Source: Candidatus Magnetomicrobium cryptolimnococcus (GTDB lineage: Bacteria; Nitrospirota; Thermodesulfovibrionia; Thermodesulfovibrionales; Magnetobacteriaceae). From it: a stretch of DNA of 64,000 bases. Below are positions 1 to 64,000 of the stretch, piece by piece. The stretch is from positions 62,001-126,000 of the forward strand of contig JAGYWI010000003.1 of NCBI GenBank assembly GCA_018606805.1. Reading direction: 5' to 3'. Below the pieces are notes generated by a model, which was not told the origin of the DNA, searched no databases, and saw nothing but the letters and a program-made list of their open reading frames with translations. The position numbers and the translations under genes were made by a program. How positions within the stretch are numbered: position 1 is the first letter of the stretch; each line of letters starts with the position of its first letter.

Positions 1-1
1 G

Positions 2-268
2 GCTGTTTTAAATGATTTACCGCGCTCGGCTAGAGCGAAGGCTTTTGATGATGTATTGCTGCTTGAGATGGACCGCAATGTTATGGAAGGCTACGATGAT
101 ATAGTTACGCTTAAATTGTTTAAGAAAATGGCTTTAATATTTACTCAAAGGCTTAGAAAGGCAGATGCTAAAATTATGGAGCTAAGTCAGCAGGCTCGCA
201 TAAAAAGAACTGATACAGCTACTAAAGATGTATCTACTCAAGATATTAAAGATATAATTGAAGATTAA
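2..268 (+). CDS. Cyclic nucleotide-binding domain protein, C-terminal part (cut by window edge)
   Basis: The frame is open from base 2 to a TAA at 266-268, so the start lies outside the window. The visible 88 residues begin with the end of a CRP-type beta roll: the phosphate-binding-cassette tail PRSARAKAFDD and a final strand VLLLEMDR. A long helix with QRLRKADAKIMEL follows. The protein stops without a helix-turn-helix, so it looks like a stand-alone cNMP sensor, not a CRP-type transcription factor. It has the same design as the complete small cNMP protein near 56.1 kb. Ligand and partner cannot be read from the sequence. panD follows 156 bp downstream. Confidence 0.75.
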   Translation, partial: AVLNDLPRSARAKAFDDVLLLEMDRNVMEGYDDIVTLKLFKKMALIFTQRLRKADAKIMELSQQARIKRTDTATKDVSTQDIKDIIED

Positions 269-424
269 GAGATGTGGCTTTTGTATCTATGTTTAGTTTT
301 ATATAATAAAACTTGTTAATCACCTAATTTTGGATAAAGACAATATGATGTGGTTTTTTATTTGTAAATTTGTGGTGTATATTAATTGAAGTAATACTAT
401 GAATGTTTTTAGGGGTATAAAATA

Positions 425-781
425 ATGTTAATATCAGTATTGAAGTCAAAACTGCATATGGCTACAGTAACGGAGTCTGATCTTAATTATGTGGGTAGTC
501 TAGGGGTGGATGAAGATTTGATGGATTTAGCTGGACTGGTGCCATATGAAAAAATCCTTGTCAGTAACGTTAATAATGGTGAAAGATTCGAAACCTATGT
601 CATACCAGCTCAGAGGGGTTCTGGGAGGATTTGTTTAAACGGAGCTGCTGCTAGGATGGGTCTTAAGGGTGATAGAGTAATTATATTTTCATTTGCTTTA
701 CTTTCTGAAGATGAGGTGGGAAAGTTTAAACCGACAGTTGTAGTTCTTTCTGACAATAAACCAGTTAAAGGCCCCAGCTAA
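425..781 (+). CDS. panD: Aspartate 1-decarboxylase, pyruvoyl-dependent
   Basis: PanD decarboxylates L-aspartate to beta-alanine, the precursor of pantothenate and coenzyme A, in the cytosol. The 118-residue product matches the usual length of about 120-130. The self-cleavage site Gly24-Ser25 lies in YVGSLGVDE; Ser25 becomes the pyruvoyl group of the alpha chain. Lys9 and the later motif NGAAAR are also family features. An AGGGG stretch about 10 nt upstream of the ATG can serve as ribosome binding site. The gene stands alone here, with no panB or panC next to it, and is closed by a hairpin terminator shared with the convergent hydrolase gene. Confidence 0.95.
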   Translation: MLISVLKSKLHMATVTESDLNYVGSLGVDEDLMDLAGLVPYEKILVSNVNNGERFETYVIPAQRGSGRICLNGAAARMGLKGDRVIIFSFALLSEDEVGKFKPTVVVLSDNKPVKGPS

Positions 782-816
782 AATCTCCAGTTAAAATCTA
801 ATGAAAAAAAACTAGT

Positions 817-856
817 ATAAAATAAGAGATGTGCACCCACACCTCTCTTATTTTAT
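817..856. terminator. Bidirectional hairpin terminator between panD and the MBL-fold gene
   Basis: An arm AAAATAAGAGA-TGTG pairs with CACA-CCTCTCTTATTTT around a short loop, with a two-base bulge. A-rich and T-rich flanks on both sides suit Rho-independent termination of the two convergent genes. Confidence 0.75.
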
Positions 857-870
857 ATTTATATATACGC

Positions 871-1764
871 TTATACGTTAATCTCGATACCTTCCTCAGC
901 TATAGTGATTTTCATATCTGGAGAGCCTTCTTGAATAGCCTTTTGTTTAACCATTTCCAAGATATTATCAAGGGCATCATCTGAGCGTACCGGCTCATGA
1001 TGAAATAAGACAAGATGTTTAACCTGTGCCTTAATAGCAAGGTCTAGGGTTTGACTGACAGTGCTATGACCATAGCCGGCTTTTTCAACATATTCTTCCT
1101 CTAAATATTGTGAGTCGGCAATCAGGAGGTCTACTCCTTTGACAAAATCCACTTCTCCCTCGGCTCTTTCCTCTTTGACAGTGCCTTCATATTTTTGAGC
1201 TAGTTTAGTGCCACCTTCTGTGTTTCTAAATTCAAAGAATTGCTCATGGTCTCCTGTATAGAAAATATACTTGCCATTTTCCTCCACTTTATATCCAAAG
1301 CAGGTGATTGGATGATTCATTTTTCTGGGTTTAATAGATAAATTACCCACCTTAATTAAATCCTCGTTAATATTATGAAAGACTATCTCGGCTTCTAGCT
1401 CATCAACATGTACAGGAAACACTGAGTAAATCATCTGTAGGGTAAGGGTTTCGCGAATAGTTTTTTCGGAATTATACGGTCCGTAGATATTTAGCGGTAG
1501 ATTTTGCCTGTATGCTGGCCTGAAAAAAGGAAACCCATGGATGTGATCCCAATGGGTATGTGTCAAAAACAGATGTATATCACTTGGTGGTAACGTAAGC
1601 AAGTGATCACCTAAAGACCGAATACCTGTTCCGGCATCAAAAATAACCAACGTACCATCCTCACCATATAACTCAATACAAGACGTATTGCCACCGTACC
1701 TCGCCGTATGTTTACCAGGCGATGGTATAGAACCCCTGACACCCCAAAATTTTACTTTCATCAT
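871..1764 (-). CDS. MBL-fold metallo-hydrolase (COG1235 / PhnP-like)
   Basis: This 297-residue protein is a metallo-beta-lactamase-fold hydrolase of the GVRGSIPSPG family, whose members include phosphodiesterases acting on cyclic nucleotides or phosphonate intermediates. The N-terminal strand KVKFWGVRGSIPSPG is diagnostic. The dinuclear metal site appears as THTHWDHIHGF near residues 88-98, with further ligands in the MNHPI, YTGDHE and ADSQY segments and in the C-terminal FHHEP. The C-terminal layout is like that of the class III cAMP phosphodiesterase-like group. The substrate cannot be settled by sequence; given the nearby cNMP-binding protein, a cyclic nucleotide is possible but speculative. 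Two consecutive Met codons offer starts; the first is used. Confidence 0.85.
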   Translation of the reverse strand: MMKVKFWGVRGSIPSPGKHTARYGGNTSCIELYGEDGTLVIFDAGTGIRSLGDHLLTLPPSDIHLFLTHTHWDHIHGFPFFRPAYRQNLPLNIYGPYNSEKTIRETLTLQMIYSVFPVHVDELEAEIVFHNINEDLIKVGNLSIKPRKMNHPITCFGYKVEENGKYIFYTGDHEQFFEFRNTEGGTKLAQKYEGTVKEERAEGEVDFVKGVDLLIADSQYLEEEYVEKAGYGHSTVSQTLDLAIKAQVKHLVLFHHEPVRSDDALDNILEMVKQKAIQEGSPDMKITIAEEGIEINV

Positions 1765-1958
1765 CCTACCTTTAACATAAATTCACTCATGGATTTCATT
1801 ATAATTTATTAGTTAATATAAATTCAAAAGTTTTTTTTATAAGTACTCTGGTGTGCAAATACCCCAAGTGCCGGCTGGGTCGCAAAAGAAATAATAAAAC
1901 AAAAAAGTGTTATAGTTTAAAAAAATTTAGCCCTTTTTTATTAATAAAGAAACAATCT

Positions 1959-3302
1959 CTATTTAAGGCTGTTATTATAATCAACAATAGCCTTTGCTGT
2001 AGCTATGCCTAACTCATACAAATCCTGCGGAGTTATCCAATTGTGCCTGTTGCCGGCTCTACCATAGGTGGTTTCCATCGTTATTGCCATAACAGAGTCC
2101 TTTTGGCTTGCCCACCACCATTTCTCCGGATACTCTCTGTTTAAAAAGTCTCTGCCGCCATCTCTTGCCGGTGGCTCTATAAACTGTGCGCCATAGTAAT
2201 ATGCCACGTTATTCATAAATTTTACTTGTTTGCGCCAAAGGGATGACTCCATATCACTGTATCCACGAGTAGTAGGCCCAAAATGGGTTATAAAAAACGC
2301 ATGCCTATTAGCGCTGGTATTTGCCGAGTGCAGATTCAGTGCTATTGTAAATTGTGGACCTGAGCTAATCAATCGCTGAATTGTCTCATGCAAGGCGACT
2401 ACTTCCAAGGGCGAACCAGCATCTATCTGCGATGGATTATAGGGGTCATAGTACCACATGACTTCCAGATTATCACCATCAGTATTACTTCTATAGTTAC
2501 CGGCCATAACGCCATCAACGTTTTGCATGGGCACTATCGTAAAAATCAATTTTGACAGGGCAGTTTTACTATCCGTGGTATTAGCAAGTAAATAATCTAT
2601 TAAGCCTTCAAGTAAAAAAGACGGTGGCGTTTCACCTGGGTGGGTTCTGGCGTGTATCCAGACACGTTTTTTATTTACATCTGGATTAGTAAAATCCGTT
2701 ATGGTTATCATACAAATGGGGTGGTTTTGCCTTGTCTTTCCAATTGCCGATAACCGCACATTAACGTTTGACTTTATTTTTGTCAAATACTTATTAAGGT
2801 CATTTGTCGAATAGGGATAAAACCGTGCAAGCCAAACGGCTGGCTTTTCAAATTTTTTTAAAATATGCCATGTATAACCTTCCAACTCCGACACCTCAGA
2901 TTCATCTAAACGATACCAGTTTACCTCATCATACGAGTACACCGGCATGTAATAGAGCGGCCAGCCTCCGTTATACACAGTAAAGGAAATCTCCCTATCT
3001 ACTGGCACACCATTAAGATACACGTACCACCAGTTGCGCCAGTTAGCTGGCAGACTTTCATTATTATTATCACCGTTTATATAGTAATACCACTGGGTAT
3101 TGTCCTGCTTATATAAATATCCTTGCGACCTTGCCCCTACAGATTCGCTATAAAGGCATGGATTATCGGATAACACAGTTTCAGGGGGTTGAAATTGTTT
3201 TTCCTCTAATGCAGGGGCACAACCATATATGTATATAAATAGTAATAAGATAAGTAATAGTTGTTGAAATTTTTTAATTAATTTATTTTCAAAATGTGCC
3301 AT
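1959..3302 (-). CDS. M14-family zinc carboxypeptidase, predicted lipoprotein
   Basis: The protein belongs to the M14 zinc carboxypeptidases, probably the cytosolic-carboxypeptidase-like/M14-type branch with an N-terminal beta domain. The zinc ligands are visible as HARTHPGE (H-x-x-E) and, about 110 residues later, ALNLHSAN; a candidate catalytic Glu is in MAITMETTYG. The N terminus MAHFENKLIKKFQQLL leads into a hydrophobic stretch and the lipobox IYGC, so it should be exported and lipidated. I chose the ATG at 3302: it has a GGGAAGG sequence about 8 nt upstream and gives a clean signal peptide, whereas the longer frame (to 3434) adds 44 residues with no Shine-Dalgarno. The likely role is trimming of peptides or peptidoglycan stems in the periplasm; the substrate is unknown. 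Confidence 0.85.
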   Translation of the reverse strand: MAHFENKLIKKFQQLLLILLLFIYIYGCAPALEEKQFQPPETVLSDNPCLYSESVGARSQGYLYKQDNTQWYYYINGDNNNESLPANWRNWWYVYLNGVPVDREISFTVYNGGWPLYYMPVYSYDEVNWYRLDESEVSELEGYTWHILKKFEKPAVWLARFYPYSTNDLNKYLTKIKSNVNVRLSAIGKTRQNHPICMITITDFTNPDVNKKRVWIHARTHPGETPPSFLLEGLIDYLLANTTDSKTALSKLIFTIVPMQNVDGVMAGNYRSNTDGDNLEVMWYYDPYNPSQIDAGSPLEVVALHETIQRLISSGPQFTIALNLHSANTSANRHAFFITHFGPTTRGYSDMESSLWRKQVKFMNNVAYYYGAQFIEPPARDGGRDFLNREYPEKWWWASQKDSVMAITMETTYGRAGNRHNWITPQDLYELGIATAKAIVDYNNSLK

Positions 3303-3663
3303 GTGGCTACCTTCCCAATAAACTTTTTTAAATGCGCACAAGATGGCTGTCGTTAATATCCCTTTCATAAAAGGTATCATATCCCAAAATGCGAAGCCAC
3401 CTTGTAAGCCTGCCAAGCATAGCATCGGCTGCAAATTTCATATCAAAAGACATATTCTATAAGTGCTATACTCCAAAACCCAGTAATCCATGCCTACCAA
3501 ATTTATATTACACTATACTATACTAAAAGATAAATTTGACCGCTACTTGTTACCCACAAATTTAGTCTTTGTGTGGTATTTATGGTAAAATATAAGAAAG
3601 TAAAATACTGAGAGTTTTTGAATAGGGAGTTTGAGGAAGGATAATGATAAGGGGGAGGAGCAT

Positions 3664-4143
3664 ATGCCAGAAATAATAGATACGTTAAGAATATATGAAA
3701 GGTTAAGAGAGTCAGAATTGACAGATAGGGCTTCAAAAGAAATAGCCGAAGTCATTAAGGAGATGTTAGAGGGAAATTTAGCCACTAAGAGAGAATTAAA
3801 GGAGGTAGAAGCTGCTTTAAAGGTGGATATTGAAAAAGTTAAAAGCGAACTTAAAGCGGATATTGAGAAACTTAGAAGTGAACTTAAAAGTGATATTGAG
3901 AAACTTAGAAGCGAACTTAAAGCGGATATTGAGAAGGTTAGAAGCGAACTTAAAGCGGATATTGAGAAGGTTAGAAGCGAACTTAAAGCGGATATTGAGA
4001 AGGTTAAATTAGATATAGAAAAGGTAAAAGCTGAACTTAAAGTTGACATAGAAAGAGTAAAATCAGATACAGTGAAATGGGTTGCTGGATTGCTTATAGG
4101 GCAGGCTGCACTTATCATAACGCTGCTAAAGCTGATACCATAA
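3664..4143 (+). CDS. Coiled-coil protein with tandem 11-residue repeats and C-terminal membrane anchor
   Basis: The product has about 159 residues. After an N-terminal helical part (PEIIDTLRIYERLRESEL) it consists of tandem 11-residue units of the type ELKADIEKVRS from about residue 45 to 125, an uninterrupted hendecad coiled coil. It ends in a hydrophobic segment WVAGLLIGQAALIITLL that looks like a C-terminal membrane anchor. This resembles the DUF1640/CCDC90-like coiled-coil family, often found beside PD-(D/E)XK genes in related bacteria; the assignment is by style only. I chose the ATG at 3664 because GGGGGAGGAG lies directly upstream; a longer frame starting at 3631 has no such signal. 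Function unknown. Confidence 0.75.
   Translation: MPEIIDTLRIYERLRESELTDRASKEIAEVIKEMLEGNLATKRELKEVEAALKVDIEKVKSELKADIEKLRSELKSDIEKLRSELKADIEKVRSELKADIEKVRSELKADIEKVKLDIEKVKAELKVDIERVKSDTVKWVAGLLIGQAALIITLLKLIP
3839..4010 (+). repeat. 33-bp tandem repeats inside the coiled-coil gene
   Basis: About five copies of a 33-bp unit beginning AGCGAACTTAAAGCGGATAT lie head to tail, each encoding one 11-residue hendecad. Neighbouring copies are nearly identical at the DNA level, more than coding constraint requires, so the number of units probably changes by slippage or unequal recombination. Confidence 0.9.
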
Positions 4144-4190
4144 TACTCGTTACTAAATTGTAACCATGCGTTGTCATCGCAATCAAAGCA

Positions 4191-4217
4191 AGGGCAAACA
4201 CAGAGGTTCGCCCCTAC
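4191..4217. repeat. REP-like dispersed palindrome (GGGCRAAC type)
   Basis: AGGGCAAACACAGAGGTTCGCCCC forms a short imperfect hairpin between convergent genes. It belongs to the same family as the elements near 16.1, 23.6, 33.2, 37.4 and 56.8 kb, here in decayed form. Confidence 0.7.
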
Positions 4218-4223
4218 CAAAAA

Positions 4224-6230
4224 TTATATTTTTGCCTTAAAAAAATCTTTCGCATAGGACAAATAATCATCGTCTTTTGGTAATTTTCCATACCATCGAG
4301 AAAAAAAACGGAGTTTTTTTTGCCATGAATTGTAATGATATTCAGTGCGTCCAGTATCTGGCGGATTTACAATATCTTGTTTAAATGCAAAAGCCATGCA
4401 GCTTTCGATATATCTAACAGGGTAGCCCTTTTCTTTTGCATTTAGGCACAGGTCTACTGATGAAAAAGCCACTGTTTCATCAAAACCGCCAAGGGCTATG
4501 AAAACCTCTCTATCTATCCCTATAAGTGAGGTGCTTATATATTCTGGCGGTTTTTCCTGTGATTTTTTTAGCTGGTAGGGGGTGAAGTTAAAATCAAAAC
4601 CCATGCCTAAGCAATAGGGGGTGAGATCGGCATTATATATTGGCATACCGGCAATGCCACCATCTATTGCCTCCATGAAACCGTCATCTTGGTGATAACA
4701 GATGCCAGATATTATAAAAATAAGACGGCTGGAGGCTGCCAATTTAGCACCTTCATTTGCCATAGCTGGAAAGGAGGCATTGTTGCTTTCCATTAATTGA
4801 ATATTATTAATATTTGCGATGTCTTTTCCTATATTATGCTTATTGGTAGTTATGAGCAGTAACTCATAGTCATTGTTTTGTATATATTTAGATAGTGAGC
4901 GTAGTGTGGAACTTAGGGAAAGTGTATCTGTGCCAGCAAGGATTATAAAACTTGCTCGTTTGTTTATTTGTTGGTTAGCAATTATAGTGTTTGGTATGTG
5001 TGGTTGTCCCTTATTATTTAAAATAAAGCTGATAACATCTATGGCTCTATCTGTTGCCTTACCGTCTCGTTCATAAAAGGCATACTTAATGTAATCTTTT
5101 GCTGCTTTATCAACGTCTGGAGGTACGGTGCCGGTTTTTATTGTATTAAAAAGAGCCTCCCAGTGGCCGGCTGGGGATACTGATTGTGCGATGCCGCTTT
5201 CCTTGTAAAACTCATCACCGCCTTCTATATTATATAGATCAAACAGTGGTTTGCCAAAGGCGAGTGCTTCCACTGCAAGTGTTGTTTTTCCCATGACTAC
5301 ACAGTAGTGTGATACGGCTATTATTTTGTATGGGTCCTCGCTAAAAAATATAAGTGCTTCTGGCAATAGTTCTTTTATAATTGTTTTTATATTTTGAAAT
5401 AGGTGATATGGTACTTGTGGATGCCATTTTAGTATAACAAAAATATCAGGACGTTTTAATCCTTTTAACAATTCTCTCCAAACGTCTTTATCGTCCACGC
5501 CCCCCCAAAATGTATTTAATAGCAGGGTTACTACTTTTTTATTTGATGGGATTTTGAGCTCTTTTTTTATTTCTTTAACTGTGGAGGGGCTTGAGTATTT
5601 TTTTATAATAGAATCTAAATATGTATTGCCAATGATAACCATCTTTGCTTGGCTGCATTTATGTAATGCAAGCCGATGTTGTGTGTCATACCCCCACAGT
5701 AGATTTGCCATCGAATACTCAGTGTGTGTGGTCAGGTTTATCAATATGTTATAGTAGTCGCCCTCTTGCAGTGTAATAAAGGGAACGGCATATTTGTAAG
5801 CAAGGTAGCCTATTTGTTTTCCCCAAGGATTCATTTCATGAAGGGATACAAGTATATCCGGTTTTTCTGTTTTAATCATCTCCTCAATACAGAAGTAGTC
5901 TTCCACGTTTCTTGTAAGAGCCCTGTACTGTTGAAATAAAGACCAATGGAGAAATCCATGCCATTTGAAATTTATTTTAGTCCAGCGTTTAAGAATTTCT
6001 TTAGTTGATTTGTTAATCTTTTGTCTTGTTTGCGTGTCTGCATACTCCGGCAGTAACCTGACTACGAAATTTCTCTTTTTAATCTCCATTTCATATGGAT
6101 AGTCCACCAGAGATGTAAAAAAAAGGATGTTTGCGCCTTCTTTTTGAGCTGCCTCAGCAAGTGGATAGAGAAATCTTGTGTGGTGGGGAAGGGCACAAAA
6201 TAGCGCTATTTTTTTATCTTTAAATAACAT
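4224..6230 (-). CDS. Two-domain glycosyltransferase (GT-B-like + GT-A/GT2-like)
   Basis: The 668-residue protein appears to be a fusion. Residues 1 to about 410 look like a GT-B/UDP-GlcNAc 2-epimerase or CDP-glycerol-transferase type fold: an N-terminal Rossmann start KIALFCALPHHTRF, then ILKWHPQVPYH, and GKTTLAVEALAFGKPLFDLY, the typical donor-binding loop. From about residue 425 a GT-A (GT2-like) domain follows: RASFIILAGTDTLSLSSTLRSL, with the ending GIDREVFIALGGFDE typical of this class. The DxD metal motif is not obvious in the GT-A part. No membrane segment is visible. It probably acts on surface polysaccharide or glycoprotein sugars; donor and acceptor are unknown. It stands alone, away from any visible polysaccharide operon. 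Confidence 0.65.
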   Translation of the reverse strand: MLFKDKKIALFCALPHHTRFLYPLAEAAQKEGANILFFTSLVDYPYEMEIKKRNFVVRLLPEYADTQTRQKINKSTKEILKRWTKINFKWHGFLHWSLFQQYRALTRNVEDYFCIEEMIKTEKPDILVSLHEMNPWGKQIGYLAYKYAVPFITLQEGDYYNILINLTTHTEYSMANLLWGYDTQHRLALHKCSQAKMVIIGNTYLDSIIKKYSSPSTVKEIKKELKIPSNKKVVTLLLNTFWGGVDDKDVWRELLKGLKRPDIFVILKWHPQVPYHLFQNIKTIIKELLPEALIFFSEDPYKIIAVSHYCVVMGKTTLAVEALAFGKPLFDLYNIEGGDEFYKESGIAQSVSPAGHWEALFNTIKTGTVPPDVDKAAKDYIKYAFYERDGKATDRAIDVISFILNNKGQPHIPNTIIANQQINKRASFIILAGTDTLSLSSTLRSLSKYIQNNDYELLLITTNKHNIGKDIANINNIQLMESNNASFPAMANEGAKLAASSRLIFIISGICYHQDDGFMEAIDGGIAGMPIYNADLTPYCLGMGFDFNFTPYQLKKSQEKPPEYISTSLIGIDREVFIALGGFDETVAFSSVDLCLNAKEKGYPVRYIESCMAFAFKQDIVNPPDTGRTEYHYNSWQKKLRFFSRWYGKLPKDDDYLSYAKDFFKAKI

Positions 6231-6307
6231 TAAATGTCTCCATCAAGTAACATTAAACATCTACACCAAGAAGCTAATAAATATACCAAAACAACACCAA
6301 AAGAAAT

Positions 6308-6510
6308 ATGGTTTGTAAATCTTTATATCAAAGAAAAGGACTAAACAATGAGGGCGCTGCCCTCATCCTCCCGCCAAAGATGCGGAGACGCACAGGGAGG
6401 TGTGCCTACACACCCTCACTGGGATTCATCCCTTTGGCCTACCCTATCTGGAAATCCATACTGTACTCATTATTTTTTGCAAACCTAACTTGTTTAGGTA
6501 TACAATATTT
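6308..6510. repeat. Composite MITE-like intergenic element
   Basis: The stretch begins with ATGGTTTGTAAA and ends with TTGCAAACCTAACTTG. Its interior (6340-6440) is an inverted, diverged copy of the stretch at about 24.83-24.92 kb: rc CTTTGGCGGGAG and GAGGGCAG match on the other strand. It also contains the palindrome GAGGTGTGCCTACACACCTC-like segment at about 6400-6416. It has a short open frame but no protein-like content, so I treat it as a repeat. Confidence 0.65.
6477..6504 (+). promoter_or_regulatory. Recurring promoter-like module (copy 1)
   Basis: TTGCAA, 16 nt, TATACA: one of five close relatives of a sequence TTGCAAACCTAATTTGTTTG ending in TATA. This copy points at no + strand gene, so it may simply be carried by the repeat element. 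Confidence 0.4.
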
Positions 6511-6526
6511 ATTGTTTAACAAGCTA

Positions 6527-7039
6527 TTACATTAAAAAGTAACCTATCTCTTTTGAGGCATATACTGGCAGGTCTACAAACTTAATACCTAACGAGTATT
6601 TCCCTTCATCTGTTTTATTTATTCTAATAATTTCCCCAAATATATCAAGTTTTTCATCTTTAGGAGGTAAGGCAAAAACCATCTCAATAACATTCCCCTC
6701 CTTTTCAAAAGGAGGAATAAACTTAGACGCTTCTATCTCAATAGACACTCCTCCCATTGATATGTCAGTGATTTTCCCCTCACGCCTTTTAGATTTAATC
6801 GTGTATTTTACAAAAACAGTTATATCCTTACGATAATAAGAGCGTTTGTTGACCTTCACTAATATCTTTTCTTTGCATTTCTTGCAAGTTATTCTAAAAT
6901 CCTTATCAGGCGGCGTTTTTAATCTAATAGTACCGCGGTTTTCACACTTTGGGCATACCAATACTATTTCATCCGACGATGTAACCGTTATCGTAGGCAT
7001 ATCTGGAGAAATGCCAGTGGCTTGGTCTTCTGATTCCAA
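6527..7039 (-). CDS. Zinc-ribbon + PilZ domain protein
   Basis: The 170-residue protein starts with a four-cysteine zinc ribbon (VCPKCENRG near residues 28-36, ITCKKCKEK near 50-58) and continues with a PilZ domain. The PilZ c-di-GMP signature is recognisable: YYRKDITVFVKY supplies the N-terminal Arg, and DISMGGVSI the (D/N)xSxxG box. It is therefore probably a c-di-GMP effector, although the canonical RxxxR is reduced to RKDITV-type spacing, so binding is not certain. The start is a TTG, supported by AAGGAG 8 nt upstream; no ATG fits. The gene is monocistronic and convergent with a repeat element. Confidence 0.8.
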   Translation of the reverse strand: MESEDQATGISPDMPTITVTSSDEIVLVCPKCENRGTIRLKTPPDKDFRITCKKCKEKILVKVNKRSYYRKDITVFVKYTIKSKRREGKITDISMGGVSIEIEASKFIPPFEKEGNVIEMVFALPPKDEKLDIFGEIIRINKTDEGKYSLGIKFVDLPVYASKEIGYFLM

Positions 7040-7169
7040 ATTTATTTCTCCTTCTATCTATAAAATTACACTTTCCTCTCTGAAGTACTTATCGTACGCT
7101 TTTATTTTACCATAAATATTTATTTGTGGATACTTGATGTCTGCACAAACTTGAGAAATAACTAATAGG

Positions 7170-7266
7170 TAACAGGTCAAAAGTTTTAGGAAGTGCGTAG
7201 GCGCACTCCCATAGGGTTGCGGGGTTTGGAAGTGCATCTACGCACCTTTTTCTCGAAAAGGGTTTT
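7170..7266. repeat. Palindromic dispersed element, inverted copy of 23461-23557
   Basis: A 41-bp stretch (7170-7210, containing AAAAGTTTTAGGAAGTGCG) is an exact reverse complement of 23517-23557, and the next 55 bp match the rest of that element at roughly 80 %. Each half carries a GTGCGTAGGCGCAC-type palindrome. The element lies in the 361-bp gap upstream of fabG. Confidence 0.85.
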
Positions 7267-7400
7267 CCCGCGCATCTTTTTTCCTTTTTTTCTTTTTCTT
7301 TATATCTTTTTTTCCTCTATAAAATAAAGGGTGGATTATTTTGTCATATTTTTGCTAAACTTATACCCGAACTAATGGAAGGAGGTGTTTTTTTAATATT

Positions 7401-8135
7401 ATGGAAGGACAGGTTGCAGTAGTAACAGGTGGAGGCAGAGGCATTGGTAAAACTATTGGTATAGCTCTTGCCAAAAAAGGTGTTACTGTGGTAATTACCG
7501 ATATTAATATAGATGATGCCATTGCAGCATGTAAGGAGATAGAGGCTCTTGGTGTACAGGGCATGCCTTTGCAAATGAATGTTGCTGATTCGGCAAGTGT
7601 GGAAGGGTGTTTTAATCAGATAAGGGAAAAGTTAGGGCGCATTGATATACTTGTAAATAATGCCGGTATAACCAGAGATGGGCTTTTAATGAAGATGCGG
7701 CCGGAGGATTGGTCGGCTGTTATAGATGTGAATTTGAAGGGCACTTTTTTATGTACAAAAGAAGCTGTTAAGGTTATGATTAAAAATAGATATGGTAGGA
7801 TTATAAACATAGCATCAGTGGTCGGTTTTATGGGTAATGCCGGTCAGGCTAACTATTCGGCATCAAAGGCTGGGGTTATAGCCTTGGCTAAGACAACGGC
7901 TAAGGAGTATGCTGCAAGAGGGGTTACGGCAAATGCTGTAGCGCCGGGGTTTATTGTGACAGCTATGACGGATGCCCTTTCTGACAAGGTTAAAGAGGAG
8001 ATGCTTAAGGCTATACCGATGGGAAAGCTGGGTAGTGTTGATGATGTTGCAAATGCGGTGGTTTTTCTTGCCTCGCCCGAAGCTGGATACATTACAGGTA
8101 ATGTTATTCATGTAAATGGCGGTATGTATATGTAG
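7401..8135 (+). CDS. fabG: 3-oxoacyl-[acyl-carrier-protein] reductase
   Basis: FabG reduces 3-oxoacyl-ACP with NADPH in the fatty acid elongation cycle. The 244-residue short-chain dehydrogenase shows the nucleotide-binding TGGGRGIG (9-16), NNAG (86-89), and the catalytic set Asn111, Ser139, Tyr152 and Lys156 (YSASK). The C-terminal GNVIHVNGGMYM is typical of FabG. AAGGAGGTG lies about 14 nt before the ATG. It opens the cluster fabG-acpP-fabF-rnc, a widely conserved order; plsX, fabH and fabD are not present here. Confidence 0.97.
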   Translation: MEGQVAVVTGGGRGIGKTIGIALAKKGVTVVITDINIDDAIAACKEIEALGVQGMPLQMNVADSASVEGCFNQIREKLGRIDILVNNAGITRDGLLMKMRPEDWSAVIDVNLKGTFLCTKEAVKVMIKNRYGRIINIASVVGFMGNAGQANYSASKAGVIALAKTTAKEYAARGVTANAVAPGFIVTAMTDALSDKVKEEMLKAIPMGKLGSVDDVANAVVFLASPEAGYITGNVIHVNGGMYM

Positions 8136-8203
8136 GCTTTAGGGCTTTCTTGTGTTTATAGAGTTACTAAATATAATTTATAATTTAACGGAGGACTGGT
8201 AAA

Positions 8204-8449
8204 ATGGGTCAGGATGTTCAAGAGAAGGTTAAGGAAATTATCTCTAAACAGTTGGGGATTGACATAGCTCAAGTGAAGTCAGAGGCTTCTTTTGTAGAGG
8301 ATTTAGGGGCTGATTCACTTGACACGGTTGAATTGGTTATGGCTTTTGAAGAGGCCTTTGGCGTACAGATTCCAGATGAAGATGCGGAAAAGATAACTAA
8401 GGTGCAGGACGCTATTGATTATATTCAAAAAAAATTAGATCAAAAGTAA
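8204..8449 (+). CDS. acpP: Acyl carrier protein
   Basis: The 81-residue acidic protein carries growing acyl chains on a 4'-phosphopantetheine attached to Ser38 in the invariant [12 protein letters not shown] motif. Its length, the four-helix pattern and the position between fabG and fabF are all diagnostic. The start has GGAGG about 10 nt upstream. fabF begins 3 bp after its stop codon. Confidence 0.98.
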
Positions 8450-8452
8450 GTT

Positions 8453-9706
8453 ATGGTATTAAAAGAAAGAAAAGTGGTCGTAACCGGTGTAGGGTTGATA
8501 ACGCCTGTTGGTACGGGTAAGGAAAAGGCGTGGAATAACATAATAAACGGGGTTTGTGGTATTGGACCGTTGACAAGGTTTTCAGACCCGTTAATGCCGG
8601 TACGTATAGCTGGTGAAGTGGCGGATTTTGACCCACTTCAGTATATTAGCGTCAAGGATGTTAAGAAAATGGACAGGTTTATCCATTTTGCCGTTGGCGC
8701 TGCCGATATGGCTATTGAAGATGCTGCTCTTAAAATTACAAGTGAAAATGCTAACCGTGTTGGGGTCTTGATAGGCTCAGGTATTGGTGGGCTGCCTGCC
8801 ATTGAAAGCTATTGTAAGGCATATATGGAAAATGGTTATAAGAAGGTGTCGCCGTTTTTTATCCCGATGCTTATAATAAATTTAGCTGCCGGTAACGTAT
8901 CAATAAGATGTGGGGCTAAGGGGCCTAATTCTTCAGTAGCGACTGCCTGTGCTACAGGGTCGCATGCCATAGGTGATGCCTATAAGATAATACAAAGGGG
9001 CGACGCTGATGCGATGATAGCTGGCGGCACGGAGTCTGTTATAACGCCACTAGCTGTTGGTGGGTTTGCTATTATGAAGGCGCTTTCCCGTAGAAATGAT
9101 GAACCACATAGAGCCAGCAGACCGTTTGATTTGAATCGGGATGGTTTTGTTGTCAGTGAAGGAGCTGGTATTGTGGTTTTGGAGGAGCTCGAACATGCCT
9201 TAAATAGAGGAGCTCGAATTTATGCAGAAGTGGTTGGCTATGGTATGACAGGTGATGCTTATCATATTACAGCACCCTCGATAGATGGTGATGGGGCTTA
9301 TAGGTGTATGGCTATAGCGCTTAATGATGGCAATGTTAGCCCTGAAGAGGTTGATTATATAAATGCCCATGGGACATCTACAAAGTTTAATGATGAGCTT
9401 GAGACGATAGCCATTAAAAAGCTGTTTAAGGAGCATGCCTATAAGCTAGCGGTTAGTTCCACGAAATCAATGACAGGGCATTTGCTTGGTGCGGCTGGTG
9501 GCGTAGAGAGCATATTCTGTGCCCTTGCCCTTCATTACGGAATAATTCCACCAACTATCAACTTGGATACTCCCGATCCGGAATGTGATTTAGATTATGT
9601 TGCTCATAAGGCGCGTAAAGTGGATATTAATTTTGCCCTATGTAATTCTTTTGGCTTTGGTGGTACGAATGCATGCATATTGTTTAAAAGATTTAACCAA
9701 ACTTGA
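8453..9706 (+). CDS. fabF: 3-oxoacyl-[acyl-carrier-protein] synthase II
   Basis: FabF condenses malonyl-ACP with acyl-ACP. The 417-residue thiolase-fold enzyme has the catalytic triad Cys166 (TACATGS), His306 (NAHGTST) and His343 (TGHLLGAAGG), and the C-terminal CNSFGFGGTNACILF. Its start lies 3 bp after acpP, so it is probably translationally coupled. The final 38 nt overlap the best start of rnc in another frame, which ties both genes to one transcript. Confidence 0.97.
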   Translation: MVLKERKVVVTGVGLITPVGTGKEKAWNNIINGVCGIGPLTRFSDPLMPVRIAGEVADFDPLQYISVKDVKKMDRFIHFAVGAADMAIEDAALKITSENANRVGVLIGSGIGGLPAIESYCKAYMENGYKKVSPFFIPMLIINLAAGNVSIRCGAKGPNSSVATACATGSHAIGDAYKIIQRGDADAMIAGGTESVITPLAVGGFAIMKALSRRNDEPHRASRPFDLNRDGFVVSEGAGIVVLEELEHALNRGARIYAEVVGYGMTGDAYHITAPSIDGDGAYRCMAIALNDGNVSPEEVDYINAHGTSTKFNDELETIAIKKLFKEHAYKLAVSSTKSMTGHLLGAAGGVESIFCALALHYGIIPPTINLDTPDPECDLDYVAHKARKVDINFALCNSFGFGGTNACILFKRFNQT

Positions 9707-10424
9707 AAAAACCCTTCAATATACTTTTAATAATGAAAGTATATTGATGGAGGCAATTACGCATCGTTCTTACTACCATGAAAGTCAGGAGAAGGAAGGT
9801 GCATATAACGAACGGCTTGAGTTTTTAGGGGATGCCATCTTGGGACTTGTCATTTCGGAGTCATTGTTTTATTACGAGGAGGCTTCTTTTGATGAATCGG
9901 AGATGTCTCGTTTAAAGTCATGTTTGGTGTCAAGGACTATATTGTATAAAGTGGCAGCAGAGCTTGAGTTAGGCTTATTTCTTCGGCTTGGCAAGGGAGA
10001 GGAAAAGGCCAGTGGACGCCTCAAGCCTTCCATTTTGGCGAATTGTCTTGAGGCGGTCTTTGGCGCTATCTTTCTTGACGGTGGATACTTGACTGCTAAA
10101 CACGTTATACTAAACCTATATGAGCCTATTATGGCAAAACTCCTTGAAAAGGATGTGTGTTCAGACCATAAAACACAGCTACAGGAGCTAACACAGAAAC
10201 TCTATGGCAATTTGCCACAATATAGACTTGTTAAGGAAACTGGTAACGATCACGACAAATTGTTTTTTTATGAAGTGTACATAAATGACAGTTGTTTTGG
10301 TAAAGGCAGTGGTAAGAAGAAAAAGATAGCCCAGATGGAAGCCGCAAGAAATGCCCTTAGTATGATTGAAAAAGATGGCACACCTGCCGGGAATCATTTT
10401 AATGATTTTAAAGATTGTCTATAA
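9669..10424 (+). CDS. rnc: Ribonuclease III
   Basis: RNase III cleaves double-stranded RNA in rRNA maturation and mRNA turnover. The RNase III signature NERLEFLGDAILG contains the catalytic Glu/Asp set, with the second acidic pair in the NCLEAVFGAIFLDGG segment. A double-stranded RNA-binding domain with TQLQELTQKLYG and GSGKKKKIAQMEAARNAL fills the C terminus. I chose the ATG at 9669 inside the end of fabF; it gives 251 residues, close to the family length, and places KTLQYTFNNESILMEAITHRSY near the N terminus as expected. The longer frame from 9597 would add a fabF-antiphase tail with no homology. Confidence 0.95.
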   Translation: MHAYCLKDLTKLEKTLQYTFNNESILMEAITHRSYYHESQEKEGAYNERLEFLGDAILGLVISESLFYYEEASFDESEMSRLKSCLVSRTILYKVAAELELGLFLRLGKGEEKASGRLKPSILANCLEAVFGAIFLDGGYLTAKHVILNLYEPIMAKLLEKDVCSDHKTQLQELTQKLYGNLPQYRLVKETGNDHDKLFFYEVYINDSCFGKGSGKKKKIAQMEAARNALSMIEKDGTPAGNHFNDFKDCL

Positions 10425-10484
10425 TAATATCAATGCTGTTTGGCATTACTTATGTTGTAGTTAAGACTACGTTATTATACCAAA

Positions 10485-10600
10485 AAAAATGGGTTGCAAA
10501 AATAATACTTGTATTTTTATCATTACTTATGCAAAATAGCTTTTTTGGGATTCACAGGTGTGTAGGTACACCCCATTCATTTAGGATAAAAAGTGGGGTT
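10485..10600. repeat. Dispersed intergenic element (related to 24752-24830)
   Basis: The stretch starting TTGCAAAAATAATACTTG and running through GATTCACAGGTGTG is about 75-80 % identical over 70 bp to 24757-24826. It also contains the small palindrome GGTGTGTAGGTACACC. It lies between rnc and purM and has no coding character. Confidence 0.65.
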
Positions 10601-10634
10601 GAGTCCAGTAAGTTGATAAGGTAATATATAGTGT

Positions 10635-11669
10635 ATGAATAAGCAAAAACTAACATATAAATCAGCCGGTGTGGATATAGATAAGGCGGATGGCTTTGTT
10701 AAAAATATCTCAAAACTTGCCGCCAAGACGCTAAAGCCCGGTGTTATTAGTGGCATAGGTCCATTTAGTGCACTTTTTCATTTAGATATTAAAAAGTACA
10801 CAGACCCTGTCCTTGTAAGCTCCACAGATGGCGTTGGCACCAAGGCACTTGTGGCTATCATGATTAATAGGCACGACACTATAGGCATAGACCTTGTTGC
10901 TATGTGTGTTAATGATATTATTACATGTGGGGCTTTGCCACTTTTTTTTCTGGATTATATTGCCTGCGGGTATCTACAAACGGAAACAGCCGAAAGCCTC
11001 ATACACGGTATAGCGGATGGATGCCAAGAGGCAGGGTGTAGCCTCGTTGGCGGTGAAACTGCCGAGATGCCCGGCCTTTATAAAGACGGACATTACGATA
11101 TAGCTGGGTTTAGCGTTGGTGTTGTTAATAAAGGGGATATTATTGACGGATCTCATATTAGTGATGGCGATGATATTATAGGCTTAGCATCAAATGGTCT
11201 TCACAGTAACGGGTACTCACTTGTAAGGAAACTCTTTTTCGATATAGAAAGGCTCGATGTAAACGCTTACGTTAGTGAACTTAGTTGTACATTAGGAGAG
11301 GAGCTTTTAAGGCCTACAAGGATATATGTTAAAGCGCTTGAATGTCTAAAAGACAAGGTGCAAGTTAAGGCAATGGCTCATATCACGGGTGGTGGCATTA
11401 CAGATAATCTGCCAAGGGTGCTACCTGATGGCTTTGGTGCTCAAATTATAACAAATGCCTGGCATAAACCGAAAATCTTTCAACTGATTAATTTTTTAGG
11501 CAACATTGACTTTCATGAAATGTATAAGACATTTAACATGGGAATAGGCTATACCTTTGTTGTTAACAGCTATGATAAAGTTAAAGCCATGGATTTGTTA
11601 CAAGTAGCCGGTTTTCCGTGCTACTGTATAGGAAGGGTTGTTAAAGGAAAAGGTATAACATATTTATAA
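10635..11669 (+). CDS. purM: Phosphoribosylformylglycinamidine cyclo-ligase (AIR synthetase)
   Basis: PurM closes the imidazole ring of purines: FGAM plus ATP gives AIR. The 344-residue protein has the family start TYKSAGVDIDKAD, the ATP-binding SSTDGVGTKALVA, the ICGALPLFFLDYIACG-type segment and GGETAEMPGLY. HITGGGITDNLPRVLP is the conserved C-terminal motif. Length and all motifs fit an intact enzyme. No other pur gene is adjacent, and a repeat-bearing gap separates it from rnc. Confidence 0.96.
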   Translation: MNKQKLTYKSAGVDIDKADGFVKNISKLAAKTLKPGVISGIGPFSALFHLDIKKYTDPVLVSSTDGVGTKALVAIMINRHDTIGIDLVAMCVNDIITCGALPLFFLDYIACGYLQTETAESLIHGIADGCQEAGCSLVGGETAEMPGLYKDGHYDIAGFSVGVVNKGDIIDGSHISDGDDIIGLASNGLHSNGYSLVRKLFFDIERLDVNAYVSELSCTLGEELLRPTRIYVKALECLKDKVQVKAMAHITGGGITDNLPRVLPDGFGAQIITNAWHKPKIFQLINFLGNIDFHEMYKTFNMGIGYTFVVNSYDKVKAMDLLQVAGFPCYCIGRVVKGKGITYL

Positions 11670-11680
11670 ATGAGTTTAAG

Positions 11681-11729
11681 GATAAAAAGCTTGGACAGAT
11701 AAAAAGCTTGGACAGATGAAAAAGTTTGG
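11681..11729. repeat. Short tandem repeat downstream of purM
   Basis: Two exact 17-bp copies of GATAAAAAGCTTGGACA are followed by a diverged third copy. The remaining gap to gcvH (11730-11939) shows no gene and no clear promoter; a weak CAACC/GGTTG hairpin lies just before gcvH. Confidence 0.8.
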
Positions 11730-11951
11730 ATGATGTCAACCTCCTTACCTATCCAACCCGCCGTACCGCAGGCCTTATTTAACGCCTAGTGATACAATAA
11801 TGAGCAGTACATGTTGTCATAACTTACCACTTAAAAGGAAAGTCAATATAGTGGATTTAGAAATAAATCTTGACAAAAACGGAAAAACTATGAAACAATT
11901 CGTAAAAAGGCAACCTGTTTTACGGGTTGAATAATATCAATGGAGGGAATG

Positions 11952-12341
11952 ATGATTCCGGAAGATCTTCGTTACCATAAGAAACATACGTGGGTAAAAG
12001 TTTCTGGAAACAAGGCAAAGATTGGTATTACCAATTATGCGCAGGATGCTCTTGGGGATATTGTGTATATTGAGATGCCAGAAGTTGAGAGCGAGGTAGA
12101 GGCAAACACAGAAATGTCGGAGATAGAGTCGACAAAGGCGACCGACTCGGTTATTGCCCCGGTTAGCGGGATTGTAATCAAGGTGAACGAGGAGCTTGAG
12201 GATGCACCTGAGATTATAAACGAGGAACCGTACGGTAAGGGTTGGATAGCAGAGGTGAAGCTTTCTAACGAGTCGGAACTGGACGACCTGATGGATGCCA
12301 CCGATTATGCCAAGTATCTTGAAGAGGAAGCCATAGGATGA
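11952..12341 (+). CDS. gcvH: Glycine cleavage system H protein (lipoyl carrier)
   Basis: The protein carries a lipoyl group that shuttles the aminomethyl moiety in glycine cleavage or its reversal. GITNYAQDALGDIVYIEMPE and the lipoylation site in EIESTKATDS (Lys62 from this start) are diagnostic. Three ATG codons are possible (11940, 11949, 11952); GGAGGG at 11942-11947 is best spaced for 11952, giving MIPEDLRYHKKHTWV, the usual N terminus. It overlaps lpdA by 4 nt (ATGA), so both are co-translated. No gcvT or gcvP is present in the window, so a role in a related lipoate-binding system cannot be excluded. Confidence 0.92.
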   Translation: MIPEDLRYHKKHTWVKVSGNKAKIGITNYAQDALGDIVYIEMPEVESEVEANTEMSEIESTKATDSVIAPVSGIVIKVNEELEDAPEIINEEPYGKGWIAEVKLSNESELDDLMDATDYAKYLEEEAIG

Positions 12342-13729
12342 AGATAGCCATATTGGGTGCCGGTCCTGGTGGTTATGTGGCAGCTTTGAAGGCAGCTCAA
12401 ATGGGCGCTGAGGTTGTCGTTATAGAAGAAAGCGAAGTGGGTGGCGTCTGTCTTAATGCCGGTTGTATACCGACAAAAACACTTATAGCATCAAGCGACC
12501 TCTACAGTAAGTTAAAAGAGCATGACGATTACGGCATTGAAATTTCCGGGGATGTGAAGCCCAATATTCGAAAGATGATGGAGCGTAAACGCTCGGTAAT
12601 TTCCACACAGGTTAAAGGTATACGGGCTCTTTTTAAGAGTTGGGGCATACGCCTTATTGAAGGCAGAGGCTCTTTCATATCCGGCAAGGAGATTAAAGTT
12701 ACACTGAAAGACACCTCCCAACAGGTGGTTAACGCTGACAAGTTTATAATAGCAACCGGCTCACGCCCATTTAGTGTGCCAGCTTTTCCCTTTGATGGGA
12801 CACATATTCTGTCAAGCACCCATGCCCTTGAACTGGAAGAGATACCAAAGAGCATGATAATTATAGGCGCTGGCGTTATCGGCTGTGAGTTTGCTTCCAT
12901 GTACAGGGCACTTGGCTGTGAGGTATCTATTGTTGAATTATTGCCAAGGGCTCTTGCCACTGAGGATGAGGAAATCTCCTCTATGATTGAAAAGGAGTTT
13001 AAAAAGAGGAAAATTAAACTCTATACGAAAGTCAAGGCAGAAAAGGTCGTCGTTGAGGATAATATGGTAAAGGTTACCATATCCGGCGACAAAGAGCTTA
13101 GTGCTCAAAAATTGCTCGTATCCGTAGGAAGGAGTTTTAATAGCGAAGGGCTTGGCCTTGAAACCTGTGGCGTTGACCTTGCCAAAAGGGGCAACATCTC
13201 TGTAAACAAATACATGCAGACAACTAACCCGGACATCTATGCCATAGGGGACGTTACCGGTGGCATATTGCTTGCCCACGTGGCATCTAAAGAAGGCATT
13301 GTGGCAGTTGAAAACATTTTAGGACACACCGTTGAGATGAACTACAAAGTAGTGCCAGCCGGGGTGTTTACGCACCCTGAAATTGGCTCTGTTGGCCTTA
13401 GAGAGCACGAGGCTAAAGAGCAGTCAATTAAGTACAAAACCGGATACTTTCAGTACAGAGCCCTCGGTAAGTCCCACGCTATCGGGGAGATTACCGGTAT
13501 GTTTAAGGTGATAGCCGAGGCTGAGGGCAAAGGTAAAATACTCGGTGCTCACGTTATAGGCCATGCCGCTGCCGATTTAATACACGAAGCCGTTATTGCC
13601 ATGCAGGGGGGGTTAACCGTAAAGGAACTTGCCGATACTATACACTCACACCCAACACTGTCTGAAGGTATGATGGAGGCTTGTGAGGACCTTTTGGGTT
13701 CAGCCATACACTCGACTCCTAAAAAATAA
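12338..13729 (+). CDS. lpdA: Dihydrolipoamide dehydrogenase (E3 / L protein)
   Basis: This flavoprotein reoxidises dihydrolipoyl groups with NAD. The 463-residue enzyme shows the FAD motif GAGPGGYVAA, the redox-active disulfide Cys38/Cys43 in GGVCLNAGCIPTK, the NAD-binding GAGVIGCEFASMY, the second FAD motif IYAIGDV, and the C-terminal His438/Glu443 of IHSHPTLSE from the partner subunit's active site. It is translationally coupled to gcvH, so it most likely serves that H protein, and could be shared with 2-oxoacid dehydrogenases encoded elsewhere. Confidence 0.96.
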   Translation: MKIAILGAGPGGYVAALKAAQMGAEVVVIEESEVGGVCLNAGCIPTKTLIASSDLYSKLKEHDDYGIEISGDVKPNIRKMMERKRSVISTQVKGIRALFKSWGIRLIEGRGSFISGKEIKVTLKDTSQQVVNADKFIIATGSRPFSVPAFPFDGTHILSSTHALELEEIPKSMIIIGAGVIGCEFASMYRALGCEVSIVELLPRALATEDEEISSMIEKEFKKRKIKLYTKVKAEKVVVEDNMVKVTISGDKELSAQKLLVSVGRSFNSEGLGLETCGVDLAKRGNISVNKYMQTTNPDIYAIGDVTGGILLAHVASKEGIVAVENILGHTVEMNYKVVPAGVFTHPEIGSVGLREHEAKEQSIKYKTGYFQYRALGKSHAIGEITGMFKVIAEAEGKGKILGAHVIGHAAADLIHEAVIAMQGGLTVKELADTIHSHPTLSEGMMEACEDLLGSAIHSTPKK

Positions 13730-13776
13730 CTGAAATAATATATAATATATGCAAAACTGATGAAGGAGGAGTTTAA

Positions 13777-15063
<1,287 letters not shown>

Positions 15064-15073
15064 GTGGATTAAA

Positions 15074-15105
15074 AAAATGAGGGAAAGCCCCTTTTCCCTC
15101 ATTTT
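15074..15105 (+). terminator. Hairpin terminator after eno
   Basis: AAAATGAGGGAAA pairs perfectly with TTTCCCTCATTTT around a five- to six-base loop. It lies between eno and ftsB. Confidence 0.85.
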
Positions 15106-15122
15106 AAACCAAAAGAGGTGTA

Positions 15123-15452
15123 ATGGTTCAACGCAACTACATAAGAAGCCAAATAATTTCTGAAAGAAAAAGAAAAAACAGATACTATGTTTATTTTTTT
15201 ATACTTGCTATTTTATTTATAATATATAATTTATTTTTTGATGATATGGGCTTTGTTAAATATATATACCTAAAACAAGAAGAACAAGAAATCCAGTTAG
15301 AGCTGGCAAAACTCGAAAAAGAAATAGGCGGCCTTAAAGTTGATATTAAATCTATATCGAAAGACCCTTTCTATATAGAAAAACAGGCAAGAGAAAACTT
15401 TGGTCTAGCCCTGCCTGATGAATACATATTCAAATACGAAGCCGATAAATGA
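15123..15452 (+). CDS. ftsB: FtsB/DivIC-type septum formation protein
   Basis: The 109-residue bitopic membrane protein fits the FtsB/DivIC family, which bridges FtsQ and FtsL in the divisome. A basic N terminus (RSQIISERKRKNR) precedes one transmembrane helix (about residues 21-39, YVYFFILAILFIIYNLFF). A periplasmic coiled coil (LKQEEQEIQLELAKLEKEI) follows, and the closing motif DPFYIEKQARENFGLALPDE is typical of the family. Its stop overlaps the ubiX start by 4 nt. In many bacteria this gene follows eno, as here. Confidence 0.88.
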   Translation: MVQRNYIRSQIISERKRKNRYYVYFFILAILFIIYNLFFDDMGFVKYIYLKQEEQEIQLELAKLEKEIGGLKVDIKSISKDPFYIEKQARENFGLALPDEYIFKYEADK

Positions 15453-16003
15453 AAACCTATGTGGTCGCCATAACAGGAGCAAGCGGCGTTATACTAGGCC
15501 TTAGACTTATCGAAGAACTATTAAAACAATTCCAATTGCACGTCGTAATATCCCAAAGCGCCCTGCCCATAATAACCGAAGAAACTCATATTAAATTAAA
15601 TGACCACTCTGGAAATATGTACCTGCATAACGAAAACGATATGTTTGCTTCTATTGCAAGCGGCTCTTACGAAACAGCTGGCATGTTCGTCGTGCCATGC
15701 TCAATGAAAACACTCTCAACAATAGCCAACGGCTATAGCTCAAACCTAATATCTCGTGCTGCCGACGTTACTATAAAGGAAGGTAGAAAACTTATTATCT
15801 CACCAAGAGAAATGCCCTTTAACGCAATACACTTAGAAAATATGCTTAAACTCTCACGTCTTGGTGTTACAATAGCAGCCCCTATACCAGCCTTCTACCA
15901 CCACCCTACAACAATCGAAGATATAGTGGATTTTTTGGTCGGGAAAATACTCGATTGTATGAAAATTAAACATAATCTCTACCAAAAATGGAGCGGAAAT
16001 TAA
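15449..16003 (+). CDS. ubiX: Flavin prenyltransferase UbiX
   Basis: UbiX attaches a dimethylallyl group to FMN, making the prenylated FMN cofactor of UbiD-type decarboxylases. The 184-residue protein has the N-terminal TGASGVILGLRLIEEL, the SGSYETAGMFVVPCSMKTL region with FMN and phosphate contacts, and PREMPFNAIHLENML near residues 112-126, all family markers. No ubiD is in the window. It is translationally coupled to ftsB, an arrangement that probably reflects operon packing and not shared function. Confidence 0.93.
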   Translation: MKTYVVAITGASGVILGLRLIEELLKQFQLHVVISQSALPIITEETHIKLNDHSGNMYLHNENDMFASIASGSYETAGMFVVPCSMKTLSTIANGYSSNLISRAADVTIKEGRKLIISPREMPFNAIHLENMLKLSRLGVTIAAPIPAFYHHPTTIEDIVDFLVGKILDCMKIKHNLYQKWSGN

Positions 16004-16011
16004 GTTAAGGA

Positions 16012-16170
16012 AAAAGATGTGCGGGGGAAAACCCTTTTCGAGAAAAAGTATTGATTTATATATTATTTTAAAATTCATACAAAATTATTAGCCAATACGT
16101 TACGTAGGGGCGAACCTTTCGCGTGTTCGCCCTTAATTTTTTTACCTTTTAAATCGAAATCGCTATATCT
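16012..16170. repeat. MITE / REP-like remnant downstream of ubiX
   Basis: At 16012-16050 lies a stretch related to the GGGGAAAACCCTTTTCGAG part of the 7.2-kb element. At 16104-16135 the REP-like hairpin GGGGCGAACC...GTTCGCCC is present. It ends with AAATCGAAATCGCTATA (16151-16167), a one-base-deleted copy of the terminal repeat of the MITE upstream of lipA. It is thus the right half of a degenerate copy. Confidence 0.75.
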
Positions 16171-16198
16171 TTAGTTATCCTTCTGCGTCTGCTATACT

Positions 16199-16235
16199 AA
16201 GGTGGACTGATTTGTCAAGACCGTTTTTCTTGGCT
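16199..16235. repeat. IS-end relic
   Basis: GTGGACTGATTTGTCAAGAC followed by CGTTTTT matches the IS end at about 16540 in the same orientation. The neighbouring sequence is different, so this is a solitary end left by an earlier insertion or rearrangement. Confidence 0.6.
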
Positions 16236-16246
16236 AATCTTTTTTA

Positions 16247-16501
16247 TTAACATCCCCCACTATCACCCCCGCAATCAAGTCCTCCACAGTCACTAACAAT
16301 ATTGCTATCATAAAATCCACAACTATTATTAATAGAATTATTTGTATCCCTACTTTTTCTAAGTGTCTTAGTTTGTTCTTCTAATTTTTGCTTTTGTTTT
16401 TCTGTCATTTTCATATATTCAGGTAAAGGTTCTTTGCAAGATACGCAATAGTCTATTTTTCGGTTATAGACTATTTCATTACATGATGTACATTTAAACA
16501 T
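16247..16501 (-). CDS. Small zinc-ribbon protein with Cys/Gly-rich tail
   Basis: The 84-residue protein starts with a four-cysteine zinc ribbon: FKCTSCNEIV near residues 3-6 and YCVSCKEPLPEYM near 19-22. A charged helix (EKQKQKLEEQTKTLRKSR) follows, then an unusual tail with Cys-Gly repeats, SDCGGLDCGGDSGGC, at the extreme C terminus. AAGGAGGG lies 6 nt upstream of the ATG, so it is very probably translated. I know no function. It is boxed in by IS-end relics on both sides, so it may have been carried in by a mobile element. Confidence 0.65.
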   Translation of the reverse strand: MFKCTSCNEIVYNRKIDYCVSCKEPLPEYMKMTEKQKQKLEEQTKTLRKSRDTNNSINNSCGFYDSNIVSDCGGLDCGGDSGGC

Positions 16502-16537
16502 GTTAACCCTCCTTATAGTATACCTATAAGAAATTTA

Positions 16538-16580
16538 TAGTGGACTAATTTGTCAAGACCGTTTTTTTATTTTTAGTTTC
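16538..16580. repeat. IS end (IS3/IS481-type) next to transposase remnant
   Basis: AGTGGACTAATTTGTCAAGA followed by CCGTTTTTTTATTTTTAG forms the probable right end of an insertion sequence. A 30-nt part of it recurs near 23.7 kb. Confidence 0.6.
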
Positions 16581-16730
16581 CCTCTAAAACTTTATCTTTG
16601 CAACAACAATACCACATGAGGCACTTTTTAAAAACATCAAACGGTGTCATATAATTTAAAGATTGACGTTGCCTATTATAGTTATAAAACTAAATATATC
16701 CTCTTATACCTTCTTTAACCTTCATTATAC
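16573..16730 (-). pseudogene. IS3-type transposase C-terminal remnant
   Basis: Read on the minus strand, one frame gives VKEGIRGYI, a TAG stop, then FYNYNRQRQSLNYMTPFDVF before a TAA at 16573. The second part is the hallmark C-terminal end of IS3/IS481-family DDE transposases (a YNxxRxHxSLxYxTP-like motif). The stop replaces a residue that is normally Glu or a similar codon. No upstream catalytic domain remains: the sequence is cut by the duplicated nuclease unit. This is a dead fragment next to its own IS end. Confidence 0.75.
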
Positions 16731-16757
16731 TTGCTCATTGAGTATATAGCCATTTTA

Positions 16758-17642
16758 TTAAATAATACCTGTTATTTTTTTAAATTCTGTTATATTTGAT
16801 GCCTTTTTTATGCTTTCTTGTATTTTTACTAACCTATTGAAATCTTGTATCTCAGTTATCTTATTTATAACCGAAAGGCTTGACTTACCAAATTTAATAT
16901 CTAAGGCACATTTTATCCCTATAATAAGTCCCTCATGGAGCCCCTCCTTGCGTCCTTCTTTATGTCCTGCCTTCTGTCCCTCTTTACGTCCTTCCTTACG
17001 TCCCTCCTGTCTACCAGTTAGATACACCTCATCTTTGCTTATGTCAATTATTACTGGCATTTTTCTTTCTACCTCCTGTGCTACTAATGGTGATATACCT
17101 CTAAGCCTTGATAGATTTCTTAGCGCTATCACATAATCCTTCTGCAACTTTTCGGGCAATACCATAAATCTCTCTCTTATTGCCTTCAATGTTGCAATCG
17201 GATTTTCCATCCGACATAATATAGATAATAACGCATCATCCGGATTATTACTGCTAAGTAGTTCTATGCAGTCTATCTCTCGAATGTCCTTAATCTTATA
17301 CGAATACGTTAACGTATTATGATATATCCCATTATTCATAGTTAAGGGAGCTTCCCCTACGTAGAGTAGAAGTTGATGGATTGGCACTCTGCGTACTTGA
17401 TATATCAAGCTATAGTAATCGTGCATTCTCCACTCCATGTCCTTTTCATTTGTCGCTTGCAATTCCATATGAAAGATACTCGTATCTGGTAACTCTATCA
17501 CCAAATCTGGCTCTCTACTTTGTACTACTGGAAACTTAGTGTCCAAAAATTTGCCTTCCTCAAATACAGTTAATAGCTTTAAAAACCGCTTTGGAATATT
17601 TTTAATTATTTTCTTTAGTGTTATATCATACAGTTGACTCAT
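16758..17642 (-). CDS. PD-(D/E)XK nuclease family protein, Rpn/transposase-like, copy A
   Basis: This 294-residue protein resembles the PD-(D/E)XK nuclease family transposases / Rpn recombination-promoting nucleases (COG5464-like). From the start MSQLYDITLKKII, the active-site pattern is visible: EPDLVIEL with Asp46 and FHMELQA with Glu60 and Gln62. A Gly-Arg-Lys-Glu repeat region (RQEGRKEGRKEGQKAG) near residue 210 is typical of the family. I chose the ATG at 17642; GGAGG lies 11 nt upstream, and a GTG at 17660 is an alternative. It is an almost identical tandem copy of the next gene. Such proteins cut DNA and promote RecA-independent recombination in E. coli; the role here is inferred from the family. 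Confidence 0.8.
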   Translation of the reverse strand: MSQLYDITLKKIIKNIPKRFLKLLTVFEEGKFLDTKFPVVQSREPDLVIELPDTSIFHMELQATNEKDMEWRMHDYYSLIYQVRRVPIHQLLLYVGEAPLTMNNGIYHNTLTYSYKIKDIREIDCIELLSSNNPDDALLSILCRMENPIATLKAIRERFMVLPEKLQKDYVIALRNLSRLRGISPLVAQEVERKMPVIIDISKDEVYLTGRQEGRKEGRKEGQKAGHKEGRKEGLHEGLIIGIKCALDIKFGKSSLSVINKITEIQDFNRLVKIQESIKKASNITEFKKITGII

Positions 17643-18576
17643 GCCATATCTATCCTCCACATTTATATACAGCTCTCACTTAATACCTGTTATTTTTTTA
17701 AATTCTGTTATATTTGATGCCTTTTTGATGCTTTCTTGTATTTTTACTAACCTATTGAAATCTTGTATCTCAGTTATCTTATTTATAACCGAAAGGCTTG
17801 ACTTACCAAATTTAATATCTAAGGCACATTTTATCCCTATAATAAGTCCCTCATGGAGCCCCTCCTTGCGTCCTTCTTTATGTCCTGCCTTCTGTCCCTC
17901 TTTACGTCCTTCCTTACGTCCCTCCTGTCTACCAGTTAGATACACCTCATCTTTGCTTATGTCAATTATTACTGGCATTTTTCTTTCTACCTCCTGTGCT
18001 ACTAATGGTGATATACCTCTAAGCCTTGATAGATTTCTTAGCGCTATCACATAATCCTTCTGCAACTTTTCGGGCAATACCATAAATCTCTCTCTTATTG
18101 CCTTCAATGTTGCAATCGGATTTTCCATCCGACATAATATAGATAATAACGCATCATCCGGATTATTACTGCTAAGTAGTTCTATGCAGTCTATCTCTCG
18201 AATGTCCTTAATCTTATACGAATACGTTAACGTATTATGATATATCCCATTATTCATAGTTAAGGGAGCTTCCCCTACGTAGAGTAGAAGTTGATGGATT
18301 GGCACTCTGCGTACTTGATATATCAAGCTATAGTAATCGTGCATTCTCCACTCCATGTCCTTTTCATTTGTCGCTTGCAATTCCATATGAAAGATACTCG
18401 TATCTGGTAACTCTATCACCAAATCTGGCTCTCTACTTTGTACTACTGGAAACTTAGTGTCCAAAAACTTTCCTTCCTCAAATCCAGTTAATAGCTTTAA
18501 AAATCGCTTTGGAATATTTTTAATTATTTTCTTTAGTGTTATATCATACAGTTGACTCATGCCATATCTATCCTCC
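16763..18576. repeat. Tandem direct duplication, unit about 896 bp, offset 918 bp
   Basis: 16763-17658 and 17681-18576 are about 99 % identical. Both begin TAATACCTGTTATTTTTTTA and end at CATATCTATCCTCC. The 22-bp linker between them is unique. The duplication is recent. Confidence 0.9.
17676..18560 (-). CDS. PD-(D/E)XK nuclease family protein, Rpn/transposase-like, copy B
   Basis: This copy has the same 294-residue layout as copy A: Asp46, Glu60-x-Gln62, and the GRKEG repeats. I count about five base differences from copy A over roughly 896 bp, most of them near the 5' end of the gene; the protein differs at Val25/Gly25 and the last residue (Ile/Lys). The sequence upstream of its start is unique, whereas copy A's start is followed by the duplication junction, so B probably keeps the original promoter. 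GGAGG precedes the ATG, and a longer frame (to 18602) begins MKDLFKIKRED. tilS lies downstream on the same strand... its stop is at 18686, so this gene sits just behind tilS and may be co-transcribed. Confidence 0.8.
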   Translation of the reverse strand: MSQLYDITLKKIIKNIPKRFLKLLTGFEEGKFLDTKFPVVQSREPDLVIELPDTSIFHMELQATNEKDMEWRMHDYYSLIYQVRRVPIHQLLLYVGEAPLTMNNGIYHNTLTYSYKIKDIREIDCIELLSSNNPDDALLSILCRMENPIATLKAIRERFMVLPEKLQKDYVIALRNLSRLRGISPLVAQEVERKMPVIIDISKDEVYLTGRQEGRKEGRKEGQKAGHKEGRKEGLHEGLIIGIKCALDIKFGKSSLSVINKITEIQDFNRLVKIQESIKKASNITEFKKITGIK

Positions 18577-18685
18577 CTCTTTATTTTAAACAAATCCTTC
18601 AATTTTTACCATAGCAAAATTATTTGTATAGAATACAACATTAATTTTGCTCAGGGCAAAAAGTAGTCTCTTGCCTTTTTCCACA

Positions 18686-20047
18686 TTACAAAATTTCCAG
18701 TTTTAAAAAACAGGTAGTCTTATCCGTTATTTTAAACCGCTCATCCATTCTGTAACCAGCTATCCACACTATATCATTACCTGAGCACACGATGGCAACG
18801 CTATTGCGCCTATCTCTTGGAATTTTAACATCAACGAAATAATCCTGCACCTTTTTGCGCCCGCTAAGCCCAATTGGATAGAAATAATCCCCAGCCTCAC
18901 GCGCCCTTATAATAAGCGGTAGCATAACAGTGCTACCATCAACTATACATTGATGTGGTTTTGTTGCACTATAATGTGTAACATAATTACCCATTATAAC
19001 TTGTCCGTTTTCAGACAGTAAAACCTCACCCGGTACATATAGTGCGTATTTTGACAATATTATTTCAACGTGTGTAGTGGTTAAAAGCAGTGTATCGTAG
19101 TTTTTAATAACCCGTATGCCTTTTGGCAAGGTAACCCGTTGGCCGGTTTTACCGTTTTTTAAAAGCCTTACAACATATTCAATATGTACTAGCTCAATAC
19201 CATTAAGTGTGCCAATTAAGCCTTTGATAGCACTTTGCATAACCCTTCTTAGAGGCACAATTTCTAGCCCATGAAGGGCTGCGGCTGAAAGCTCTATGGT
19301 ATCTTTTGTTTCCTTAATTAGTGCGGTTTTATAGAGTGAATTTGAATGCCTTTGAAGGTAATCGTTTTCTTGTCTAATAATAGTGGAGGTTTTAGCTATT
19401 TGCTGTAGATTACTAAGCTTAAGTGTAGGCATGAGCGTTTCTCTTAGCTTGTTTCTTGCGTAAATATCCTTCAAATTTGAAGAATCAACAGCAAATGGGA
19501 TATTTTTTGCATAAAGGTAGTCAAGTATCTGAGGCTTTGGAACTTCAATAAGTGGACGTATATAGCACTGCCTTACCGGTGGTATCCCAGCAAGCCCAGC
19601 AAGGCCACTGCCACGCATTAGGTTAATAAAAAACGTCTCAACCGTATCGTTTAAATTGTGTCCAAGGGCTATCTTTTGTATACCGAGTTCGTGTGCAACG
19701 GCTTCAAAAGCCTCATACCTTTTTTGCCTGTAAAGCGCCTGTTTGCCTTCTGGATTTTTTTGTCCTTTAAGCGTTAAGTGTTTTACAGTAAAAGGTACTG
19801 ATATTTTTATACAGAGCTCCGTACAAAGACTGATTTCCCCTCCTATCTCATCTGGCCGTAAACCGTGATTAACGTAGACGGCAAAGAGTCTTAATGTGGC
19901 GTATTTAGGCTGCTTACTTATTTCATGAAGCACATGTAAAAGACACACCGAGTCCGGCCCACCTGAAAGGCACACCAATACCGCCTCGTTATGTTCAAGC
20001 ATTAAAAATTTCTCTAATGTTTTACATACTTTATCAATTAATGTCAT
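18686..20047 (-). CDS. tilS: tRNA(Ile)-lysidine synthase
   Basis: TilS modifies C34 of the CAU-anticodon tRNA-Ile to lysidine, so that it reads AUA codons. The 453-residue enzyme has the PP-loop motif LSGGPDSVCLLHVL near residues 28-41, YVNHGLRPDE, and GHNLNDTVETFFINLMRGSGLAGLAGIPP-type segment with the catalytic region. A C-terminal TilS substrate-binding domain (about 360-453) follows, with GRKKVQDYFVDVKIP. The length is slightly above E. coli TilS (432). In many genomes ftsH follows; here the downstream side is the nuclease duplication. Confidence 0.95.
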   Translation of the reverse strand: MTLIDKVCKTLEKFLMLEHNEAVLVCLSGGPDSVCLLHVLHEISKQPKYATLRLFAVYVNHGLRPDEIGGEISLCTELCIKISVPFTVKHLTLKGQKNPEGKQALYRQKRYEAFEAVAHELGIQKIALGHNLNDTVETFFINLMRGSGLAGLAGIPPVRQCYIRPLIEVPKPQILDYLYAKNIPFAVDSSNLKDIYARNKLRETLMPTLKLSNLQQIAKTSTIIRQENDYLQRHSNSLYKTALIKETKDTIELSAAALHGLEIVPLRRVMQSAIKGLIGTLNGIELVHIEYVVRLLKNGKTGQRVTLPKGIRVIKNYDTLLLTTTHVEIILSKYALYVPGEVLLSENGQVIMGNYVTHYSATKPHQCIVDGSTVMLPLIIRAREAGDYFYPIGLSGRKKVQDYFVDVKIPRDRRNSVAIVCSGNDIVWIAGYRMDERFKITDKTTCFLKLEIL

Positions 20048-20113
20048 ATTAATCCATCAATAGTTTCTATATAATTATATTATATAATTATGTTATAATA
20101 GATTGCACTGGGT

Positions 20114-21913
20114 TTGCAAAACACTGACAAATTAGTAGTAAAATATTTTAGCAATATGAGAAAAAAACCGAACAATAAAAACAATGAGGTCAACAAATTG
20201 ATAATGAAGTTTATTAACCACGTGAAGGCTCATTTTGAGGCTTCAAACGAGATTGTTGACGAGATATTGGCAGTGTTGTTGCCAGAGCTTGAGTGTATGT
20301 TGGAGCTTGAGGCAAATAAAAAGAAAAAACTGCTACAAATAGGCACAGCCCTATCTGTGGAAAAAAACCTCGATGCTCTATTAGAATTAATAGTTGTAGA
20401 GGCTATGAACCTAACAAATGCTGATGGTGGCACTATCTATTTGATAAGCGATGATGAAAGGTTTCTTGCATTTAAAATATTACAAAATATTTCCTTAAAT
20501 TATAAAATGGGTGGTACTAGTGGCACGCCTGTGTCATTTCCGCCACTTAATATGTATAAGCCAAATGGTGAAAAAAATGATCAAATGGTAGCAGTACATG
20601 TGGCCTTTACAGGGCACACCGTAAACATAGCGGATGTTTATGAAGTGGATGGGTTTGATTTCAAAGGGGCTAAGAGATTTGACCAGATGAATAATTACCG
20701 CTCTAAATCTATGTTGGTAACACCGCTTAGAAACTATGAATATGAAATCATCGGGGTTTTACAGTTGATTAACGCTATGGAAGTGGATGGTAGCATTGTA
20801 ACCTTTCCAACCTATAATCAAGAACTAATAGAATCCCTTGCCTCACAGGCTGCTGTTGTCATAGATAATGCTACACTAATAAAAGACCTTGATGACTTAC
20901 AAATGGGAATAATTCAAGCCATTGCAAGCGCTATTGATGAGAAATCCCCCTATACGGGTGATCATATAAGGCGTGTTACGGAAATTACGATGATGCTAGC
21001 CCATGGGATTTGTAAATCAAACGATGAGCGATGGATGAATTTTACTATGGATAAAAACGAAGAAAAAACTTTAAAAATAGCTGCTTGGATGCACGATGTT
21101 GGAAAAATCATAACGCCTGAGCATATTATAGATAAGGCTACTAAGCTTGAAAAAATATTTGACCGTATAAATTTAGTTATAGCACGCTTTGAAATAGTTA
21201 AACGGGATAGAGAGCTTAGATTTTTGATTGAAAGGACACAGTTAAATCCAAATGAAATATCATATAGGAAGCTTGAGGAAGAGTATAAAAAAGACATAGC
21301 CGAGATGAATGATGATGTGGATTTTCTAAGATGTGTTAATATAGGTGCAGAATATATAAATGATGCACAGTTGGAGAGAATAGAACAAATTGCCCAAAAA
21401 TACAAAATAACGATAAACGGTCAAGAAGATAATATATTAACGGAAAACGAGGTCAAAAACCTTTCAATAAGAAAAGGTACACTTACAAATGAAGAGCGTG
21501 CAATAGTAGAAAACCACGTGATGTCAACAATTAAGATGCTTGTGAAACTGCCGTGGCCAAAGAAACTGAAAAACGTCTGTGAATATGCCGGTGAACACCA
21601 TGAAAAAATAGACGGCTCTGGCTATCCACATAAACTAGCAGCGGAGGAGCTTTCAATACAGTCGCGGATTTTGGCAGTGGCAGATGTGTTTGAGGCACTT
21701 TTAGCAAAAGATAGGCCATATAAACGGGGGAAAACTATTTCGGAAGTGGTTGAAATCCTGATTTCCATGACAAAGGAAAAGAAACTGGATGGCGACATCT
21801 TAGACTTTTTTATTAAATCAGGTCTTATGGTTGACTATGCCAAAAAAGAATTATTGTCTAGCCAACTTGATATTTTTATCTATGATGGTAAAGAATATGA
21901 CTGCCGTATTTAA
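20114..21913 (+). CDS. GAF + HD-GYP c-di-GMP phosphodiesterase with a large insertion
   Basis: A GAF domain (about residues 70-250, sensory input) precedes an HD-GYP domain that hydrolyses c-di-GMP. The metal site is HDVGK with the HD pair at residues 327-328; EHHEKIDGSGYP carries the GYP box (about 503). Between the HD motif and the GTLTNEERAIVENH helix sits about 110 extra residues (about 345-453), a charged helical insertion not found in typical HD-GYP domains. The start is unsettled: a TTG at 20114 has a TATAAT box 20 nt upstream (20092-20098), and an ATG at 20156 lacks a Shine-Dalgarno. No membrane segment is visible, so it acts in the cytosol. Confidence 0.85.
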   Translation: MQNTDKLVVKYFSNMRKKPNNKNNEVNKLIMKFINHVKAHFEASNEIVDEILAVLLPELECMLELEANKKKKLLQIGTALSVEKNLDALLELIVVEAMNLTNADGGTIYLISDDERFLAFKILQNISLNYKMGGTSGTPVSFPPLNMYKPNGEKNDQMVAVHVAFTGHTVNIADVYEVDGFDFKGAKRFDQMNNYRSKSMLVTPLRNYEYEIIGVLQLINAMEVDGSIVTFPTYNQELIESLASQAAVVIDNATLIKDLDDLQMGIIQAIASAIDEKSPYTGDHIRRVTEITMMLAHGICKSNDERWMNFTMDKNEEKTLKIAAWMHDVGKIITPEHIIDKATKLEKIFDRINLVIARFEIVKRDRELRFLIERTQLNPNEISYRKLEEEYKKDIAEMNDDVDFLRCVNIGAEYINDAQLERIEQIAQKYKITINGQEDNILTENEVKNLSIRKGTLTNEERAIVENHVMSTIKMLVKLPWPKKLKNVCEYAGEHHEKIDGSGYPHKLAAEELSIQSRILAVADVFEALLAKDRPYKRGKTISEVVEILISMTKEKKLDGDILDFFIKSGLMVDYAKKELLSSQLDIFIYDGKEYDCRI

Positions 21914-22044
21914 TTATGTGTTAAGCTGTAACCCTGTGTCCTGCCAGCTCTTATGTTTATAAATGTAGGGCGCTTTAGTTATCAAAAGGGTAGGTTAGTG
22001 GTTACATTAAGTTTATAGATTACTAATAATTGGAGGTTACACTG

Positions 22045-22662
22045 ATGAGAAATTTTGTAAAGCTGCTGTCTTTTAACACGTTTATACCATTTTTCTATCC
22101 TGCTTTGATGCTGCCGATAGACCATTACCGTAAAAAGGCCTTTAAAAAAATGGACTTCAAGTTAGGGGATAAGGTCATAGTGCCCGGCTCTGGTGCTGGC
22201 CATGATTTAACAATTATACCAAAAGATGTCGAGGTTGTCGGTATTGATATTAGTGATGTAATGATAGGGATATCGAAAATAAAGCTAAAGGCATACGGTA
22301 GGGATAAAAATGTGGTTGTTAAGAAAATGGATGCCGAAAAATTGCCGCTTGGCGATAATAGCTTTGATAAGGCGATACTAAGCCTGTTTCTAACAGTAGT
22401 GTTTGACCCGAAGAAGGCTTTTGCCGAAATAGTGCGCGTGATTAAGCCGGGGGGGAAAATCTTAGTGTTTGATCACCTGTTTCGTAAAGGAGAGCTGCCT
22501 TCTATAATAGCAAAACCAATAGATAGTGTTTTAAAATATAGTTTTGCAAGCGTTACAAGAAACATTGACGAAATCATAGAGGGGCTACCGGTTGTCATCG
22601 AAGAGGTTATACCGGGGGACCCGGTTGGCTTTGTGAAAAGCTTTTTCATTGTAAAACAGTAA
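22045..22662 (+). CDS. Class I SAM-dependent methyltransferase
   Basis: The 205-residue protein has a Rossmann-type SAM-binding core: VIVPGSGAGHDLTII (motif I with the GxGxG-like loop), VVGIDISDVMI with the Asp that holds the ribose, and KPGGKILVFDHLFR (motif post-III). It resembles the UbiE/Methyltransf_11 group. The ATG at 22045 is supported by TGGAGGT 7 nt upstream; a start at 22030 overlaps that signal and is rejected. The acceptor is unknown. A quinone or lipid substrate is possible because of the ubiE-like pattern, but nothing nearby confirms it. Confidence 0.75.
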   Translation: MRNFVKLLSFNTFIPFFYPALMLPIDHYRKKAFKKMDFKLGDKVIVPGSGAGHDLTIIPKDVEVVGIDISDVMIGISKIKLKAYGRDKNVVVKKMDAEKLPLGDNSFDKAILSLFLTVVFDPKKAFAEIVRVIKPGGKILVFDHLFRKGELPSIIAKPIDSVLKYSFASVTRNIDEIIEGLPVVIEEVIPGDPVGFVKSFFIVKQ

Positions 22663-22685
22663 TCTCATTATGGAGAGTTATTAAA

Positions 22686-23423
22686 ATGTCTGGTGATTTA
22701 CAAAGTACAAGAAAAATAGAAGACTGTCTCAATAATCAGTTGACATTAAATAAGCTAACATCAGCCCACCTGCGCAATATAGGTGAACAAACTGGTGAAG
22801 CAGCAAATCATATATTTTCACAGTTGGCAACTATTAGCGGTACACTAAATAAAATATCCGACATCCTCCTTAATATGAGTAATCAGAGAGATACTATTAC
22901 AAACAAAAATATTAAGATAACGGAAAGCTGTGAACCTATATGTAAATCCCTACATGAGATTATAGATAGAGCTAAACTTAATGAAAATGGCCAATACCTT
23001 ATGAGTGCCGAAACTGTTAAAGATATAAAATCAGTCATAGATACATTAGTTGAATATAACCATGATTTGAACAATGTCCAAAATGAACTGATAGACCGTT
23101 TTAGTGAGAGCATTAAAGGATTTGCCGGTTATATTATGGAGGCAATATCCCACCTTCAATTTGAAGACAGTACACGCCAACAGTTACAAACTATATTGAA
23201 ATATCTCGACGATAACAACTCTTACCTCCAGTGCCTAACCAATTGTATGAAAGAGGTGCAAGAACAATGCACAAGCGTATGCTCAATTCCGGAGTTTGAT
23301 ATTAATGAAATTGCTAAATATTACGTTATGGAAAGTCAAAGGCAAACACATAAAAGCGTGGTTGGTAGCATATATTATTATGAGAAGGAAGATGAAAACG
23401 CTGACTCTGTTGAGCTTTTTTAA
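22686..23423 (+). CDS. Helical protein with CheZ-like D-x3-Q phosphatase motif
   Basis: The 245-residue protein is predicted to be almost entirely helical, with no membrane segment or known domain by direct recognition. Near residues 150-172, the run IMEAISHLQFEDSTRQQLQT holds Asp161 and Gln165 in the spacing and context of CheZ (FQDLTGQ, Asp143/Gln147), the catalytic pair that dephosphorylates CheY-P. The surrounding four-helix-bundle-like pattern with EANQ-rich helices is compatible. The gene starts 23 bp after the methyltransferase and is probably co-transcribed. No cheY is adjacent, so the target is unknown. The alternative is an unrelated helical adaptor such as an orphan chemoreceptor fragment. 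Confidence 0.5.
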   Translation: MSGDLQSTRKIEDCLNNQLTLNKLTSAHLRNIGEQTGEAANHIFSQLATISGTLNKISDILLNMSNQRDTITNKNIKITESCEPICKSLHEIIDRAKLNENGQYLMSAETVKDIKSVIDTLVEYNHDLNNVQNELIDRFSESIKGFAGYIMEAISHLQFEDSTRQQLQTILKYLDDNNSYLQCLTNCMKEVQEQCTSVCSIPEFDINEIAKYYVMESQRQTHKSVVGSIYYYEKEDENADSVELF

Positions 23424-23460
23424 AGATTTAAAGAATAGCGGGGGAAAGAAAAGAACAAGT

Positions 23461-23557
23461 GAAAACCCTTTTAGGCAAAAGGTGCGTAGGCGCACTCCCA
23501 GACCCAGCACACATTAGGGAGTGCGCCTACGCACTTCCTAAAACTTTTGACCTGTTA
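23461..23557. repeat. Palindromic dispersed element, inverted copy of 7170-7266
   Basis: It carries two GTGCGTAGGCGCAC-type palindromes in opposite orientation; 23517-23557 is the exact reverse complement of 7170-7210. Confidence 0.85.
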
Positions 23558-23587
23558 TCTTTTTAGTTCGCCCCTATAAATAGATGT

Positions 23588-23660
23588 GTAGGGGCAGACC
23601 TATGTGTCTGCCCTCAGCCTTCCTTAACTTAATGGCATTGCAGCAATTCTAATTTTGGCA
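23588..23660. repeat. REP-like hairpin plus solitary MITE-2 end
   Basis: GGGGCAGACC...GTCTGCCC at about 23588-23614 is the REP-like hairpin. GCAGCAATTCTAATTTTGG at 23640-23658 is a solitary terminal repeat of the MITE family seen in full at 48.7 and 52.2 kb. AAATCGAAACACTCTATA near 23731 is a decayed end of the lipA-type MITE, and an IS-end relic lies at 23693-23727. The 384-bp gap before the next gene thus holds only mobile-element debris plus a TATAAT box at 23778. Confidence 0.7.
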
Positions 23661-23692
23661 GACAGAAAAAATAATTTGTGTTATGTATTTTT

Positions 23693-23727
23693 CTGTCAAG
23701 ACCGTTTTTTTTATTTTTAGTTTCTCT
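23693..23727. repeat. IS-end relic (copy of 16547-16580)
   Basis: TGTCAAGACCGTTTTTTTTA followed by TTTTTAGTTTC matches the IS end near 16.55 kb over about 34 bp, apart from one extra T. Confidence 0.65.
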
Positions 23728-23807
23728 CTTAAATCGAAACACTCTATATTTTTCTTCTATCTTTTACCTATTCATGTTATAATACTTTTTCTTGGATAAA
23801 TAAAAGA

Positions 23808-24770
23808 GTGGACTATTCATTTTTTAAAAAGATAAAGAGATACTCTTTAAAAGAAAGGAAAAGTAAGGTAGAGCTTTCTTTTCATGGGAAGGCTTATGAG
23901 AGAGGCTCGCTTTTTACAGATTTCATAGATACTTTACCTGATATATTAGGCGCAAAGGAGTTAAAGGCTGCTGCTATGGCAATTGTTATGGCAAGGCAAG
24001 CGCATAGACCTGTGATACTTGGCATGGGGGCTCATCCGATAAAAACTGGGCTTTCACCTATAATAATAGACCTAATGGAAAGTTCCATTATAACGGGGTT
24101 AGCTACAAATGGGGCTTCAACTGTGCATGATTTTGAGTTAGCTTATGGTGGGGCTACGTCTGAGGAAGTTGGTGAGCATCTAAGTAGTGGTTTATTTGGT
24201 ATGGCGCTTGAAACAGGTGTTTATTTAAATGACGCCATTAAAGAGGGGGTAAAGAAAGGCTTTGGGCTTGGTCGCTCCGTTGGTGGGTTTATACAAATGG
24301 ACGATAGGTTTCCATATAAAGATATGAGCATATTTGCGGCTTCTTATAGAGTGTCCATACCGTTAACTGTACATGTAGCTATAGGGACAGACATAATACA
24401 CATGCACCCAGAGGCTGATGGAGCGAGTATTGGTGAGGGCAGTTTACGGGACTTTTATACACTTACAGAGGAGGTTTGTAAGCTTGAAGGCGGGGTCTTC
24501 ATTAATCTTGGTTCGGCTGTTATAATACCGGAGGTGTTTTTAAAGGCGATTAATTTAGCCAGAAATACAGGGCATACGGTTGAGCGATTTACTGCCATTA
24601 ATATGGACTTTATAAAACAGTACAGGGCTCAGGTAAATGTATTACATAGACCTACAGGTGGTGGCGGTAGGGCTATCAATCTTACAGGCCACCATGAGAT
24701 TATGTTTCCACTTTTAGCGGCATTAGTAAAAGAACAATTATATCTAAATAAAAATGGTTTGCAAAAGTAA
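23808..24770 (+). CDS. Conserved enzyme-like protein of unknown function
   Basis: The 320-residue protein is soluble and glycine-rich, with the look of a nucleotide-dependent enzyme, but I do not recognise its family with certainty. Conserved-looking blocks include AHRPVILGMGAHPIKTGLSP, ATNGASTVHDFELAYGG, a His/acid cluster IIHMHPEADGASIGEG, and NVLHRPTGGGGRAINLTGHH near the C terminus. A distant similarity to deoxyhypusine-synthase-like proteins is possible but the catalytic Lys segment is not evident. The start is a GTG at 23808 with no strong Shine-Dalgarno; a TATAAT box lies at 23778. It precedes argD and argF on the same strand, separated by a repeat, so a link to arginine or polyamine metabolism is conceivable but unproven. 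Confidence 0.6.
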   Translation: MDYSFFKKIKRYSLKERKSKVELSFHGKAYERGSLFTDFIDTLPDILGAKELKAAAMAIVMARQAHRPVILGMGAHPIKTGLSPIIIDLMESSIITGLATNGASTVHDFELAYGGATSEEVGEHLSSGLFGMALETGVYLNDAIKEGVKKGFGLGRSVGGFIQMDDRFPYKDMSIFAASYRVSIPLTVHVAIGTDIIHMHPEADGASIGEGSLRDFYTLTEEVCKLEGGVFINLGSAVIIPEVFLKAINLARNTGHTVERFTAINMDFIKQYRAQVNVLHRPTGGGGRAINLTGHHEIMFPLLAALVKEQLYLNKNGLQK

Positions 24771-24975
24771 TGCTTGTATTTTTATCATTACTCATGCAAA
24801 GTAGTTTTTTTGGGGTTCAAGGGGTGAAACCCCTTGAGCGGGATTCCAAAGGGACGAGTCCCAGGGAGGTGCGCCTACGCACCTTTGGCGGGAGTGTGAG
24901 GGCAGAGCCCCTCATTGTGTGGTTGTTTCCTTATTATTTTAAAAAATGGTTTGCAAACCTAATTTGTTTGGGTAT
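24752..24975. repeat. Composite MITE-like element between the unknown gene and argD
   Basis: It begins AATGGTTTGCAAAAGTAATG and ends AATGGTTTGCAAACCTAAT, so related boundaries flank the interior. Internal palindromes include AAGGGGTGAAACCCCTT (24818-24834) and AGGTGCGCCTACGCACCT. The first 70 bp recur at 10485-10560, and the GGCGGGAG...GAGGGCAG part recurs inverted near 6.35 kb. An open frame here (24770-24985) is a by-product of the repeat. Confidence 0.75.
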
Positions 24976-24978
24976 AAC
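24951..24978 (+). promoter_or_regulatory. Recurring promoter-like module upstream of argD
   Basis: TTGCAA, 16 nt, TATAAC ends 13 bp before the argD ATG; transcription would start close to the short leader with GAGG. CAAAC and GTTTG form a small inverted repeat inside the spacer. This is the best candidate for the argD promoter. Confidence 0.6.
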
Positions 24979-24991
24979 ACTATGAGGTTTT

Positions 24992-26191
24992 ATGGAATTA
25001 AAACGGGTCTTAGAAGAATCCACTAGTTGTATTATGAATACGTATAAGCGTTTTCCTGTTATATTTGTTAAAGGCAGAGGGATGTCTTTATGGAGTAAAG
25101 ACGGTAAGGAGTATATAGACTTTCTTTCAGGAATAGCAGTAAACGTTCTAGGACACTGTCACCCGAAGGTAGTTGTTGCCATACAAAAACAAGTGCAGAG
25201 GCTTGGGCACATATCTAATTTCTACCATAATGACGTGCAGGTGAAACTTGCTAAAATACTAATAAAGAGGACATTTGCAGAGCGGGTGTTTTTCTCAAAC
25301 TCCGGGGCTGAGGCTAACGAGGCGGCTATAAAGCTTGCTCGCAAGTACTCAACAACTAAGTATGGGACGGATAGATATGAAATAATTACAGCACTTAATT
25401 CGTTTCATGGCAGAACGCTTGCAACTTTAACCGCTACAGGCCAAAGTAGGCTACACAAGGGTTTTGAGCCTCTTGTGCCGGGCTTTAAGTACGTAGCTTT
25501 TGATAACTTTGAGGCTATGAAACATACAATAAGCGAAAAAACATGTGCTATCATGCTTGAACCGGTGCAAGGTGAAGGCGGAGTTCGGATTGCCACTGAG
25601 GGGTATTTTAAGAATATAAGGGAGCTTTGTACTCAAAACGGGATACTTTTGATACTGGATGAAATACAAACCGGGATGGGTAGAACCGGTACTTTATTTG
25701 CTTATGAGCAGTTTGGCATAGAGCCGGATATTTTAACTAGTGCAAAGGCATTAGGTGGTGGTATGCCCATAGGGGCTACCCTTGCAACGGAGGAGGTAGC
25801 CAGTGCTTTTGATGTTGGCAGTCATGGCTCTACCTTTGGAGGTAACCCAATAGTAGCGGCAGCTTCCATTGCAACGATAGAAACTATACTTGAAGATGGT
25901 ATACTGCTTCAAGAGTGTACACGGCTTGGGGAGTATTTTATAGATAGTTTAATGAAGCTAAAGAAGGATTTTAAAGATATTGTGGTAAACGTAAGAGGAA
26001 TGGGGCTTCTTGTTGGACTTGAATTAAACAGGGAATGTAGTCAGGTAGTACAAGCCTGTTTTGAGCGCGGATTTTTGATTAATTGCACATCTAACAATGT
26101 ACTGCGTTTTTGTCCTCCACTAATAGTAACACAAGAGCATATAGACAGACTAATGGTTGTGCTTAGGGAGGTTTTGGAGAGGTTATCGTGA
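24992..26191 (+). CDS. argD: Acetylornithine aminotransferase
   Basis: ArgD is the PLP-dependent transaminase that makes N-acetylornithine from N-acetylglutamate semialdehyde. The 399-residue class III aminotransferase shows NSGAEANEAAIKLARK, FHGRTLATLTATGQ, LDEIQTGMGRTG, and the PLP lysine Lys252 in SAKALGGGMPIGA. It may also act on succinyldiaminopimelate in lysine synthesis. Its stop overlaps the argF start by 4 nt, so the two form a translationally coupled pair. Confidence 0.95.
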   Translation: MELKRVLEESTSCIMNTYKRFPVIFVKGRGMSLWSKDGKEYIDFLSGIAVNVLGHCHPKVVVAIQKQVQRLGHISNFYHNDVQVKLAKILIKRTFAERVFFSNSGAEANEAAIKLARKYSTTKYGTDRYEIITALNSFHGRTLATLTATGQSRLHKGFEPLVPGFKYVAFDNFEAMKHTISEKTCAIMLEPVQGEGGVRIATEGYFKNIRELCTQNGILLILDEIQTGMGRTGTLFAYEQFGIEPDILTSAKALGGGMPIGATLATEEVASAFDVGSHGSTFGGNPIVAAASIATIETILEDGILLQECTRLGEYFIDSLMKLKKDFKDIVVNVRGMGLLVGLELNRECSQVVQACFERGFLINCTSNNVLRFCPPLIVTQEHIDRLMVVLREVLERLS

Positions 26192-27117
26192 TAGCAACTG
26201 AAATAGCTGACCACAGGGATTTTTTAACGGTGTGGGATTTTACTACTGAAGAAATACTTAAAATACTGGATATAGCCTTTAACTATAAAAAAGACGTTAT
26301 TACAAAGACAAAGAAACCGCTTGACGGTAAATGTATCGGATTGATTTTTGAAAAATCATCTACAAGGACGCGTCTTTCCTTTGAAGTTGGGATATACCAG
26401 TTAGGCGGTTGTGCCGTTTACATTAGACCAGAGGAAAGCCACATAGGAAAGGGTGAGAGCATTGGAGATACGGCACGTGTGCTTTCGCGTTTTTTTCATG
26501 GAATCGTCTTTAGAACCTTTGGGCACGAGCGGGTTGAAGAGCTGGCTCGGTATGCCTCGATTCCTGTGATTAACGGCTTAACTGATAGCCATCATCCCTG
26601 CCAAGCTGTTGCCGATATGTTCACAATAAAAGAAAAGCGTGGCTCTTTAAATAATATTAAGTTATCTTACATCGGTGATGGCAATAATGTTGCTAACTCA
26701 CTATTGGAAATAACCTCGCGCCTTGGCGTTGACATTACTATAGCCTGTCCGACGGGCTATGAGCCGGATAAGGCAATTTTAGAAAAGGTAATGTCTGTCG
26801 GTAACAACTCTATAGAAATAATACATAACCCATTTCAAGCAGTTAAAAATGCAGATGTCATATATACAGACGTATGGGTAAGCATGGGAGATAAGACAGA
26901 TGGGAAAAAGAAGAAAGAGGCTTTTAAGGATTTTCAAGTAAATGAAGCACTACTTTCTAATGCTAATGAGGATGTCTTGGTCCTTCACTGTTTACCGGCA
27001 CACAGAGGGGAAGAAATAACGGACGACGTTATAGATGGACCAAAGAGTGCTGTGTTTGACCAAGCTGAAAACAGGCTTCATACGCAAAAGGCTATCCTTG
27101 AAATGCTCATTAAATAA
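26188..27117 (+). CDS. argF: Ornithine carbamoyltransferase
   Basis: ArgF joins carbamoyl phosphate and ornithine to citrulline in arginine synthesis. The 309-residue protein has the carbamoyl phosphate motif EKSSTRTRLSF (STRTR at 58-62), SHHPCQAVADM with the HPxQ element, and the ornithine-site HCLPAHRG near residue 270. The extra SMGD segment (VSMGDK) also fits. The gene overlaps argD by 4 nt; argG and argH are not in the window. Confidence 0.96.
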   Translation: MIATEIADHRDFLTVWDFTTEEILKILDIAFNYKKDVITKTKKPLDGKCIGLIFEKSSTRTRLSFEVGIYQLGGCAVYIRPEESHIGKGESIGDTARVLSRFFHGIVFRTFGHERVEELARYASIPVINGLTDSHHPCQAVADMFTIKEKRGSLNNIKLSYIGDGNNVANSLLEITSRLGVDITIACPTGYEPDKAILEKVMSVGNNSIEIIHNPFQAVKNADVIYTDVWVSMGDKTDGKKKKEAFKDFQVNEALLSNANEDVLVLHCLPAHRGEEITDDVIDGPKSAVFDQAENRLHTQKAILEMLIK

Positions 27118-27193
27118 TAACATAATACAGGCATTAACTTTGTGCTGCTTCTTATATTTATATAATGAATGCTATTTATAAAAGTTATATGCA

Positions 27194-27211
27194 GGGAGAT
27201 ATTTATCACTG
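27194..27211 (+). promoter_or_regulatory. Ribosome binding site and CTG start of rnj
   Basis: GGGAG at 27194-27198 is followed 10 nt later by CTG at 27209, the only usable start that keeps the PLGG motif. Confidence 0.55.
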
Positions 27212-28873
27212 AATAATAAGTTATCTATAATTCCCCTTGGTGGTGTCGAAGAAATAGGCATTAACACTATGGTGTTTGAAAGTGCTAACGACATGTTTAT
27301 AGTGGATGCCGGTTTGATGTTTCCGGATGACGATATGTTAGGTATTGACTTCATTATACCGGACTATTCTTATGTTTGTGAAAAGAAGGACAAACTAAGG
27401 GGTATAATAATCACTCACGGGCATGAAGACCACACCGGGGCTCTGCCATTTCTACTTAAACAGGTGGGAACTCGCTGTCCGGTGTACGGGACTTCTTTAA
27501 CGCTTGGCCTCATTAAAGAAAAACTAAATGAGTACGGCATTAAAGATGTACAATTAAAACGTGTGCATGCACGCGAGATGGTAGACTTTGGGGACTTCCG
27601 TGTGGAGTTTATAAAGGTAACACACAGTATAGCTGGTGGGTTGGGGCTTGGTATAATGACACCGGTTGGGCGCGTTATACACACCGGGGATTTTAAATTT
27701 GATTTATCACCGGTAGATGGCGAGGGCATTGACTTTTATAAGTTTGCTCAATACGGAGAGCATGGGGTGCTATTAATGCTATCAGACAGCACTAATGCCG
27801 AGCACGAGGGCTTTACCCTATCGGAACGCAAGGTGCGAGTCGCTTTTGAAGGTATTTTTTCTAAAGCCGATGGCAGAATCATCATAGCGACATTTGCATC
27901 AAATATACACAGAATCCAACAAGCCATAGACGTGGCTGTTGAGTTTGGCAAAAAGGTTATACTTTGTGGCAGAAGTATCGTCTCTAACGCAAACATAGCA
28001 ACAGACCTCGGATACCTGAAAGTGCCAGCCAATACGCTTTATCGGATTGAACAAATAAACACGCTCAATCCGCGCAAGGTTGTAATCATCACAACTGGCA
28101 GCCAAGGTGAACCGATGAGTGTGTTAACTAGGATAGCGTGCGATACGCATAAGTACATCAAAATCGAGCAAGGAGACACCGTCGTTGTCTCAGCTAAGGT
28201 AATACCGGGTAACGAAAAGGCTGTTGGACGCACCATAGATAGACTTTTTAAAAGGGGGGCTAATGTTGTTTATGAAAAGGTGTCTGATATTCACGTATCT
28301 GGACACGGCTCTACTGAAGAGTTAAAACTTATGTTAAATATAGTACGACCAAAGTACTTTGTGCCAATACACGGGGAATACAGACACTTGGTAAGCCATG
28401 CACGGCTTGCAGAGGGGGTTGCTATCCAAAAGGAAAACATCTTTATTATGCAAAACGGAGATGTCTTAGGAATAGACACCGGCTTTGTTGGCGTTACTAA
28501 CCATGTGCAGGCAGGCAGGATTTTTATTGATGGCAAAAATAGCAGTGATATTAATAATAATGCCATTTTAAAAGAAAGGAAGCGTCTGGCACGCGGTGGT
28601 TTTATCACGGTCATGGTGTCCATTAATAAAGAAACGGGCGGCATCATCCAAGGGCCGGAAATACTTTATAAGGGGTTTATTTTTGATGAAACATCACAAG
28701 ATGTTATTAATGAAGCAAAGACTATCATCGTGGATATAATCAATAATGGTGAAAACCGCACTTATAAAGATATAACACAGGTGGAACTTAAGGTGCAAAG
28801 TGCATTGAAAAAGTTTTTAAGAAATAAACTAGATAAACGGCCTTTAATTTTACCTATTATAGTAGAAAAATAG
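27209..28873 (+). CDS. rnj: Ribonuclease J
   Basis: RNase J is a metallo-beta-lactamase-fold endo/5'-exonuclease in RNA decay. The 554-residue length matches Bacillus RNase J1. THGHEDHTGALP holds the zinc ligands; DSTNAEHEGFT, a beta-CASP domain with ATFASNIHRIQQAID, and HVSGHGSTEELKLML follow. The N-terminal family motif PLGGVEEIGIN lies upstream of the first ATG at 27269, so the gene must start earlier. The frame is closed by a TAA at 27179-27181 and contains no ATG, GTG or TTG up to 27269. The only near-cognate codon is CTG at 27209, with GGGAG 10 nt upstream. Confidence 0.93.
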   Translation: MNNKLSIIPLGGVEEIGINTMVFESANDMFIVDAGLMFPDDDMLGIDFIIPDYSYVCEKKDKLRGIIITHGHEDHTGALPFLLKQVGTRCPVYGTSLTLGLIKEKLNEYGIKDVQLKRVHAREMVDFGDFRVEFIKVTHSIAGGLGLGIMTPVGRVIHTGDFKFDLSPVDGEGIDFYKFAQYGEHGVLLMLSDSTNAEHEGFTLSERKVRVAFEGIFSKADGRIIIATFASNIHRIQQAIDVAVEFGKKVILCGRSIVSNANIATDLGYLKVPANTLYRIEQINTLNPRKVVIITTGSQGEPMSVLTRIACDTHKYIKIEQGDTVVVSAKVIPGNEKAVGRTIDRLFKRGANVVYEKVSDIHVSGHGSTEELKLMLNIVRPKYFVPIHGEYRHLVSHARLAEGVAIQKENIFIMQNGDVLGIDTGFVGVTNHVQAGRIFIDGKNSSDINNNAILKERKRLARGGFITVMVSINKETGGIIQGPEILYKGFIFDETSQDVINEAKTIIVDIINNGENRTYKDITQVELKVQSALKKFLRNKLDKRPLILPIIVEK

Positions 28874-28886
28874 GGGGATTATCATC

Positions 28887-29669
28887 ATGGAAGCAGAAAT
28901 AGTAAAAGCAGCTGTGCTTGGGGCTGTGCAGGGTATTAGCGAATTTTTACCAATAAGCAGCACTGCTCATTTAATACTAACCCCATGGTTTATGGGTTGG
29001 AACGGTCTTATTGATACGCTATCTTTTGATGTAGCGCTGCACGGCGGTACATTGGCGGCAATACTTGTGTATTTTTACAAGGACTGGTTTGATATAATTA
29101 CCAAAAAGCACGCACTTTTAGTGTTATTAATTATTGCAACAATACCGGGGGCTGTGCTTGGTAAGCTCTTTGGGGATGTTGTTGAAACTGCACTAAGAAG
29201 CCCAGCAGTTATTAGCATAAGTCTTGTTACAATTGGCATATTTATGCTCTTAGCTGAAAAGGTCAGTCGTAAACAGCGTAGTGTTGCTACGTTGACTATT
29301 TCAGATGCTATCATTTTAGGTTTGGCCCAAGCCGTTGCCTTAATCCCCGGTGTATCAAGGTCCGGTATTACTATTGCCGCAGGCCTTGTTACAAATCTCA
29401 AAAGAGAGGAAGCCGCTAAAATGTCTTTTTTAATGTCAGCACCAATCATAGCAGGCGCTACACTATTGCATACAGTTGAGGTTTTCAAAACGCCAACGGC
29501 CACTCATAATGGTAAGCTCTTTATGGCTGGCATCATTACATCGTTTATTACCGGGATTTTGTCAATAGGGTTTTTAATGAAATTTTTTAAGAAATTCTCA
29601 TTAAACATCTTCGTATACTACCGGTTCATCCTTGCTATTATAATATTAGCCACACTATGGATAAGATGA
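28887..29669 (+). CDS. uppP: Undecaprenyl-diphosphatase
   Basis: UppP (BacA) dephosphorylates undecaprenyl diphosphate to recycle the lipid carrier of peptidoglycan and polysaccharide synthesis. The 260-residue membrane protein has the family motifs EFLPISSTAHLIL with the catalytic Glu/Ser region and PGVSRSGITIAAGL, and about seven to eight hydrophobic helices. It follows rnj by 13 bp. Its end overlaps the beginning of ftsK by 13 nt. Confidence 0.96.
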   Translation: MEAEIVKAAVLGAVQGISEFLPISSTAHLILTPWFMGWNGLIDTLSFDVALHGGTLAAILVYFYKDWFDIITKKHALLVLLIIATIPGAVLGKLFGDVVETALRSPAVISISLVTIGIFMLLAEKVSRKQRSVATLTISDAIILGLAQAVALIPGVSRSGITIAAGLVTNLKREEAAKMSFLMSAPIIAGATLLHTVEVFKTPTATHNGKLFMAGIITSFITGILSIGFLMKFFKKFSLNIFVYYRFILAIIILATLWIR

Positions 29670-31885
29670 GAAATTTTAAAAACAACATATGCGGATTCGT
29701 TTCAATATGTGGGGCTGTTTTTGTTGCTATCTGCCTTGTTACTTATAATAAGTGGGACCCCTCGCCTTTTACTTATACAGATGTTGTCCCCAAAAACTAC
29801 GGGGGCTTACTTGGTTCATACGTTGCCGACTTGTTACTTTCACTAATGGGTAGTTCATCATACCTATTACCGATAATATTTTTTTTCCATGGCGTCAGGC
29901 GACTCTTTCGCTTTGATAAGAAAAAAGAAAATCTCTTTGGTTCATTAATGCTTTTCTTTTCCGCTTCTTTTATTATAGCAATGTGTACTTCTATACTTGA
30001 AATACCGTTTGTTACAGGTGGGTTGGCCGGTAGTGCATTTACCTATCTATCTACGAGCAAGCTTTCAATATTAGGCGGATTCGTTTTAAGTCTTGCACTA
30101 TTTTATACATCTGTTATCTTAGTGCTTCCTCTTAATATTACAACAGCAAGGGTTGAAGGCATACGGCAAAAAGTGGAAAAAGATACGCTTTTTGAAGACG
30201 TTTTACCAATAGAAACTATTAAAAGAGAAAAACCTACTAATGTTAATATCGTAAAGGCTGCTGACAAAAAAGATACCTCGATTTTTGATGTAGACAATGT
30301 TGATACGCCAGACCTTATCGAAGAAAATGAGGAAGACAAAGACGAGGCGGAGGAAAAAGAAGCCTTAGAAGATGAAACAAATTCCCCTGATGATGATATT
30401 AATAATAGTAGTGCTCAAGAACATGATATTTTTGAAACAGACGAGCCATATATAAAAGATATAGTAAATGAAGGAAAAAAACCGGAATTTCGCGTAGGCC
30501 AATACCTAATGCCACCAGTAAACCTATTAAATAAAAACACAGCTGGTAGACAAAACATAACAGATGAGGAGCTGCAACGCTCCGCACAAATACTCAATAA
30601 GAAACTGTCGGACTTTAACGTAGATGGCAAAATAGCACAAGTGCACCCAGGACCCATTATCAGTATGTATGAGTTTGAACCAGCCCCCGGTGTTAAAATA
30701 AGCAAGGTGGTTTCTCTTTCCGATGACCTCGGACGAGCAATGGGTGGGTTAAAAGTGAGGGTGACCCTCATACCCGGTAAAACCACCATAGGGATAGAAG
30801 TACCTAACGAAAAACGCGAAATAGTAACCCTTGGCGAAATAATAACCTCAGATACTTTTAAAAAAAGAAACTCTCTACTAACCCTATCCCTTGGTAAGGA
30901 CATATACGGTACACCTGTGGCCGAGGACCTTACACGTATGCCTCATCTACTGGTAGCAGGCACAACCGGCTCCGGTAAAAGCGTTGCCATTAATTCGATG
31001 ATAATAAGCATACTGTATAAAGCCAAACCAAGCGAAGTCAAGATGCTGATGGTTGACCCTAAACTCTTGGAGCTATCTATATACGAAGGCATACCACATC
31101 TGCTAACCGGCGTAATAACTAACCCTAAAGAGGCCTCAGAAGCCCTAAAGAAAATGTTATTAGAAATGGAACGGCGCTATAGACTAATAGCCGACCAAGG
31201 CGTTAGAAACATTGAAATGTATAACGCCTCCGTCTCTGACGATGAAAAACTGCCGTATATTGTAATAATAATAGACGAGCTAGCAGATTTAATGTTTACA
31301 TCAAGTAAGAGCGTTGAAGAGTCCATCGTAAGATTAGCACAAATGGCAAGGGCATCCGGCATACATTTAATACTAGCAACCCAACGCCCATCCGTTGATG
31401 TCATAACAGGCATAATAAAGGCTAACTTCCCATCAAGAATAGCCTTTCAAGTTACATCAAAAGTGGACTCTCGTACGATACTGGATACCCACGGCGCTGA
31501 AAAACTGCTTGGTAGAGGCGACATGCTGTTGCTAAGTGCAGGGGCTAAAATTCTAAGAGTACACGGCGCATACGTTTCCGATAACGAGGTAACTACTATA
31601 ACCAATTATGTCAAGGCACAAGGTACGCCGGATTATTCACTGTTTGACTCCCTTACGACAATTGGCGAAGCCTCATCGGAGGAACAACAATCAGATAAGG
31701 ACGAGCTTTTTACTGAGGTTGTAAACTACGCCCGCTCTATTGGCGAGGTCTCCATATCATCAATACAAAGACGTTTTAAAATAGGTTATAACCGTGCAGC
31801 AAGAATTATGGATATGTTAGAAGAACACGGGTTAGTTGGCCCTTCAAAAGGTGCAGGTAAGGCGCGTGATTTTGTGCAAAATTAA
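29657..31885 (+). CDS. ftsK: DNA translocase FtsK/SpoIIIE
   Basis: FtsK is a membrane-anchored DNA pump that clears chromosomes from the septum and activates dimer resolution. The 742-residue protein has four N-terminal transmembrane segments (about residues 10-170), a very acidic linker (about 205-275, EENEEDKDEAEEKEALED), a RecA-like motor with Walker A GTTGSGKSVAINSMI and Walker B YIVIIIDELADLM, and a C-terminal winged-helix gamma domain (DELFTEVVNYARSIGEVSIS) that reads KOPS-like signs. The first ATG overlaps uppP; a second ATG nine bases later is also possible. A strong terminator follows. Confidence 0.95.
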   Translation: MDKMRNFKNNICGFVSICGAVFVAICLVTYNKWDPSPFTYTDVVPKNYGGLLGSYVADLLLSLMGSSSYLLPIIFFFHGVRRLFRFDKKKENLFGSLMLFFSASFIIAMCTSILEIPFVTGGLAGSAFTYLSTSKLSILGGFVLSLALFYTSVILVLPLNITTARVEGIRQKVEKDTLFEDVLPIETIKREKPTNVNIVKAADKKDTSIFDVDNVDTPDLIEENEEDKDEAEEKEALEDETNSPDDDINNSSAQEHDIFETDEPYIKDIVNEGKKPEFRVGQYLMPPVNLLNKNTAGRQNITDEELQRSAQILNKKLSDFNVDGKIAQVHPGPIISMYEFEPAPGVKISKVVSLSDDLGRAMGGLKVRVTLIPGKTTIGIEVPNEKREIVTLGEIITSDTFKKRNSLLTLSLGKDIYGTPVAEDLTRMPHLLVAGTTGSGKSVAINSMIISILYKAKPSEVKMLMVDPKLLELSIYEGIPHLLTGVITNPKEASEALKKMLLEMERRYRLIADQGVRNIEMYNASVSDDEKLPYIVIIIDELADLMFTSSKSVEESIVRLAQMARASGIHLILATQRPSVDVITGIIKANFPSRIAFQVTSKVDSRTILDTHGAEKLLGRGDMLLLSAGAKILRVHGAYVSDNEVTTITNYVKAQGTPDYSLFDSLTTIGEASSEEQQSDKDELFTEVVNYARSIGEVSISSIQRRFKIGYNRAARIMDMLEEHGLVGPSKGAGKARDFVQN

Positions 31886-31931
31886 TTGATTTTAAAAAGA
31901 GAAAAAATATAGTTTTGAAAAAGATAGAAGA

Positions 31932-31964
31932 AAAAGGGGGAAGGACTCTGTCCTTCCCCCTTTT
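31932..31964 (+). terminator. Terminator after ftsK
   Basis: AAAAGGGGGAAGGAC pairs perfectly with GTCCTTCCCCCTTTT around a TCT loop, 15 bp in all. Confidence 0.85.
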
Positions 31965-32056
31965 GAACCCCCTACCTGCAATGGGTCGAATGACCCCTTG
32001 ACCCCTTATATGCTTAGTGGGTTGGATGTCTTAAACATTGTACTTACATAACAACT

Positions 32057-32143
32057 AAAGCGTCTATTGTGGAAAGCGCACGGCCTTAAGAAAGCCAAAA
32101 AAGCGGCTTTCTTAAGGCCGTGCCATTTCCACATAGACGCTTT
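32057..32143. repeat. Long imperfect palindrome (87 nt)
   Basis: The outer arms AAAGCGTCTAT(T)GTGGAAA and TTTCCACATAGACGCTTT pair with one bulged T. The inner arms GCACGGCCTTAAGAAAGCC and GGCTTTCTTAAGGCCGTGC pair perfectly over 19 bp, around an AAAAAAGC loop. About 37 bp are paired. No T-run follows on either strand, so it is not a standard terminator. Confidence 0.9.
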
Positions 32144-32151
32144 GGTGTAAT

Positions 32152-32228
32152 CAGGGGGAGAAAGAAGCTCTCCCCCTGAGAGAAGACCCCCTCTGACTCT
32201 TTTTTCTACTGGTGCGTTTACGCACCAG
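32152..32228. terminator. Two hairpins near the 3' end of lipA
   Basis: CAGGGGGAGA and TCTCCCCCTG (32152-32178) form a perfect 10-bp stem. CTGGTGCG and CGCACCAG (32209-32228) form an 8-bp stem about 25 bp after the lipA stop (minus strand). On the minus strand the second is followed by AGTAGAAAAAAGAG, not a T-run, so termination is plausible on the plus strand only (GACTCTTTTTTCT lies between them). Confidence 0.45.
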
Positions 32229-32251
32229 AGCTGCTATCTCTTCAAACTGTC

Positions 32252-33109
32252 CTATATTTTTCTTTGTTCTACGTCCAACATCGCACCGGCATCCATAGAG
32301 CTTCTTACAAGTGGGGCAGATGCTACAAAGTCAAATCCCATGTTGATAGCCTCTTGTTTATATTGTTCAAATTCCTCTGGGTGAATGTATGCAACTACTG
32401 GCAGGTTGGATTTGCGTGGCTGTAAGTATTGGCCCATTGTAACAAAATTGCAGCCTGCTTCTTTCAGGTCTTTTAAGACAGCTAAAACCTCGTCATGTGT
32501 TTCGCCAAGTCCTACCATTAGTCCGGATTTAACCTTTATGGAAGGCAAAAAGGAGGCAGCTATTTTTAAAACAGAAAGAGAAGTCTCATAATTTGCCTGT
32601 GGCCGTACGGTTGAGTAAAGGCGCGGCACTGTTTCTACGTTATGATTGAAAACTGTTGGCTGGCTTTTTAAGACTGTTTGTATGTTATTGGGATTTCCCT
32701 TAAAATCGGGGGTAAGAACCTCTATAGTAGCCGCTGGCAGGTGGCGTTTTAGGGCTTTCACGGTTTCTGCAAAGTGTGATGAGCCACCATCTTTTAAGTC
32801 ATCCCTTGTTACGGAGGTAATGACAACGTGTTTTAGATTAAGGCTTTTAGCAGCCATGGCGAGTCTTTCTGGTTCATCCGTATCTACGGGCAGCGGTGGG
32901 GCATGGTGTACGGAGCAAAAAGAGCAGTTTCTCGTGCAACGTTTGCCAAGTATCATGAAAGTGGCCGTTGGTTTTGAAAAGCAACTGCCTTTATTTGGAC
33001 AACGTGCCTCCTCACACACGCTTTGTAAACCGTGTGAGCGTAACAGTTTTTTTGTATCATGCAATCCACTAAATGTATTTGTACGTAACCACTCAGGTAA
33101 TCTATTCAT
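32252..33109 (-). CDS. lipA: Lipoyl synthase
   Basis: LipA is a radical SAM enzyme that inserts two sulfurs into octanoyl groups on carrier proteins such as the GcvH encoded at 12 kb. The auxiliary cluster cysteines are Cys32, Cys37 and Cys43 (VCEEARCPNKGSC); the radical SAM cluster is CTRNCSFC (Cys58, Cys62, Cys65). The C-terminal LVRSSMDAG holds the Ser ligand of the auxiliary cluster. I chose the ATG at 33109 (MNRLPEWLRT), giving 285 residues; the longer frame to 33148 runs into a transposon-like element. No Shine-Dalgarno is visible, and a TATAAT box ends 7 nt before the ATG, so the mRNA may be leaderless. Confidence 0.95.
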   Translation of the reverse strand: MNRLPEWLRTNTFSGLHDTKKLLRSHGLQSVCEEARCPNKGSCFSKPTATFMILGKRCTRNCSFCSVHHAPPLPVDTDEPERLAMAAKSLNLKHVVITSVTRDDLKDGGSSHFAETVKALKRHLPAATIEVLTPDFKGNPNNIQTVLKSQPTVFNHNVETVPRLYSTVRPQANYETSLSVLKIAASFLPSIKVKSGLMVGLGETHDEVLAVLKDLKEAGCNFVTMGQYLQPRKSNLPVVAYIHPEEFEQYKQEAINMGFDFVASAPLVRSSMDAGAMLDVEQRKI

Positions 33110-33116
33110 GGGTAAT

Positions 33117-33145
33117 ATTATAGCGCATTTCGATTTAATATGTAA
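33117..33145 (-). promoter_or_regulatory. Predicted lipA promoter inside the MITE end
   Basis: On the minus strand TTACAT (33145-33140), a 17-nt spacer and a perfect TATAAT (33122-33117) lie within and across the MITE end. The predicted start of transcription falls at about 33110, immediately before the lipA ATG. Confidence 0.5.
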
Positions 33146-33272
33146 CAAAAATTAAGGGCGAACACATAGGTTCGCCCCTACAAAAATACGTGTATCGTAG
33201 GGGCAGACCTATGTGTCTGCCCTATGCTTATTATCTATACTTTGTGTTTTTATCGAATCGAAATGCGCTATA
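33119..33272. repeat. MITE with 17-bp perfect terminal inverted repeats, upstream of lipA
   Basis: TATAGCGCATTTCGATT (33119-33135) and AATCGAAATGCGCTATA (33256-33272) are exact inverted repeats, with TA-type flanks that would suit a Tc1/mariner/IS630 transposase. The interior carries two REP-like hairpins: GGGCGAAC...GTTCGCCC (33155-33177) and GGGCAGAC...GTCTGCCC (about 33200-33222). It has no coding capacity, so it must be moved in trans. Decayed relatives lie at 16.1 and 56.7 kb. Confidence 0.85.
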
Positions 33273-33339
33273 TAACAAAAATTTACGAATAGTTTAGTCT
33301 CCTATTTTGTCATTTAAACTTCCTACTTTTTTGGCACAC

Positions 33340-33651
33340 CTATTGTTGTAAACCAACACTCTTCAACCAAGAGGTAAGTTGGTAGTCATTTAATTTCAAA
33401 TTAATATTAATAACTTCCCTTATACATTTAAATGCCTCTTCTTGTTTATCAAGTTCCAAAAAGAGCATTGCTAAATTTGCTAAAGTAACGCCTTCGCCTT
33501 TTTTATCGCCAATATCCTTCATGATGTTTAAACTTAGGAGAAGGTATTTCAATGCGTTGTCATAGTCGCCTCGTGCTTTATAAATCTGGCTAATATTATT
33601 AAGAGTAACGCCTTCGCCTTGTGTATCGCCAATATCCTTAATAGCCAGCAT
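33340..33651 (-). CDS. TPR C-terminal part of the CHAT/STAND protein, out of frame
   Basis: The 103 residues continue a tetratricopeptide array: LAIKDIGDTQGEGVTLNNIS, ARGDYDNALKYLLLSLNIMK and GDKKGEGVTLANLAMLFLEL are typical TPR units of the GDxxGEGxxLxNL class. The frame begins in the last 14 nt of the large upstream gene, whose own final TPR is cut short (LMFYNKAYAGY, then TAA). Shifting one base at about 33640-33650 would join both into one continuous array (YNKA followed by LAIKDIGD). Either a frameshift mutation split one gene, or this part is translated by reinitiation at ATG 33651. I favour a frameshift. Confidence 0.7.
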   Translation of the reverse strand: MLAIKDIGDTQGEGVTLNNISQIYKARGDYDNALKYLLLSLNIMKDIGDKKGEGVTLANLAMLFLELDKQEEAFKCIREVININLKLNDYQLTSWLKSVGLQQ

Positions 33652-36184
33652 AAGCCTTATTATAAAACATCAATGCTTCATCTATTTTCCCAAACAACTG
33701 TAAAACTAATCCTAACCTATTTAATATTCTATTATCAGTATAATCTCCAAGCTGACTATAAACTTCAAAGCAATAATAATACGCTTTTGCAAACATGGAA
33801 ACATCGTAGTAATAACGTGAAATCATATCACCAATCTCATCAATCATATCCTTAACATTAGTATCCCTAACCTTACAAAAATGTAAGAAAGCTTCTTCTA
33901 ATTCAGTTATCCCATATTCAATATTGTTAAATATATGGTAGTAATATGCACCTGCGCGTTTGTGCAAAAATGGCATTGCCTCTATTTTATCTTTACCGAT
34001 TAACTCTTTTATAATTGGTGTTGTATAGTAATACACTAAGTTCGTTAATCTATCTATAGATATTTCCACTAATGTCAGGTCGTTTAAATATAGCAAATTT
34101 TCTTCTAACACATCCTCGCTTGTGAAGTCATTATCAATTTTTTGTATAGATAAAGCCAAAATATTTACAGGGATTCTGTACTGGCTTAGTACATATAACA
34201 AAGCCCGCTGCTTATCATCAAGCATGCTGAGCAGTTCATCAAAGAGTAGGTTACTGCTTATCTTTACTTTTACATACTCTACCTCTTTTTCAAATTTCGC
34301 TATAAAACCTGGCAGTGTTCTTAAAAAAGATACTGATTTTGCATACTTTTTCTTAAATAGTTCATTAAAAAATTCTAATGCCCTGTAGTTGCCACCAAAT
34401 GCTCCATGCAAAAGCTGGACTATTTCAACAAATTCTTTGTACCCAAGCTCACTAATTTCGTCCTGCATCATGCTTGTACCTATATCCAGGTATTGGCATT
34501 TTTTCCAAAAATCATTAAACCCGACATGATTTAAATCACACGTTACAATATTCGGCAGCCCGCTTAAAGGATAACGACATGTAAGGACTAAATGAACCGG
34601 GCGTTCAGTGTAAAGGTAGTGGATAAGCTCAAATATATCTGTATACTTATCTTTAAACCTTCCGCCTGGCTCCACTTGAAATGTTTCAAGATTATCAAAA
34701 ACCAAAACCACTTGGTGATGGTTTGATAAAAGCTCACTGATAAGTAACTTAAACTTATCAATGCCCTTCTCCTTTAACGCTAACTCACTGTCAATACACC
34801 TTTTTCCCTTATCAAACAGAAAGTTTTTCAGTTCAGTTAAAAAATTATACAGAGATTTTTCTTTTTCACTAAAAAAGAATGGGTAAAATTCCTTATTTGT
34901 AGATACTATTAAACGCTGTACCATGTACTCAGCAAGGGAGCTTTTGCCAGCGCCTCCTTGTCCTTTAAGTAGCACCGGAAGTTTTTTTATGAACGACTCC
35001 ATGACTGTCTGTCTTTCACGTCTTCGACCAATGAATCTATAGTTTTCATCATGTTTAATTAACAGACGCTTTTGTTCCGTTACAAAACGATAGGACGTTT
35101 TATCATATTCGAGTTTTTCTGTAGCCTTTGCCCAGTTAACAATATCTTCCATATTACAAGCCATGTATAAATTGGGAATTACCCACTGAAACGGCTGGGC
35201 TGGAGCATTACTCTTTCTAAGTTCTTCACCTTCAAGTATCCGTATATAGTTAACTGCCGTTGTGAAGGATTGAGGGATATTTCTTTTTAATGATAATTCA
35301 CTGTAGAATTTTGCAGCAAAAGATGTGGCGTAGGTGTCAAGTATAGACATACCCATTGCAATAACCGCTGGTATATTGTGCTGTAACAGTTGGTTTGTAA
35401 CCCCAACCAAGCCCTTTTCAGTCTGTCCTTGTGCAGACTGACACGCTGAAAGCAACACAAGTGGCACTGTATGCTTCGGGTTGGTCTTTAACGCACGCGC
35501 AAAAGCATCGGCACTGACTAACTCCTTCTTTAAATTAAATTGGTCTTCTAATAACAAATAACCCTCGCCATCTTTGTATAAGCCATGTCCAGAAAAATGA
35601 ACCACATGATATTTGTTATCTTTTAATTTACTCTTAAGGGCATCCAGTGAACCTTCTGTTGTGTAGTCAATCTCTACCAGTCCAGACCACAATAATGGCT
35701 CAAAGGCTGATAATATTATATATTCCTCATCATCATAGGAAAGCTGCTTCTCCCATGGTAAATCATCGGGTGATGACAGCATTATCAAGATTTTTAAAGG
35801 AGGCGCATCATCCCATGTCTGTAAATCATCTGCCTCAATAATGTCCCCGCTTAAATATTTCACTATATTTAGAAATTCAATATTTGCAAGAGACATTTTA
35901 GAAACCGCATCGGTTGCCATGGACCACGGCAGGTTTAGTATTTCGTTATCGTTGTGAGTAAGGCGAATGACGTAATGCCTGCCGCGTTTATTTATGTCTT
36001 TTAAGACCTCAACTAACTGCTCGTTTTTATTAACGATAGTGGTCATCGCACCTTTCATAATGTCAAGTTTCTTAACATCAAGTGGAAGATGGTTTTCAAG
36101 GTCTTTTATGATCTTGCCATTTAAATCTTTTAAGACATTTACCTCAAATGGGGTTATTTGTAAGTCAATCTTTTCCCAAATCAT
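33638..36184 (-). CDS. CHAT caspase-like protease / STAND NTPase / TPR protein
   Basis: The 848-residue protein has an N-terminal CHAT (caspase-like) domain: the catalytic His200 lies in VVHFSGHG and Cys248 in LVLLSACQSA. A STAND-type P-loop NTPase follows, with the bait-like entry FIGRRRERQTVME, Walker A LKGQGGAGKSSLAE (408-415) and Walker B VVLVFDNLE. A helical region and the beginning of a TPR array close the chain. In bacteria such CHAT-NTPase-TPR proteins act as conflict or cell-suicide sensors in which an oligomerising STAND module activates the protease. Ligand and target are unknown. It overlaps a small zinc-binding gene by 20 nt, and its own C terminus continues out of frame. Confidence 0.85.
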   Translation of the reverse strand: MIWEKIDLQITPFEVNVLKDLNGKIIKDLENHLPLDVKKLDIMKGAMTTIVNKNEQLVEVLKDINKRGRHYVIRLTHNDNEILNLPWSMATDAVSKMSLANIEFLNIVKYLSGDIIEADDLQTWDDAPPLKILIMLSSPDDLPWEKQLSYDDEEYIILSAFEPLLWSGLVEIDYTTEGSLDALKSKLKDNKYHVVHFSGHGLYKDGEGYLLLEDQFNLKKELVSADAFARALKTNPKHTVPLVLLSACQSAQGQTEKGLVGVTNQLLQHNIPAVIAMGMSILDTYATSFAAKFYSELSLKRNIPQSFTTAVNYIRILEGEELRKSNAPAQPFQWVIPNLYMACNMEDIVNWAKATEKLEYDKTSYRFVTEQKRLLIKHDENYRFIGRRRERQTVMESFIKKLPVLLKGQGGAGKSSLAEYMVQRLIVSTNKEFYPFFFSEKEKSLYNFLTELKNFLFDKGKRCIDSELALKEKGIDKFKLLISELLSNHHQVVLVFDNLETFQVEPGGRFKDKYTDIFELIHYLYTERPVHLVLTCRYPLSGLPNIVTCDLNHVGFNDFWKKCQYLDIGTSMMQDEISELGYKEFVEIVQLLHGAFGGNYRALEFFNELFKKKYAKSVSFLRTLPGFIAKFEKEVEYVKVKISSNLLFDELLSMLDDKQRALLYVLSQYRIPVNILALSIQKIDNDFTSEDVLEENLLYLNDLTLVEISIDRLTNLVYYYTTPIIKELIGKDKIEAMPFLHKRAGAYYYHIFNNIEYGITELEEAFLHFCKVRDTNVKDMIDEIGDMISRYYYDVSMFAKAYYYCFEVYSQLGDYTDNRILNRLGLVLQLFGKIDEALMFYNKAYAGY

Positions 36185-36377
36185 TGAATTGTAACTCCTT
36201 ATAAACGCTTTGAAATTTCTTTATGATTGTCTTACTAAGGCAAAGCCTGCTTTTAACTATAAATAGAACCTTCTTTTCGCACTCCAAACAGTAAGCGTCT
36301 TTTTTTGAGTTAAAATCAGGAGTGTCATCAATAATACCAAATACTACTGGAAAGATATGTTTGTTTTCACATTGCAC
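36165..36377 (-). CDS. Small cysteine-rich (zinc-binding?) protein preceding the CHAT gene
   Basis: From a GTG start the product has 70 residues, with QCENKH at the N terminus and YCLECEKK near residue 30, enough for a small zinc site, followed by a basic helix. It overlaps the CHAT gene by 20 nt and is surely co-transcribed. The real N terminus may be longer: an ATG at 36405 with a strong GGGAGG 6 nt upstream starts MIPKKK, but in another frame. One additional A in the run of seven T/A bases (36391-36397) would join that start to this frame (KKVVYNVQCENKHIF). Function unknown; by position it may be a partner or regulator of the CHAT protein. Confidence 0.55.
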   Translation of the reverse strand: MQCENKHIFPVVFGIIDDTPDFNSKKDAYCLECEKKVLFIVKSRLCLSKTIIKKFQSVYKELQFNDLGKD

Positions 36378-36390
36378 GTTATATACAACC

Positions 36391-36397
36391 TTTTTTT
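36391..36397 (-). other. Homopolymer T7 (A7 on the coding strand) at a possible frameshift site
   Basis: Seven T residues on the plus strand lie between the strong ATG at 36405 and the small zinc protein. A change from seven to eight would restore one frame; candidate phase-variable site or sequencing error. Confidence 0.4.
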
Positions 36398-36555
36398 GGA
36401 ATCATTTCCCGCCTCCCATAAAAAACTATGTTTATTATTATAACAAAAGTATATAATTTTTCCTAATAATGTCCTTTTTGCGAAAGTATGTTATACTTAG
36501 CTAACGTGTCTGTATAACAGGCTGTAAACTTTGGCAGTTTAGGAGGATAATAACG

Positions 36556-37356
36556 TTGTTAAGAAAAACAATCGGCTTAACGCTCATATTGGTGTTTACC
36601 CTCGCCTTTAGTGCGTATGCAGAAAATGCTAATTCAAATGTAACCCCGGAGGAGGCTTTCAAAAAATTAGTGCCGCAGATAAAGGCTGAGCATATGAAGG
36701 AAACCTTCATAAAGGGGCTTTACGAGGTAGTTATTCTTGGTGGTTCACGGGTAATATATTTCCATCCTGAATCGGGGGCTATTATTGTCGGTACTATGCA
36801 AAAAGAGGGCGTTAATCTTACAGAGCAGCGCCTGCAGGAATTAATGGAAGAAAAGGTTGCTAAAGTGCCACTTGATAAGGCTATTAAAATTGGCTCAGGT
36901 AAAAATAAGGTAATTGAGTTTACTGATCCGGATTGTCCTTTTTGCAGAAAAGCCGCTGATTACTTAAAAAACAGGAAGGACGTTACACGCTATGTATTCC
37001 TTTTTCCTTTAGTACAGTTACATCCAAAGGCTCCTGATAAAGTTAAACACATTTACTGTTCTGAGGACAGGGCTAAAGCCCTTGAGCAGGTTATGGCTGG
37101 TGAGTTTGACAATAAAGAGCTAACACTTTGTAAGGATGAAAAGATTGATAAACTTATTGAAGAAGTAGAGAAGATTGGACAGGAGATGGGGGTTTCTGGA
37201 ACACCACTGCTGATAGTGGAAGGTAAGGTTGTACAGGGGGCTAACATACCAAGAATTGAACAAATTATTGGTAAGGCTGATGGTACTGCTTCTAAATCCG
37301 ATACTAAAGGCGAAGGGGCTGCTAAATCCGATACTCCTAAGGATAGTCCAAAGTAA
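36556..37356 (+). CDS. dsbC: DsbC/DsbG-like periplasmic disulfide isomerase
   Basis: The 266-residue protein has a Sec signal peptide (about 1-22, ending FSAYAE), an N-terminal dimerisation-like domain, and a thioredoxin fold with DPDCPFCRKA (Cys127, Cys130) and the cis-Pro loop SGTPLLIVEG. It should isomerise or reduce periplasmic disulfides. The tail is low in complexity (KSDTKGEGAAKSDT). The start is a TTG, supported by AGGAGG 9 nt upstream. It is the first gene of a stretch leading to ccsB and ccsA, which fits reduction of apocytochrome c thiols before haem attachment; that link is inferred from context. Confidence 0.85.
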   Translation: MLRKTIGLTLILVFTLAFSAYAENANSNVTPEEAFKKLVPQIKAEHMKETFIKGLYEVVILGGSRVIYFHPESGAIIVGTMQKEGVNLTEQRLQELMEEKVAKVPLDKAIKIGSGKNKVIEFTDPDCPFCRKAADYLKNRKDVTRYVFLFPLVQLHPKAPDKVKHIYCSEDRAKALEQVMAGEFDNKELTLCKDEKIDKLIEEVEKIGQEMGVSGTPLLIVEGKVVQGANIPRIEQIIGKADGTASKSDTKGEGAAKSDTPKDSPK

Positions 37357-37365
37357 GGAAGTATA

Positions 37366-37435
37366 AGGGCAGACACACAGGTCTGCCCCTACACATCCAT
37401 TACGTAGGGGCGAACCTTTCGAGTGTTCGCCCTTA
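37366..37435. repeat. Two REP-like hairpins downstream of dsbC
   Basis: AGGGCAGAC...GTCTGCCCCTAC at 37366-37392 and GTAGGGGCGAACC...GTTCGCCC at 37404-37430 lie back to back. They may also end the dsbC transcript. Confidence 0.85.
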
Positions 37436-37577
37436 CTTTATATATATATTTTTATACAGCAGAATCATAGTTATATAAGATTAAATTCTGCTTCACCTAC
37501 TTTTTCCTCTTTTTTTTACCTTACAAAATTATATCTTTGCAATTTTTTTAATCTTTCATTATAATAATTAACCGATT

Positions 37578-37817
37578 ATGACAGATACATTAGTATTTTC
37601 CATAATATGTATATCAGCGTTCGCTTTTTTTTTGAACATACCTTTTGGTAAACTTAGGGCGAGGCAGCCGAGACGTTCGTGGAAGTGGTTTTTGTGCATA
37701 CATGTTCCTATACCCTTTGTTATACTAGCGAGGTATTTTCTTCATCTGGATATAAGGTACATTCCAATATCCCTTGTGGCGTCTATTTTAGGACAATACT
37801 TGGGGGGGAAACTGTAG
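37578..37817 (+). CDS. Small membrane protein of unknown function
   Basis: The 79-residue protein has three short hydrophobic segments, separated by a basic cluster GKLRARQPRRSWKW. It looks like a conserved type of small inner-membrane protein, with a cytoplasmic Arg-rich loop. It precedes ccsB by 50 bp on the same strand and may belong to the cytochrome assembly operon. I do not recognise a family. Confidence 0.6.
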   Translation: MTDTLVFSIICISAFAFFLNIPFGKLRARQPRRSWKWFLCIHVPIPFVILARYFLHLDIRYIPISLVASILGQYLGGKL

Positions 37818-37867
37818 TCGGACTTTATTCAAGGAGGGAGGTGCGCCTTCGCACCAAGGTATAGGTT

Positions 37868-39322
37868 GTGAAAAAAGAAAAATTAGATACGGGCATAGAG
37901 AAAAAAAACATAATAGATAGAGTTTGGAAGTTTTTAGCATCAGTTAAGTTAGGCATTATCTTAATAAGCCTGATAGCATTTACATCAATCATAGGTACAA
38001 TTATAGAGCAAAACGTTCAGCCGGAAAAAACTATGAAGTTTTTTGTAAAGCTATTTGGCCCTGAGCTTGCACCAAAGGCATATGTAGTAGCCCAAAAGCT
38101 TGACTTTACAGATATGTACAATTCTACTTGGTTTTTATCAATACTATTTATCTTTTCGGTCAATCTTATCGTGTGTTCTTTAGAAAGACTGCCGGCTATT
38201 TACCGGGCAGTTAATGAACCGCTTAAACCGCTAAATATAGAAGCTTTTAATAAGTACTCTATTAAAAAACACTTCAAATTAAAAGGTAACATGGAAAATG
38301 CCAAGAAAACAATTTATCCAATTATAAAAAGACTTGGCTTTAAAACTGAAGGGGAACGCTCTATTGGTATCTATCAATACTATGCCCAAAAGGGTATGAA
38401 AACCAGATATGCTGTTTACGTAATACATTTAAGCATAATAGTGATTTTTGCAGGGGCGGTTATTGGTAATCTCTTTGGTTTTAATGGATATTTAAACTTG
38501 CCAGAAGGCTCTAAGTCTTCACTTGCATACACGAGAGACGGTAAACAACACCCACTTGGGTTTACTATTAAGTGTGATGATTTTAATGTTGATTTTTATG
38601 GCAATTCGGATATGCCAAGCAACTATACTAGTTGGCTAACCGTAATAGATAATGGGGTTGAGGTCATAAAGACAAAACACATTCAGGTAAACAAGCCTTT
38701 GCAGTACGAGGGATATACATTTTATCAATCAAGTTATGGACCTATACCGGACAATAACGAAGTGCTCTTAGTTTTTAAAGTAACGCCAAAGGGTGGCAAG
38801 CCTCAATTTGTATCGGTGGGGAAAAACGGCAATTTTAATATAGAAAGTACGAAGCTAACAGGAAAGATTGTAACCTTTTCGCCGGCGCTTGCCTTTGATG
38901 AGGAAGATAAACCTTATACGTACACTAAGATGCTAAATAATCCTGCAGCGTTGGTTAGTTTTACCGAAGATGGCCAACCTAAGTATGATAGATTGATACT
39001 TAAACGTTATTCAGAGACGTGGGAGTTGCCGGATGGGCATAAGGTTGAGCTTGTGGATTATTTTGGTTATCAGTACACAGGCTTGCAGGTTAGAAAAGAC
39101 CCCGGGGTTTGGATAGTTTATCTTGGTTGTATATTGATGGCAATTGGTCTTTATGCGTCTTTTTTCCTAAACCATAAAAAAATATGGGTCTACCTAACTG
39201 ATGAAAAGGGGTATATAGATATTAAAATAGCAGCATCAGCTAATAAACACAAACAGGGATACGAAATCAAGATAGATACGCTTTTAAAGAAATATATCTT
39301 TAAAGAAAAAACAACTAAATAA
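37868..39322 (+). CDS. ccsB: Cytochrome c biogenesis protein CcsB/ResB
   Basis: The ResB family protein works with CcsA in System II cytochrome c maturation, presenting the apocytochrome and haem at the outer face of the membrane. The 484-residue product has three N-terminal transmembrane segments (around residues 25-45, 85-105 and 170-195), a large periplasmic domain with NKPLQYEGYTFYQSSYGP, and a last transmembrane segment near 420-440 (DPGVWIVYLGCILMAIGLYA), the classic ResB architecture. The start is a GTG with weak upstream signals. ccsA follows 23 bp downstream with AAGGAGG. Confidence 0.92.
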   Translation: MKKEKLDTGIEKKNIIDRVWKFLASVKLGIILISLIAFTSIIGTIIEQNVQPEKTMKFFVKLFGPELAPKAYVVAQKLDFTDMYNSTWFLSILFIFSVNLIVCSLERLPAIYRAVNEPLKPLNIEAFNKYSIKKHFKLKGNMENAKKTIYPIIKRLGFKTEGERSIGIYQYYAQKGMKTRYAVYVIHLSIIVIFAGAVIGNLFGFNGYLNLPEGSKSSLAYTRDGKQHPLGFTIKCDDFNVDFYGNSDMPSNYTSWLTVIDNGVEVIKTKHIQVNKPLQYEGYTFYQSSYGPIPDNNEVLLVFKVTPKGGKPQFVSVGKNGNFNIESTKLTGKIVTFSPALAFDEEDKPYTYTKMLNNPAALVSFTEDGQPKYDRLILKRYSETWELPDGHKVELVDYFGYQYTGLQVRKDPGVWIVYLGCILMAIGLYASFFLNHKKIWVYLTDEKGYIDIKIAASANKHKQGYEIKIDTLLKKYIFKEKTTK

Positions 39323-39345
39323 CTTTTTAAGGAGGTCTCAGAAGA

Positions 39346-40419
39346 ATGTCTAGTTCTGAGTTCTTTGGATATGCCACAATGGGCTACATTGTAGCCATGA
39401 TAATGTATATAGTCTTCATAGCCTTTAAAAATGAAAGATTAGGCTTTTCAGCTTCTATAATAACAATAATAGGGTTTTCATGCCATACGATAGCATTTAT
39501 AATGAGATGGTTAGACTCTTACAGTATGGGCATTGGCAGAGCTCCGCTAACGAACCTGTATGAGTCCATAGTGTTTTTTGTATGGTGCCTTATGCTTGGT
39601 TACTTGGTGATAGAGTATAAGTACAAGTATAGGTTTTTTGGCGCATTTGTAACGCCGATAGCCGGTATGGCCTTGGGTTTTGTAGGGCTTACGGGTATGT
39701 CGCAAGAAATCCAGCCGCTAGTACCAGCGCTTAAGAGTAACTGGCTTTTAGCGCATGTTACGATGAGTTTTATTGCATATTCAGCATTTGCACTTTCCTT
39801 TGTTACCGCTCTTTTATATTTAGTGGTAGCAACGGAAAAGAAAAGCGAAGGGGCATATATTTTTTGGACAATAGCTGGCAGTGTTTTTTTTATAATAATA
39901 GCAGCAATGGGGATTGATTATGTGCGATATGCCTTGGTGGAAGGTGTTAAATTTGAATCCCAGAATTACCTATTAACAAGCACTTTTTTAAATCCAAATA
40001 AAACAATCACGTTTTTAAGCTATCTTGTTTCTATTTTGATAATTGTGATAGTGTGGCACTACGGGTTTGTATTAAAAAACCTTTTAATATCCTTTAAAAT
40101 AAAGACTGCTATTTTAGATGAGCTTACGTATAAGATGGTAGCCGTAGGGTTTCCCATCTTTACGCTTGGAGGACTCATTTTTGGTGCTATATGGGCAGAC
40201 CAAGCATGGGGGGTGTACTGGAGCTGGGACCCAAAGGAAACTTGGTCTTTGATAACGTGGCTATTTTATGCCGGCTATCTGCATGCAAGGATGCTTAAAG
40301 GCTGGCGCGGTAATAAGGTAGCTATTATAGCAGTGGTTGGTTTCATAACAGTAGTGTTTACATATTTAGGTGTAAATATATTCCTTGCTGGTCTTCACAG
40401 CTATGGCGACTTATCTTGA
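39346..40419 (+). CDS. ccsA: Cytochrome c biogenesis protein CcsA (haem handling)
   Basis: CcsA is the haem-handling protein of System II, part of the WWD family. The 357-residue protein has about eight membrane segments, and the haem-binding tryptophan motif WGVYWSWDPKETW near residue 290 is intact. Conserved histidines near the second and seventh segments (GFSCHTIAF, LAHVTMSF, HARML) would ligate haem. Together with dsbC and ccsB it completes a c-type cytochrome assembly cluster. Its 3' end overlaps the start of the AlkD-like gene. Confidence 0.93.
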   Translation: MSSSEFFGYATMGYIVAMIMYIVFIAFKNERLGFSASIITIIGFSCHTIAFIMRWLDSYSMGIGRAPLTNLYESIVFFVWCLMLGYLVIEYKYKYRFFGAFVTPIAGMALGFVGLTGMSQEIQPLVPALKSNWLLAHVTMSFIAYSAFALSFVTALLYLVVATEKKSEGAYIFWTIAGSVFFIIIAAMGIDYVRYALVEGVKFESQNYLLTSTFLNPNKTITFLSYLVSILIIVIVWHYGFVLKNLLISFKIKTAILDELTYKMVAVGFPIFTLGGLIFGAIWADQAWGVYWSWDPKETWSLITWLFYAGYLHARMLKGWRGNKVAIIAVVGFITVVFTYLGVNIFLAGLHSYGDLS

Positions 40420-41113
40420 AAACACCTCTATTGATGTAGAGCGACAATATGTACTATTTAAAAACGTATTTTTAGAACATTATAATAGTCAAAGGGCTAA
40501 AAAGGAAAAAGCGTACCTAAAAAGCCCTTTTGAGTTTTACGGAGTTTCCGTCCCATTTACAACCAAGATGGCATCAACCTTTAGGCGTGCAAATAAGTCT
40601 ATTGAGAAGGTTGCGCTTATGGCACTTATAGAAAAACTATGGAATTCCACTAACCACAACGAAAAAACCCTTGCAGTAAAACTTTTGATGCAATACCCAA
40701 GTTCCCTTGATGATAGCACACTGTCTGTTTTAGAAAAGATGCTTAATGAATCCACCGGCTGGGATCACGTAGACGAAATCGCTATACATATAGTGGGGGC
40801 TATTCTTGAAAAAGGAGATGCCGGCTATGAGTATTTAGAGCGGTGGTCGGTCTGTGAAAACTTTTGGTTAAGGCGAGCATCGTTAATATCGCAAATACTA
40901 CTCTTTAGAAGAGGTAAGGGTAAGCCACAACTGTTTTTTCAATTTGCAAGAAAGATGTTAAAGGAAAAAGAGTTTTTTATTAAAAAGGCAATTGGCTGGA
41001 CCATACGTGAAATAGCTAAAGGCAATAGAGAGCTGGCTTTAGATTTTGTAGAGAGCATTAAAGGCGAGGCATCTAAGCTAACTATTAGAGAAGCGCTTAA
41101 AGGATGCAAATAA
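40403..41113 (+). CDS. AlkD-like DNA alkylation repair protein (HEAT repeat)
   Basis: The 236-residue all-helical protein fits the AlkD family of HEAT-repeat DNA glycosylases, which remove N3- and N7-alkylpurines. FYGVSVP near the N terminus, NEKTLAVKLLMQYP, the DHVDEIAIHIVG helix and FFIKKAIGWTIREIAKGN are family-like, including the aromatic/acidic residues (Trp and Asp in STGWDHVDE, Trp in AIGWTIRE) of the active-site cleft. I chose the ATG at 40403 that overlaps the end of ccsA; no clear Shine-Dalgarno is present. Confidence 0.8.
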   Translation: MATYLENTSIDVERQYVLFKNVFLEHYNSQRAKKEKAYLKSPFEFYGVSVPFTTKMASTFRRANKSIEKVALMALIEKLWNSTNHNEKTLAVKLLMQYPSSLDDSTLSVLEKMLNESTGWDHVDEIAIHIVGAILEKGDAGYEYLERWSVCENFWLRRASLISQILLFRRGKGKPQLFFQFARKMLKEKEFFIKKAIGWTIREIAKGNRELALDFVESIKGEASKLTIREALKGCK

Positions 41114-41227
41114 GCTAAGGGAAAAGAGGCGGGGGGAAAACCTTCCCCACACCCCCCCATATTGAAACGTACCTAATTGGTAATCGTAAATGGTTAGTAG
41201 TGAATATCACTACATGTTCAGGACTAC

Positions 41228-43759
41228 CTAATCTTTTACAGGTGATTTTGACATATCTTTAAGTTTATAGTTTATGTTTGGATTGATCTTTTCCTTTTCT
41301 TTGGCTTTTTTCTCATCATAACCAAGTAGCTTATGGAGTCCCTCCAGCCTATCAATAAACTCTGTTGTTAGCCTATCGGCATCCTCGCGTGATTGCACCA
41401 CGTGTGGTGTTATTATAATAAGCAGCTCTGTACGGCTATTGACCTTTGCCTTGTAATTAAAAAGATTCCCTAAAATAGGTATATCTTTAAGATATGGCAC
41501 GCCGGATTCGGAGGTATCTGTTTTATTTTTAATAAGCCCTGCTATAACGATACTTTTACCGTCTTGTACTACCATTTTTGTCTCTGCATTACGGGTGTAG
41601 ATTGGTGGATTTTCTGTAGTTGAACCGGAGGACTGTTGAACATCGGAGACTTCTTGAAAGATTTCAAGATTAACAAGACCGCTTTTATTAATTTGCGGCT
41701 TCACACGTAGGGTTACGCCCGTGTCTTTGTATTCGTAGATGGTCTGGGGTGAGCTTGTACCTGTTACTGGTGTTGAGCTTTTTATAACTGGCACTTGGGT
41801 ACCGACGTTTATCTTAGCCTCTTGGTTATCTGACACAAGGACGTGCGGGGTTGATATTACATTTAGAGCTGTATTTGAAGCAAGCGCTTGAAGCATAGCC
41901 CGCAATTGGTCTGATGAATCAAGTAATGCTATAGAGATACCGGCATTATTAAGAGGAGCTGATGGGTCAAAGCTAGCGCCGCCTACAGGTGAGCTTGTTA
42001 CGTAGCTACCGTATTTATTACTATCCCACAGTTTAAAATTATTATTTAAAAACCATTGTACGCCGTACGATAGACTATCATCAAGTGTAACTTCTACAAC
42101 CATAGCCTCGATTAGCACTTGGCGCGGTATTATATCTATTTTTTTAATCATCTCGCTTATGAAATAGTAGTCCTTTGGAAGTGCCAATATGATAATTGTA
42201 TTATTTATCGTATCGTAGTAGAACTTGGTAACGGGGGAGACGAAGTCCGAGGAGGCAACGCTTGCGGATGAGGAAGCAGCCGCTTGTTTTTGTGTAGTAC
42301 TGGGTATGGGAGAGTTAGAGCCGCCGCTAGAGGAGCTTTTCTTAGAGCTTGCCATCCCACCGCTTGAGCCGGATGTCTGGAGTATGGAATTTAATATTTC
42401 AGCCACGTGGTCAGCCTTGCTATTTTGTAGTGGGTAAACGTATACCTGTGGCCTTGCATCTTCAAATATATTATCAACTATCTTTATCCAAGAGCGTATG
42501 TGATTAAGATACTCATCTGTTGGAGCTACCACTAAAAGGGCATTTAAGCTGTCAATGGCAAGGTATTTTAGCTTCAGACTATCGCGTGTAGTCATCGAAA
42601 AAAGCGGTAATGCTTGTTGCAGGTCGCCAAGGGCATCTTTTACATTTATATTTTTAAACACAAAAAGCTCCACTCTCATATCTTCAAACACATCATCATC
42701 AAAGGCCTCCACTATGGAAAGCAGGCGCTTTACGTTTTCATCTGTATCTGCTACCATGATAAAATTTTTACCGGGTATTTCGCTTATAACAGCGCTTGGC
42801 GTCAAAAAAGGCTTTAATATGGAGATCATATCGTTTACAGGTACAAAATTTATCGGTATTATCTGAATCCGTGAAAGTCCAAGCATTTGCACCTCCTCCG
42901 GTGTTCTACCGAAATTAATACCAACTGGCTCTTTTGTTATATCAGATGATGGCACTACACGGTATATGCCGTTTTCTTCTAAAATGGTAAAGCCGTTTAC
43001 TCTAAACACCGTTGATATGACAGGCAAGACGTCTGCTTTATTTATAGGTTTGGCTGTCATAAAGGTGATTCTTCCCTTAACCCTTGGGTCTATTAGGTAG
43101 GTTACCTTTAATATATCTTTAAAAACCGTGTGCGCTATTTCGTATATGTCAACGTCATCAAATTGCAAACTTATATCATCTTTACCTTCCCTTTTAAAGG
43201 TTTCTTTTTGGGTAGAGGTAGTTGCTCGTTTGTCTTTATCTGCTGTCTTTAGAGAGGGTAAGATGTAAGAGCTGGATTTTAAATTATTATCTTTATTATT
43301 ATCTTTATTATTATCTTTTAAATTATTATCTTTAGGGTTTACTGTTGGTGTTGAGTCATCCACTGAGTCTACATTTTTTAAGTCTACATTTTTACTACCG
43401 CTATCATCGTTAGTTTTGGAGCCTTTTTTACCCTTTTGCTTTTCTTTTTCCTGAATGTCCCGCCCTAATTTTTTAAAAAGCTCTACCATCCCCTTCGGCG
43501 GTGATTTAAGCTCCTTTCCTGTGTCATTAGCACTACCACCTTCAGTATGTTCAATACTACTGCTATTATTGTTAGGGTTATCGGTAGGCGCCATTTCTAT
43601 CTGTCCATCCGAAACACTATCTGATGGGGGTTTTATTGCTGGATATTCATATTCATCAGTACCTTCACCTTTAGTATTTGCTGAAGTACAAGAAACCATC
43701 AATACCACTAATGTAATAAAAAAAACTATTATAAATACATTCTTATTAGTATTTGTCAT
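41228..43759 (-). CDS. gspD: Type II secretion secretin (GspD)
   Basis: GspD forms the outer-membrane channel of type II secretion (or a related pilus). The 843-residue protein is a predicted lipoprotein: hydrophobic start and lipobox LMVSC with Cys24. A long low-complexity spacer rich in Asn, Asp, Lys and Ser follows, then N-domains from about residue 200 (QFDDVDIYEIAHTVFKDI, the N0 fold), with KH-like repeats. The secretin core ends in VSRTELLIIITPHVV, after VIAGLIKNK. A Ser-rich insertion (SSKKSSSSGGSNSP) lies near residue 480. The gene has no operon partner; an ATPase and a pseudopilin lie 2-5 kb away on the other strand. Confidence 0.93.
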   Translation of the reverse strand: MTNTNKNVFIIVFFITLVVLMVSCTSANTKGEGTDEYEYPAIKPPSDSVSDGQIEMAPTDNPNNNSSSIEHTEGGSANDTGKELKSPPKGMVELFKKLGRDIQEKEKQKGKKGSKTNDDSGSKNVDLKNVDSVDDSTPTVNPKDNNLKDNNKDNNKDNNLKSSSYILPSLKTADKDKRATTSTQKETFKREGKDDISLQFDDVDIYEIAHTVFKDILKVTYLIDPRVKGRITFMTAKPINKADVLPVISTVFRVNGFTILEENGIYRVVPSSDITKEPVGINFGRTPEEVQMLGLSRIQIIPINFVPVNDMISILKPFLTPSAVISEIPGKNFIMVADTDENVKRLLSIVEAFDDDVFEDMRVELFVFKNINVKDALGDLQQALPLFSMTTRDSLKLKYLAIDSLNALLVVAPTDEYLNHIRSWIKIVDNIFEDARPQVYVYPLQNSKADHVAEILNSILQTSGSSGGMASSKKSSSSGGSNSPIPSTTQKQAAASSSASVASSDFVSPVTKFYYDTINNTIIILALPKDYYFISEMIKKIDIIPRQVLIEAMVVEVTLDDSLSYGVQWFLNNNFKLWDSNKYGSYVTSSPVGGASFDPSAPLNNAGISIALLDSSDQLRAMLQALASNTALNVISTPHVLVSDNQEAKINVGTQVPVIKSSTPVTGTSSPQTIYEYKDTGVTLRVKPQINKSGLVNLEIFQEVSDVQQSSGSTTENPPIYTRNAETKMVVQDGKSIVIAGLIKNKTDTSESGVPYLKDIPILGNLFNYKAKVNSRTELLIIITPHVVQSREDADRLTTEFIDRLEGLHKLLGYDEKKAKEKEKINPNINYKLKDMSKSPVKD
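43274..43335 (-). repeat. Low-complexity tandem repeats in gspD (Asp-Asn-Asn-Leu/Lys)
   Basis: Three to five copies of a 12- to 15-bp unit (TTATTATCTTTA-type) encode KDNNKDNNKDNNLK; they probably vary in number by slippage. Confidence 0.8.
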
Positions 43760-43894
43760 CCATAATCACTTAAAACATATATTTAATAAGTTATTACTGT
43801 AGCATATTTTATATGATATTTTCTATAATTATTTTTATAAGGTATCATTTAGATTTTATATCGCTAATAATGATTACACTCAGTGATATTTTAA

Positions 43895-43924
43895 TTGACT
43901 TAGTCCGTAGACTTAGTTTATAAT
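43895..43924 (+). promoter_or_regulatory. Promoter of the vapBC-type pair, with direct repeats
   Basis: TTGACT, 18 nt and TATAAT end 5 nt before the antitoxin ATG at 43930, so the message would be leaderless. GACTTAGT occurs twice, at 43897 and 43910, 13 bp apart, and is a candidate autoregulatory operator. Confidence 0.7.
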
Positions 43925-43929
43925 AATAA

Positions 43930-44169
43930 ATGGCAAAACAGTATAATATCCATGAGGCAAAAACTAACTTATCAAAACTATTAATGCGTGTAGCCAAAGG
44001 AGAAGAGATAATTATAGCCAAATCTGGTATTCCTATTGCTAAGCTTATCCCCTTAGAGAAAGAAAAAAAACAAAATCGTTTACCAGGTTCAGCTAAAGGT
44101 AAAATAACTATGTTTAACAACTTTACAGAGCCATTACCTAACGATATAATAGATACCTTCCATAAATGA
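43930..44169 (+). CDS. Phd/YefM (VapB-type) antitoxin
   Basis: The 79-residue protein has the N-terminal DNA-binding fold of Phd/YefM antitoxins: MAKQYNIHEAKTNLSKLLMR, GEEIIIAKSGIPIAKLIP. The C-terminal part (TEPLPNDIIDTFHK) would wrap the toxin. It overlaps the toxin gene by 4 nt, the standard arrangement. By family, the antitoxin neutralises the PIN toxin and represses its own promoter. Confidence 0.9.
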   Translation: MAKQYNIHEAKTNLSKLLMRVAKGEEIIIAKSGIPIAKLIPLEKEKKQNRLPGSAKGKITMFNNFTEPLPNDIIDTFHK

Positions 44170-44552
44170 AGCTACTGCTGGATACTCATATATTCTTATG
44201 GTGGATAACAGATAATCATCTGCTGTCCTCTAATGCACACGGTTTGATAGAAGATACAGGCAATGATCTATTTTTGAGTGCTGCCAGTGGATGGGAGATT
44301 GCTATAAAAGCTGGTTTAGAAAAAATAATTCTGCCAGATAATCCAATACTATTTATAGAAGAGCAAATGACTGTTAATCAAATTTACAGTTTACCAATAG
44401 AGTTAGAACATGCCCTCCATATTTACCGTTTACCACTAAAGCATAAAGACCCATTTGATCGTATCTTAGTTGCACAAGCTCAAATAGAAGGTTTAGTGAT
44501 AATAAGCAATGACAAGTATATACAACAATATGATGTGGAAGTTGTGTGGTGA
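44166..44552 (+). CDS. PIN-domain toxin (VapC-type)
   Basis: The 128-residue PIN-domain protein is a predicted metal-dependent ribonuclease, usually cutting tRNA or rRNA. The acidic active-site residues are Asp6 (LLLDTHIFLWW), Glu near 43 (SAASGWEIAIK) and Asp near 98 (HKDPFDRILVAQA). It belongs to the COG3744 class that pairs with Phd-type antitoxins. Translation is coupled to the antitoxin. The target RNA cannot be predicted. Confidence 0.9.
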   Translation: MKLLLDTHIFLWWITDNHLLSSNAHGLIEDTGNDLFLSAASGWEIAIKAGLEKIILPDNPILFIEEQMTVNQIYSLPIELEHALHIYRLPLKHKDPFDRILVAQAQIEGLVIISNDKYIQQYDVEVVW

Positions 44553-44669
44553 TTAACTAATCACTTGACAAAAGGGGGACATCTTAGTGCTTTACTATTT
44601 TTCCTTGTCTGCTCTCAACTTTTTCAGAGACACCCTCCTAAAATGATTACACTTCAGTTATTTTTACTA

Positions 44670-44698
44670 TTGACATGGTATAATCAAATTGTTAGAAT
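44670..44698 (+). promoter_or_regulatory. Promoter of the small secreted protein gene
   Basis: TTGACA (44670-44675), 17 nt, TAGAAT (44693-44698): a close match to a vegetative promoter. A Shine-Dalgarno GGAGG follows at about 44715. Confidence 0.75.
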
Positions 44699-44730
44699 TA
44701 AAAAAATTTTTTCAATGGAGGTTCACAATT

Positions 44731-45039
44731 ATGAAAAAGATAGTGCTGCTATCACTTATACTCCTAATGGTGTTTGCCCTAAATGCAGAAGCAAAGGTTT
44801 GGGAGGCACCGTCGCCGGATGAAGAGCTAACATTGCAGATTTATGATTTTTTTGAGTTCAACGACAATAGTATGTGGAGTATAACTTACAATAACTCAAA
44901 AGACACAGCAATAGCAGCCAGATTAAACAAAAATGGCCAGCCTATGCAATACCTATATGCCGATTTTTTCGACACCTACTACGAACTATATGAAGTAATA
45001 GATGGCTCGTGGGTATTTATGGGCACTTTTTTTTACTAA
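44731..45039 (+). CDS. Small exported protein of unknown function
   Basis: From the ATG at 44731 the product has 102 residues. MKKIVLLSLILLMVFALNAEA is a clear Sec signal peptide, likely cleaved after the Ala-x-Ala. The mature part is rich in aromatic and acidic residues (WEAPSPDEELTLQIYDFFEF, YLYADFFDTYYELYE). GGAGG lies about 10 nt upstream, and a good promoter precedes it. The longer frame from 44689 has no signal. No family recognised. Confidence 0.65.
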   Translation: MKKIVLLSLILLMVFALNAEAKVWEAPSPDEELTLQIYDFFEFNDNSMWSITYNNSKDTAIAARLNKNGQPMQYLYADFFDTYYELYEVIDGSWVFMGTFFY

Positions 45040-45057
45040 AATAGAAGTATAACCTCA

Positions 45058-45840
45058 ATGATTACTCTATCACGAGAAGAAATTATATATTATAAAAAAA
45101 GTCGGTTTAACGACATAGTGGTTACCAAAAAAGACAGTGAGGTTATACTGCGAAGCCCCTTTAAAACCAAACAATCGGTTGTGGACATTGAAAATCAATG
45201 GAACCTCTGCCTCGAATACACAAGGCATATGCTATATGGGTTAAGCTTTTGTCCACAACCGGAAGCCCTTTTGTGTCTTGGACTTGGCGCAGGCGCCCTA
45301 CCACGAGTACTTGCTAAATATCTGCCAAAAACTACCATTGACATTGTTGAAATAGACCCAGAGATTGTCTATGTAGCCAATACGTTTTTTAACTTTAAGG
45401 TTTCTAAGAATATGCGCTTATTCATAGAACCGTGCGAGGTCTTTGTCAAAAAACCTAATAAACACCATTATAATATAATATTTAATGATGCCTACATCGG
45501 TAACTACCAGCCCAATAACATTATACAAAGAGCCTTCTACAAGATGCTATGTACACACCTTGCCCCTGCAGGCATACTCGTTTGCAATGTCATATCAGAT
45601 GAGCCGACTATTTATAAAAAAACATTAAAAAGCATAAGCTCATTTTTACCGTACATATACCTATTGCACTGCGACACCACAATTAATACGGTGGTCTTTG
45701 CTAGCCGTAAAAAAATAGTAACCCAAGAAAACACACTAAACGAGCACTTTGCCTTTTTTAACTCATACAATCGTAAGATAAAAAGACTGCCATTATATTT
45801 CCGCTTTAACTTAAGTTTACGACGCATGCTAAAAAGTTAG
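45058..45840 (+). CDS. Spermidine synthase-like / polyamine aminopropyltransferase-fold protein
   Basis: The 260-residue protein has the aminopropyltransferase fold: a small N-terminal beta part, then LCLGLGAGALPRVLAKYLPK (motif I) and IDIVEIDPEIVYVAN. Then IIFNDAYIG contains the acidic residue where spermidine synthases keep the catalytic Asp of their DSTDP motif, but the typical D-S-S/T-D-P is replaced by NDAYIG. It may thus be a divergent member (SpeE-like) or a methyltransferase of related fold. No Shine-Dalgarno stands out. It sits between a secreted protein and a secretion ATPase, without functional clue. Confidence 0.65.
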   Translation: MITLSREEIIYYKKSRFNDIVVTKKDSEVILRSPFKTKQSVVDIENQWNLCLEYTRHMLYGLSFCPQPEALLCLGLGAGALPRVLAKYLPKTTIDIVEIDPEIVYVANTFFNFKVSKNMRLFIEPCEVFVKKPNKHHYNIIFNDAYIGNYQPNNIIQRAFYKMLCTHLAPAGILVCNVISDEPTIYKKTLKSISSFLPYIYLLHCDTTINTVVFASRKKIVTQENTLNEHFAFFNSYNRKIKRLPLYFRFNLSLRRMLKS

Positions 45841-45943
45841 TTGTTGACGTAGTTTGTTATAAATTGTACTAATGATAGCAGTTTAAATGAACGATAAATA
45901 GAAAGACTCTACAGGAAAGATATTAAGGAGGTACTCAAAGGCA

Positions 45944-48025
45944 ATGCAAATAAAGGCAAGGAGGCGGATAGGTGAATTACTGGTTGCAAATGGAGTTATA
46001 GCAAAGGCGCAATTAGACTTCGCACTGTCGCAACAGGGGACAATGCTAAAAAAAGGTGAAAGTCACGTACTTGGGAGTATTTTAGTAGAACACAACATAT
46101 TAACCTCAAAACAATTGCTCACCTTTGTCAATAAATACAATATACGGTTACCCCTAGGTGAGGTCCTTTTGATGGAAAAGAAGATAACGAGGACTGAACT
46201 AGCCAAAGCCCTTGATTTGCAAAAAGAATATGAGTCAGAAAACAAAGATGTGCGCTTAGGCACCATATTGGCTGATGAATTGCACCTGATTAATTATGAC
46301 ACGCTTTTGCGCTGTATTGCAAAGCAGTATAACATAACACGGATAAAGCCGGACCTCTCAGAGGTGGACCCGGAGTACTTTTTTTCTTTTGATAAGGAAA
46401 AGATTAAAGAATTAATGATAATTCCATATAGAAAATACTTTACCGAACAAAATGAGTTAACCTGCCAAGTAATCGTGTGCGAAAGTGCTGTAAATAGAAT
46501 CCGTATTTATAAAAAAGACATAATGGAAAAAACCAAGGCTATTTTCATAGATACGGATGAGAAGAAGAAAAATATGCAACTATCTATAGATTTTGCTGTT
46601 GCTAGTTATGAGGAAATACGAGACTTTATTATCTATGCCTATGAAAACCGTGAGGCCATATCCTTTTCTCAAAAGATAAAGATTGAATCTATAGCAGAAG
46701 ACGAGATAATAAAGATAGGTAAGAAGTATTACTCTGCAAATATTAATATGAATATATTTATGCAAATACTGGCAAAGGCGATAGAGATGCGAGCATCTGA
46801 TGTTCATATAGAGCCGTTAAGCGATAGACTACGTGTGCGATTTCGTATAGATGGGGTTTTAATCCCACAGTCTGACTTACCAAAGACATTAAATAACTAT
46901 TTCGTCAGGGGGTTAAAAAATTTCTTTAGATTCAAAGACTCTTATGTAAAAAACATCGTTGTTGATGAACGAAAGCGGGTTTATTATGAAGACAAAAATA
47001 TTGAATTAGACATACGGCTTTCAATAATACCGACAAACTACGGCAATAAGATGGTAATACGCCTTCTTATCCAACAAGAAACAGTGCCGACATTTGAAAA
47101 GCTTGGCTTTTGGAAAAATCTCAAAACTAAATATGAGCTAGTCTGCACCATGTCATCAGGCATGGTCATAGTAACCGGTCCAACTGGTGCAGGAAAAACC
47201 ACTACACTATATTCAACGCTTGACTATTTAAACGATGACAAAATAAACATAATGACCTTAGAGGACCCCCCAGAGTATCTAATTAATGGTGTAAACCAAG
47301 TGCGCGTAGGCTCAGATGATAAAAGCCGCGAAATAAGCTACCTGCAAGGCCTTAAAAGCATATTCCGTCAAGACCCGGACATTATCATGTTTGGTGAGAT
47401 GCGTGACTACGAATCTGCAACAGTAGCCTTGACGGCAGGCTTGACGGGGCACTTGCTATTTACAACACTGCACACGGCTGATGCCGCCTCTTGTATAACC
47501 CGCCTTATGGATATGGGAATAAGACCGTTTTTGCTTTCTTCTACGTTGGTTTCAATACTTGCCCAAAGGCTTGTACGTAGAATTTGCCCGCAGTGTAAGG
47601 AAGAGTACACGCCTGACCACAATGAGTTAGAGTTTTTTAGTCTTTTTATCAAAAACTTTGAAAAAGACACCAAAGCCATCAAGTTTTACAGGGGGGCTGG
47701 CTGTGACAACTGTTTTTCCACAGGCTATAAGGAGCGTTTTGCTATCCATGAGCTTTTGTGCATAAACGATCAGATTAGAAAAACCATGCTTGCCGGTGGC
47801 ATTGCCAAAGATGCAGAGTTGATAGCAAGACAACACGGTATGACGTCACTTGTAGAAGATGGCTTTTTAAAGGTTATTAAAGGCTATACGACACTGTCAG
47901 AAATTTTGAGGGTGGCTAAAACCTTAGAAACGCCTAAAAATAAACGAACCATCGAAGAAATAGCATATCTGCTTGAAGGACCAATATCCCGAGAAACTAT
48001 ACTTGCAAGCATATATACGTCATGA
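45944..48025 (+). CDS. GspE/PilB-type secretion ATPase
   Basis: The 693-residue hexameric ATPase drives assembly of type II secretion pseudopili or type IV pili. It has an N-terminal GspE/MshE-N-like region (about 1-200, KARRRIGELLVANGVI, with a repeat at about residue 75), then a catalytic domain. Walker A is VTGPTGAGKTTTLYSTL near 410. Walker B-like DPDIIMFGEMRD, the Asp/His boxes, and a four-Cys zinc finger (CPQCKEE near 548, GCDNCFSTGYKERF near 585) follow. The MshE-N domain binds c-di-GMP in several bacteria; whether it does here is an inference. AAGGAGG precedes the ATG. The second site GEMRD replaces the usual GEIRD. Confidence 0.92.
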   Translation: MQIKARRRIGELLVANGVIAKAQLDFALSQQGTMLKKGESHVLGSILVEHNILTSKQLLTFVNKYNIRLPLGEVLLMEKKITRTELAKALDLQKEYESENKDVRLGTILADELHLINYDTLLRCIAKQYNITRIKPDLSEVDPEYFFSFDKEKIKELMIIPYRKYFTEQNELTCQVIVCESAVNRIRIYKKDIMEKTKAIFIDTDEKKKNMQLSIDFAVASYEEIRDFIIYAYENREAISFSQKIKIESIAEDEIIKIGKKYYSANINMNIFMQILAKAIEMRASDVHIEPLSDRLRVRFRIDGVLIPQSDLPKTLNNYFVRGLKNFFRFKDSYVKNIVVDERKRVYYEDKNIELDIRLSIIPTNYGNKMVIRLLIQQETVPTFEKLGFWKNLKTKYELVCTMSSGMVIVTGPTGAGKTTTLYSTLDYLNDDKINIMTLEDPPEYLINGVNQVRVGSDDKSREISYLQGLKSIFRQDPDIIMFGEMRDYESATVALTAGLTGHLLFTTLHTADAASCITRLMDMGIRPFLLSSTLVSILAQRLVRRICPQCKEEYTPDHNELEFFSLFIKNFEKDTKAIKFYRGAGCDNCFSTGYKERFAIHELLCINDQIRKTMLAGGIAKDAELIARQHGMTSLVEDGFLKVIKGYTTLSEILRVAKTLETPKNKRTIEEIAYLLEGPISRETILASIYTS

Positions 48026-48154
48026 AGTTTACGATAGCTGTGTAAAATCAAGCGTAAACACACCTCTTTTCATAGTTGACATAGAAAGGTAAAAATGCTA
48101 AACTGTGGTGCGACATAAAAAAACAAATAAACAACTAACTTTGGGAGGGTAAAA

Positions 48155-48631
48155 TTGGCTGAAAAAAAGAAAATGGCTGTAATAGCAAGTAAAGGAACGC
48201 TCGATATGGCATATCCACCACTTATCTTAGCTTCAACGGCAGGAGCCATGGACTGCGAGGTACAGGTGTTTTTTACATTGTACGGTGTGGACATTATTAA
48301 TAAGAAAAAGTATGAAAATCTTCAGGTATCCCCTATAGCAAATCCGGCAATGCCAAGCCCTGTTCCTTTTCCGAACATATTAGGCATGTTGCCGGGTATG
48401 ACATCAATGGCAACACTTATGATGAAGAGCATGATTAAGAAAATCAACTGGCCATCAATACCTGAGATGGTTGATGCATGCAAGGAAATAGATGTTAAGC
48501 TCATAGCATGTACGCCTACTTTGGAGATGACCAACGTGCAAAAAAGCGATCTCGTTGATGGTGTTACTGTTGCTGGGGCTGCTGAGTTTTTAAACTTTGC
48601 CCTCGATGCTAATATAACAATCTTTATTTAA
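48155..48631 (+). CDS. DsrE2-family sulfur-carrier-like protein
   Basis: The 158-residue protein fits the DsrE/DsrF-like family, in particular the membrane-associated DsrE2 type found in sulfur oxidisers and many anaerobes. KKMAVIASKGTLDMAYPPLILASTAGA is the typical start; Cys34 (AMDCEVQVFF), Cys109 and Cys119 (LIACTPTLEM) are candidate persulfide carriers. A hydrophobic methionine-rich central stretch (about 75-95) gives the known helical hairpin. The start is a TTG, with GGGAGG 8 nt upstream. No tusA, dsr or rhodanese gene is adjacent, so it is an orphan. A terminator follows. Confidence 0.85.
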   Translation: MAEKKKMAVIASKGTLDMAYPPLILASTAGAMDCEVQVFFTLYGVDIINKKKYENLQVSPIANPAMPSPVPFPNILGMLPGMTSMATLMMKSMIKKINWPSIPEMVDACKEIDVKLIACTPTLEMTNVQKSDLVDGVTVAGAAEFLNFALDANITIFI

Positions 48632-48675
48632 TAATTCCAAAATGTTTTGCCCGCTGGCAGTAAAGGCTTCTTTTT

Positions 48676-48714
48676 AAACAGGGATAAGTTTGCGCAAGAG
48701 ATTTATCCCTGTTT
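48676..48714 (+). terminator. Terminator after the DsrE2 gene
   Basis: AAACAGGGATAA pairs perfectly with TTATCCCTGTTT (12 bp) around a 15-nt loop. Confidence 0.75.
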
Positions 48715-48726
48715 AATCAATTTTGA

Positions 48727-48846
48727 TAGCAATTCTTATTTTGGAAGATTAAGTTTATAAGCATATATATAATGTCAAGTACAGATTTTATGCCCATTTT
48801 GAGCTGGCATAATTATTACTATATCATCCAAAATGAGAATTGCTGC
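48727..48846. mobile_element. MITE family 2, copy A (8-bp flanking repeat)
   Basis: The ends TAGCAATTCTTATTTTGGA and TCCAAAATGAGAATTGCTGC are near-perfect inverted repeats. The 8 bp AATTTTGA stands directly on both sides (48719-48726 and 48847-48854), as expected of a target-site duplication. The inside is noncoding and carries ATGCC...GGCAT. A homologous copy is at 52228. Confidence 0.85.
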
Positions 48847-48967
48847 AATTTTGAATGACAAATTGCTTTATAATGAATCTGTCCTACATATCCATGTCTA
48901 TCCTAATGAAAAATAATATTGCATTATATTTTTAACCTTTGTTAATATACTTTGGACTGTAGAAATT

Positions 48968-49456
48968 ATGATAAATAACGAAGTAAAATCCATAAAAGGG
49001 TTCTCACTTATAGAGCTGATGACGGTAATGGCAATTGTAAGTTTATTAGTAGCAGTTGCCCTTCCAATACTATTAGGATTTAGAAATTCGGCAAGGGCAA
49101 AGACCTTCATAGCAAATGCCAAATCAGCAGAGGGGGAAATTCAATCGTGGGCAGAGTCTGCTATATCGCACAACTCTGAGCTTCGATTACATGACACCAA
49201 CTGTGATGGCGAGGTTAATGCTAAAGATAAAACAAATGGTGAGATTTTTACTGGTGGGATAGCAAAAACTTATGTGGAGTGTCGTAACTATGGATTTAAA
49301 GAAACTTCACCATGGATAGATGGTATATCTTTGTGGAAATTTGATGAGCCGGCTGGTGATGGGCAAATTACTTTAGTACAAACTGGTAATAGGATAGATA
49401 TTATTGCAAAAAATAAAACTGGTGAAATCCTATATAAAGAAACGATTTCTTATTGA
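48968..49456 (+). CDS. Type II secretion / type IV pilus pseudopilin (GspG/PilA-like)
   Basis: The prepilin signal SIKGFSLIELMTVMAIVSLL, cut after Gly11 before Phe12 by the prepilin peptidase, and the hydrophobic helix show a pilin-like protein of 162 residues. The globular part contains DTNCDGEVNAKD near residues 77-88, a run that matches the calcium-binding loop of dockerins and EF-hands (D-x-N-x-D-G-x-x-x-x-x-D). It ends in a beta-rich region. It is near the GspE-type ATPase. The name of its pilus system cannot be decided. Confidence 0.85.
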   Translation: MINNEVKSIKGFSLIELMTVMAIVSLLVAVALPILLGFRNSARAKTFIANAKSAEGEIQSWAESAISHNSELRLHDTNCDGEVNAKDKTNGEIFTGGIAKTYVECRNYGFKETSPWIDGISLWKFDEPAGDGQITLVQTGNRIDIIAKNKTGEILYKETISY

Positions 49457-49468
49457 TATTAGATAATT

Positions 49469-50056
49469 ATGGATATGGAAAAGAATATGAACATCGAACA
49501 AAGGGCTGAGACAGTATCAAAGTATACAACGGTTTTAAATATTATTACGTCAATGGAAAACCGTTTATTATGGTCAGAGTTGTTATATCTTTTTTTAAAT
49601 ATTATTATTATCTTTGCAGCATCCGGTTTGTCTGTATATAGTGATAGTGTAGCAGTTGGGGAAATAGCTCATCCCATGAAATCTAAGTATATTGTTATGG
49701 TTTTATTTGTTATCGGGGAGTTTGTATGTTTGTATTGGGTAATTTCTTCTATGAGGATACAGTTAAAATTAAAATTGAGATATTTTCAAGCAAGAACTAT
49801 TGAAAGAAAATTAGATATGCCCGGAGAGGCTATGATTTCTGATGAGTCAGTGTTTTTTAATCCTACGATTGGTTATGTGGAGAGTTTCGATAAACAAGAA
49901 AAGGTAGTATATCCAAGAGAGGGGGCGGTGCGAATGGATGGTTTTGCTGGCTCTGCAAAGCCAAGGCATCTTACGTGGGTTTTACCTGCTCTTTTCTTTT
50001 TTATCTATATTTTGTTTTTTATTGGTTCGATAATTAAAATTTTGTCTTCAATGTAG
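49469..50056 (+). CDS. Membrane protein of unknown function
   Basis: The 195-residue protein has three hydrophobic segments: about 40-55 (YLFLNIIIIFAASGLS), 75-95 (YIVMVLFVIGEFVCLYWV) and 170-192 (HLTWVLPALFFFIYILFFIG). Soluble basic stretches lie between. It follows the pseudopilin by 12 bp and is probably in the same operon. No family recognised; it could anchor something in a secretion machine. Confidence 0.6.
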   Translation: MDMEKNMNIEQRAETVSKYTTVLNIITSMENRLLWSELLYLFLNIIIIFAASGLSVYSDSVAVGEIAHPMKSKYIVMVLFVIGEFVCLYWVISSMRIQLKLKLRYFQARTIERKLDMPGEAMISDESVFFNPTIGYVESFDKQEKVVYPREGAVRMDGFAGSAKPRHLTWVLPALFFFIYILFFIGSIIKILSSM

Positions 50057-50128
50057 GTAATTATACACCGTTTCTGCACTAAAAAAAAGATTCCGCACAG
50101 TATAATATTAATAATAAGGAGTAATAAA

Positions 50129-50701
50129 GTGAACAGCAAAGTGTATATGTTATGTAAGTATGTGCTATTAGTGTGTTTTTGTCTAACAGTATATTCATGC
50201 CAGGAGGCACCTGATAAGGCACCAGAGGTACCACCAAATCCAACAGAGTTTAAGAGTAAAAGCCCACAGGTAGATAATAATAGTAGTACTGAGGCAGTCA
50301 GTAGCGAGGCAGTGCAAGCGCACGAGGATGCTATACCGGCGCCACCAAAACCGGAGCTGGTAGTGCCAAGCAATGTAAAGGAAACGTGGCGGGCTGTTAA
50401 GTTTTCAATTGTTGTAAAAGAGGATAATAAAACTGAATCTATAGTGGTTGACATAGGGAAAGAATATGAGATACATGCTGGTTTAACATTAAAGGTAATA
50501 GCCTTTTTGCCAGATTTTAAGATGGACTCCGTTACTATTACATCAGTAACTAACACACCAAATAATCCTGCTGCAAAAGTCGAAATAGAGGAAAATGGCA
50601 AAAATATTTTTACTGGCTGGCTATATTCAAAGTATCCAGATATACACCCATTTGAACACCAAAAGTACGCAGTATTATTGGTTGAAGGCATATCTAAATA
50701 A
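50129..50701 (+). CDS. Predicted lipoprotein with DUF2155-like domain
   Basis: The 190-residue product starts at a GTG with AAGGAG upstream. The signal peptide ends in the lipobox VYSC at about residue 24, so it should be lipidated. A Pro/Ser-rich linker (KAPEVPPNPTEFKSKSPQ) follows, then a beta-rich domain with GLTLKVIAFLPDFK and the motif FTGWLYSKYPDIHPFEHQKY, reminiscent of DUF2155. This suggests a periplasmic domain of unknown role. It is the last gene of the pseudopilin cluster. Confidence 0.65.
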   Translation: MNSKVYMLCKYVLLVCFCLTVYSCQEAPDKAPEVPPNPTEFKSKSPQVDNNSSTEAVSSEAVQAHEDAIPAPPKPELVVPSNVKETWRAVKFSIVVKEDNKTESIVVDIGKEYEIHAGLTLKVIAFLPDFKMDSVTITSVTNTPNNPAAKVEIEENGKNIFTGWLYSKYPDIHPFEHQKYAVLLVEGISK

Positions 50702-50756
50702 TCCGTTAGGTAATATCGCTCTTAATATCTTTCCTGTAGAGTCTTTAAAACAGAAT

Positions 50757-50775
50757 AGCCGGCTTCAAGCCGGCT
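50757..50775. terminator. Terminator between convergent genes
   Basis: AGCCGGC TTCAA GCCGGCT is a perfect GC-rich 7-bp stem, followed by CTTTAACTT on the plus strand. Confidence 0.75.
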
Positions 50776-50795
50776 CTTTAACTTGTGTGTGGTAT

Positions 50796-52088
50796 CTAAT
50801 TGCTGAGCATCTTTACAAATTTATAGAATATAAACTCATCAAAATCTTCAATTTGATTACGTAGTATGGATAGGGACTCAAAAGGTGAGAGGGCTTTCTT
50901 GTACGGTCTGGCTGTTGTTAAGGCATCGTAAGCGTCAGCTATACCAGTAATCCTACCTATTAAGTGAATTTCATCCCTTTTTAAACCGTTTGGATAACCT
51001 TGTCCGGTTAGTTTTTCATGGTGCTCGATTACCGGATAAACAGCTTCAGATGGAAAATTATAATGTTCAATCAAAATCTTCTTACCTAACAAAACATGCT
51101 GCTTTATAACGCTATACTCCTTTTCTGTCAATCGAGTTGGTTTATTAAGTATAAAATTTGGTATCTTACATTTCCCTATATCATGTAACATACTTCCAAT
51201 ACCAAGTATGTAGAGTTCATCTTTATCTAATCCAAGATTTATACCAATGCCCACACTTAAAACGCTAACATTTACAGAGTGAGTATAGGTATAATAATCA
51301 TACTTATTAATAGTTATAAGGTTGCTTACGACGTTTCCGTTTCTTTGAATAGTGTCAACGATATTTTCTACCGAAGTTTTACATTCTTTGATTTTTTCAC
51401 CACTTCTTGGGTCTAAAAACAGTTCCTGCATTAGAAGCTTAGAGTTTTCCCTTATTACAGCATTTTTCAGTTGCTGTAACTGCTCACCTCCATTTAACGA
51501 TTTCAATCGTACAATTTCCTTGAGATAGTGAATATATTTATAGTTATCTTCCCGCTTGATATGAAAATCACCCTCTCTACTTAACATTCCACCCGTTAAC
51601 TCTATATCCCTATTATCATACTCAACAATGTGTTCTATAAGCAAATTATTCTTAATGTATAAGGAAAAATCTATAATAGTCCCTTGAATAAGCGTATGCC
51701 TATCTATCTGTGTATAATGGTTTAATTCTTCGTAATATACCTTTAAGTTTTCCTGTGTATACTTGGCTGCGGCATTTTGTTTAGAGTCTTTTTTAAAAAA
51801 AACGACTTCTTCCATATCCCGAGATTTAGGCATCTGCACTACAATGTCTTCAGTTTTTAAAAAGTGCATATTATCCATCTCAGGCTGTATTTCCTTGTAT
51901 GTAGTGTCTTTGCCCTTTTCAGTATCTATATGAATGTATTTAACCCCTAACTCTTTCAACTTTGCTATCTGTTCATTATTTTTAATAATAAAGCGATGAG
52001 TGATAAAAGGAGTTTTAATCCATGATTCATCAATACCGTCTAAATACATACCTATGGTTAGCTTACTAATTGGTATCTTTCTTCTCAT
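50796..52088 (-). CDS. HD-GYP phosphodiesterase with DUF3391-like N terminus
   Basis: The 430-residue protein hydrolyses or senses c-di-GMP. The N-terminal RRKIPISKLTIGMYLDGID, followed by FIIKNNEQIAKLKELGVKYIHID, is the DUF3391 lead domain. The HD-GYP part has HDIGKCKIPNFILNKPTRLT, the metal-coordinating HH pair in YPVIEHHEKLTGQGYPNGL and a full C-terminal helix. Unlike the protein at 20.1 kb it has no insertion. No membrane segment is seen. The gene is monocistronic, with the terminator at 50.76 kb on its 3' side. Confidence 0.9.
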   Translation of the reverse strand: MRRKIPISKLTIGMYLDGIDESWIKTPFITHRFIIKNNEQIAKLKELGVKYIHIDTEKGKDTTYKEIQPEMDNMHFLKTEDIVVQMPKSRDMEEVVFFKKDSKQNAAAKYTQENLKVYYEELNHYTQIDRHTLIQGTIIDFSLYIKNNLLIEHIVEYDNRDIELTGGMLSREGDFHIKREDNYKYIHYLKEIVRLKSLNGGEQLQQLKNAVIRENSKLLMQELFLDPRSGEKIKECKTSVENIVDTIQRNGNVVSNLITINKYDYYTYTHSVNVSVLSVGIGINLGLDKDELYILGIGSMLHDIGKCKIPNFILNKPTRLTEKEYSVIKQHVLLGKKILIEHYNFPSEAVYPVIEHHEKLTGQGYPNGLKRDEIHLIGRITGIADAYDALTTARPYKKALSPFESLSILRNQIEDFDEFIFYKFVKMLSN

Positions 52089-52227
52089 AATAAACTCCCT
52101 TCTGTAATATTAATTCATATCGCCAAATATAATATAGACGTTGCTACAAACTTCTCTAAAAAAATTATAACAAAGATTATTATAACATATCAAATAGTAA
52201 TTTTTTTTGTAGGGTGATTACATTTTT

Positions 52228-52354
52228 GCAGCAATTCTCATTTTGGAAAATTAGGTTTATAAACATATTTATATATAAAATGTCAAGCACAGATTTAATG
52301 CCCATTTTGAGCTGGCATAATTATTGCTATATCATCCAAAATGAGAATTGCTGT
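52228..52354. mobile_element. MITE family 2, copy B
   Basis: GCAGCAATTCTCATTTTGGA and TCCAAAATGAGAATTGCTGT are inverted repeats (19 of 20). The interior is about 85 % identical to copy A. No target-site duplication is visible. The remaining gap 52355-52591 shows no gene or clear promoter apart from a small AAGCGCTT palindrome. Confidence 0.85.
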
Positions 52355-52591
52355 CAATTATCAAGAACAAATTTTTTTCACTATTGTATAATAAAACAGG
52401 GTAGATTAATTTTTGTGTAAAAGACAATGTAACGTATGACAGGAACAAGTACGAGATGACGCTGTAAGCGCTTGTAGTTTAACGGTTTTCGAGGGGGTTT
52501 GGGAAAATATTAAGAAAGTTTAAATGTTTTTGACTTGAGGTGTAACATGTATATGGCAGGCGAAAGGGTACAACAACAAGGAGGTCTTAAT

Positions 52592-54610
52592 GTGAACCAG
52601 CCAACGATGACGGTAGGCATGGTTGAGGAGTTTATTAAAACAAGTGTTAACGTACTGCCGACGATACCAGTTGTTGCTTTAAAGCTTATTAAGCTAACGA
52701 AGGAAGGGGCTTCCTTGGATGAACTTTCGCATCTGATAGAAACAGACCCGGCTATGACTGTTAAGGTGCTAAAGATAGCTAACTCGGCATATTATTGTTT
52801 GCGGCGTAAGATTTCAAGTATAAAACATGCTATTTTGCAGTTAGGCTTTGATAATATATGTTCTATAGTGTTGGAGACAGCACTTTTTGAAAACCTGCAC
52901 TTTAGAACAAATAATCCGCTTTTTAATAAGATGTTTTTCTGGCAGCACTGTCTGTCCGTTGCCTATATGAGTAAGGCATTAGCAGAAGAGCTCGACTACC
53001 ACAACCAAGAAGAGGCATACATGGCAGGCTTACTCCATGACATTGGTAAGGTCATTCTTGAGGCTTACGGCAAGGTCTCTTATAGCAATTTCATTGGTAC
53101 TTTAACTAAATCGCAAGGACTTATCATTGATGAAGAGCTGAAATTCATCGGCATTGGACACGATGAGATAGGTGCATATTTTTGCACCAAGTGGTCTTTT
53201 CCTGAAAGTCTGGTGCTGGCTGTTAAGTATCATCACAGTAGTTTTAAACACCATGGCTTTAACAAAAAAGATAGTCTGCTTATGGCCATAGTGTCGCTAT
53301 CGGATTTTATAGCATGGACTCAGGGCATTGGTTCTATAGATATACTAAGACATCCCATATTGCACAGCGATATTGATGAGTTTATTAATATTGGAAAGAT
53401 AAATCTAAATGCACTAATTAAGCGCATGGATAACGACGTACGAGGTGTGGCAAAATTCTATGGATTTGCCTTTCCATCGTCAGATATTTTCCGTGAAAAC
53501 CTACTGAGGGCTAATATCAGCCTAAGCCGTCTTAATACGCAATATTATTACCTACAGAAGGAATTACAGCAACAAATAGATGCCTTTACCAATATGAAAA
53601 AAAGTATAACAAGCCCTTACAGAAGCCTTGACGCTAAAGAAATAATAAATAACACGCTAAGGGCAGTGCAATTAGATTTTGCCTTTGACCGTCTGTATAT
53701 GCTGAAAGTGGAGGAAGAAAGCAGAATGTTGAGCGTCCAAGACTATGTGGATACAGTAGCCCATGGCGAGGTCTTGGCTGGCCTTCAGATACGCATAACA
53801 CATCAAATGGAGGGACTCCTTGCATGTCTTCGTAATAAGATGCCTGCATTAATTACCGGTATAAACACAGCAGAGGCAGAGCTACTGAGGACCCTTAATA
53901 TAAAGGAATTAGGGGTTGTGCCCGTAACAAGTAATGATAAACTTGTGGGGGTTATTTGTGTTGACAATATAAAATCTAAAAGACCAATACACATATACGA
54001 ACTATCCCCAGTTGCTATCGTAGCAAGTGAGCTAGGTATGGCATTAGAACACGCCAATACCTTTGAAAAATACAAGATGAAGGCCTGCATTGACGCACTC
54101 ACTCAGGTTTACAATCGTGGCACTATTGAGGAACTCCTTGACTACGCCTTCAAAGAAGCTAAAGCAAAGGAAATCTTTGACTTATCTGTCGGCATACTTG
54201 ATATAGATTACTTTAAGCGGTTTAACGATATGTTTGGACACCTTGCAGGTGATAGTGTGTTGCGGTTAGTTGCTGCTACAATGAATAAACTATCAAGACC
54301 ATCAGACCATGTTGGTAGATACGGTGGCGAAGAATTTCTGTTTATACTTGAATGTACTGATTTTATGAATGCACTAAGTTACGGTGAGCGTATTAGAAAA
54401 GAAATAGGGGCAGTTGGAGAGATTTTGGAAAAACGCTTCCATGGCCACCCCCTTACCGTAAGTATAGGCATAGCTTCAATTGAAAAGGAAATGCTTAAAA
54501 AAGAAGAACTCATAGATAAAGCCGATTTAGCCTTATATGCTGCTAAAAATTCAGGGCGTAACCGGGTTGTCGGTATTACCGGTAAACGAAAGATGTGCCC
54601 AACTATTTGA
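52592..54610 (+). CDS. HDOD + GAF + GGDEF signalling protein (diguanylate cyclase)
   Basis: This large cytosolic protein has an N-terminal HDOD domain (about 10-230, with LPTIPVVALKLIKL and LLHDIGKVILEAYG, whose HD pair is kept). A GAF-like sensor (about 360-500) follows, then a GGDEF domain (about 525-672) with the signature RYGGEEFLFILE. It probably makes c-di-GMP. I chose the GTG at 52592 because GGAGGT lies 6 nt upstream; an ATG at 52547 with GAGG would add 15 residues. It stands alone, preceded by a MITE. Confidence 0.9.
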   Translation: MNQPTMTVGMVEEFIKTSVNVLPTIPVVALKLIKLTKEGASLDELSHLIETDPAMTVKVLKIANSAYYCLRRKISSIKHAILQLGFDNICSIVLETALFENLHFRTNNPLFNKMFFWQHCLSVAYMSKALAEELDYHNQEEAYMAGLLHDIGKVILEAYGKVSYSNFIGTLTKSQGLIIDEELKFIGIGHDEIGAYFCTKWSFPESLVLAVKYHHSSFKHHGFNKKDSLLMAIVSLSDFIAWTQGIGSIDILRHPILHSDIDEFINIGKINLNALIKRMDNDVRGVAKFYGFAFPSSDIFRENLLRANISLSRLNTQYYYLQKELQQQIDAFTNMKKSITSPYRSLDAKEIINNTLRAVQLDFAFDRLYMLKVEEESRMLSVQDYVDTVAHGEVLAGLQIRITHQMEGLLACLRNKMPALITGINTAEAELLRTLNIKELGVVPVTSNDKLVGVICVDNIKSKRPIHIYELSPVAIVASELGMALEHANTFEKYKMKACIDALTQVYNRGTIEELLDYAFKEAKAKEIFDLSVGILDIDYFKRFNDMFGHLAGDSVLRLVAATMNKLSRPSDHVGRYGGEEFLFILECTDFMNALSYGERIRKEIGAVGEILEKRFHGHPLTVSIGIASIEKEMLKKEELIDKADLALYAAKNSGRNRVVGITGKRKMCPTI

Positions 54611-54625
54611 AAAAGATAGAATGGT

Positions 54626-54655
54626 TTGCAAACCTAATTTGTTTTGGTATATAAT
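54626..54655 (+). promoter_or_regulatory. Recurring promoter-like module upstream of proB
   Basis: TTGCAA and TATAAT with 18 nt between; it ends 18 bp before the proB ATG. It differs from the argD copy in only a few positions. Confidence 0.6.
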
Positions 54656-54673
54656 TGATGTCTCATAAGAATT

Positions 54674-55798
54674 ATGATGGACATTGTTGTAATAAAAATA
54701 GGCAGCAGCATAATAACAACGGAAGCTGGCCTTGAGGAAGAAAAAATTGCGCATATAGCCCGGGATGTATCAAACATCAAAGATAAGGGATTTGCCCCAG
54801 TGTTGGTGTCATCTGGTGCCGTTTCCGCCGGACGGGTTAAGCTTGGCTTAAAGGGCAAGTTACAAGGCATCAATTTAAAACAAGCGGCGGCGGCTATTGG
54901 TCAAAGCTCACTTGTCTGGGCATATGAACGGGCTTTTTCTCACAGGTTTAATAAACAAGTGGCTCAGGTACTTTTAACAAGGAATGTTTTTTCTAACAGA
55001 CAGCGCTATATTAATGTAAGGAATACCCTTCTTTGTCTGCTTGATTTAAATGTGATTCCTATAATAAACGAAAACGATACGGTTTCGTTTGATGAAATTA
55101 AATTTGGCGACAACGATAGACTTGCAAGCCTCGTTGCCGTGTCTCTTGAAGCAAAACACCTCATAATACTTTCAGACGTTGGTGGTCTATACACGGCAAA
55201 TCCCAAAAAGCTTCCTGATGCCAAACTTATATCAAAGGTGGATGATATAAACCAAGAAGTCTTGTCCTTAGCAAAAGGAGCTGGCTCTATCTTTGGCACT
55301 GGTGGAATGTATTCTAAACTGATAGCTGCTCGGATAGCCACAGACCATGGAGTAGCTGTACAGATAGTTAACGGTAGAAAAGACGGCATCCTAAATGACG
55401 TATTTGACGGTCGTAGCGAAGGGACATATTTTACACCAAAAGATAAACGTTATGGGCAGCGAAAGGGATGGATAGCCTCCGGTATACACGCAAGGGGGGC
55501 TCTTTTAATAGATGAAGGGGCTGTGCAGGCCGTAGTAAACAAATGTAAAAGCCTGCTATCTTCCGGCATAAAAGGCATTGAGGGAAACTTTGAGCGTGGA
55601 GATGCCGTCTATGTAGTGTGCCCAGATGGTAATCATGCAGCCAAAGGGCTTATTAATTATAGTAGTCGAGAAATGTTAAAGATTATGGGTAAAAAAAGCT
55701 CTGACATTGAAGACATACTCGGCTATAAGTATAGCGATGAGGTTATTCACCGAGATAACATGATAGTGCTTGTGGAAAAAACTAAAGATACCGATTGA
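54674..55798 (+). CDS. proB: Glutamate 5-kinase
   Basis: ProB phosphorylates glutamate in the first step of proline synthesis. The 374-residue enzyme has an amino acid kinase domain with IVVIKIGSSIITTEAGLEEE, PVLVSSGAVSAGRVKLGL, NENDTVSFDEIKFGDND and LSDVGGLYTANPKK. A C-terminal PUA domain (about 280-365) ends the chain, as in the E. coli enzyme. The next Met lies one codon later and is equally possible. proA and obgE, the frequent neighbours, are not here. Confidence 0.95.
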   Translation: MMDIVVIKIGSSIITTEAGLEEEKIAHIARDVSNIKDKGFAPVLVSSGAVSAGRVKLGLKGKLQGINLKQAAAAIGQSSLVWAYERAFSHRFNKQVAQVLLTRNVFSNRQRYINVRNTLLCLLDLNVIPIINENDTVSFDEIKFGDNDRLASLVAVSLEAKHLIILSDVGGLYTANPKKLPDAKLISKVDDINQEVLSLAKGAGSIFGTGGMYSKLIAARIATDHGVAVQIVNGRKDGILNDVFDGRSEGTYFTPKDKRYGQRKGWIASGIHARGALLIDEGAVQAVVNKCKSLLSSGIKGIEGNFERGDAVYVVCPDGNHAAKGLINYSSREMLKIMGKKSSDIEDILGYKYSDEVIHRDNMIVLVEKTKDTD

Positions 55799-55820
55799 TT
55801 AAGACATGGACTTTATTTTT

Positions 55821-55848
55821 TTGCAAACCTAATTTATTTGACTATACA
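55821..55848 (+). promoter_or_regulatory. Recurring promoter-like module (copy)
   Basis: TTGCAA, 16 nt, TATACA, about 220 bp upstream of the cNMP-binding gene. Confidence 0.45.
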
Positions 55849-55920
55849 TTAAATTTACTAAGCCAACACGCTTTATACTGAAAATATTAAATAAGTGCGA
55901 AATTTTAGAAAAAATCCCGC

Positions 55921-55958
55921 TTGCCTGTTTAACAGGTAATTTTATTGCAATAAAATTA
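55921..55958. promoter_or_regulatory. Two adjacent palindromes upstream of the cNMP-binding gene
   Basis: CCTGTT-T-AACAGG (55924-55936) is followed directly by the perfect 22-bp palindrome that starts TAATTTTATTGC at 55937-55958. Such tight symmetry suggests a binding site for a dimeric regulator, or a folded RNA leader. Confidence 0.5.
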
Positions 55959-56071
55959 ACTAAAAGGTGATTTTTACAGCAAACTTTAATCCATCCTGTT
56001 GTTGTAAATCATCTTGCATTATAAGTATAATTTAATATAATAGTTCTTCTTTTTTTGAAGGAGGAAAGATA

Positions 56072-56473
56072 ATGAAAAGGTTTGTTGAAATAAAGAACTA
56101 TAAAGATGGTCAAGTTATTATAAAGGAAGGTACGCACGGGGAGGCTACGTATGTAATCCTATCAGGTAAAGTAGCAATATCTGTAAAAAGTGAAGGAGTC
56201 AATATTATCATTGCTTACTTAAAAGAAGGAGACCTATTTGGCCACATGAGTTTCATAGACCGTGGACCACGCTCGGCTACTGCTATAGCCTCAGGTGATG
56301 TTAAGGTTGGTTTGATGGATAAAGATTACCTCGAAAGCGAAATCAACAAAACTTCCGAGGAATTTCGATTTGTACTAAAAGCCTTAACAGAAAGATTACG
56401 AGAAACTACTAATAAACTAGTTACATTAACAGTTCAGTATCATAAACTGAAAAATAAGGATAAGGAGGTATAA
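56072..56473 (+). CDS. Small cyclic nucleotide-binding domain protein
   Basis: The 133-residue protein is a single cNMP-binding beta roll (residues about 5-110): DGQVIIKEGTHGEATYVILS, then ISVKSEGVN and LFGHMSFIDRGPRSATAIAS, with the phosphate-binding cassette shape. A closing helix of the form LKALTERLRETTNKL follows; there is no helix-turn-helix. It should act as a cytosolic ligand sensor, possibly binding cAMP, cGMP or c-di-GMP, and pass the signal to a partner. AAGGAGG stands 7 nt upstream. A 62-residue gene follows after 5 bp in the same operon. Confidence 0.85.
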   Translation: MKRFVEIKNYKDGQVIIKEGTHGEATYVILSGKVAISVKSEGVNIIIAYLKEGDLFGHMSFIDRGPRSATAIASGDVKVGLMDKDYLESEINKTSEEFRFVLKALTERLRETTNKLVTLTVQYHKLKNKDKEV

Positions 56474-56478
56474 ATTTT

Positions 56479-56667
56479 ATGCACGTTGGTATACAAAAGG
56501 GAGCAGTTATTTTGACAATAGCAAAGGACATTGTTGCCTCTGGCAATTGTCCACTGCCAAATGGCGATAGCCAAGAGGAACTTGACCGATTTCTTGCAGG
56601 TTTTACAAGACTTGTTAACGTCCTTTCTGAGCTACACGATAATCCAGCAAGAAAATATCCGTTTTAA
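56479..56667 (+). CDS. Small hypothetical protein after the cNMP-binding gene
   Basis: The 62-residue protein starts MHVGIQKGAVILTIAKDIVA and is short of known motifs. It begins 5 bp after the upstream stop; GGAGG in that overlap region (56463-56468) serves it. Close coupling suggests a physical or functional link with the cNMP protein, possibly an output partner. Function unknown. Confidence 0.55.
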   Translation: MHVGIQKGAVILTIAKDIVASGNCPLPNGDSQEELDRFLAGFTRLVNVLSELHDNPARKYPF

Positions 56668-56702
56668 ACAATAAATATGTAATAAAAAATAAGAAGAATA
56701 AC

Positions 56703-56900
56703 TATAGCACATTTAGATTTAATAGGTAACAAAAATTAATGACGAAGATGTAAGGCGCACAGGGAGGTGTGCATACACACCCTCCCTCACATAGGTTCGC
56801 CCCTACGTAGTGTATTTGTAGGGGCAGACCTGTGTGTCTGCCCTATGCTTTTTGTGGTATAGATGTTATATTTTTGCAAACCTAATGTGTTTGGGCATAA
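56703..56900. repeat. Decayed MITE and REP-like hairpins with promoter-like module
   Basis: TATAGCACATTTAGATT (56703-56719) is a two-mismatch copy of the terminal repeat of the MITE at lipA, and the next 20 bp agree as well. Palindrome GGTGTGCATACACACC follows, then two REP-like hairpins (56791-56806 half, 56818-56844). The right end is lost; it ends in a module TTGCAA...CATAAA. Confidence 0.7.
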
Positions 56901-56901
56901 A
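56874..56901 (+). promoter_or_regulatory. Recurring promoter-like module (copy)
   Basis: TTGCAA, 16 nt, CATAAA: decayed copy; no plus-strand gene follows closely. Confidence 0.35.
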
Positions 56902-56960
56902 TATATACCATGTCATAAGTAATGCCAAACGGTATTTGATAAAAATACAACTACCTTTGC

Positions 56961-57275
56961 CTAAAGGGGTTGCTTCCCGATTTCTTCGGTTTCTCCACCT
57001 TCTATATTTTTTTCCTGCAAAGAGGTTTTGCTAAACCAATAACCATCAGGACTTATTTCAAATAATTTCAAACCATAGTGTGCTATCTTTTGTGCCTCTT
57101 GTACCATATTTCCTGTCTTACAGAGCGTTTCTTTTAGCCCATGCTCAAGCACATCTGGGTTATATAATGTTGCAAACGAATTAGCAATCTCGTTACTCCA
57201 CGTATGAAGCATTCTAAATAAATGTATATTTGATATGGTTAACTGTACCGATATACCCCAAATATGACTAAACAT
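56961..57275 (-). CDS. Hypothetical protein (phasin-like helical?)
   Basis: The 104-residue protein is predicted mainly helical (LTISNIHLFRMLHTWSNEIA, LEHGLKETLCKTGNMVQEAQ) with no signal or membrane segment. It has the general look of a phasin-like or adaptor protein, but no firm match. A TATAAT box ends 6 nt before the ATG, so the message may be leaderless; no Shine-Dalgarno is seen. It lies just downstream of the PhnD/histidine kinase pair on the same strand. Confidence 0.45.
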   Translation of the reverse strand: MFSHIWGISVQLTISNIHLFRMLHTWSNEIANSFATLYNPDVLEHGLKETLCKTGNMVQEAQKIAHYGLKLFEISPDGYWFSKTSLQEKNIEGGETEEIGKQPL

Positions 57276-57327
57276 GGCGGTATTATAACTGAAGTTTAAA
57301 AAAAGAGTCCAATAAAAAATTTCTACT

Positions 57328-58821
57328 CTACACCTCTATTCTAAATGCAACCCCACCTTCAATATTATATACAGCTATGCTGCCGTGCATAATATTTTCT
57401 ATAGTTACCTTAGTATTATAAAGACCAAGCCCTGTACCTGCCGTTTTATTTTTAGTAGAAAAATACGGGTCAAATATCTTATCAATATATTCCTCCAAAA
57501 TACCGCCGCCGTTATCCGTTATTATTAATACACTTTTACAATTGTATGCTAACTTATCTAAAGATATATTAATAATCCCACTGGGTATTTTGTTTAAAAC
57601 AATTGCCTCTTTAGAGTTTATTAAAATGTTCAATAATGCTTGGGAAAATTCACCGGGTATACCTCTAACGATAACCTCCTCATGAATATCTGCATGTAGT
57701 ACTATATTTTCAGACTTCAAACTTGCATCAATCAATTTTATACAGTTGCGTATTGTAGTGGAAAGATTAAAGTCTTCTACCTCATCACTAAATTTATATG
57801 AATCTTTAAAAAAATCAATCATAGTAGACATATCTTTAGTTATCATAACGACGTTATCTACTGAGTGGCGCAAGTATGCGGAATCTAGCTCATTATACTT
57901 ATGAGCGTCAATAATATCTTGTGCAATAGCGCTTATAGCAGCAATCGGTTGGCGCCAGTAGTGAGATATATTAACTAACATTTCTCCCATGGCCACCCAC
58001 CGAAACTTACTCATCATAAGAACATCCTTTTCTTTATTGCGCTGGACTTCTTCAGAAATCCTTTTTTCTAGATTAGCATTTAGCTCTTTAAGCTCCTGTG
58101 TTGTTTCTGCTATTTTCTTGTTACGCACAAATATTTTTTCATGCATCAATTGAATGCTATTGGATAAGGTCTCCACTTCATCGCCACTTTTAATATTTAT
58201 GTTTACTATCCTGTCCTCATTTTCAGTTATTTGCTTAGTAACGAGCGTGAGTCTTGATAACGCATCCGTAAGTTTATAGCCTATAAGAAAAGAAACAAAT
58301 AAACTAACAATAATTTCAAATAATGCTATAAGAAATGTAACTTTTGTATTAAATATAATGACTTCTTTGCTTTCAGTTATATTAAAAAGTATCTTCATAT
58401 TGCCTATATGTATTCCTTCTTCTACAAGCAAAAATTCTTTGGCTATGTATATTTGTCCATTAATTTTTATTTTTTTATCTAATGCTATATTATTATTTAA
58501 GAGTGTTTGAATATTATCAGTATGTCCTTTGGTAAAGGTTGACAAAACACGGTCATTTTTATCTTGTACTATTATAGTATCTACATTTTTTAAGGATGAA
58601 AACATCTTCACCTCGTTATCTATTGTAGCCAAATCGTATATCATTAGAGGAGTCTTAATGAGCTCTCCAAATAACATAGTCGAGGCATCAATTTTTTCAT
58701 ATAAAAGTTTATGTTCAGTGTTATGCAAAGTATGAAAATTAAGTAATATAATCATGGTTAAAAATGCTAACTCTATAGTAACAAATGAGTATATAAATTT
58801 ATATTTAAAAGATATTTTCAT
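57328..58821 (-). CDS. Sensor histidine kinase, HAMP type
   Basis: The 497-residue membrane kinase has an N-terminal transmembrane helix, a periplasmic region (about 35-160), a second helix (about 165-190), a HAMP linker, and a coiled coil. The kinase core follows: the His box NISHYWRQPIAAISAIAQ (His near 286) and the ATP site with LNILINSKEAI, DNGGGI and FSTKNKTAGTGLGLYNTK. The WRQP box type is common in kinases coupled to PhnD-like proteins. Its start overlaps the PhnD-like gene by 4 nt, so the two are one sensory unit. No cognate response regulator is adjacent on this strand. Confidence 0.88.
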   Translation of the reverse strand: MKISFKYKFIYSFVTIELAFLTMIILLNFHTLHNTEHKLLYEKIDASTMLFGELIKTPLMIYDLATIDNEVKMFSSLKNVDTIIVQDKNDRVLSTFTKGHTDNIQTLLNNNIALDKKIKINGQIYIAKEFLLVEEGIHIGNMKILFNITESKEVIIFNTKVTFLIALFEIIVSLFVSFLIGYKLTDALSRLTLVTKQITENEDRIVNINIKSGDEVETLSNSIQLMHEKIFVRNKKIAETTQELKELNANLEKRISEEVQRNKEKDVLMMSKFRWVAMGEMLVNISHYWRQPIAAISAIAQDIIDAHKYNELDSAYLRHSVDNVVMITKDMSTMIDFFKDSYKFSDEVEDFNLSTTIRNCIKLIDASLKSENIVLHADIHEEVIVRGIPGEFSQALLNILINSKEAIVLNKIPSGIINISLDKLAYNCKSVLIITDNGGGILEEYIDKIFDPYFSTKNKTAGTGLGLYNTKVTIENIMHGSIAVYNIEGGVAFRIEV

Positions 58822-59672
58822 GGTATAATATGCCCAGAGTGCTCCATATCGTTAATCAATTGACGTATTATATCATACTCGTTATCCTCAGCTGTGATAA
58901 TTACTCCGATGTCCAAGGGGTTTAGTATATTTTGGGGGGTATTTAGTAAAACAGCTTTAAGTTTTTCTTTAATTTTAGGAGAGACCCTCGGATGCACTGC
59001 AATGGCATGACTAATGTATGCGTCAGTGTGATAGATGATTTTCAACATAGATTTAGACGCTACATCTGATAGACTATCAAACGTACGCTCAATCCCACCG
59101 CCAACATCACCAATGCCGCGCGCAATGCCTTTGTATACAGAATCATGCGAATTTACATAAATAGTATTAGTCGCTCTATCAACATTATAGTTATACTTTT
59201 TCAATAGCTCATACTTAATAAGCACAGTTGCAGCAAAAGCCGTTTTCGATGGAAAAAGAAATACCTTACCTTCCACATCATTGATAGAATCAATCGAACT
59301 ATCTTTACGGGCTACTAATATACCAACAATAGTTTTGTTTCCCCTTACTAACGACGTATAACCACAACGCTTATTAGCAAAAACATAATCGTATGGGTTA
59401 ACATATGCAATATCATACTCTTGGGCATATAAGGCGTCTTGAAAGGCTTCTATTGATTTTTCCGTTTTCAACGATATACTGATTCCTAGCTCTTTTTTAA
59501 TAAAATCAATTAGAGGCTGCCATAATTGATATATTTTAATTGGACTTTGCTGCGGAACTACTCCAAAGACTAAAGTTTCAGCCATACACAAATGAGATTG
59601 TAAACACATATTAAATAATATAAATACCATGAATAGTATGAATATATTGTTTTTTTTATTAATAAATATCAT
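58818..59672 (-). CDS. PhnD-like periplasmic binding protein
   Basis: The 284-residue protein has a Sec signal peptide (about 1-31, ending CMAETLVFG) and the phosphonate/phosphate-type substrate-binding fold: LVFGVVPQQSPIKIYQLWQP, the EAFQDALYAQEYDIAYVNP region, and VGGGIERTFDSL. There is no ABC permease or ATPase in the window. It is followed by a histidine kinase with a 4-nt overlap. It probably acts as the ligand sensor of that kinase and not as a transporter component. The ligand could be a phosphonate, phosphite or other anion; sequence alone does not tell. Confidence 0.85.
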   Translation of the reverse strand: MIFINKKNNIFILFMVFILFNMCLQSHLCMAETLVFGVVPQQSPIKIYQLWQPLIDFIKKELGISISLKTEKSIEAFQDALYAQEYDIAYVNPYDYVFANKRCGYTSLVRGNKTIVGILVARKDSSIDSINDVEGKVFLFPSKTAFAATVLIKYELLKKYNYNVDRATNTIYVNSHDSVYKGIARGIGDVGGGIERTFDSLSDVASKSMLKIIYHTDAYISHAIAVHPRVSPKIKEKLKAVLLNTPQNILNPLDIGVIITAEDNEYDIIRQLINDMEHSGHIIP

Positions 59673-60003
59673 ATTATTACCTACCTTTTTCTGTATATTA
59701 ATAAGAGACTACCATCTTATCGTTTGACCTATGTACCCAATCCTTGATTAATTATGAACTTTATTTTAGTAAAAATCAATCTAAGCACAACACTATGTAT
59801 AACCAGTTTGCACACAATAGCATAATCACTAAAACACGCCGTACAAACTAAATAATAATGTTGTAATTTACCTCTTGCTACATATAAAATAGTTATTGTA
59901 AGAGTAGTGAAGGTCTACGTTTACACTGAAAATAGAAGGGTTTATCATTAAAAAAGAAACCTTTTTGTATAAAACACAAAGAAGTTGGGGGTACTAATTA
60001 ATA
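59673..60003. other. Divergent intergenic region (331 bp), no gene
   Basis: The region lies between the minus-strand PhnD/kinase pair and the plus-strand REC-kinase genes and must hold both promoters. I see no ORF with coding character and no clear binding site; an inverted pair TTGATT...AATCAA near 59743-59778 is loose. GTTGGGGG near 59983 is the only candidate Shine-Dalgarno for the downstream gene and is farther than usual (about 14 nt). Confidence 0.6.
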
Positions 60004-61077
60004 ATGCAGCGCATCCGTATAATACTTGTAGAAGATGAAATAATAATAGCGAGGGATATAAAAAATAGTCTTGAACACTTGGGCTATGAGGTACCTGCCG
60101 TTGCCTCAACAGGGGAAAAGGCTCTTAAGGAAATTAAAAAGGTAAGTCCAGACCTAGTTTTAATGGATATAGTGTTAAAGGGCAAGATGGACGGTGTTGA
60201 GGTAGCCCATATAGTACGGAGGCAGTTTAATATACCAATAGTGTTTTTGACAGCCTATGCCGATGATGCCCTATTGGAACGTGTTAAAAAGATAGAACCA
60301 TTTGGATATTTAATTAAACCATTTGAAGAAAGGGAGCTTTACTTTACAATAGAAACAGCTATATATAGACACAGGGCGCAGGAGGCTCTAATAAAACAAA
60401 GGGATCAGTTTGTTGCAGTATTAATTCATGACCTGAAAGCCCCGTTAATCCCTATAATAGGTTACACAAAGCGTCTTTTAGGCGGAAAGATACAACAAGA
60501 AAAACTAAACGAGGTGCTTAATATTATAATAAATGCCTCCGAAGATATACTTAAAACAATAGAAAGGACATCGTTGGAGCTAAAGGATAAAAACGTTTTC
60601 CTATCGTTTGAGCCACAAGAGATGGAATTAAATAAAATATTAACCTCCGTTGTTATGAATTTTATACCTGAGGCAGACAGTAAGGGGATTGAGGTACATG
60701 TTAATAATACAGATGCCGATAAATGTTATGGTATGGATAAAGTGGTCTTTACGGGGGACCCTAAACAATTGAAAAGCATGTCTGAAAACTTATTGAGCAA
60801 TGCCCTGAAGTATGCAAATAAAAAAATCAATATAGAACTCCAAAAAACGCCAAGCCATGTTGTCTTAAAGGTTTGTGATGATGGTCCCGGTGTGCCTGAA
60901 ATGTACAGAGAGAAGATTTTTGATGAATATTTTCAAGTGCCAGGCAGTAAAAAAGGGACAGGGCTTGGCCTATACAGTGTTAAAAGAATTGTAGAAAACC
61001 ACAACGGTACTATACACGTTATATGCCCAGCAGAGGGCGGCTCTGTCTTTGAAGTATGTCTGCCTTTAGTAAAATAG
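60004..61077 (+). CDS. Response regulator-histidine kinase hybrid (REC-HisKA-HATPase)
   Basis: The 357-residue cytosolic protein has an N-terminal receiver domain (RIILVEDEIIIARDI, phosphoacceptor Asp in VLMDIVLKG, and KPFEERELYF). It is followed by a kinase: His box LIHDLKAPLIPIIGYTKRL (His near 142) and HATPase with LLSNALKYANKK, CDDGPGVPEMY, GTGLGLYSVKRIVENH. The receiver presumably controls the kinase output. It is followed 7 bp downstream by a PAS kinase, so the two form an operon. It is divergent from the PhnD pair and may receive its signal. Confidence 0.9.
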   Translation: MQRIRIILVEDEIIIARDIKNSLEHLGYEVPAVASTGEKALKEIKKVSPDLVLMDIVLKGKMDGVEVAHIVRRQFNIPIVFLTAYADDALLERVKKIEPFGYLIKPFEERELYFTIETAIYRHRAQEALIKQRDQFVAVLIHDLKAPLIPIIGYTKRLLGGKIQQEKLNEVLNIIINASEDILKTIERTSLELKDKNVFLSFEPQEMELNKILTSVVMNFIPEADSKGIEVHVNNTDADKCYGMDKVVFTGDPKQLKSMSENLLSNALKYANKKINIELQKTPSHVVLKVCDDGPGVPEMYREKIFDEYFQVPGSKKGTGLGLYSVKRIVENHNGTIHVICPAEGGSVFEVCLPLVK

Positions 61078-61084
61078 CCATTTT

Positions 61085-63640
61085 ATGAATACATATAATC
61101 TTTATATAGATAGAAATAGAGTAATACCTATATTGTTTTTATTTCTGTTAATATTATTATCAACATGGCTATATAATATCTATTTTTTTGAAAACATAGC
61201 AAAACTGTTTGTCATAGCACTTTCCTACGGTATCTTTGTACTTGTATGGAATTATAATAAATTAGTTGAAAACAGTTTTTTTAATTATCTAGGCAGTGCC
61301 TTTTTTTTTATTGGCACTCTTAAGTTATTTGCCTTTTTATCTATTAAAAAACAAGGCATTTTTCATTCAGATGAAACAATACTGTCTTACATGTTTGAAA
61401 CAACAGCTCATTACATCGAGGCATTAACTTTCATAACTGTTCCATTTTTTATTAACCGTAAATTAAAATTTAACCGTATATTTATAATTTTTTTAATTCT
61501 ATTGGTTATATCCATGTTTTCAATTGTATATTTAGTTAAATATCTTATTAATCAACCATACGCAGTATCTTTAAATTACCTAAATATATTGAGTTTATAC
61601 CTGATACCTGCCTTGTATTTACTATCTATAGTTACGCTTATTATTAAAAGACACGTTATAGAGGGTAATATTGTCTCCCTGTTTGTCGTATCTTTATTTC
61701 TTAAACTTGTAAAAGAACTGTATTTCTTTCCAAAGGGCGCCACTATTGACATGGAGTCAATAACCTCTTACTTCATGGAAATAGTGTCCCTATACTTAAT
61801 ATACAAGGCATTTCTGGATTCTGGCATATTTATGTCGTACGACAAATTAGTCGCTACATTAAAACAAAGCGAGGCCTCCCTCCGATATGAAAAAGACTTT
61901 GCAGAAAACCTTATAGAATCCGCAGGCGTGATAGTGCTTGTGCTTGATTCCGCAGGCAACATTGTTCAGTTTAATTCATACATGGAAACCCTTACTGGTT
62001 TTAAAATAGCTGATATGAAAGGTAAAAATTTCTTTAAACATTTTCTACCATCAAATATTATAGAACAATACAAAGACAAATTTTTTGCCCCAGACACTAT
62101 AAATCAAAGTATAATTATACCGATATTAACCCATAATAATGAAAGACGATACATTGAATGGTTCAATCGGCCACTAAAAAACGCTGAAATCAAAAGTATG
62201 AAAGAGGGCTTCCTTGCCGTAGGCCACGATATTACTGAACGCAGAAATGCCGAGGCATTTTTGCGCGAAAGTGAACAAAAATATAGAACAATAATAAATA
62301 CCACATCTGAAGGTTTTTGGCTTCTAACGCCGGAACTGGTTACCATAGACGTAAATGACTCATTGTGTAAAATGCTCGGCTATGGACGCCATGAGTTTAT
62401 CAATAGAAAACCATTTGACTTTATAGCAAAAGAAAGCCTTATTAAATATTATGATAAAGTAAAACAAATTCCAACAACAACACAACGTGTGTACGAACTC
62501 ATTTTTAATAAAAAAGATGGTAAACCGCTCTATGCCATAATAAACGCTACCACAATCATAGATAACACCGGTCAACCCAGTACAGTATTTACCTTTATTA
62601 CAGATATAACAAGACATAAACAACTTGAAAAAAACTTACGGGAAAGCGAGGAGCGTTTCCGTGCACTTAGTGAAGCAACTTTTGAAGGTATTGCTATAGT
62701 TAAAGGGAAAAAGATTGTTGAAACAAATAGTATGTTTTCCAATATGTTTGGATACGAACAACGAGAAATTATTGGTATGAAACTATCGGACTTCATATAT
62801 GCAGACTATCATAATAATATAATCGGTGAGTGCGACTGCAATAACCATATCCATTGTGAATCAATAGGACTCAAAAAAGATAATACTAAATTTAATATAG
62901 AAATATGCGGTAAAAATATGTACTACATGGGAGTAGCTGCAAGGGTATACGCTATACGTAATATCTCAAGATTCAAGGACGCTGAAGAACAAATCAAAAA
63001 ATCGCTCAAAGAAAAAGAAATGTTTTTAAGAGAAATACACCACAGAATTAAAAATAACCTTCAGATAATTATCAGTCTATTAAACTTACAATCATTATAT
63101 ATATCTGATACCAAAACACTTGAGGTATTTCAGGAAAGTAAAAACCGTATCAAGGCTATCTCCCTTATTCATGAGCGCCTGTATCAATCACAAGATGTAA
63201 GCAAAATTAGCACAAAAGACTATGTGATAAAACTGGTTAGTTCAATAACCCGCTCATACGGTTTGGATAATAGAAAAATCAAACTTACCTTCAACGTAGA
63301 AGATTTCCTACTGGGCATTGACACGGCCATACCGTGCGGTCTAATAATAAATGAGCTAATATCAAACGCCATGAAATATGCCTTCTCTAAAGATATGGAA
63401 GGCGAAATAATAATTTCATTTAAAGAAAAAGAGTCTGAAAGCTATGAATTAATAGTGGAAGATAACGGCATTGGCCTCCCACCGGGATTTAACTTTAAAA
63501 CAACCAAAAACGCCCTAGGCCTCCAACTTGTAAACGACCTAGTTGAAAGCCAGCTAGAAGGCGACATAAAGCTTGAAAGCACAGCAGGCACATGTTTTAT
63601 TATTAATTTTAAAGAGGTAAAGTATCAAGACAGAATTTAA
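61085..63640 (+). CDS. Membrane sensor kinase: MASE3-like, three PAS, HisKA_2-type kinase
   Basis: The 851-residue protein has about seven to eight N-terminal membrane helices (residues 1-245), with the HSDETILSYMFETTAHYIEA loop, a MASE3-like sensor. Three PAS domains follow (about 270-390, 395-515, 520-640), with FNSYMETLTGFKIADMKGKN and NRKPFDFIAKES segments. The kinase domain carries EIHHRIKNNLQIIISLLNLQ, the His box of the HisKA_2 family (His near 651), and an HATPase with INELISNAMKYAFSK and EDNGIGLPPGF. It is co-transcribed with the upstream REC-kinase. The MASE3-PAS layout suggests sensing of membrane- or redox-linked cues; the signal is unknown. Confidence 0.88.
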   Translation: MNTYNLYIDRNRVIPILFLFLLILLSTWLYNIYFFENIAKLFVIALSYGIFVLVWNYNKLVENSFFNYLGSAFFFIGTLKLFAFLSIKKQGIFHSDETILSYMFETTAHYIEALTFITVPFFINRKLKFNRIFIIFLILLVISMFSIVYLVKYLINQPYAVSLNYLNILSLYLIPALYLLSIVTLIIKRHVIEGNIVSLFVVSLFLKLVKELYFFPKGATIDMESITSYFMEIVSLYLIYKAFLDSGIFMSYDKLVATLKQSEASLRYEKDFAENLIESAGVIVLVLDSAGNIVQFNSYMETLTGFKIADMKGKNFFKHFLPSNIIEQYKDKFFAPDTINQSIIIPILTHNNERRYIEWFNRPLKNAEIKSMKEGFLAVGHDITERRNAEAFLRESEQKYRTIINTTSEGFWLLTPELVTIDVNDSLCKMLGYGRHEFINRKPFDFIAKESLIKYYDKVKQIPTTTQRVYELIFNKKDGKPLYAIINATTIIDNTGQPSTVFTFITDITRHKQLEKNLRESEERFRALSEATFEGIAIVKGKKIVETNSMFSNMFGYEQREIIGMKLSDFIYADYHNNIIGECDCNNHIHCESIGLKKDNTKFNIEICGKNMYYMGVAARVYAIRNISRFKDAEEQIKKSLKEKEMFLREIHHRIKNNLQIIISLLNLQSLYISDTKTLEVFQESKNRIKAISLIHERLYQSQDVSKISTKDYVIKLVSSITRSYGLDNRKIKLTFNVEDFLLGIDTAIPCGLIINELISNAMKYAFSKDMEGEIIISFKEKESESYELIVEDNGIGLPPGFNFKTTKNALGLQLVNDLVESQLEGDIKLESTAGTCFIINFKEVKYQDRI

Positions 63641-63660
63641 TTTGTATTGAATTAAATACC

Positions 63661-63678
63661 AATACCGGCTGCGGTATT
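63661..63678 (+). terminator. Possible weak terminator after the sensor kinase gene
   Basis: AATACCG GCTG CGGTATT is a 7-bp stem with a tetraloop, without a clear T-run. Confidence 0.4.
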
Positions 63679-63702
63679 AGTATAAGACATAAAAAAAATG
63701 GT

Positions 63703-63731
63703 TTGAAAAAATCATTAAAATTAGGTATAAT
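63703..63731 (+). promoter_or_regulatory. Promoter of the last gene
   Basis: TTGAAA, 17 nt, TATAAT: consensus-like. It resembles the recurring TTGCAA module (TTGAAAAAATCATTAAAATT) and ends 43 bp before the last ATG. Confidence 0.65.
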
Positions 63732-63774
63732 TAAAATACAGTTAAAAGATGGGGGAAATAATCACTAATAAATT

Positions 63775-64000
63775 ATGAATATTGAAAAACTACTAAAACT
63801 TATCTTTAGCTCTTCACCTGCTGTGGTCATAATCGTTTTACAATACATATACAAATGGCCAATATTTGAGCAATTTGTACCTAATCATCCAAAAATTGTT
63901 TTAATATTAATTATTGTAGTATACTTGCCAGTGGCATACTTCCTGTTGCCATTTTTAGGAAAAGTTTGGAAAACAATTGAACCTGAAGCAATTGAAAACA
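63775..64000 (+). CDS. Membrane protein, N-terminal part (cut by window edge)
   Basis: The frame from the ATG at 63775 is open to the window end (75 codons). Two hydrophobic stretches are visible, about residues 9-25 (LIFSSSPAVVIIVLQYIY) and 44-66 (VLILIIVVYLPVAYFLLPFL), so it is a membrane protein. The Shine-Dalgarno candidate GGGGG is 20 nt upstream, and a good promoter lies at 63703. No family can be assigned from the fragment. Confidence 0.6.
   Translation, partial: MNIEKLLKLIFSSSPAVVIIVLQYIYKWPIFEQFVPNHPKIVLILIIVVYLPVAYFLLPFLGKVWKTIEPEAIEN

Follow-up and report, generated by a model that had tools for sequence, protein, structure and literature searches.

The closest described systems are the Correia elements of Neisseria. 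In the available text of PMC2649163, these elements are up to 157 bp long, end in TATAG[CT]G and bring along a -35 as well as a partial -10; in the "Black promoter", the -10 is completed by some insertion sites. Sigma-70-like promoters are also given for several other prokaryotic MITEs in the available text of PMC10969869. Judged from literature listings, no case of a leaderless gene with a MITE inserted in its promoter was found, nor any paper that describes a long-standing leaderless lipA in the Nitrospirota order considered here. We analyzed a MITE upstream of lipA in a window of 64,000 nucleotides (the whole stretch of DNA that was analyzed) from the genome of Candidatus Magnetomicrobium cryptolimnococcus (G000). 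By sequence only, the Black promoter arrangement was found at lipA, with a -35 and a partial -10 in the element and the -10 completed by the site. The MITE was similar to the Correia elements (up to about 157 bp, with -35 and partial -10 inside) in being short and in this arrangement. However, its terminal sequence departed after TATAG[CT]G. The Correia end TATAG[CT]GGATTAA... (patterns from the available text of PMC2649163) was absent, and the lipA element ended in TATAGCGCATTTCGATT. A further difference was that the -10 at lipA seems to predate the insertion and that lipA looks leaderless. As in leaderless bacterial genes, the lipA -10 ended 7 nt before the ATG and no Shine-Dalgarno sequence was present, whereas the upstream half of this promoter would come from a transposon and the start is a predicted one. 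The lipA case appears to join the known Correia-like kind, with an apparently pre-existing -10 as its twist. We consider it probable that the MITE landed in the TA of the -10 of an existing leaderless lipA promoter and now gives the spacer and the -35-like half. The features were as follows.

32252 to 33109, minus strand: lipA, lipoyl synthase, 285 aa, ATG at 33109-33107, above the cut-off of NCBIfam PRK05481/TIGR00510
33110 to 33116, minus strand: ATTACCC, the 7 nt from the -10 to the ATG, without a Shine-Dalgarno sequence; transcription predicted to begin at the ATG or right beside it
33117 to 33122, minus strand: TATAAT, -10-like, made of the element-end TA, the TA duplication and the flanking AT
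33141 to 33146, minus strand: GTTACA, -35-like, with an 18-nt spacer, within the MITE
33145 to 33140, minus strand: TTACAT, the -35 of the sequence-only reading, with a 17-nt spacer
33119 to 33272, no strand: MITE with flanking TA duplication, 154 bp; element proper at 33121-33270
33119 to 33135, plus strand: terminal inverted repeat facing lipA, its first TA being the target duplication
33256 to 33272, minus strand: distal terminal inverted repeat
33155 to 33223, no strand: inner palindromic core with hairpins of the GTAGGGGC..CGCCC type, terminator-like on the lipA strand at 33180-33153

The sequence-only reading had described a 154-bp element with 17-bp perfect inverted ends, and this was confirmed at 33119-33272. 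The element proper was 150 bp long and was flanked by TA at 33119-33120 and at 33271-33272. The 17-nt TATAGCGCATTTCGATT showed 0 mismatches at both ends, and the ends together formed a 22-nt inverted repeat that was 91% complementary. At up to 3 mismatches, TATAGCGCATTTCGATT gave five matches in the window, compared to 0.32 expected from shuffles. The element lay close upstream of lipA as had been read, with a gap to the ATG of 9 nt (33118-33110) instead of 10. It was short, non-coding and bounded by terminal inverted repeats, and an Rfam scan of the window gave no match. When the element was compared with G000, 40 scored places yielded 52 alignments with E<=0.001. The end sequences occurred 121 times in this genome at up to 2 mismatches, and the reversed-pattern controls gave 0. 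The multiple dispersed copies expected of a MITE were present, and the reading of the element as a MITE with its end within the lipA promoter held for a multi-copy family. Ends that paired at a distance of 92 to 173 bp aligned into a single family, to which two longer variants (228 and 299 bp) belonged. The short members were without the inner core of the GTAGGGGC type. In 60 genomes, the element matched in 13 including G000, and the other 12 matches were over the short inner core only. These short matches were to the palindromic core GGGGCGAACC..GTTCGCCC (33155-33223; loci L061-L085) in the absence of a complete MITE, which would fit a hairpin module that moves, or arises convergently, by itself. 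With 1 mismatch allowed, the end sequence was found in 6 of 395 genomes of the phylum: G000, three from a sister genus, and two others that each gave one match. The MITEs of the sister genus had near-identical ends and different interiors.

The edges of the family were also compared. A lipA-specific mutation of GTTACC/GTTATC, the family forms, to GTTACA as a better -35 was dropped, because GTTACA was present in 3 of 34 such ends. TATAAT was found at 16 of 97 MITE edges and TATANT at 46 of 97, compared to 10.9% (after TATA) and 31.5% in the window; no enrichment is claimed from this, since the edges are non-independent and the comparison was with the whole window and not with intergenic DNA. 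MITE edges did not generally make leaderless genes. Only the lipA edge had a coding-like ORF start within 10 nt (1 of 114 edges, at least two of which are 3-mismatch window matches, probably by chance). Other near copies (L003, L022, L116) had Shine-Dalgarno-like sequences before the start.

A TA target duplication is typical of IS630. In this family, it was seen on copy L017, which sits within a multi-copy repeat whose MITE-free relatives carry a single TA there. The clearest empty relative was L032, with CTTT-TA-TCAAAGAGAG, and L226 and L048 aligned across the L017 junction with small changes. Of 109 ends, 95 had TA as the outermost dinucleotide and 107 had TA at the next position inwards, as expected if the outer TA is the target. 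The duplication was found through these empty paralogous sites and end counts, and that of the lipA copy is carried over from them. The MITE is probably derived from IS630, because fragments of an IS630 transposase adjoined near-identical ends in the sister genus. In one genome (G010), a C-terminal piece on contig C75 was about 3 nt from a TATAGCACGTTTCGATT end and an N-terminal piece on C108 was about 121 nt from another such end; both matched NF033545. The likeness to IS630 elements and MITEs lay in the TA duplication and these fragments. A difference from IS630 elements was that the window genome gave no intact autonomous element bearing such ends. No single intact IS630 element with both ends was present in the G010 loci that were read. 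In G010 loci L295 and L297, two IS630 transposase fragments adjoined TATAGCACGTTTCGATT, and several contigs of this genome began no more than about 55 nt from the same kind of end, which looks like breakage at an IS present in many copies. Two candidates for the parent were rejected. One was L293, the sole long IS630 transposase of G000, which had no matching end nearby. In the case of ISAs1, the only genome match was a remnant by the end at C27:11926, which covered only the C-terminal part of the profile. Locus L116 (G000:C27:11000-14000) carried this ISAs1 transposase remnant and an FG-GAP ORF between MITE-type ends 1188 bp apart.

The product of lipA matched TIGR00510, lipoyl synthase, with an E value of 9e-113, above cut-off, and gave one match only in the window genome. 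On the lipA strand, the order was GTTACA-18-TATAAT-ATTACCC-ATG, and these box positions are read directly from the DNA. The sequence-only reading had placed TTACAT 17 nt from TATAAT. These boxes were present as read, but TTACAT matched TTGACA at only 2 of 6 positions. GTTACA, one base further upstream with an 18-nt spacer, was the better -35 and brought the whole to 10 of 12 consensus positions. The TTACAW pattern with the spacing TTACAT-17-TATAAT-7-ATG occurred once in the window and in 0 of 100 shuffles. The occupied site had a leaderless-promoter score of 7.63 (p 0.008); only 0.8% of 2000 dinucleotide shuffles of these 60 nt scored as high. There was no Shine-Dalgarno sequence before the lipA ATG in ATATTACCC, as had been claimed and as in leaderless genes. 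A start of transcription at the ATG is predicted from the 7-nt spacing to the -10. Among 42 other window genes, called by a simple script, none reached a score of 6 (highest 5.78), and 26 had a Shine-Dalgarno-like match of at least 4 nt. This meant that lipA was locally unusual.

Removal of the element and one TA in silico gave TTGTTATAATATTACCC-ATG, which ended in TTTTTGTTATAATATTACCC-ATG, or in a longer reading ...CTATTCGTAAATTTTTGTTATAATATTACCC-ATG. This empty site had a score of 5.52 (p 0.07 against 2000 shuffles) and a poor -35 (CTAAAC). TATAAT was found 5-9 nt before the end in 0.85% of the empty-site shuffles. Because the TA target duplication was seen on another copy (L017), we infer, rather than observe, that TATAAT stood 7 nt before the lipA ATG before the insertion. 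This depends on a TA duplication at the lipA copy itself, and the 59 relatives drawn were all outside its genus. The MITE would have improved the upstream half of the promoter at most, since the empty site already scored 5.52 with TATAAT, compared to 7.63 when occupied. In the mechanism that we propose, an IS630-type MITE would have used as its target the TA in the middle of a TATAAT that already preceded the lipA ATG by 7 nt. The terminal TA of the element and the duplicated TA would then have restored TATAAT on the lipA side. The old upstream sequence would have been displaced by the MITE end, which would provide the spacer and the -35-like GTTACA. If the site is transcribed and its -35 half matters, this hybrid promoter would start lipA transcription at or within about 2 nt of the ATG and give a leaderless mRNA. 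The leaderless state itself was probably inherited from the order and not made by the MITE.

Relatives were used to follow the region upstream of lipA. The gene was present in 58 of 60 genomes, G000 included, and 58 upstream regions were located. Of these, 57 were scored or classed; L282 was dropped because its start was unclear, the start of L275 was adjusted manually, and the f1 genomes G001, G007, G009, G010 and G011 were manually classed as operonic once their upstream ends had been read. In 18 loci, lipA was directly behind an upstream gene, and in 39 it was not. Of the 39 non-operonic genes, 18 (17 of 38 without G000) had a -35/-10 pair whose end lay 4-10 nt upstream of the ATG, at p<=0.05 with 300 shuffles per gene; genomes of one family are non-independent in these counts. 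The other 21 of the 39 had no such site at p<=0.05. The 17 relatives spanned 7 of the 12 other families (f2, f3, f5, f6, f8, f10 and f13). When the best site was taken over 0-30 nt, 19 of 39 genes had it 7 or 8 nt from the ATG. A typical relative had TTGACA-17-TATGTT-TAATAACC-ATG (L100, L101). These results suggested that leaderless lipA is probably an old trait of the order, because the sites of 17 of 38 relatives ended about 8 nt before the ATG. No MITE end was found within 400 nt upstream of lipA in 57 relatives (two with shorter upstream sequence). This indicated a lineage-specific insertion, and the expectation that the position of the element is not conserved was upheld.

The leading alternative, which we hold to be unlikely, is that the MITE newly created both the promoter and the leaderless state of lipA and replaced an unrelated promoter or that of a mazG-lipA operon. 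The same-family genomes speak for it. In most genera of the family, lipA was close behind or overlapping an upstream gene (L102, L088, L091, L096, others of f1). By a family scan, this gene was mazG in L102, whose lipA and upstream region look identical to those of Candidatus Magnetominusculus xianensis (L138), and mazG of G000 was on a separate contig, C39. The higher score of the occupied site than of the inferred empty site points the same way. However, the empty site with a TA duplication has TATAAT at the same distance, and many members of the order have a lipA promoter of the leaderless type. Neither the claim that the MITE supplied the whole promoter nor the claim that it made lipA leaderless was supported. 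What the transposon end most likely replaced was the part upstream of the -10. The immediate ancestor of G000 may have been operonic without using a leaderless promoter, because lipA of the same family was mostly behind another gene and two of its genomes lacked a leaderless-type site. In G005, an upstream ORF ended 3 nt before lipA and no such site was present, and none was present at lipA in G006. The TATAAT of the empty site may then have come with the rearrangement.

It is less probable still that lipA is read from further upstream through the MITE, with the hairpin in the leader or cut and TATAAT incidental. A same-strand TPR/CHAT gene (33340-36184) ended 67 bp before the MITE, which would allow this, and RNase III cleavage of Correia RNA is reported in the available text of PMC2649163. 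The read-through RNA across the MITE folded strongly (-79.4 kcal/mol, z -11.8), as a hairpin leader would. However, a portion of the lipA start region was caught in the fold, which made this RNA look like a poor template for translation. The terminator-like hairpin on the lipA strand (33180-33153) and the lack of a Shine-Dalgarno sequence at the ATG also argued against it. A start at the ATG would be the simplest route to lipA expression here, because an upstream transcript would carry a strong hairpin and no Shine-Dalgarno sequence and would meet the terminator-like hairpin before the promoter. A chance match in AT-rich DNA, with the true lipA promoter elsewhere and unrecognized, is very improbable: nine promoter-like sites were found in 2 kb compared to 6.9 expected in shuffles and TATAAT arose in 3.1% of the occupied-site shuffles, but the lipA site was the best of the nine and lay where relatives have theirs.

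If the hybrid promoter is real, a transposon has entered the promoter core of a core metabolic gene without killing the promoter, since its own end restores the -10. It would also suggest that lipA has long been leaderless in this Nitrospirota order. A wider idea is offered tentatively. TA-targeting, TA-ended MITEs could be neutral to the -10, swapping the upstream promoter half and keeping the start, because TATAAT is always re-formed when its middle TA is the insertion site. In this case, the gene would be a lipoate gene in which a start at AUG is selected order-wide.

The gene upstream of lipA (33340-36184, minus strand) was of the CHAT-NACHT-TPR type and looked split by a frameshift near 33640. 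Its TPR ORFs of 848 aa and 103 aa overlapped in different frames.

Follow-up and report, generated by a model that had tools for sequence, protein, structure and literature searches.

Antiviral STAND proteins that have been characterized experimentally are usually tripartite, with C-terminal sensors, for example TPRs, that bind conserved phage proteins (PMC10907252). Peptidase domains, and repeat sensors on STAND NTPases, belong to the prokaryotic conflict systems described by Kaur et al. 2020 (PMC7159879), and caspase-family proteases are reported to have antiphage roles, with proteolytic activation of a partner from the same locus (PMC12799240). When a CHAT protease is joined to an NLR-like switch, the protein is a bacterial equivalent of the caspases and NLRs that bring about cell death. 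Natural substrates and partners have been identified for few such proteases, usually among the genes next door.

Domain organization and comparison with known systems

The window, by which we mean the whole 64,000-nucleotide stretch of DNA analyzed, belongs to a 3.59 Mb genome in 91 contigs. On its minus strand lies a large gene in two reading frames; the genes immediately flanking the locus encode a lipoyl synthase-like radical SAM protein and a DsbC-like thioredoxin. ORF1 (36184-33638, 848 aa) encodes a CHAT domain, a NACHT/STAND NTPase and the first part of a TPR array, while ORF2 (33340..33651, 103 aa) encodes the remaining TPRs, in 120-bp units, and a conserved C-terminal cap. Rfam matched nothing at the locus, and a comparison of relatives around DsbC-like neighbor genes revealed neither a conserved neighbor nor an empty site.

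The CHAT protease occupies ORF1 residues 1-350 (35135..36184, from Pfam and VIA-align). Pfam CHAT (PF12770) matches residues 81-334 with E=1e-23 (84.7 bits against a curated cut-off of 24), and the His/Cys dyad is present as His200 (codon 35587-35585) and Cys248 (codon 35443-35441), so that ORF1 qualifies as a CHAT peptidase by both score and dyad. The P-loop NTPase covers approximately residues 384-538 (34570..35035), as judged from Pfam, motifs and a structure match. Here the NACHT family (PF05729) scores E=7.6e-8 at 403-537 (32.8 bits against a cut-off of 26.7), with Walker A GQGGAGKS at residues 408-415 (34963-34940) and Walker B FDN at 496-498, which places ORF1 among the STAND/NACHT proteins. 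The catalytic pair and the Walker A motif had been put at exactly these residues in the first-pass annotation. Among homologues, GQGGxGKS and FDN are invariant, position 412 being the sole varying place. The end of ORF1 (33638..33960) consists of a helical pre-TPR segment and the first TPR, with helices at 741-837 and a partial TPR_12 match at 807-848; TPR_12 is detected again in ORF2 (E=7.6e-12), where the C-terminal cap also aligns with intact relatives.

An AlphaFold model of the large protein (pLDDT 64) was compared with known structures by VIA-align. Residues 1-350 match separase (Z ~18-20) and Craspase TPR-CHAT (Z ~17-20), residues 124-350 match SAVED-CHAT (Z 19.6), and residues 384-555 resemble Orc/Cdc6-type NTPases and the Avs3 NTPase (Z 11.6 over 155 residues for Avs3). 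Because the alignments to separase and TPR-CHAT span residues 1-350, the N-terminal 125 residues of the model are probably part of the two-lobed CHAT/separase fold. A search of solved structures by sequence gave none at a useful E-value.

The protein shares with Avs/bNACHT the order of effector, STAND NTPase and repeat sensor, together with an Avs3-like NTPase fold, but it is smaller, has a CHAT effector and carries very regular 120-bp TPR units. With PADLOC 2023, no full-length Avs/bNACHT model matched, the protein (P0001) having weak SAVED_CHAT, BovA and SP_VI matches only; no PADLOC defense-system model spans the whole of it, and the weak SAVED_CHAT match is confined to the protease part. 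Craspase TPR-CHAT (Csx29) and type III CRISPR SAVED-CHAT have the same CHAT fold with a His/Cys pair. In the window protein, however, the TPRs are C-terminal, and the trigger for the CHAT domain presumably comes from within the same protein, through the STAND and TPR parts, and not from gRAMP or a cyclic nucleotide. No Cas genes were found among the immediate neighbors of the CHAT gene, and the Pfam scan gave no SAVED domain. Csx30 is a partner encoded next to Craspase. Like the NTP-dependent conflict systems of Kaur et al. 2020 (PMC7159879), the locus is built from modules that include a peptidase, a STAND NTPase and repeats that form superstructures, but no vWA-MoxR or other ternary partner was recognized beside the window gene. 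The earlier impression of a conflict-sensor-like layout is supported.

Relatives of the large protein and the break in the TPR array

A search of 100 related genomes placed the close homologues of full length in one genus of the window's family (g3; genomes G002, G008, G011 and G014) at ~39-44% identity, with several homologues per genome, and a species-genome scan added one more, from the Bacteroidales MAG L024 (~38-39% identity). In a phylum sample of 395 genomes, CHAT-STAND proteins occurred solely in the window's family, and among 395 Bacteroidia genomes and 43 from the family of the L024 MAG, matches occurred in that MAG only. No relative was detected in the viral contigs searched with the CHAT-STAND profile, and the CHAT-TPR proteins found on plasmids were all distant and for the most part from cyanobacteria. 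The tree groups the g3 proteins in one clade (99/99), which excludes the window and L024 proteins without resolving their order.

The search for orthologues with an intact frame returned several single ORFs, not pairs of separate genes: L024 (1267 aa), L025 (1124 aa), L027 (1112 aa) and L028 (1039 aa) are uninterrupted and have the same domain order. CHAT, STAND and TPR parts had been proposed to form one protein, and since these four relatives are intact single ORFs, that was most likely the ancestral form, relative to which the window array is broken. The NLR-like tripartite chain is complete in the intact relatives, whereas the window's own array is divided between two frames. The TPR units of these relatives measure 120 bp and, in the two tested (L025 and L027), are up to 92% alike at the DNA level; L026 and L028 have short TPR arrays, as in the window. 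In the L028 CHAT gene, an in-frame insert of repeat-derived peptide (SSVIPSSTVIPAKAGIQ) is found before the TPR region, at about residues 745-788.

The break itself is at 33638..33651, a stretch of 14 bases shared by ORF1 and ORF2. ORF1 ends at a TAA stop (33640-33638), and ORF2 (33340-33651), shifted by one base, carries the array on. When hexamer coding was scored with the 31 other window ORFs as training set, the signal stayed in the ORF1 frame as far as ~33640 and then ran in the ORF2 frame to 33360, which agrees with the original placement of the break at about 33640-33650 and the continuation in another frame to 33340. The relatives are uninterrupted at the matching site, and in the window the break is neither in a homopolymer nor in a slippage-prone repeat. 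Programmed frameshifting was considered and rejected, inspection having revealed no supporting signal.

The small zinc-ribbon-like gene

Immediately in front of the CHAT gene, and overlapping its start by 20 bases, the minus strand has a conserved frame (36165..36392; KVVYNVQCENKHIFP...AYCLEC...) for a small zinc-ribbon-like protein, with relatives in L024 (P0005) and at L052:398-583. P0005 matches it at E=3e-5 in pairwise comparison, and a profile built from P0005 and the window protein finds a third member in G015 (E=3e-11). Of the two metal-binding pairs (CxxC or CxxxH) expected of a zinc ribbon, the second, a CxxC, is invariant in the three members, and the first half varies between C-x3-H and C-x2-C. 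The short N-terminal Y-x-V-x-C...CxxC pattern is like that of DUF1178/FmdB-type zinc ribbons, but the small protein is not a member by score (Pfam DUF1178, E=0.039, below the cut-off), is shorter and lies beside a CHAT-STAND-TPR gene. Its structure model, of low confidence (pLDDT 56), places four strands within residues 1-50, followed by a tail, also of low confidence, that is absent from the relatives; Foldseek with this model gave nothing usable. One further match in the phylum sample of 395 genomes, from G023, was rejected as a multihaem cytochrome-like protein.

The Cys-rich frame has no stop between 36401 and 36165, and its first start codon, GTG 36377, is without an evident ribosome-binding site. 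A better-looking start, ATG 36405, has a Shine-Dalgarno-like GGGAGG six bases before it (36412..36417) and is followed by seven A (36397-36391), the start region spanning 36391..36405; as first reported, it is in another frame, which stops after eight codons. The accompanying suggestion that one extra base in the run of seven would join the two does not hold: the offset is 28 bases (3n+1), and the third frame, reached by such an insertion, stops early. The relatives start just before a shared first strand (MEKKVKRVVYKVQC / MKKTVEKEYEVVC), and in the window the conserved frame includes the corresponding KVVYNVQC, upstream of GTG 36377. Because the relatives keep this strand, translation would naturally begin before the GTG, and the gene is then probably out of frame.

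The same small neighbor was sought beside the orthologues and found in L024, where it ends 26 bp upstream of the CHAT-STAND-TPR start, but not at the g3 (sister-genus) loci. The G015 copy, in the window's family, stands alone on a contig with no CHAT remnant. The pairing is therefore real but rare, known from two loci in two phyla; its recurrence in a Bacteroidales MAG makes chance unlikely, although the L024 contig could in principle be mis-binned. No match to the small protein was present in the viral contigs, plasmids or phages searched. Upstream of the L024 pair is a type III restriction enzyme-like fragment (PADLOC, 1.3e-39). Directly downstream of the L024 CHAT-STAND-TPR gene, L024:9817-10227 encodes a small protein that is predicted to lie in the membrane and weakly resembles SLATT/PycTM, a possible membrane effector.

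The zinc-ribbon-like partner is a new part, not known to have been described before with a CHAT-STAND-TPR protein, which is itself of a known kind; among the papers searched, none joins a CHAT domain, a STAND NTPase and a zinc ribbon. A bolder reading, which we regard as doubtful, is that the pair constitutes an undescribed two-gene bacterial "inflammasome", in which the CHAT-STAND-TPR protein cleaves, or is restrained by, a dedicated zinc-ribbon protein and which has been transferred across phyla. As a small, conserved and co-encoded protein, the zinc-ribbon-like product is a candidate partner that is directly testable.

Proposed mechanism

We lean towards reading the locus as encoding a CHAT-STAND-TPR sensor of NLR-like type, probably directed against phages and optionally accompanied by the zinc-ribbon-like protein, which is in recent decay in the window genome. 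By analogy with the families named above, it would be a two-gene NLR-like conflict module in which the C-terminal TPR array senses a ligand, probably from a phage or another invader. Ligand binding would cause the NACHT-type STAND switch to oligomerize, such that CHAT protomers are brought together, and the activated CHAT domains would go on to cut a protein of the host or a partner, with growth arrest or cell death as the result. The zinc-ribbon-like protein, as an optional partner, would most likely be a substrate of the protease, an inhibitor or an adaptor, by analogy with caspase-family proteases and the partner in the same locus (PMC12799240). Because each of the two genes is shifted out of frame by one base, the window copy may have been recently inactivated, or may yield a CHAT-STAND protein minus most of its sensor.

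Origin of the frame breaks

The two breaks, single-base offsets in the same direction, occur within 3.07 kb, and decay, phase variation and sequence error had all been put forward to explain them. Neither gene has further stops beyond its one offset, and any decay would therefore be very recent. A local sequence or assembly error, with the frames intact in the organism and the module functional, would account for two single-base offsets with open and conserved frames downstream, one of them at a run of seven A. However, no break was seen in the 31 other window ORFs (40.9 kb), although homopolymers of at least seven bases occur in them 41 times, which makes a general assembly error unlikely. 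The TPR break is also outside any homopolymer, and the neighboring genes have full-length domains; even among the window ORFs that looked suspicious, most of those checked had full-length Pfam domains. On this evidence we consider a local error unlikely, though such an error, or a mixed population, might still lie behind the offsets.

Another potential explanation is that the genes are working parts in their present form, with ORF2 translated from ATG 33651 by coupling to ORF1 termination, and with GTG 36377 as the start of the small protein. The 14-base overlap is typical of coupled genes, AAGG stands just before ATG 33651, the ORF2 frame is clean, and two near-identical MAG copies of a homologue (L029/L030) have one common split with a 25-base overlap. 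Against this, the TPR array is one chain in the intact full-length relatives, and the GTG start would lose the first strand (KVVYNV) kept in relatives, in addition to having no evident ribosome-binding site. Such a split arrangement is in our view quite improbable.

Phase variation is found in some conflict genes that are costly to their host, and the run of seven A adjoins the start of the small gene; slippage could thus switch the module on and off within the population. Yet a run of this length is ordinary here, as the 41 runs in other, unbroken ORFs demonstrate, and the TPR break is not in a slippage-prone repeat. Phase variation by slippage is thus unsupported, and very improbable. The frame breaks most likely mark a recently decaying copy, and of the three original explanations it is decay that gains from broken homologues elsewhere, while general error and phase variation lose ground.

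Broken copies seem to be common in the CHAT-STAND-TPR family. For example, L026 has a TAG stop near codon 32, L029/L030 have a frame break before the TPRs (these two MAGs are 99.7% identical and not independent), and L031 is broken inside CHAT. The breaks are at differing places, and the family therefore seems to turn over fast, an added case of rapid module turnover among close relatives. The genome of the window itself has a tandem-duplicated distant CHAT-NTPase(-TPR) gene (L038, G000:C48, 89-2113 and 4550-7675), with two other genes (418 and 299 aa) between the copies. Over 1880 bases the two copies share 99.2% identity, but while one is intact, the other ends before its TPRs.

In L027:6586-9924, which has a metallophosphoesterase gene 37 bases upstream, Ala replaces the catalytic Cys (LSSANTAQ); judging from the sequence, this homologue is possibly a protease-dead variant with another effector. 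A low-complexity tandem repeat (SVTPSLSNTQSS) is found at the end of the broken L031 homologue (L031:1-500). Elsewhere in the window, at 16758-18602, two ORFs in tandem start almost identically (EDRYGMSQLYDITLKKIIKNIPKRFLKLL...), which may reflect a recent duplication.
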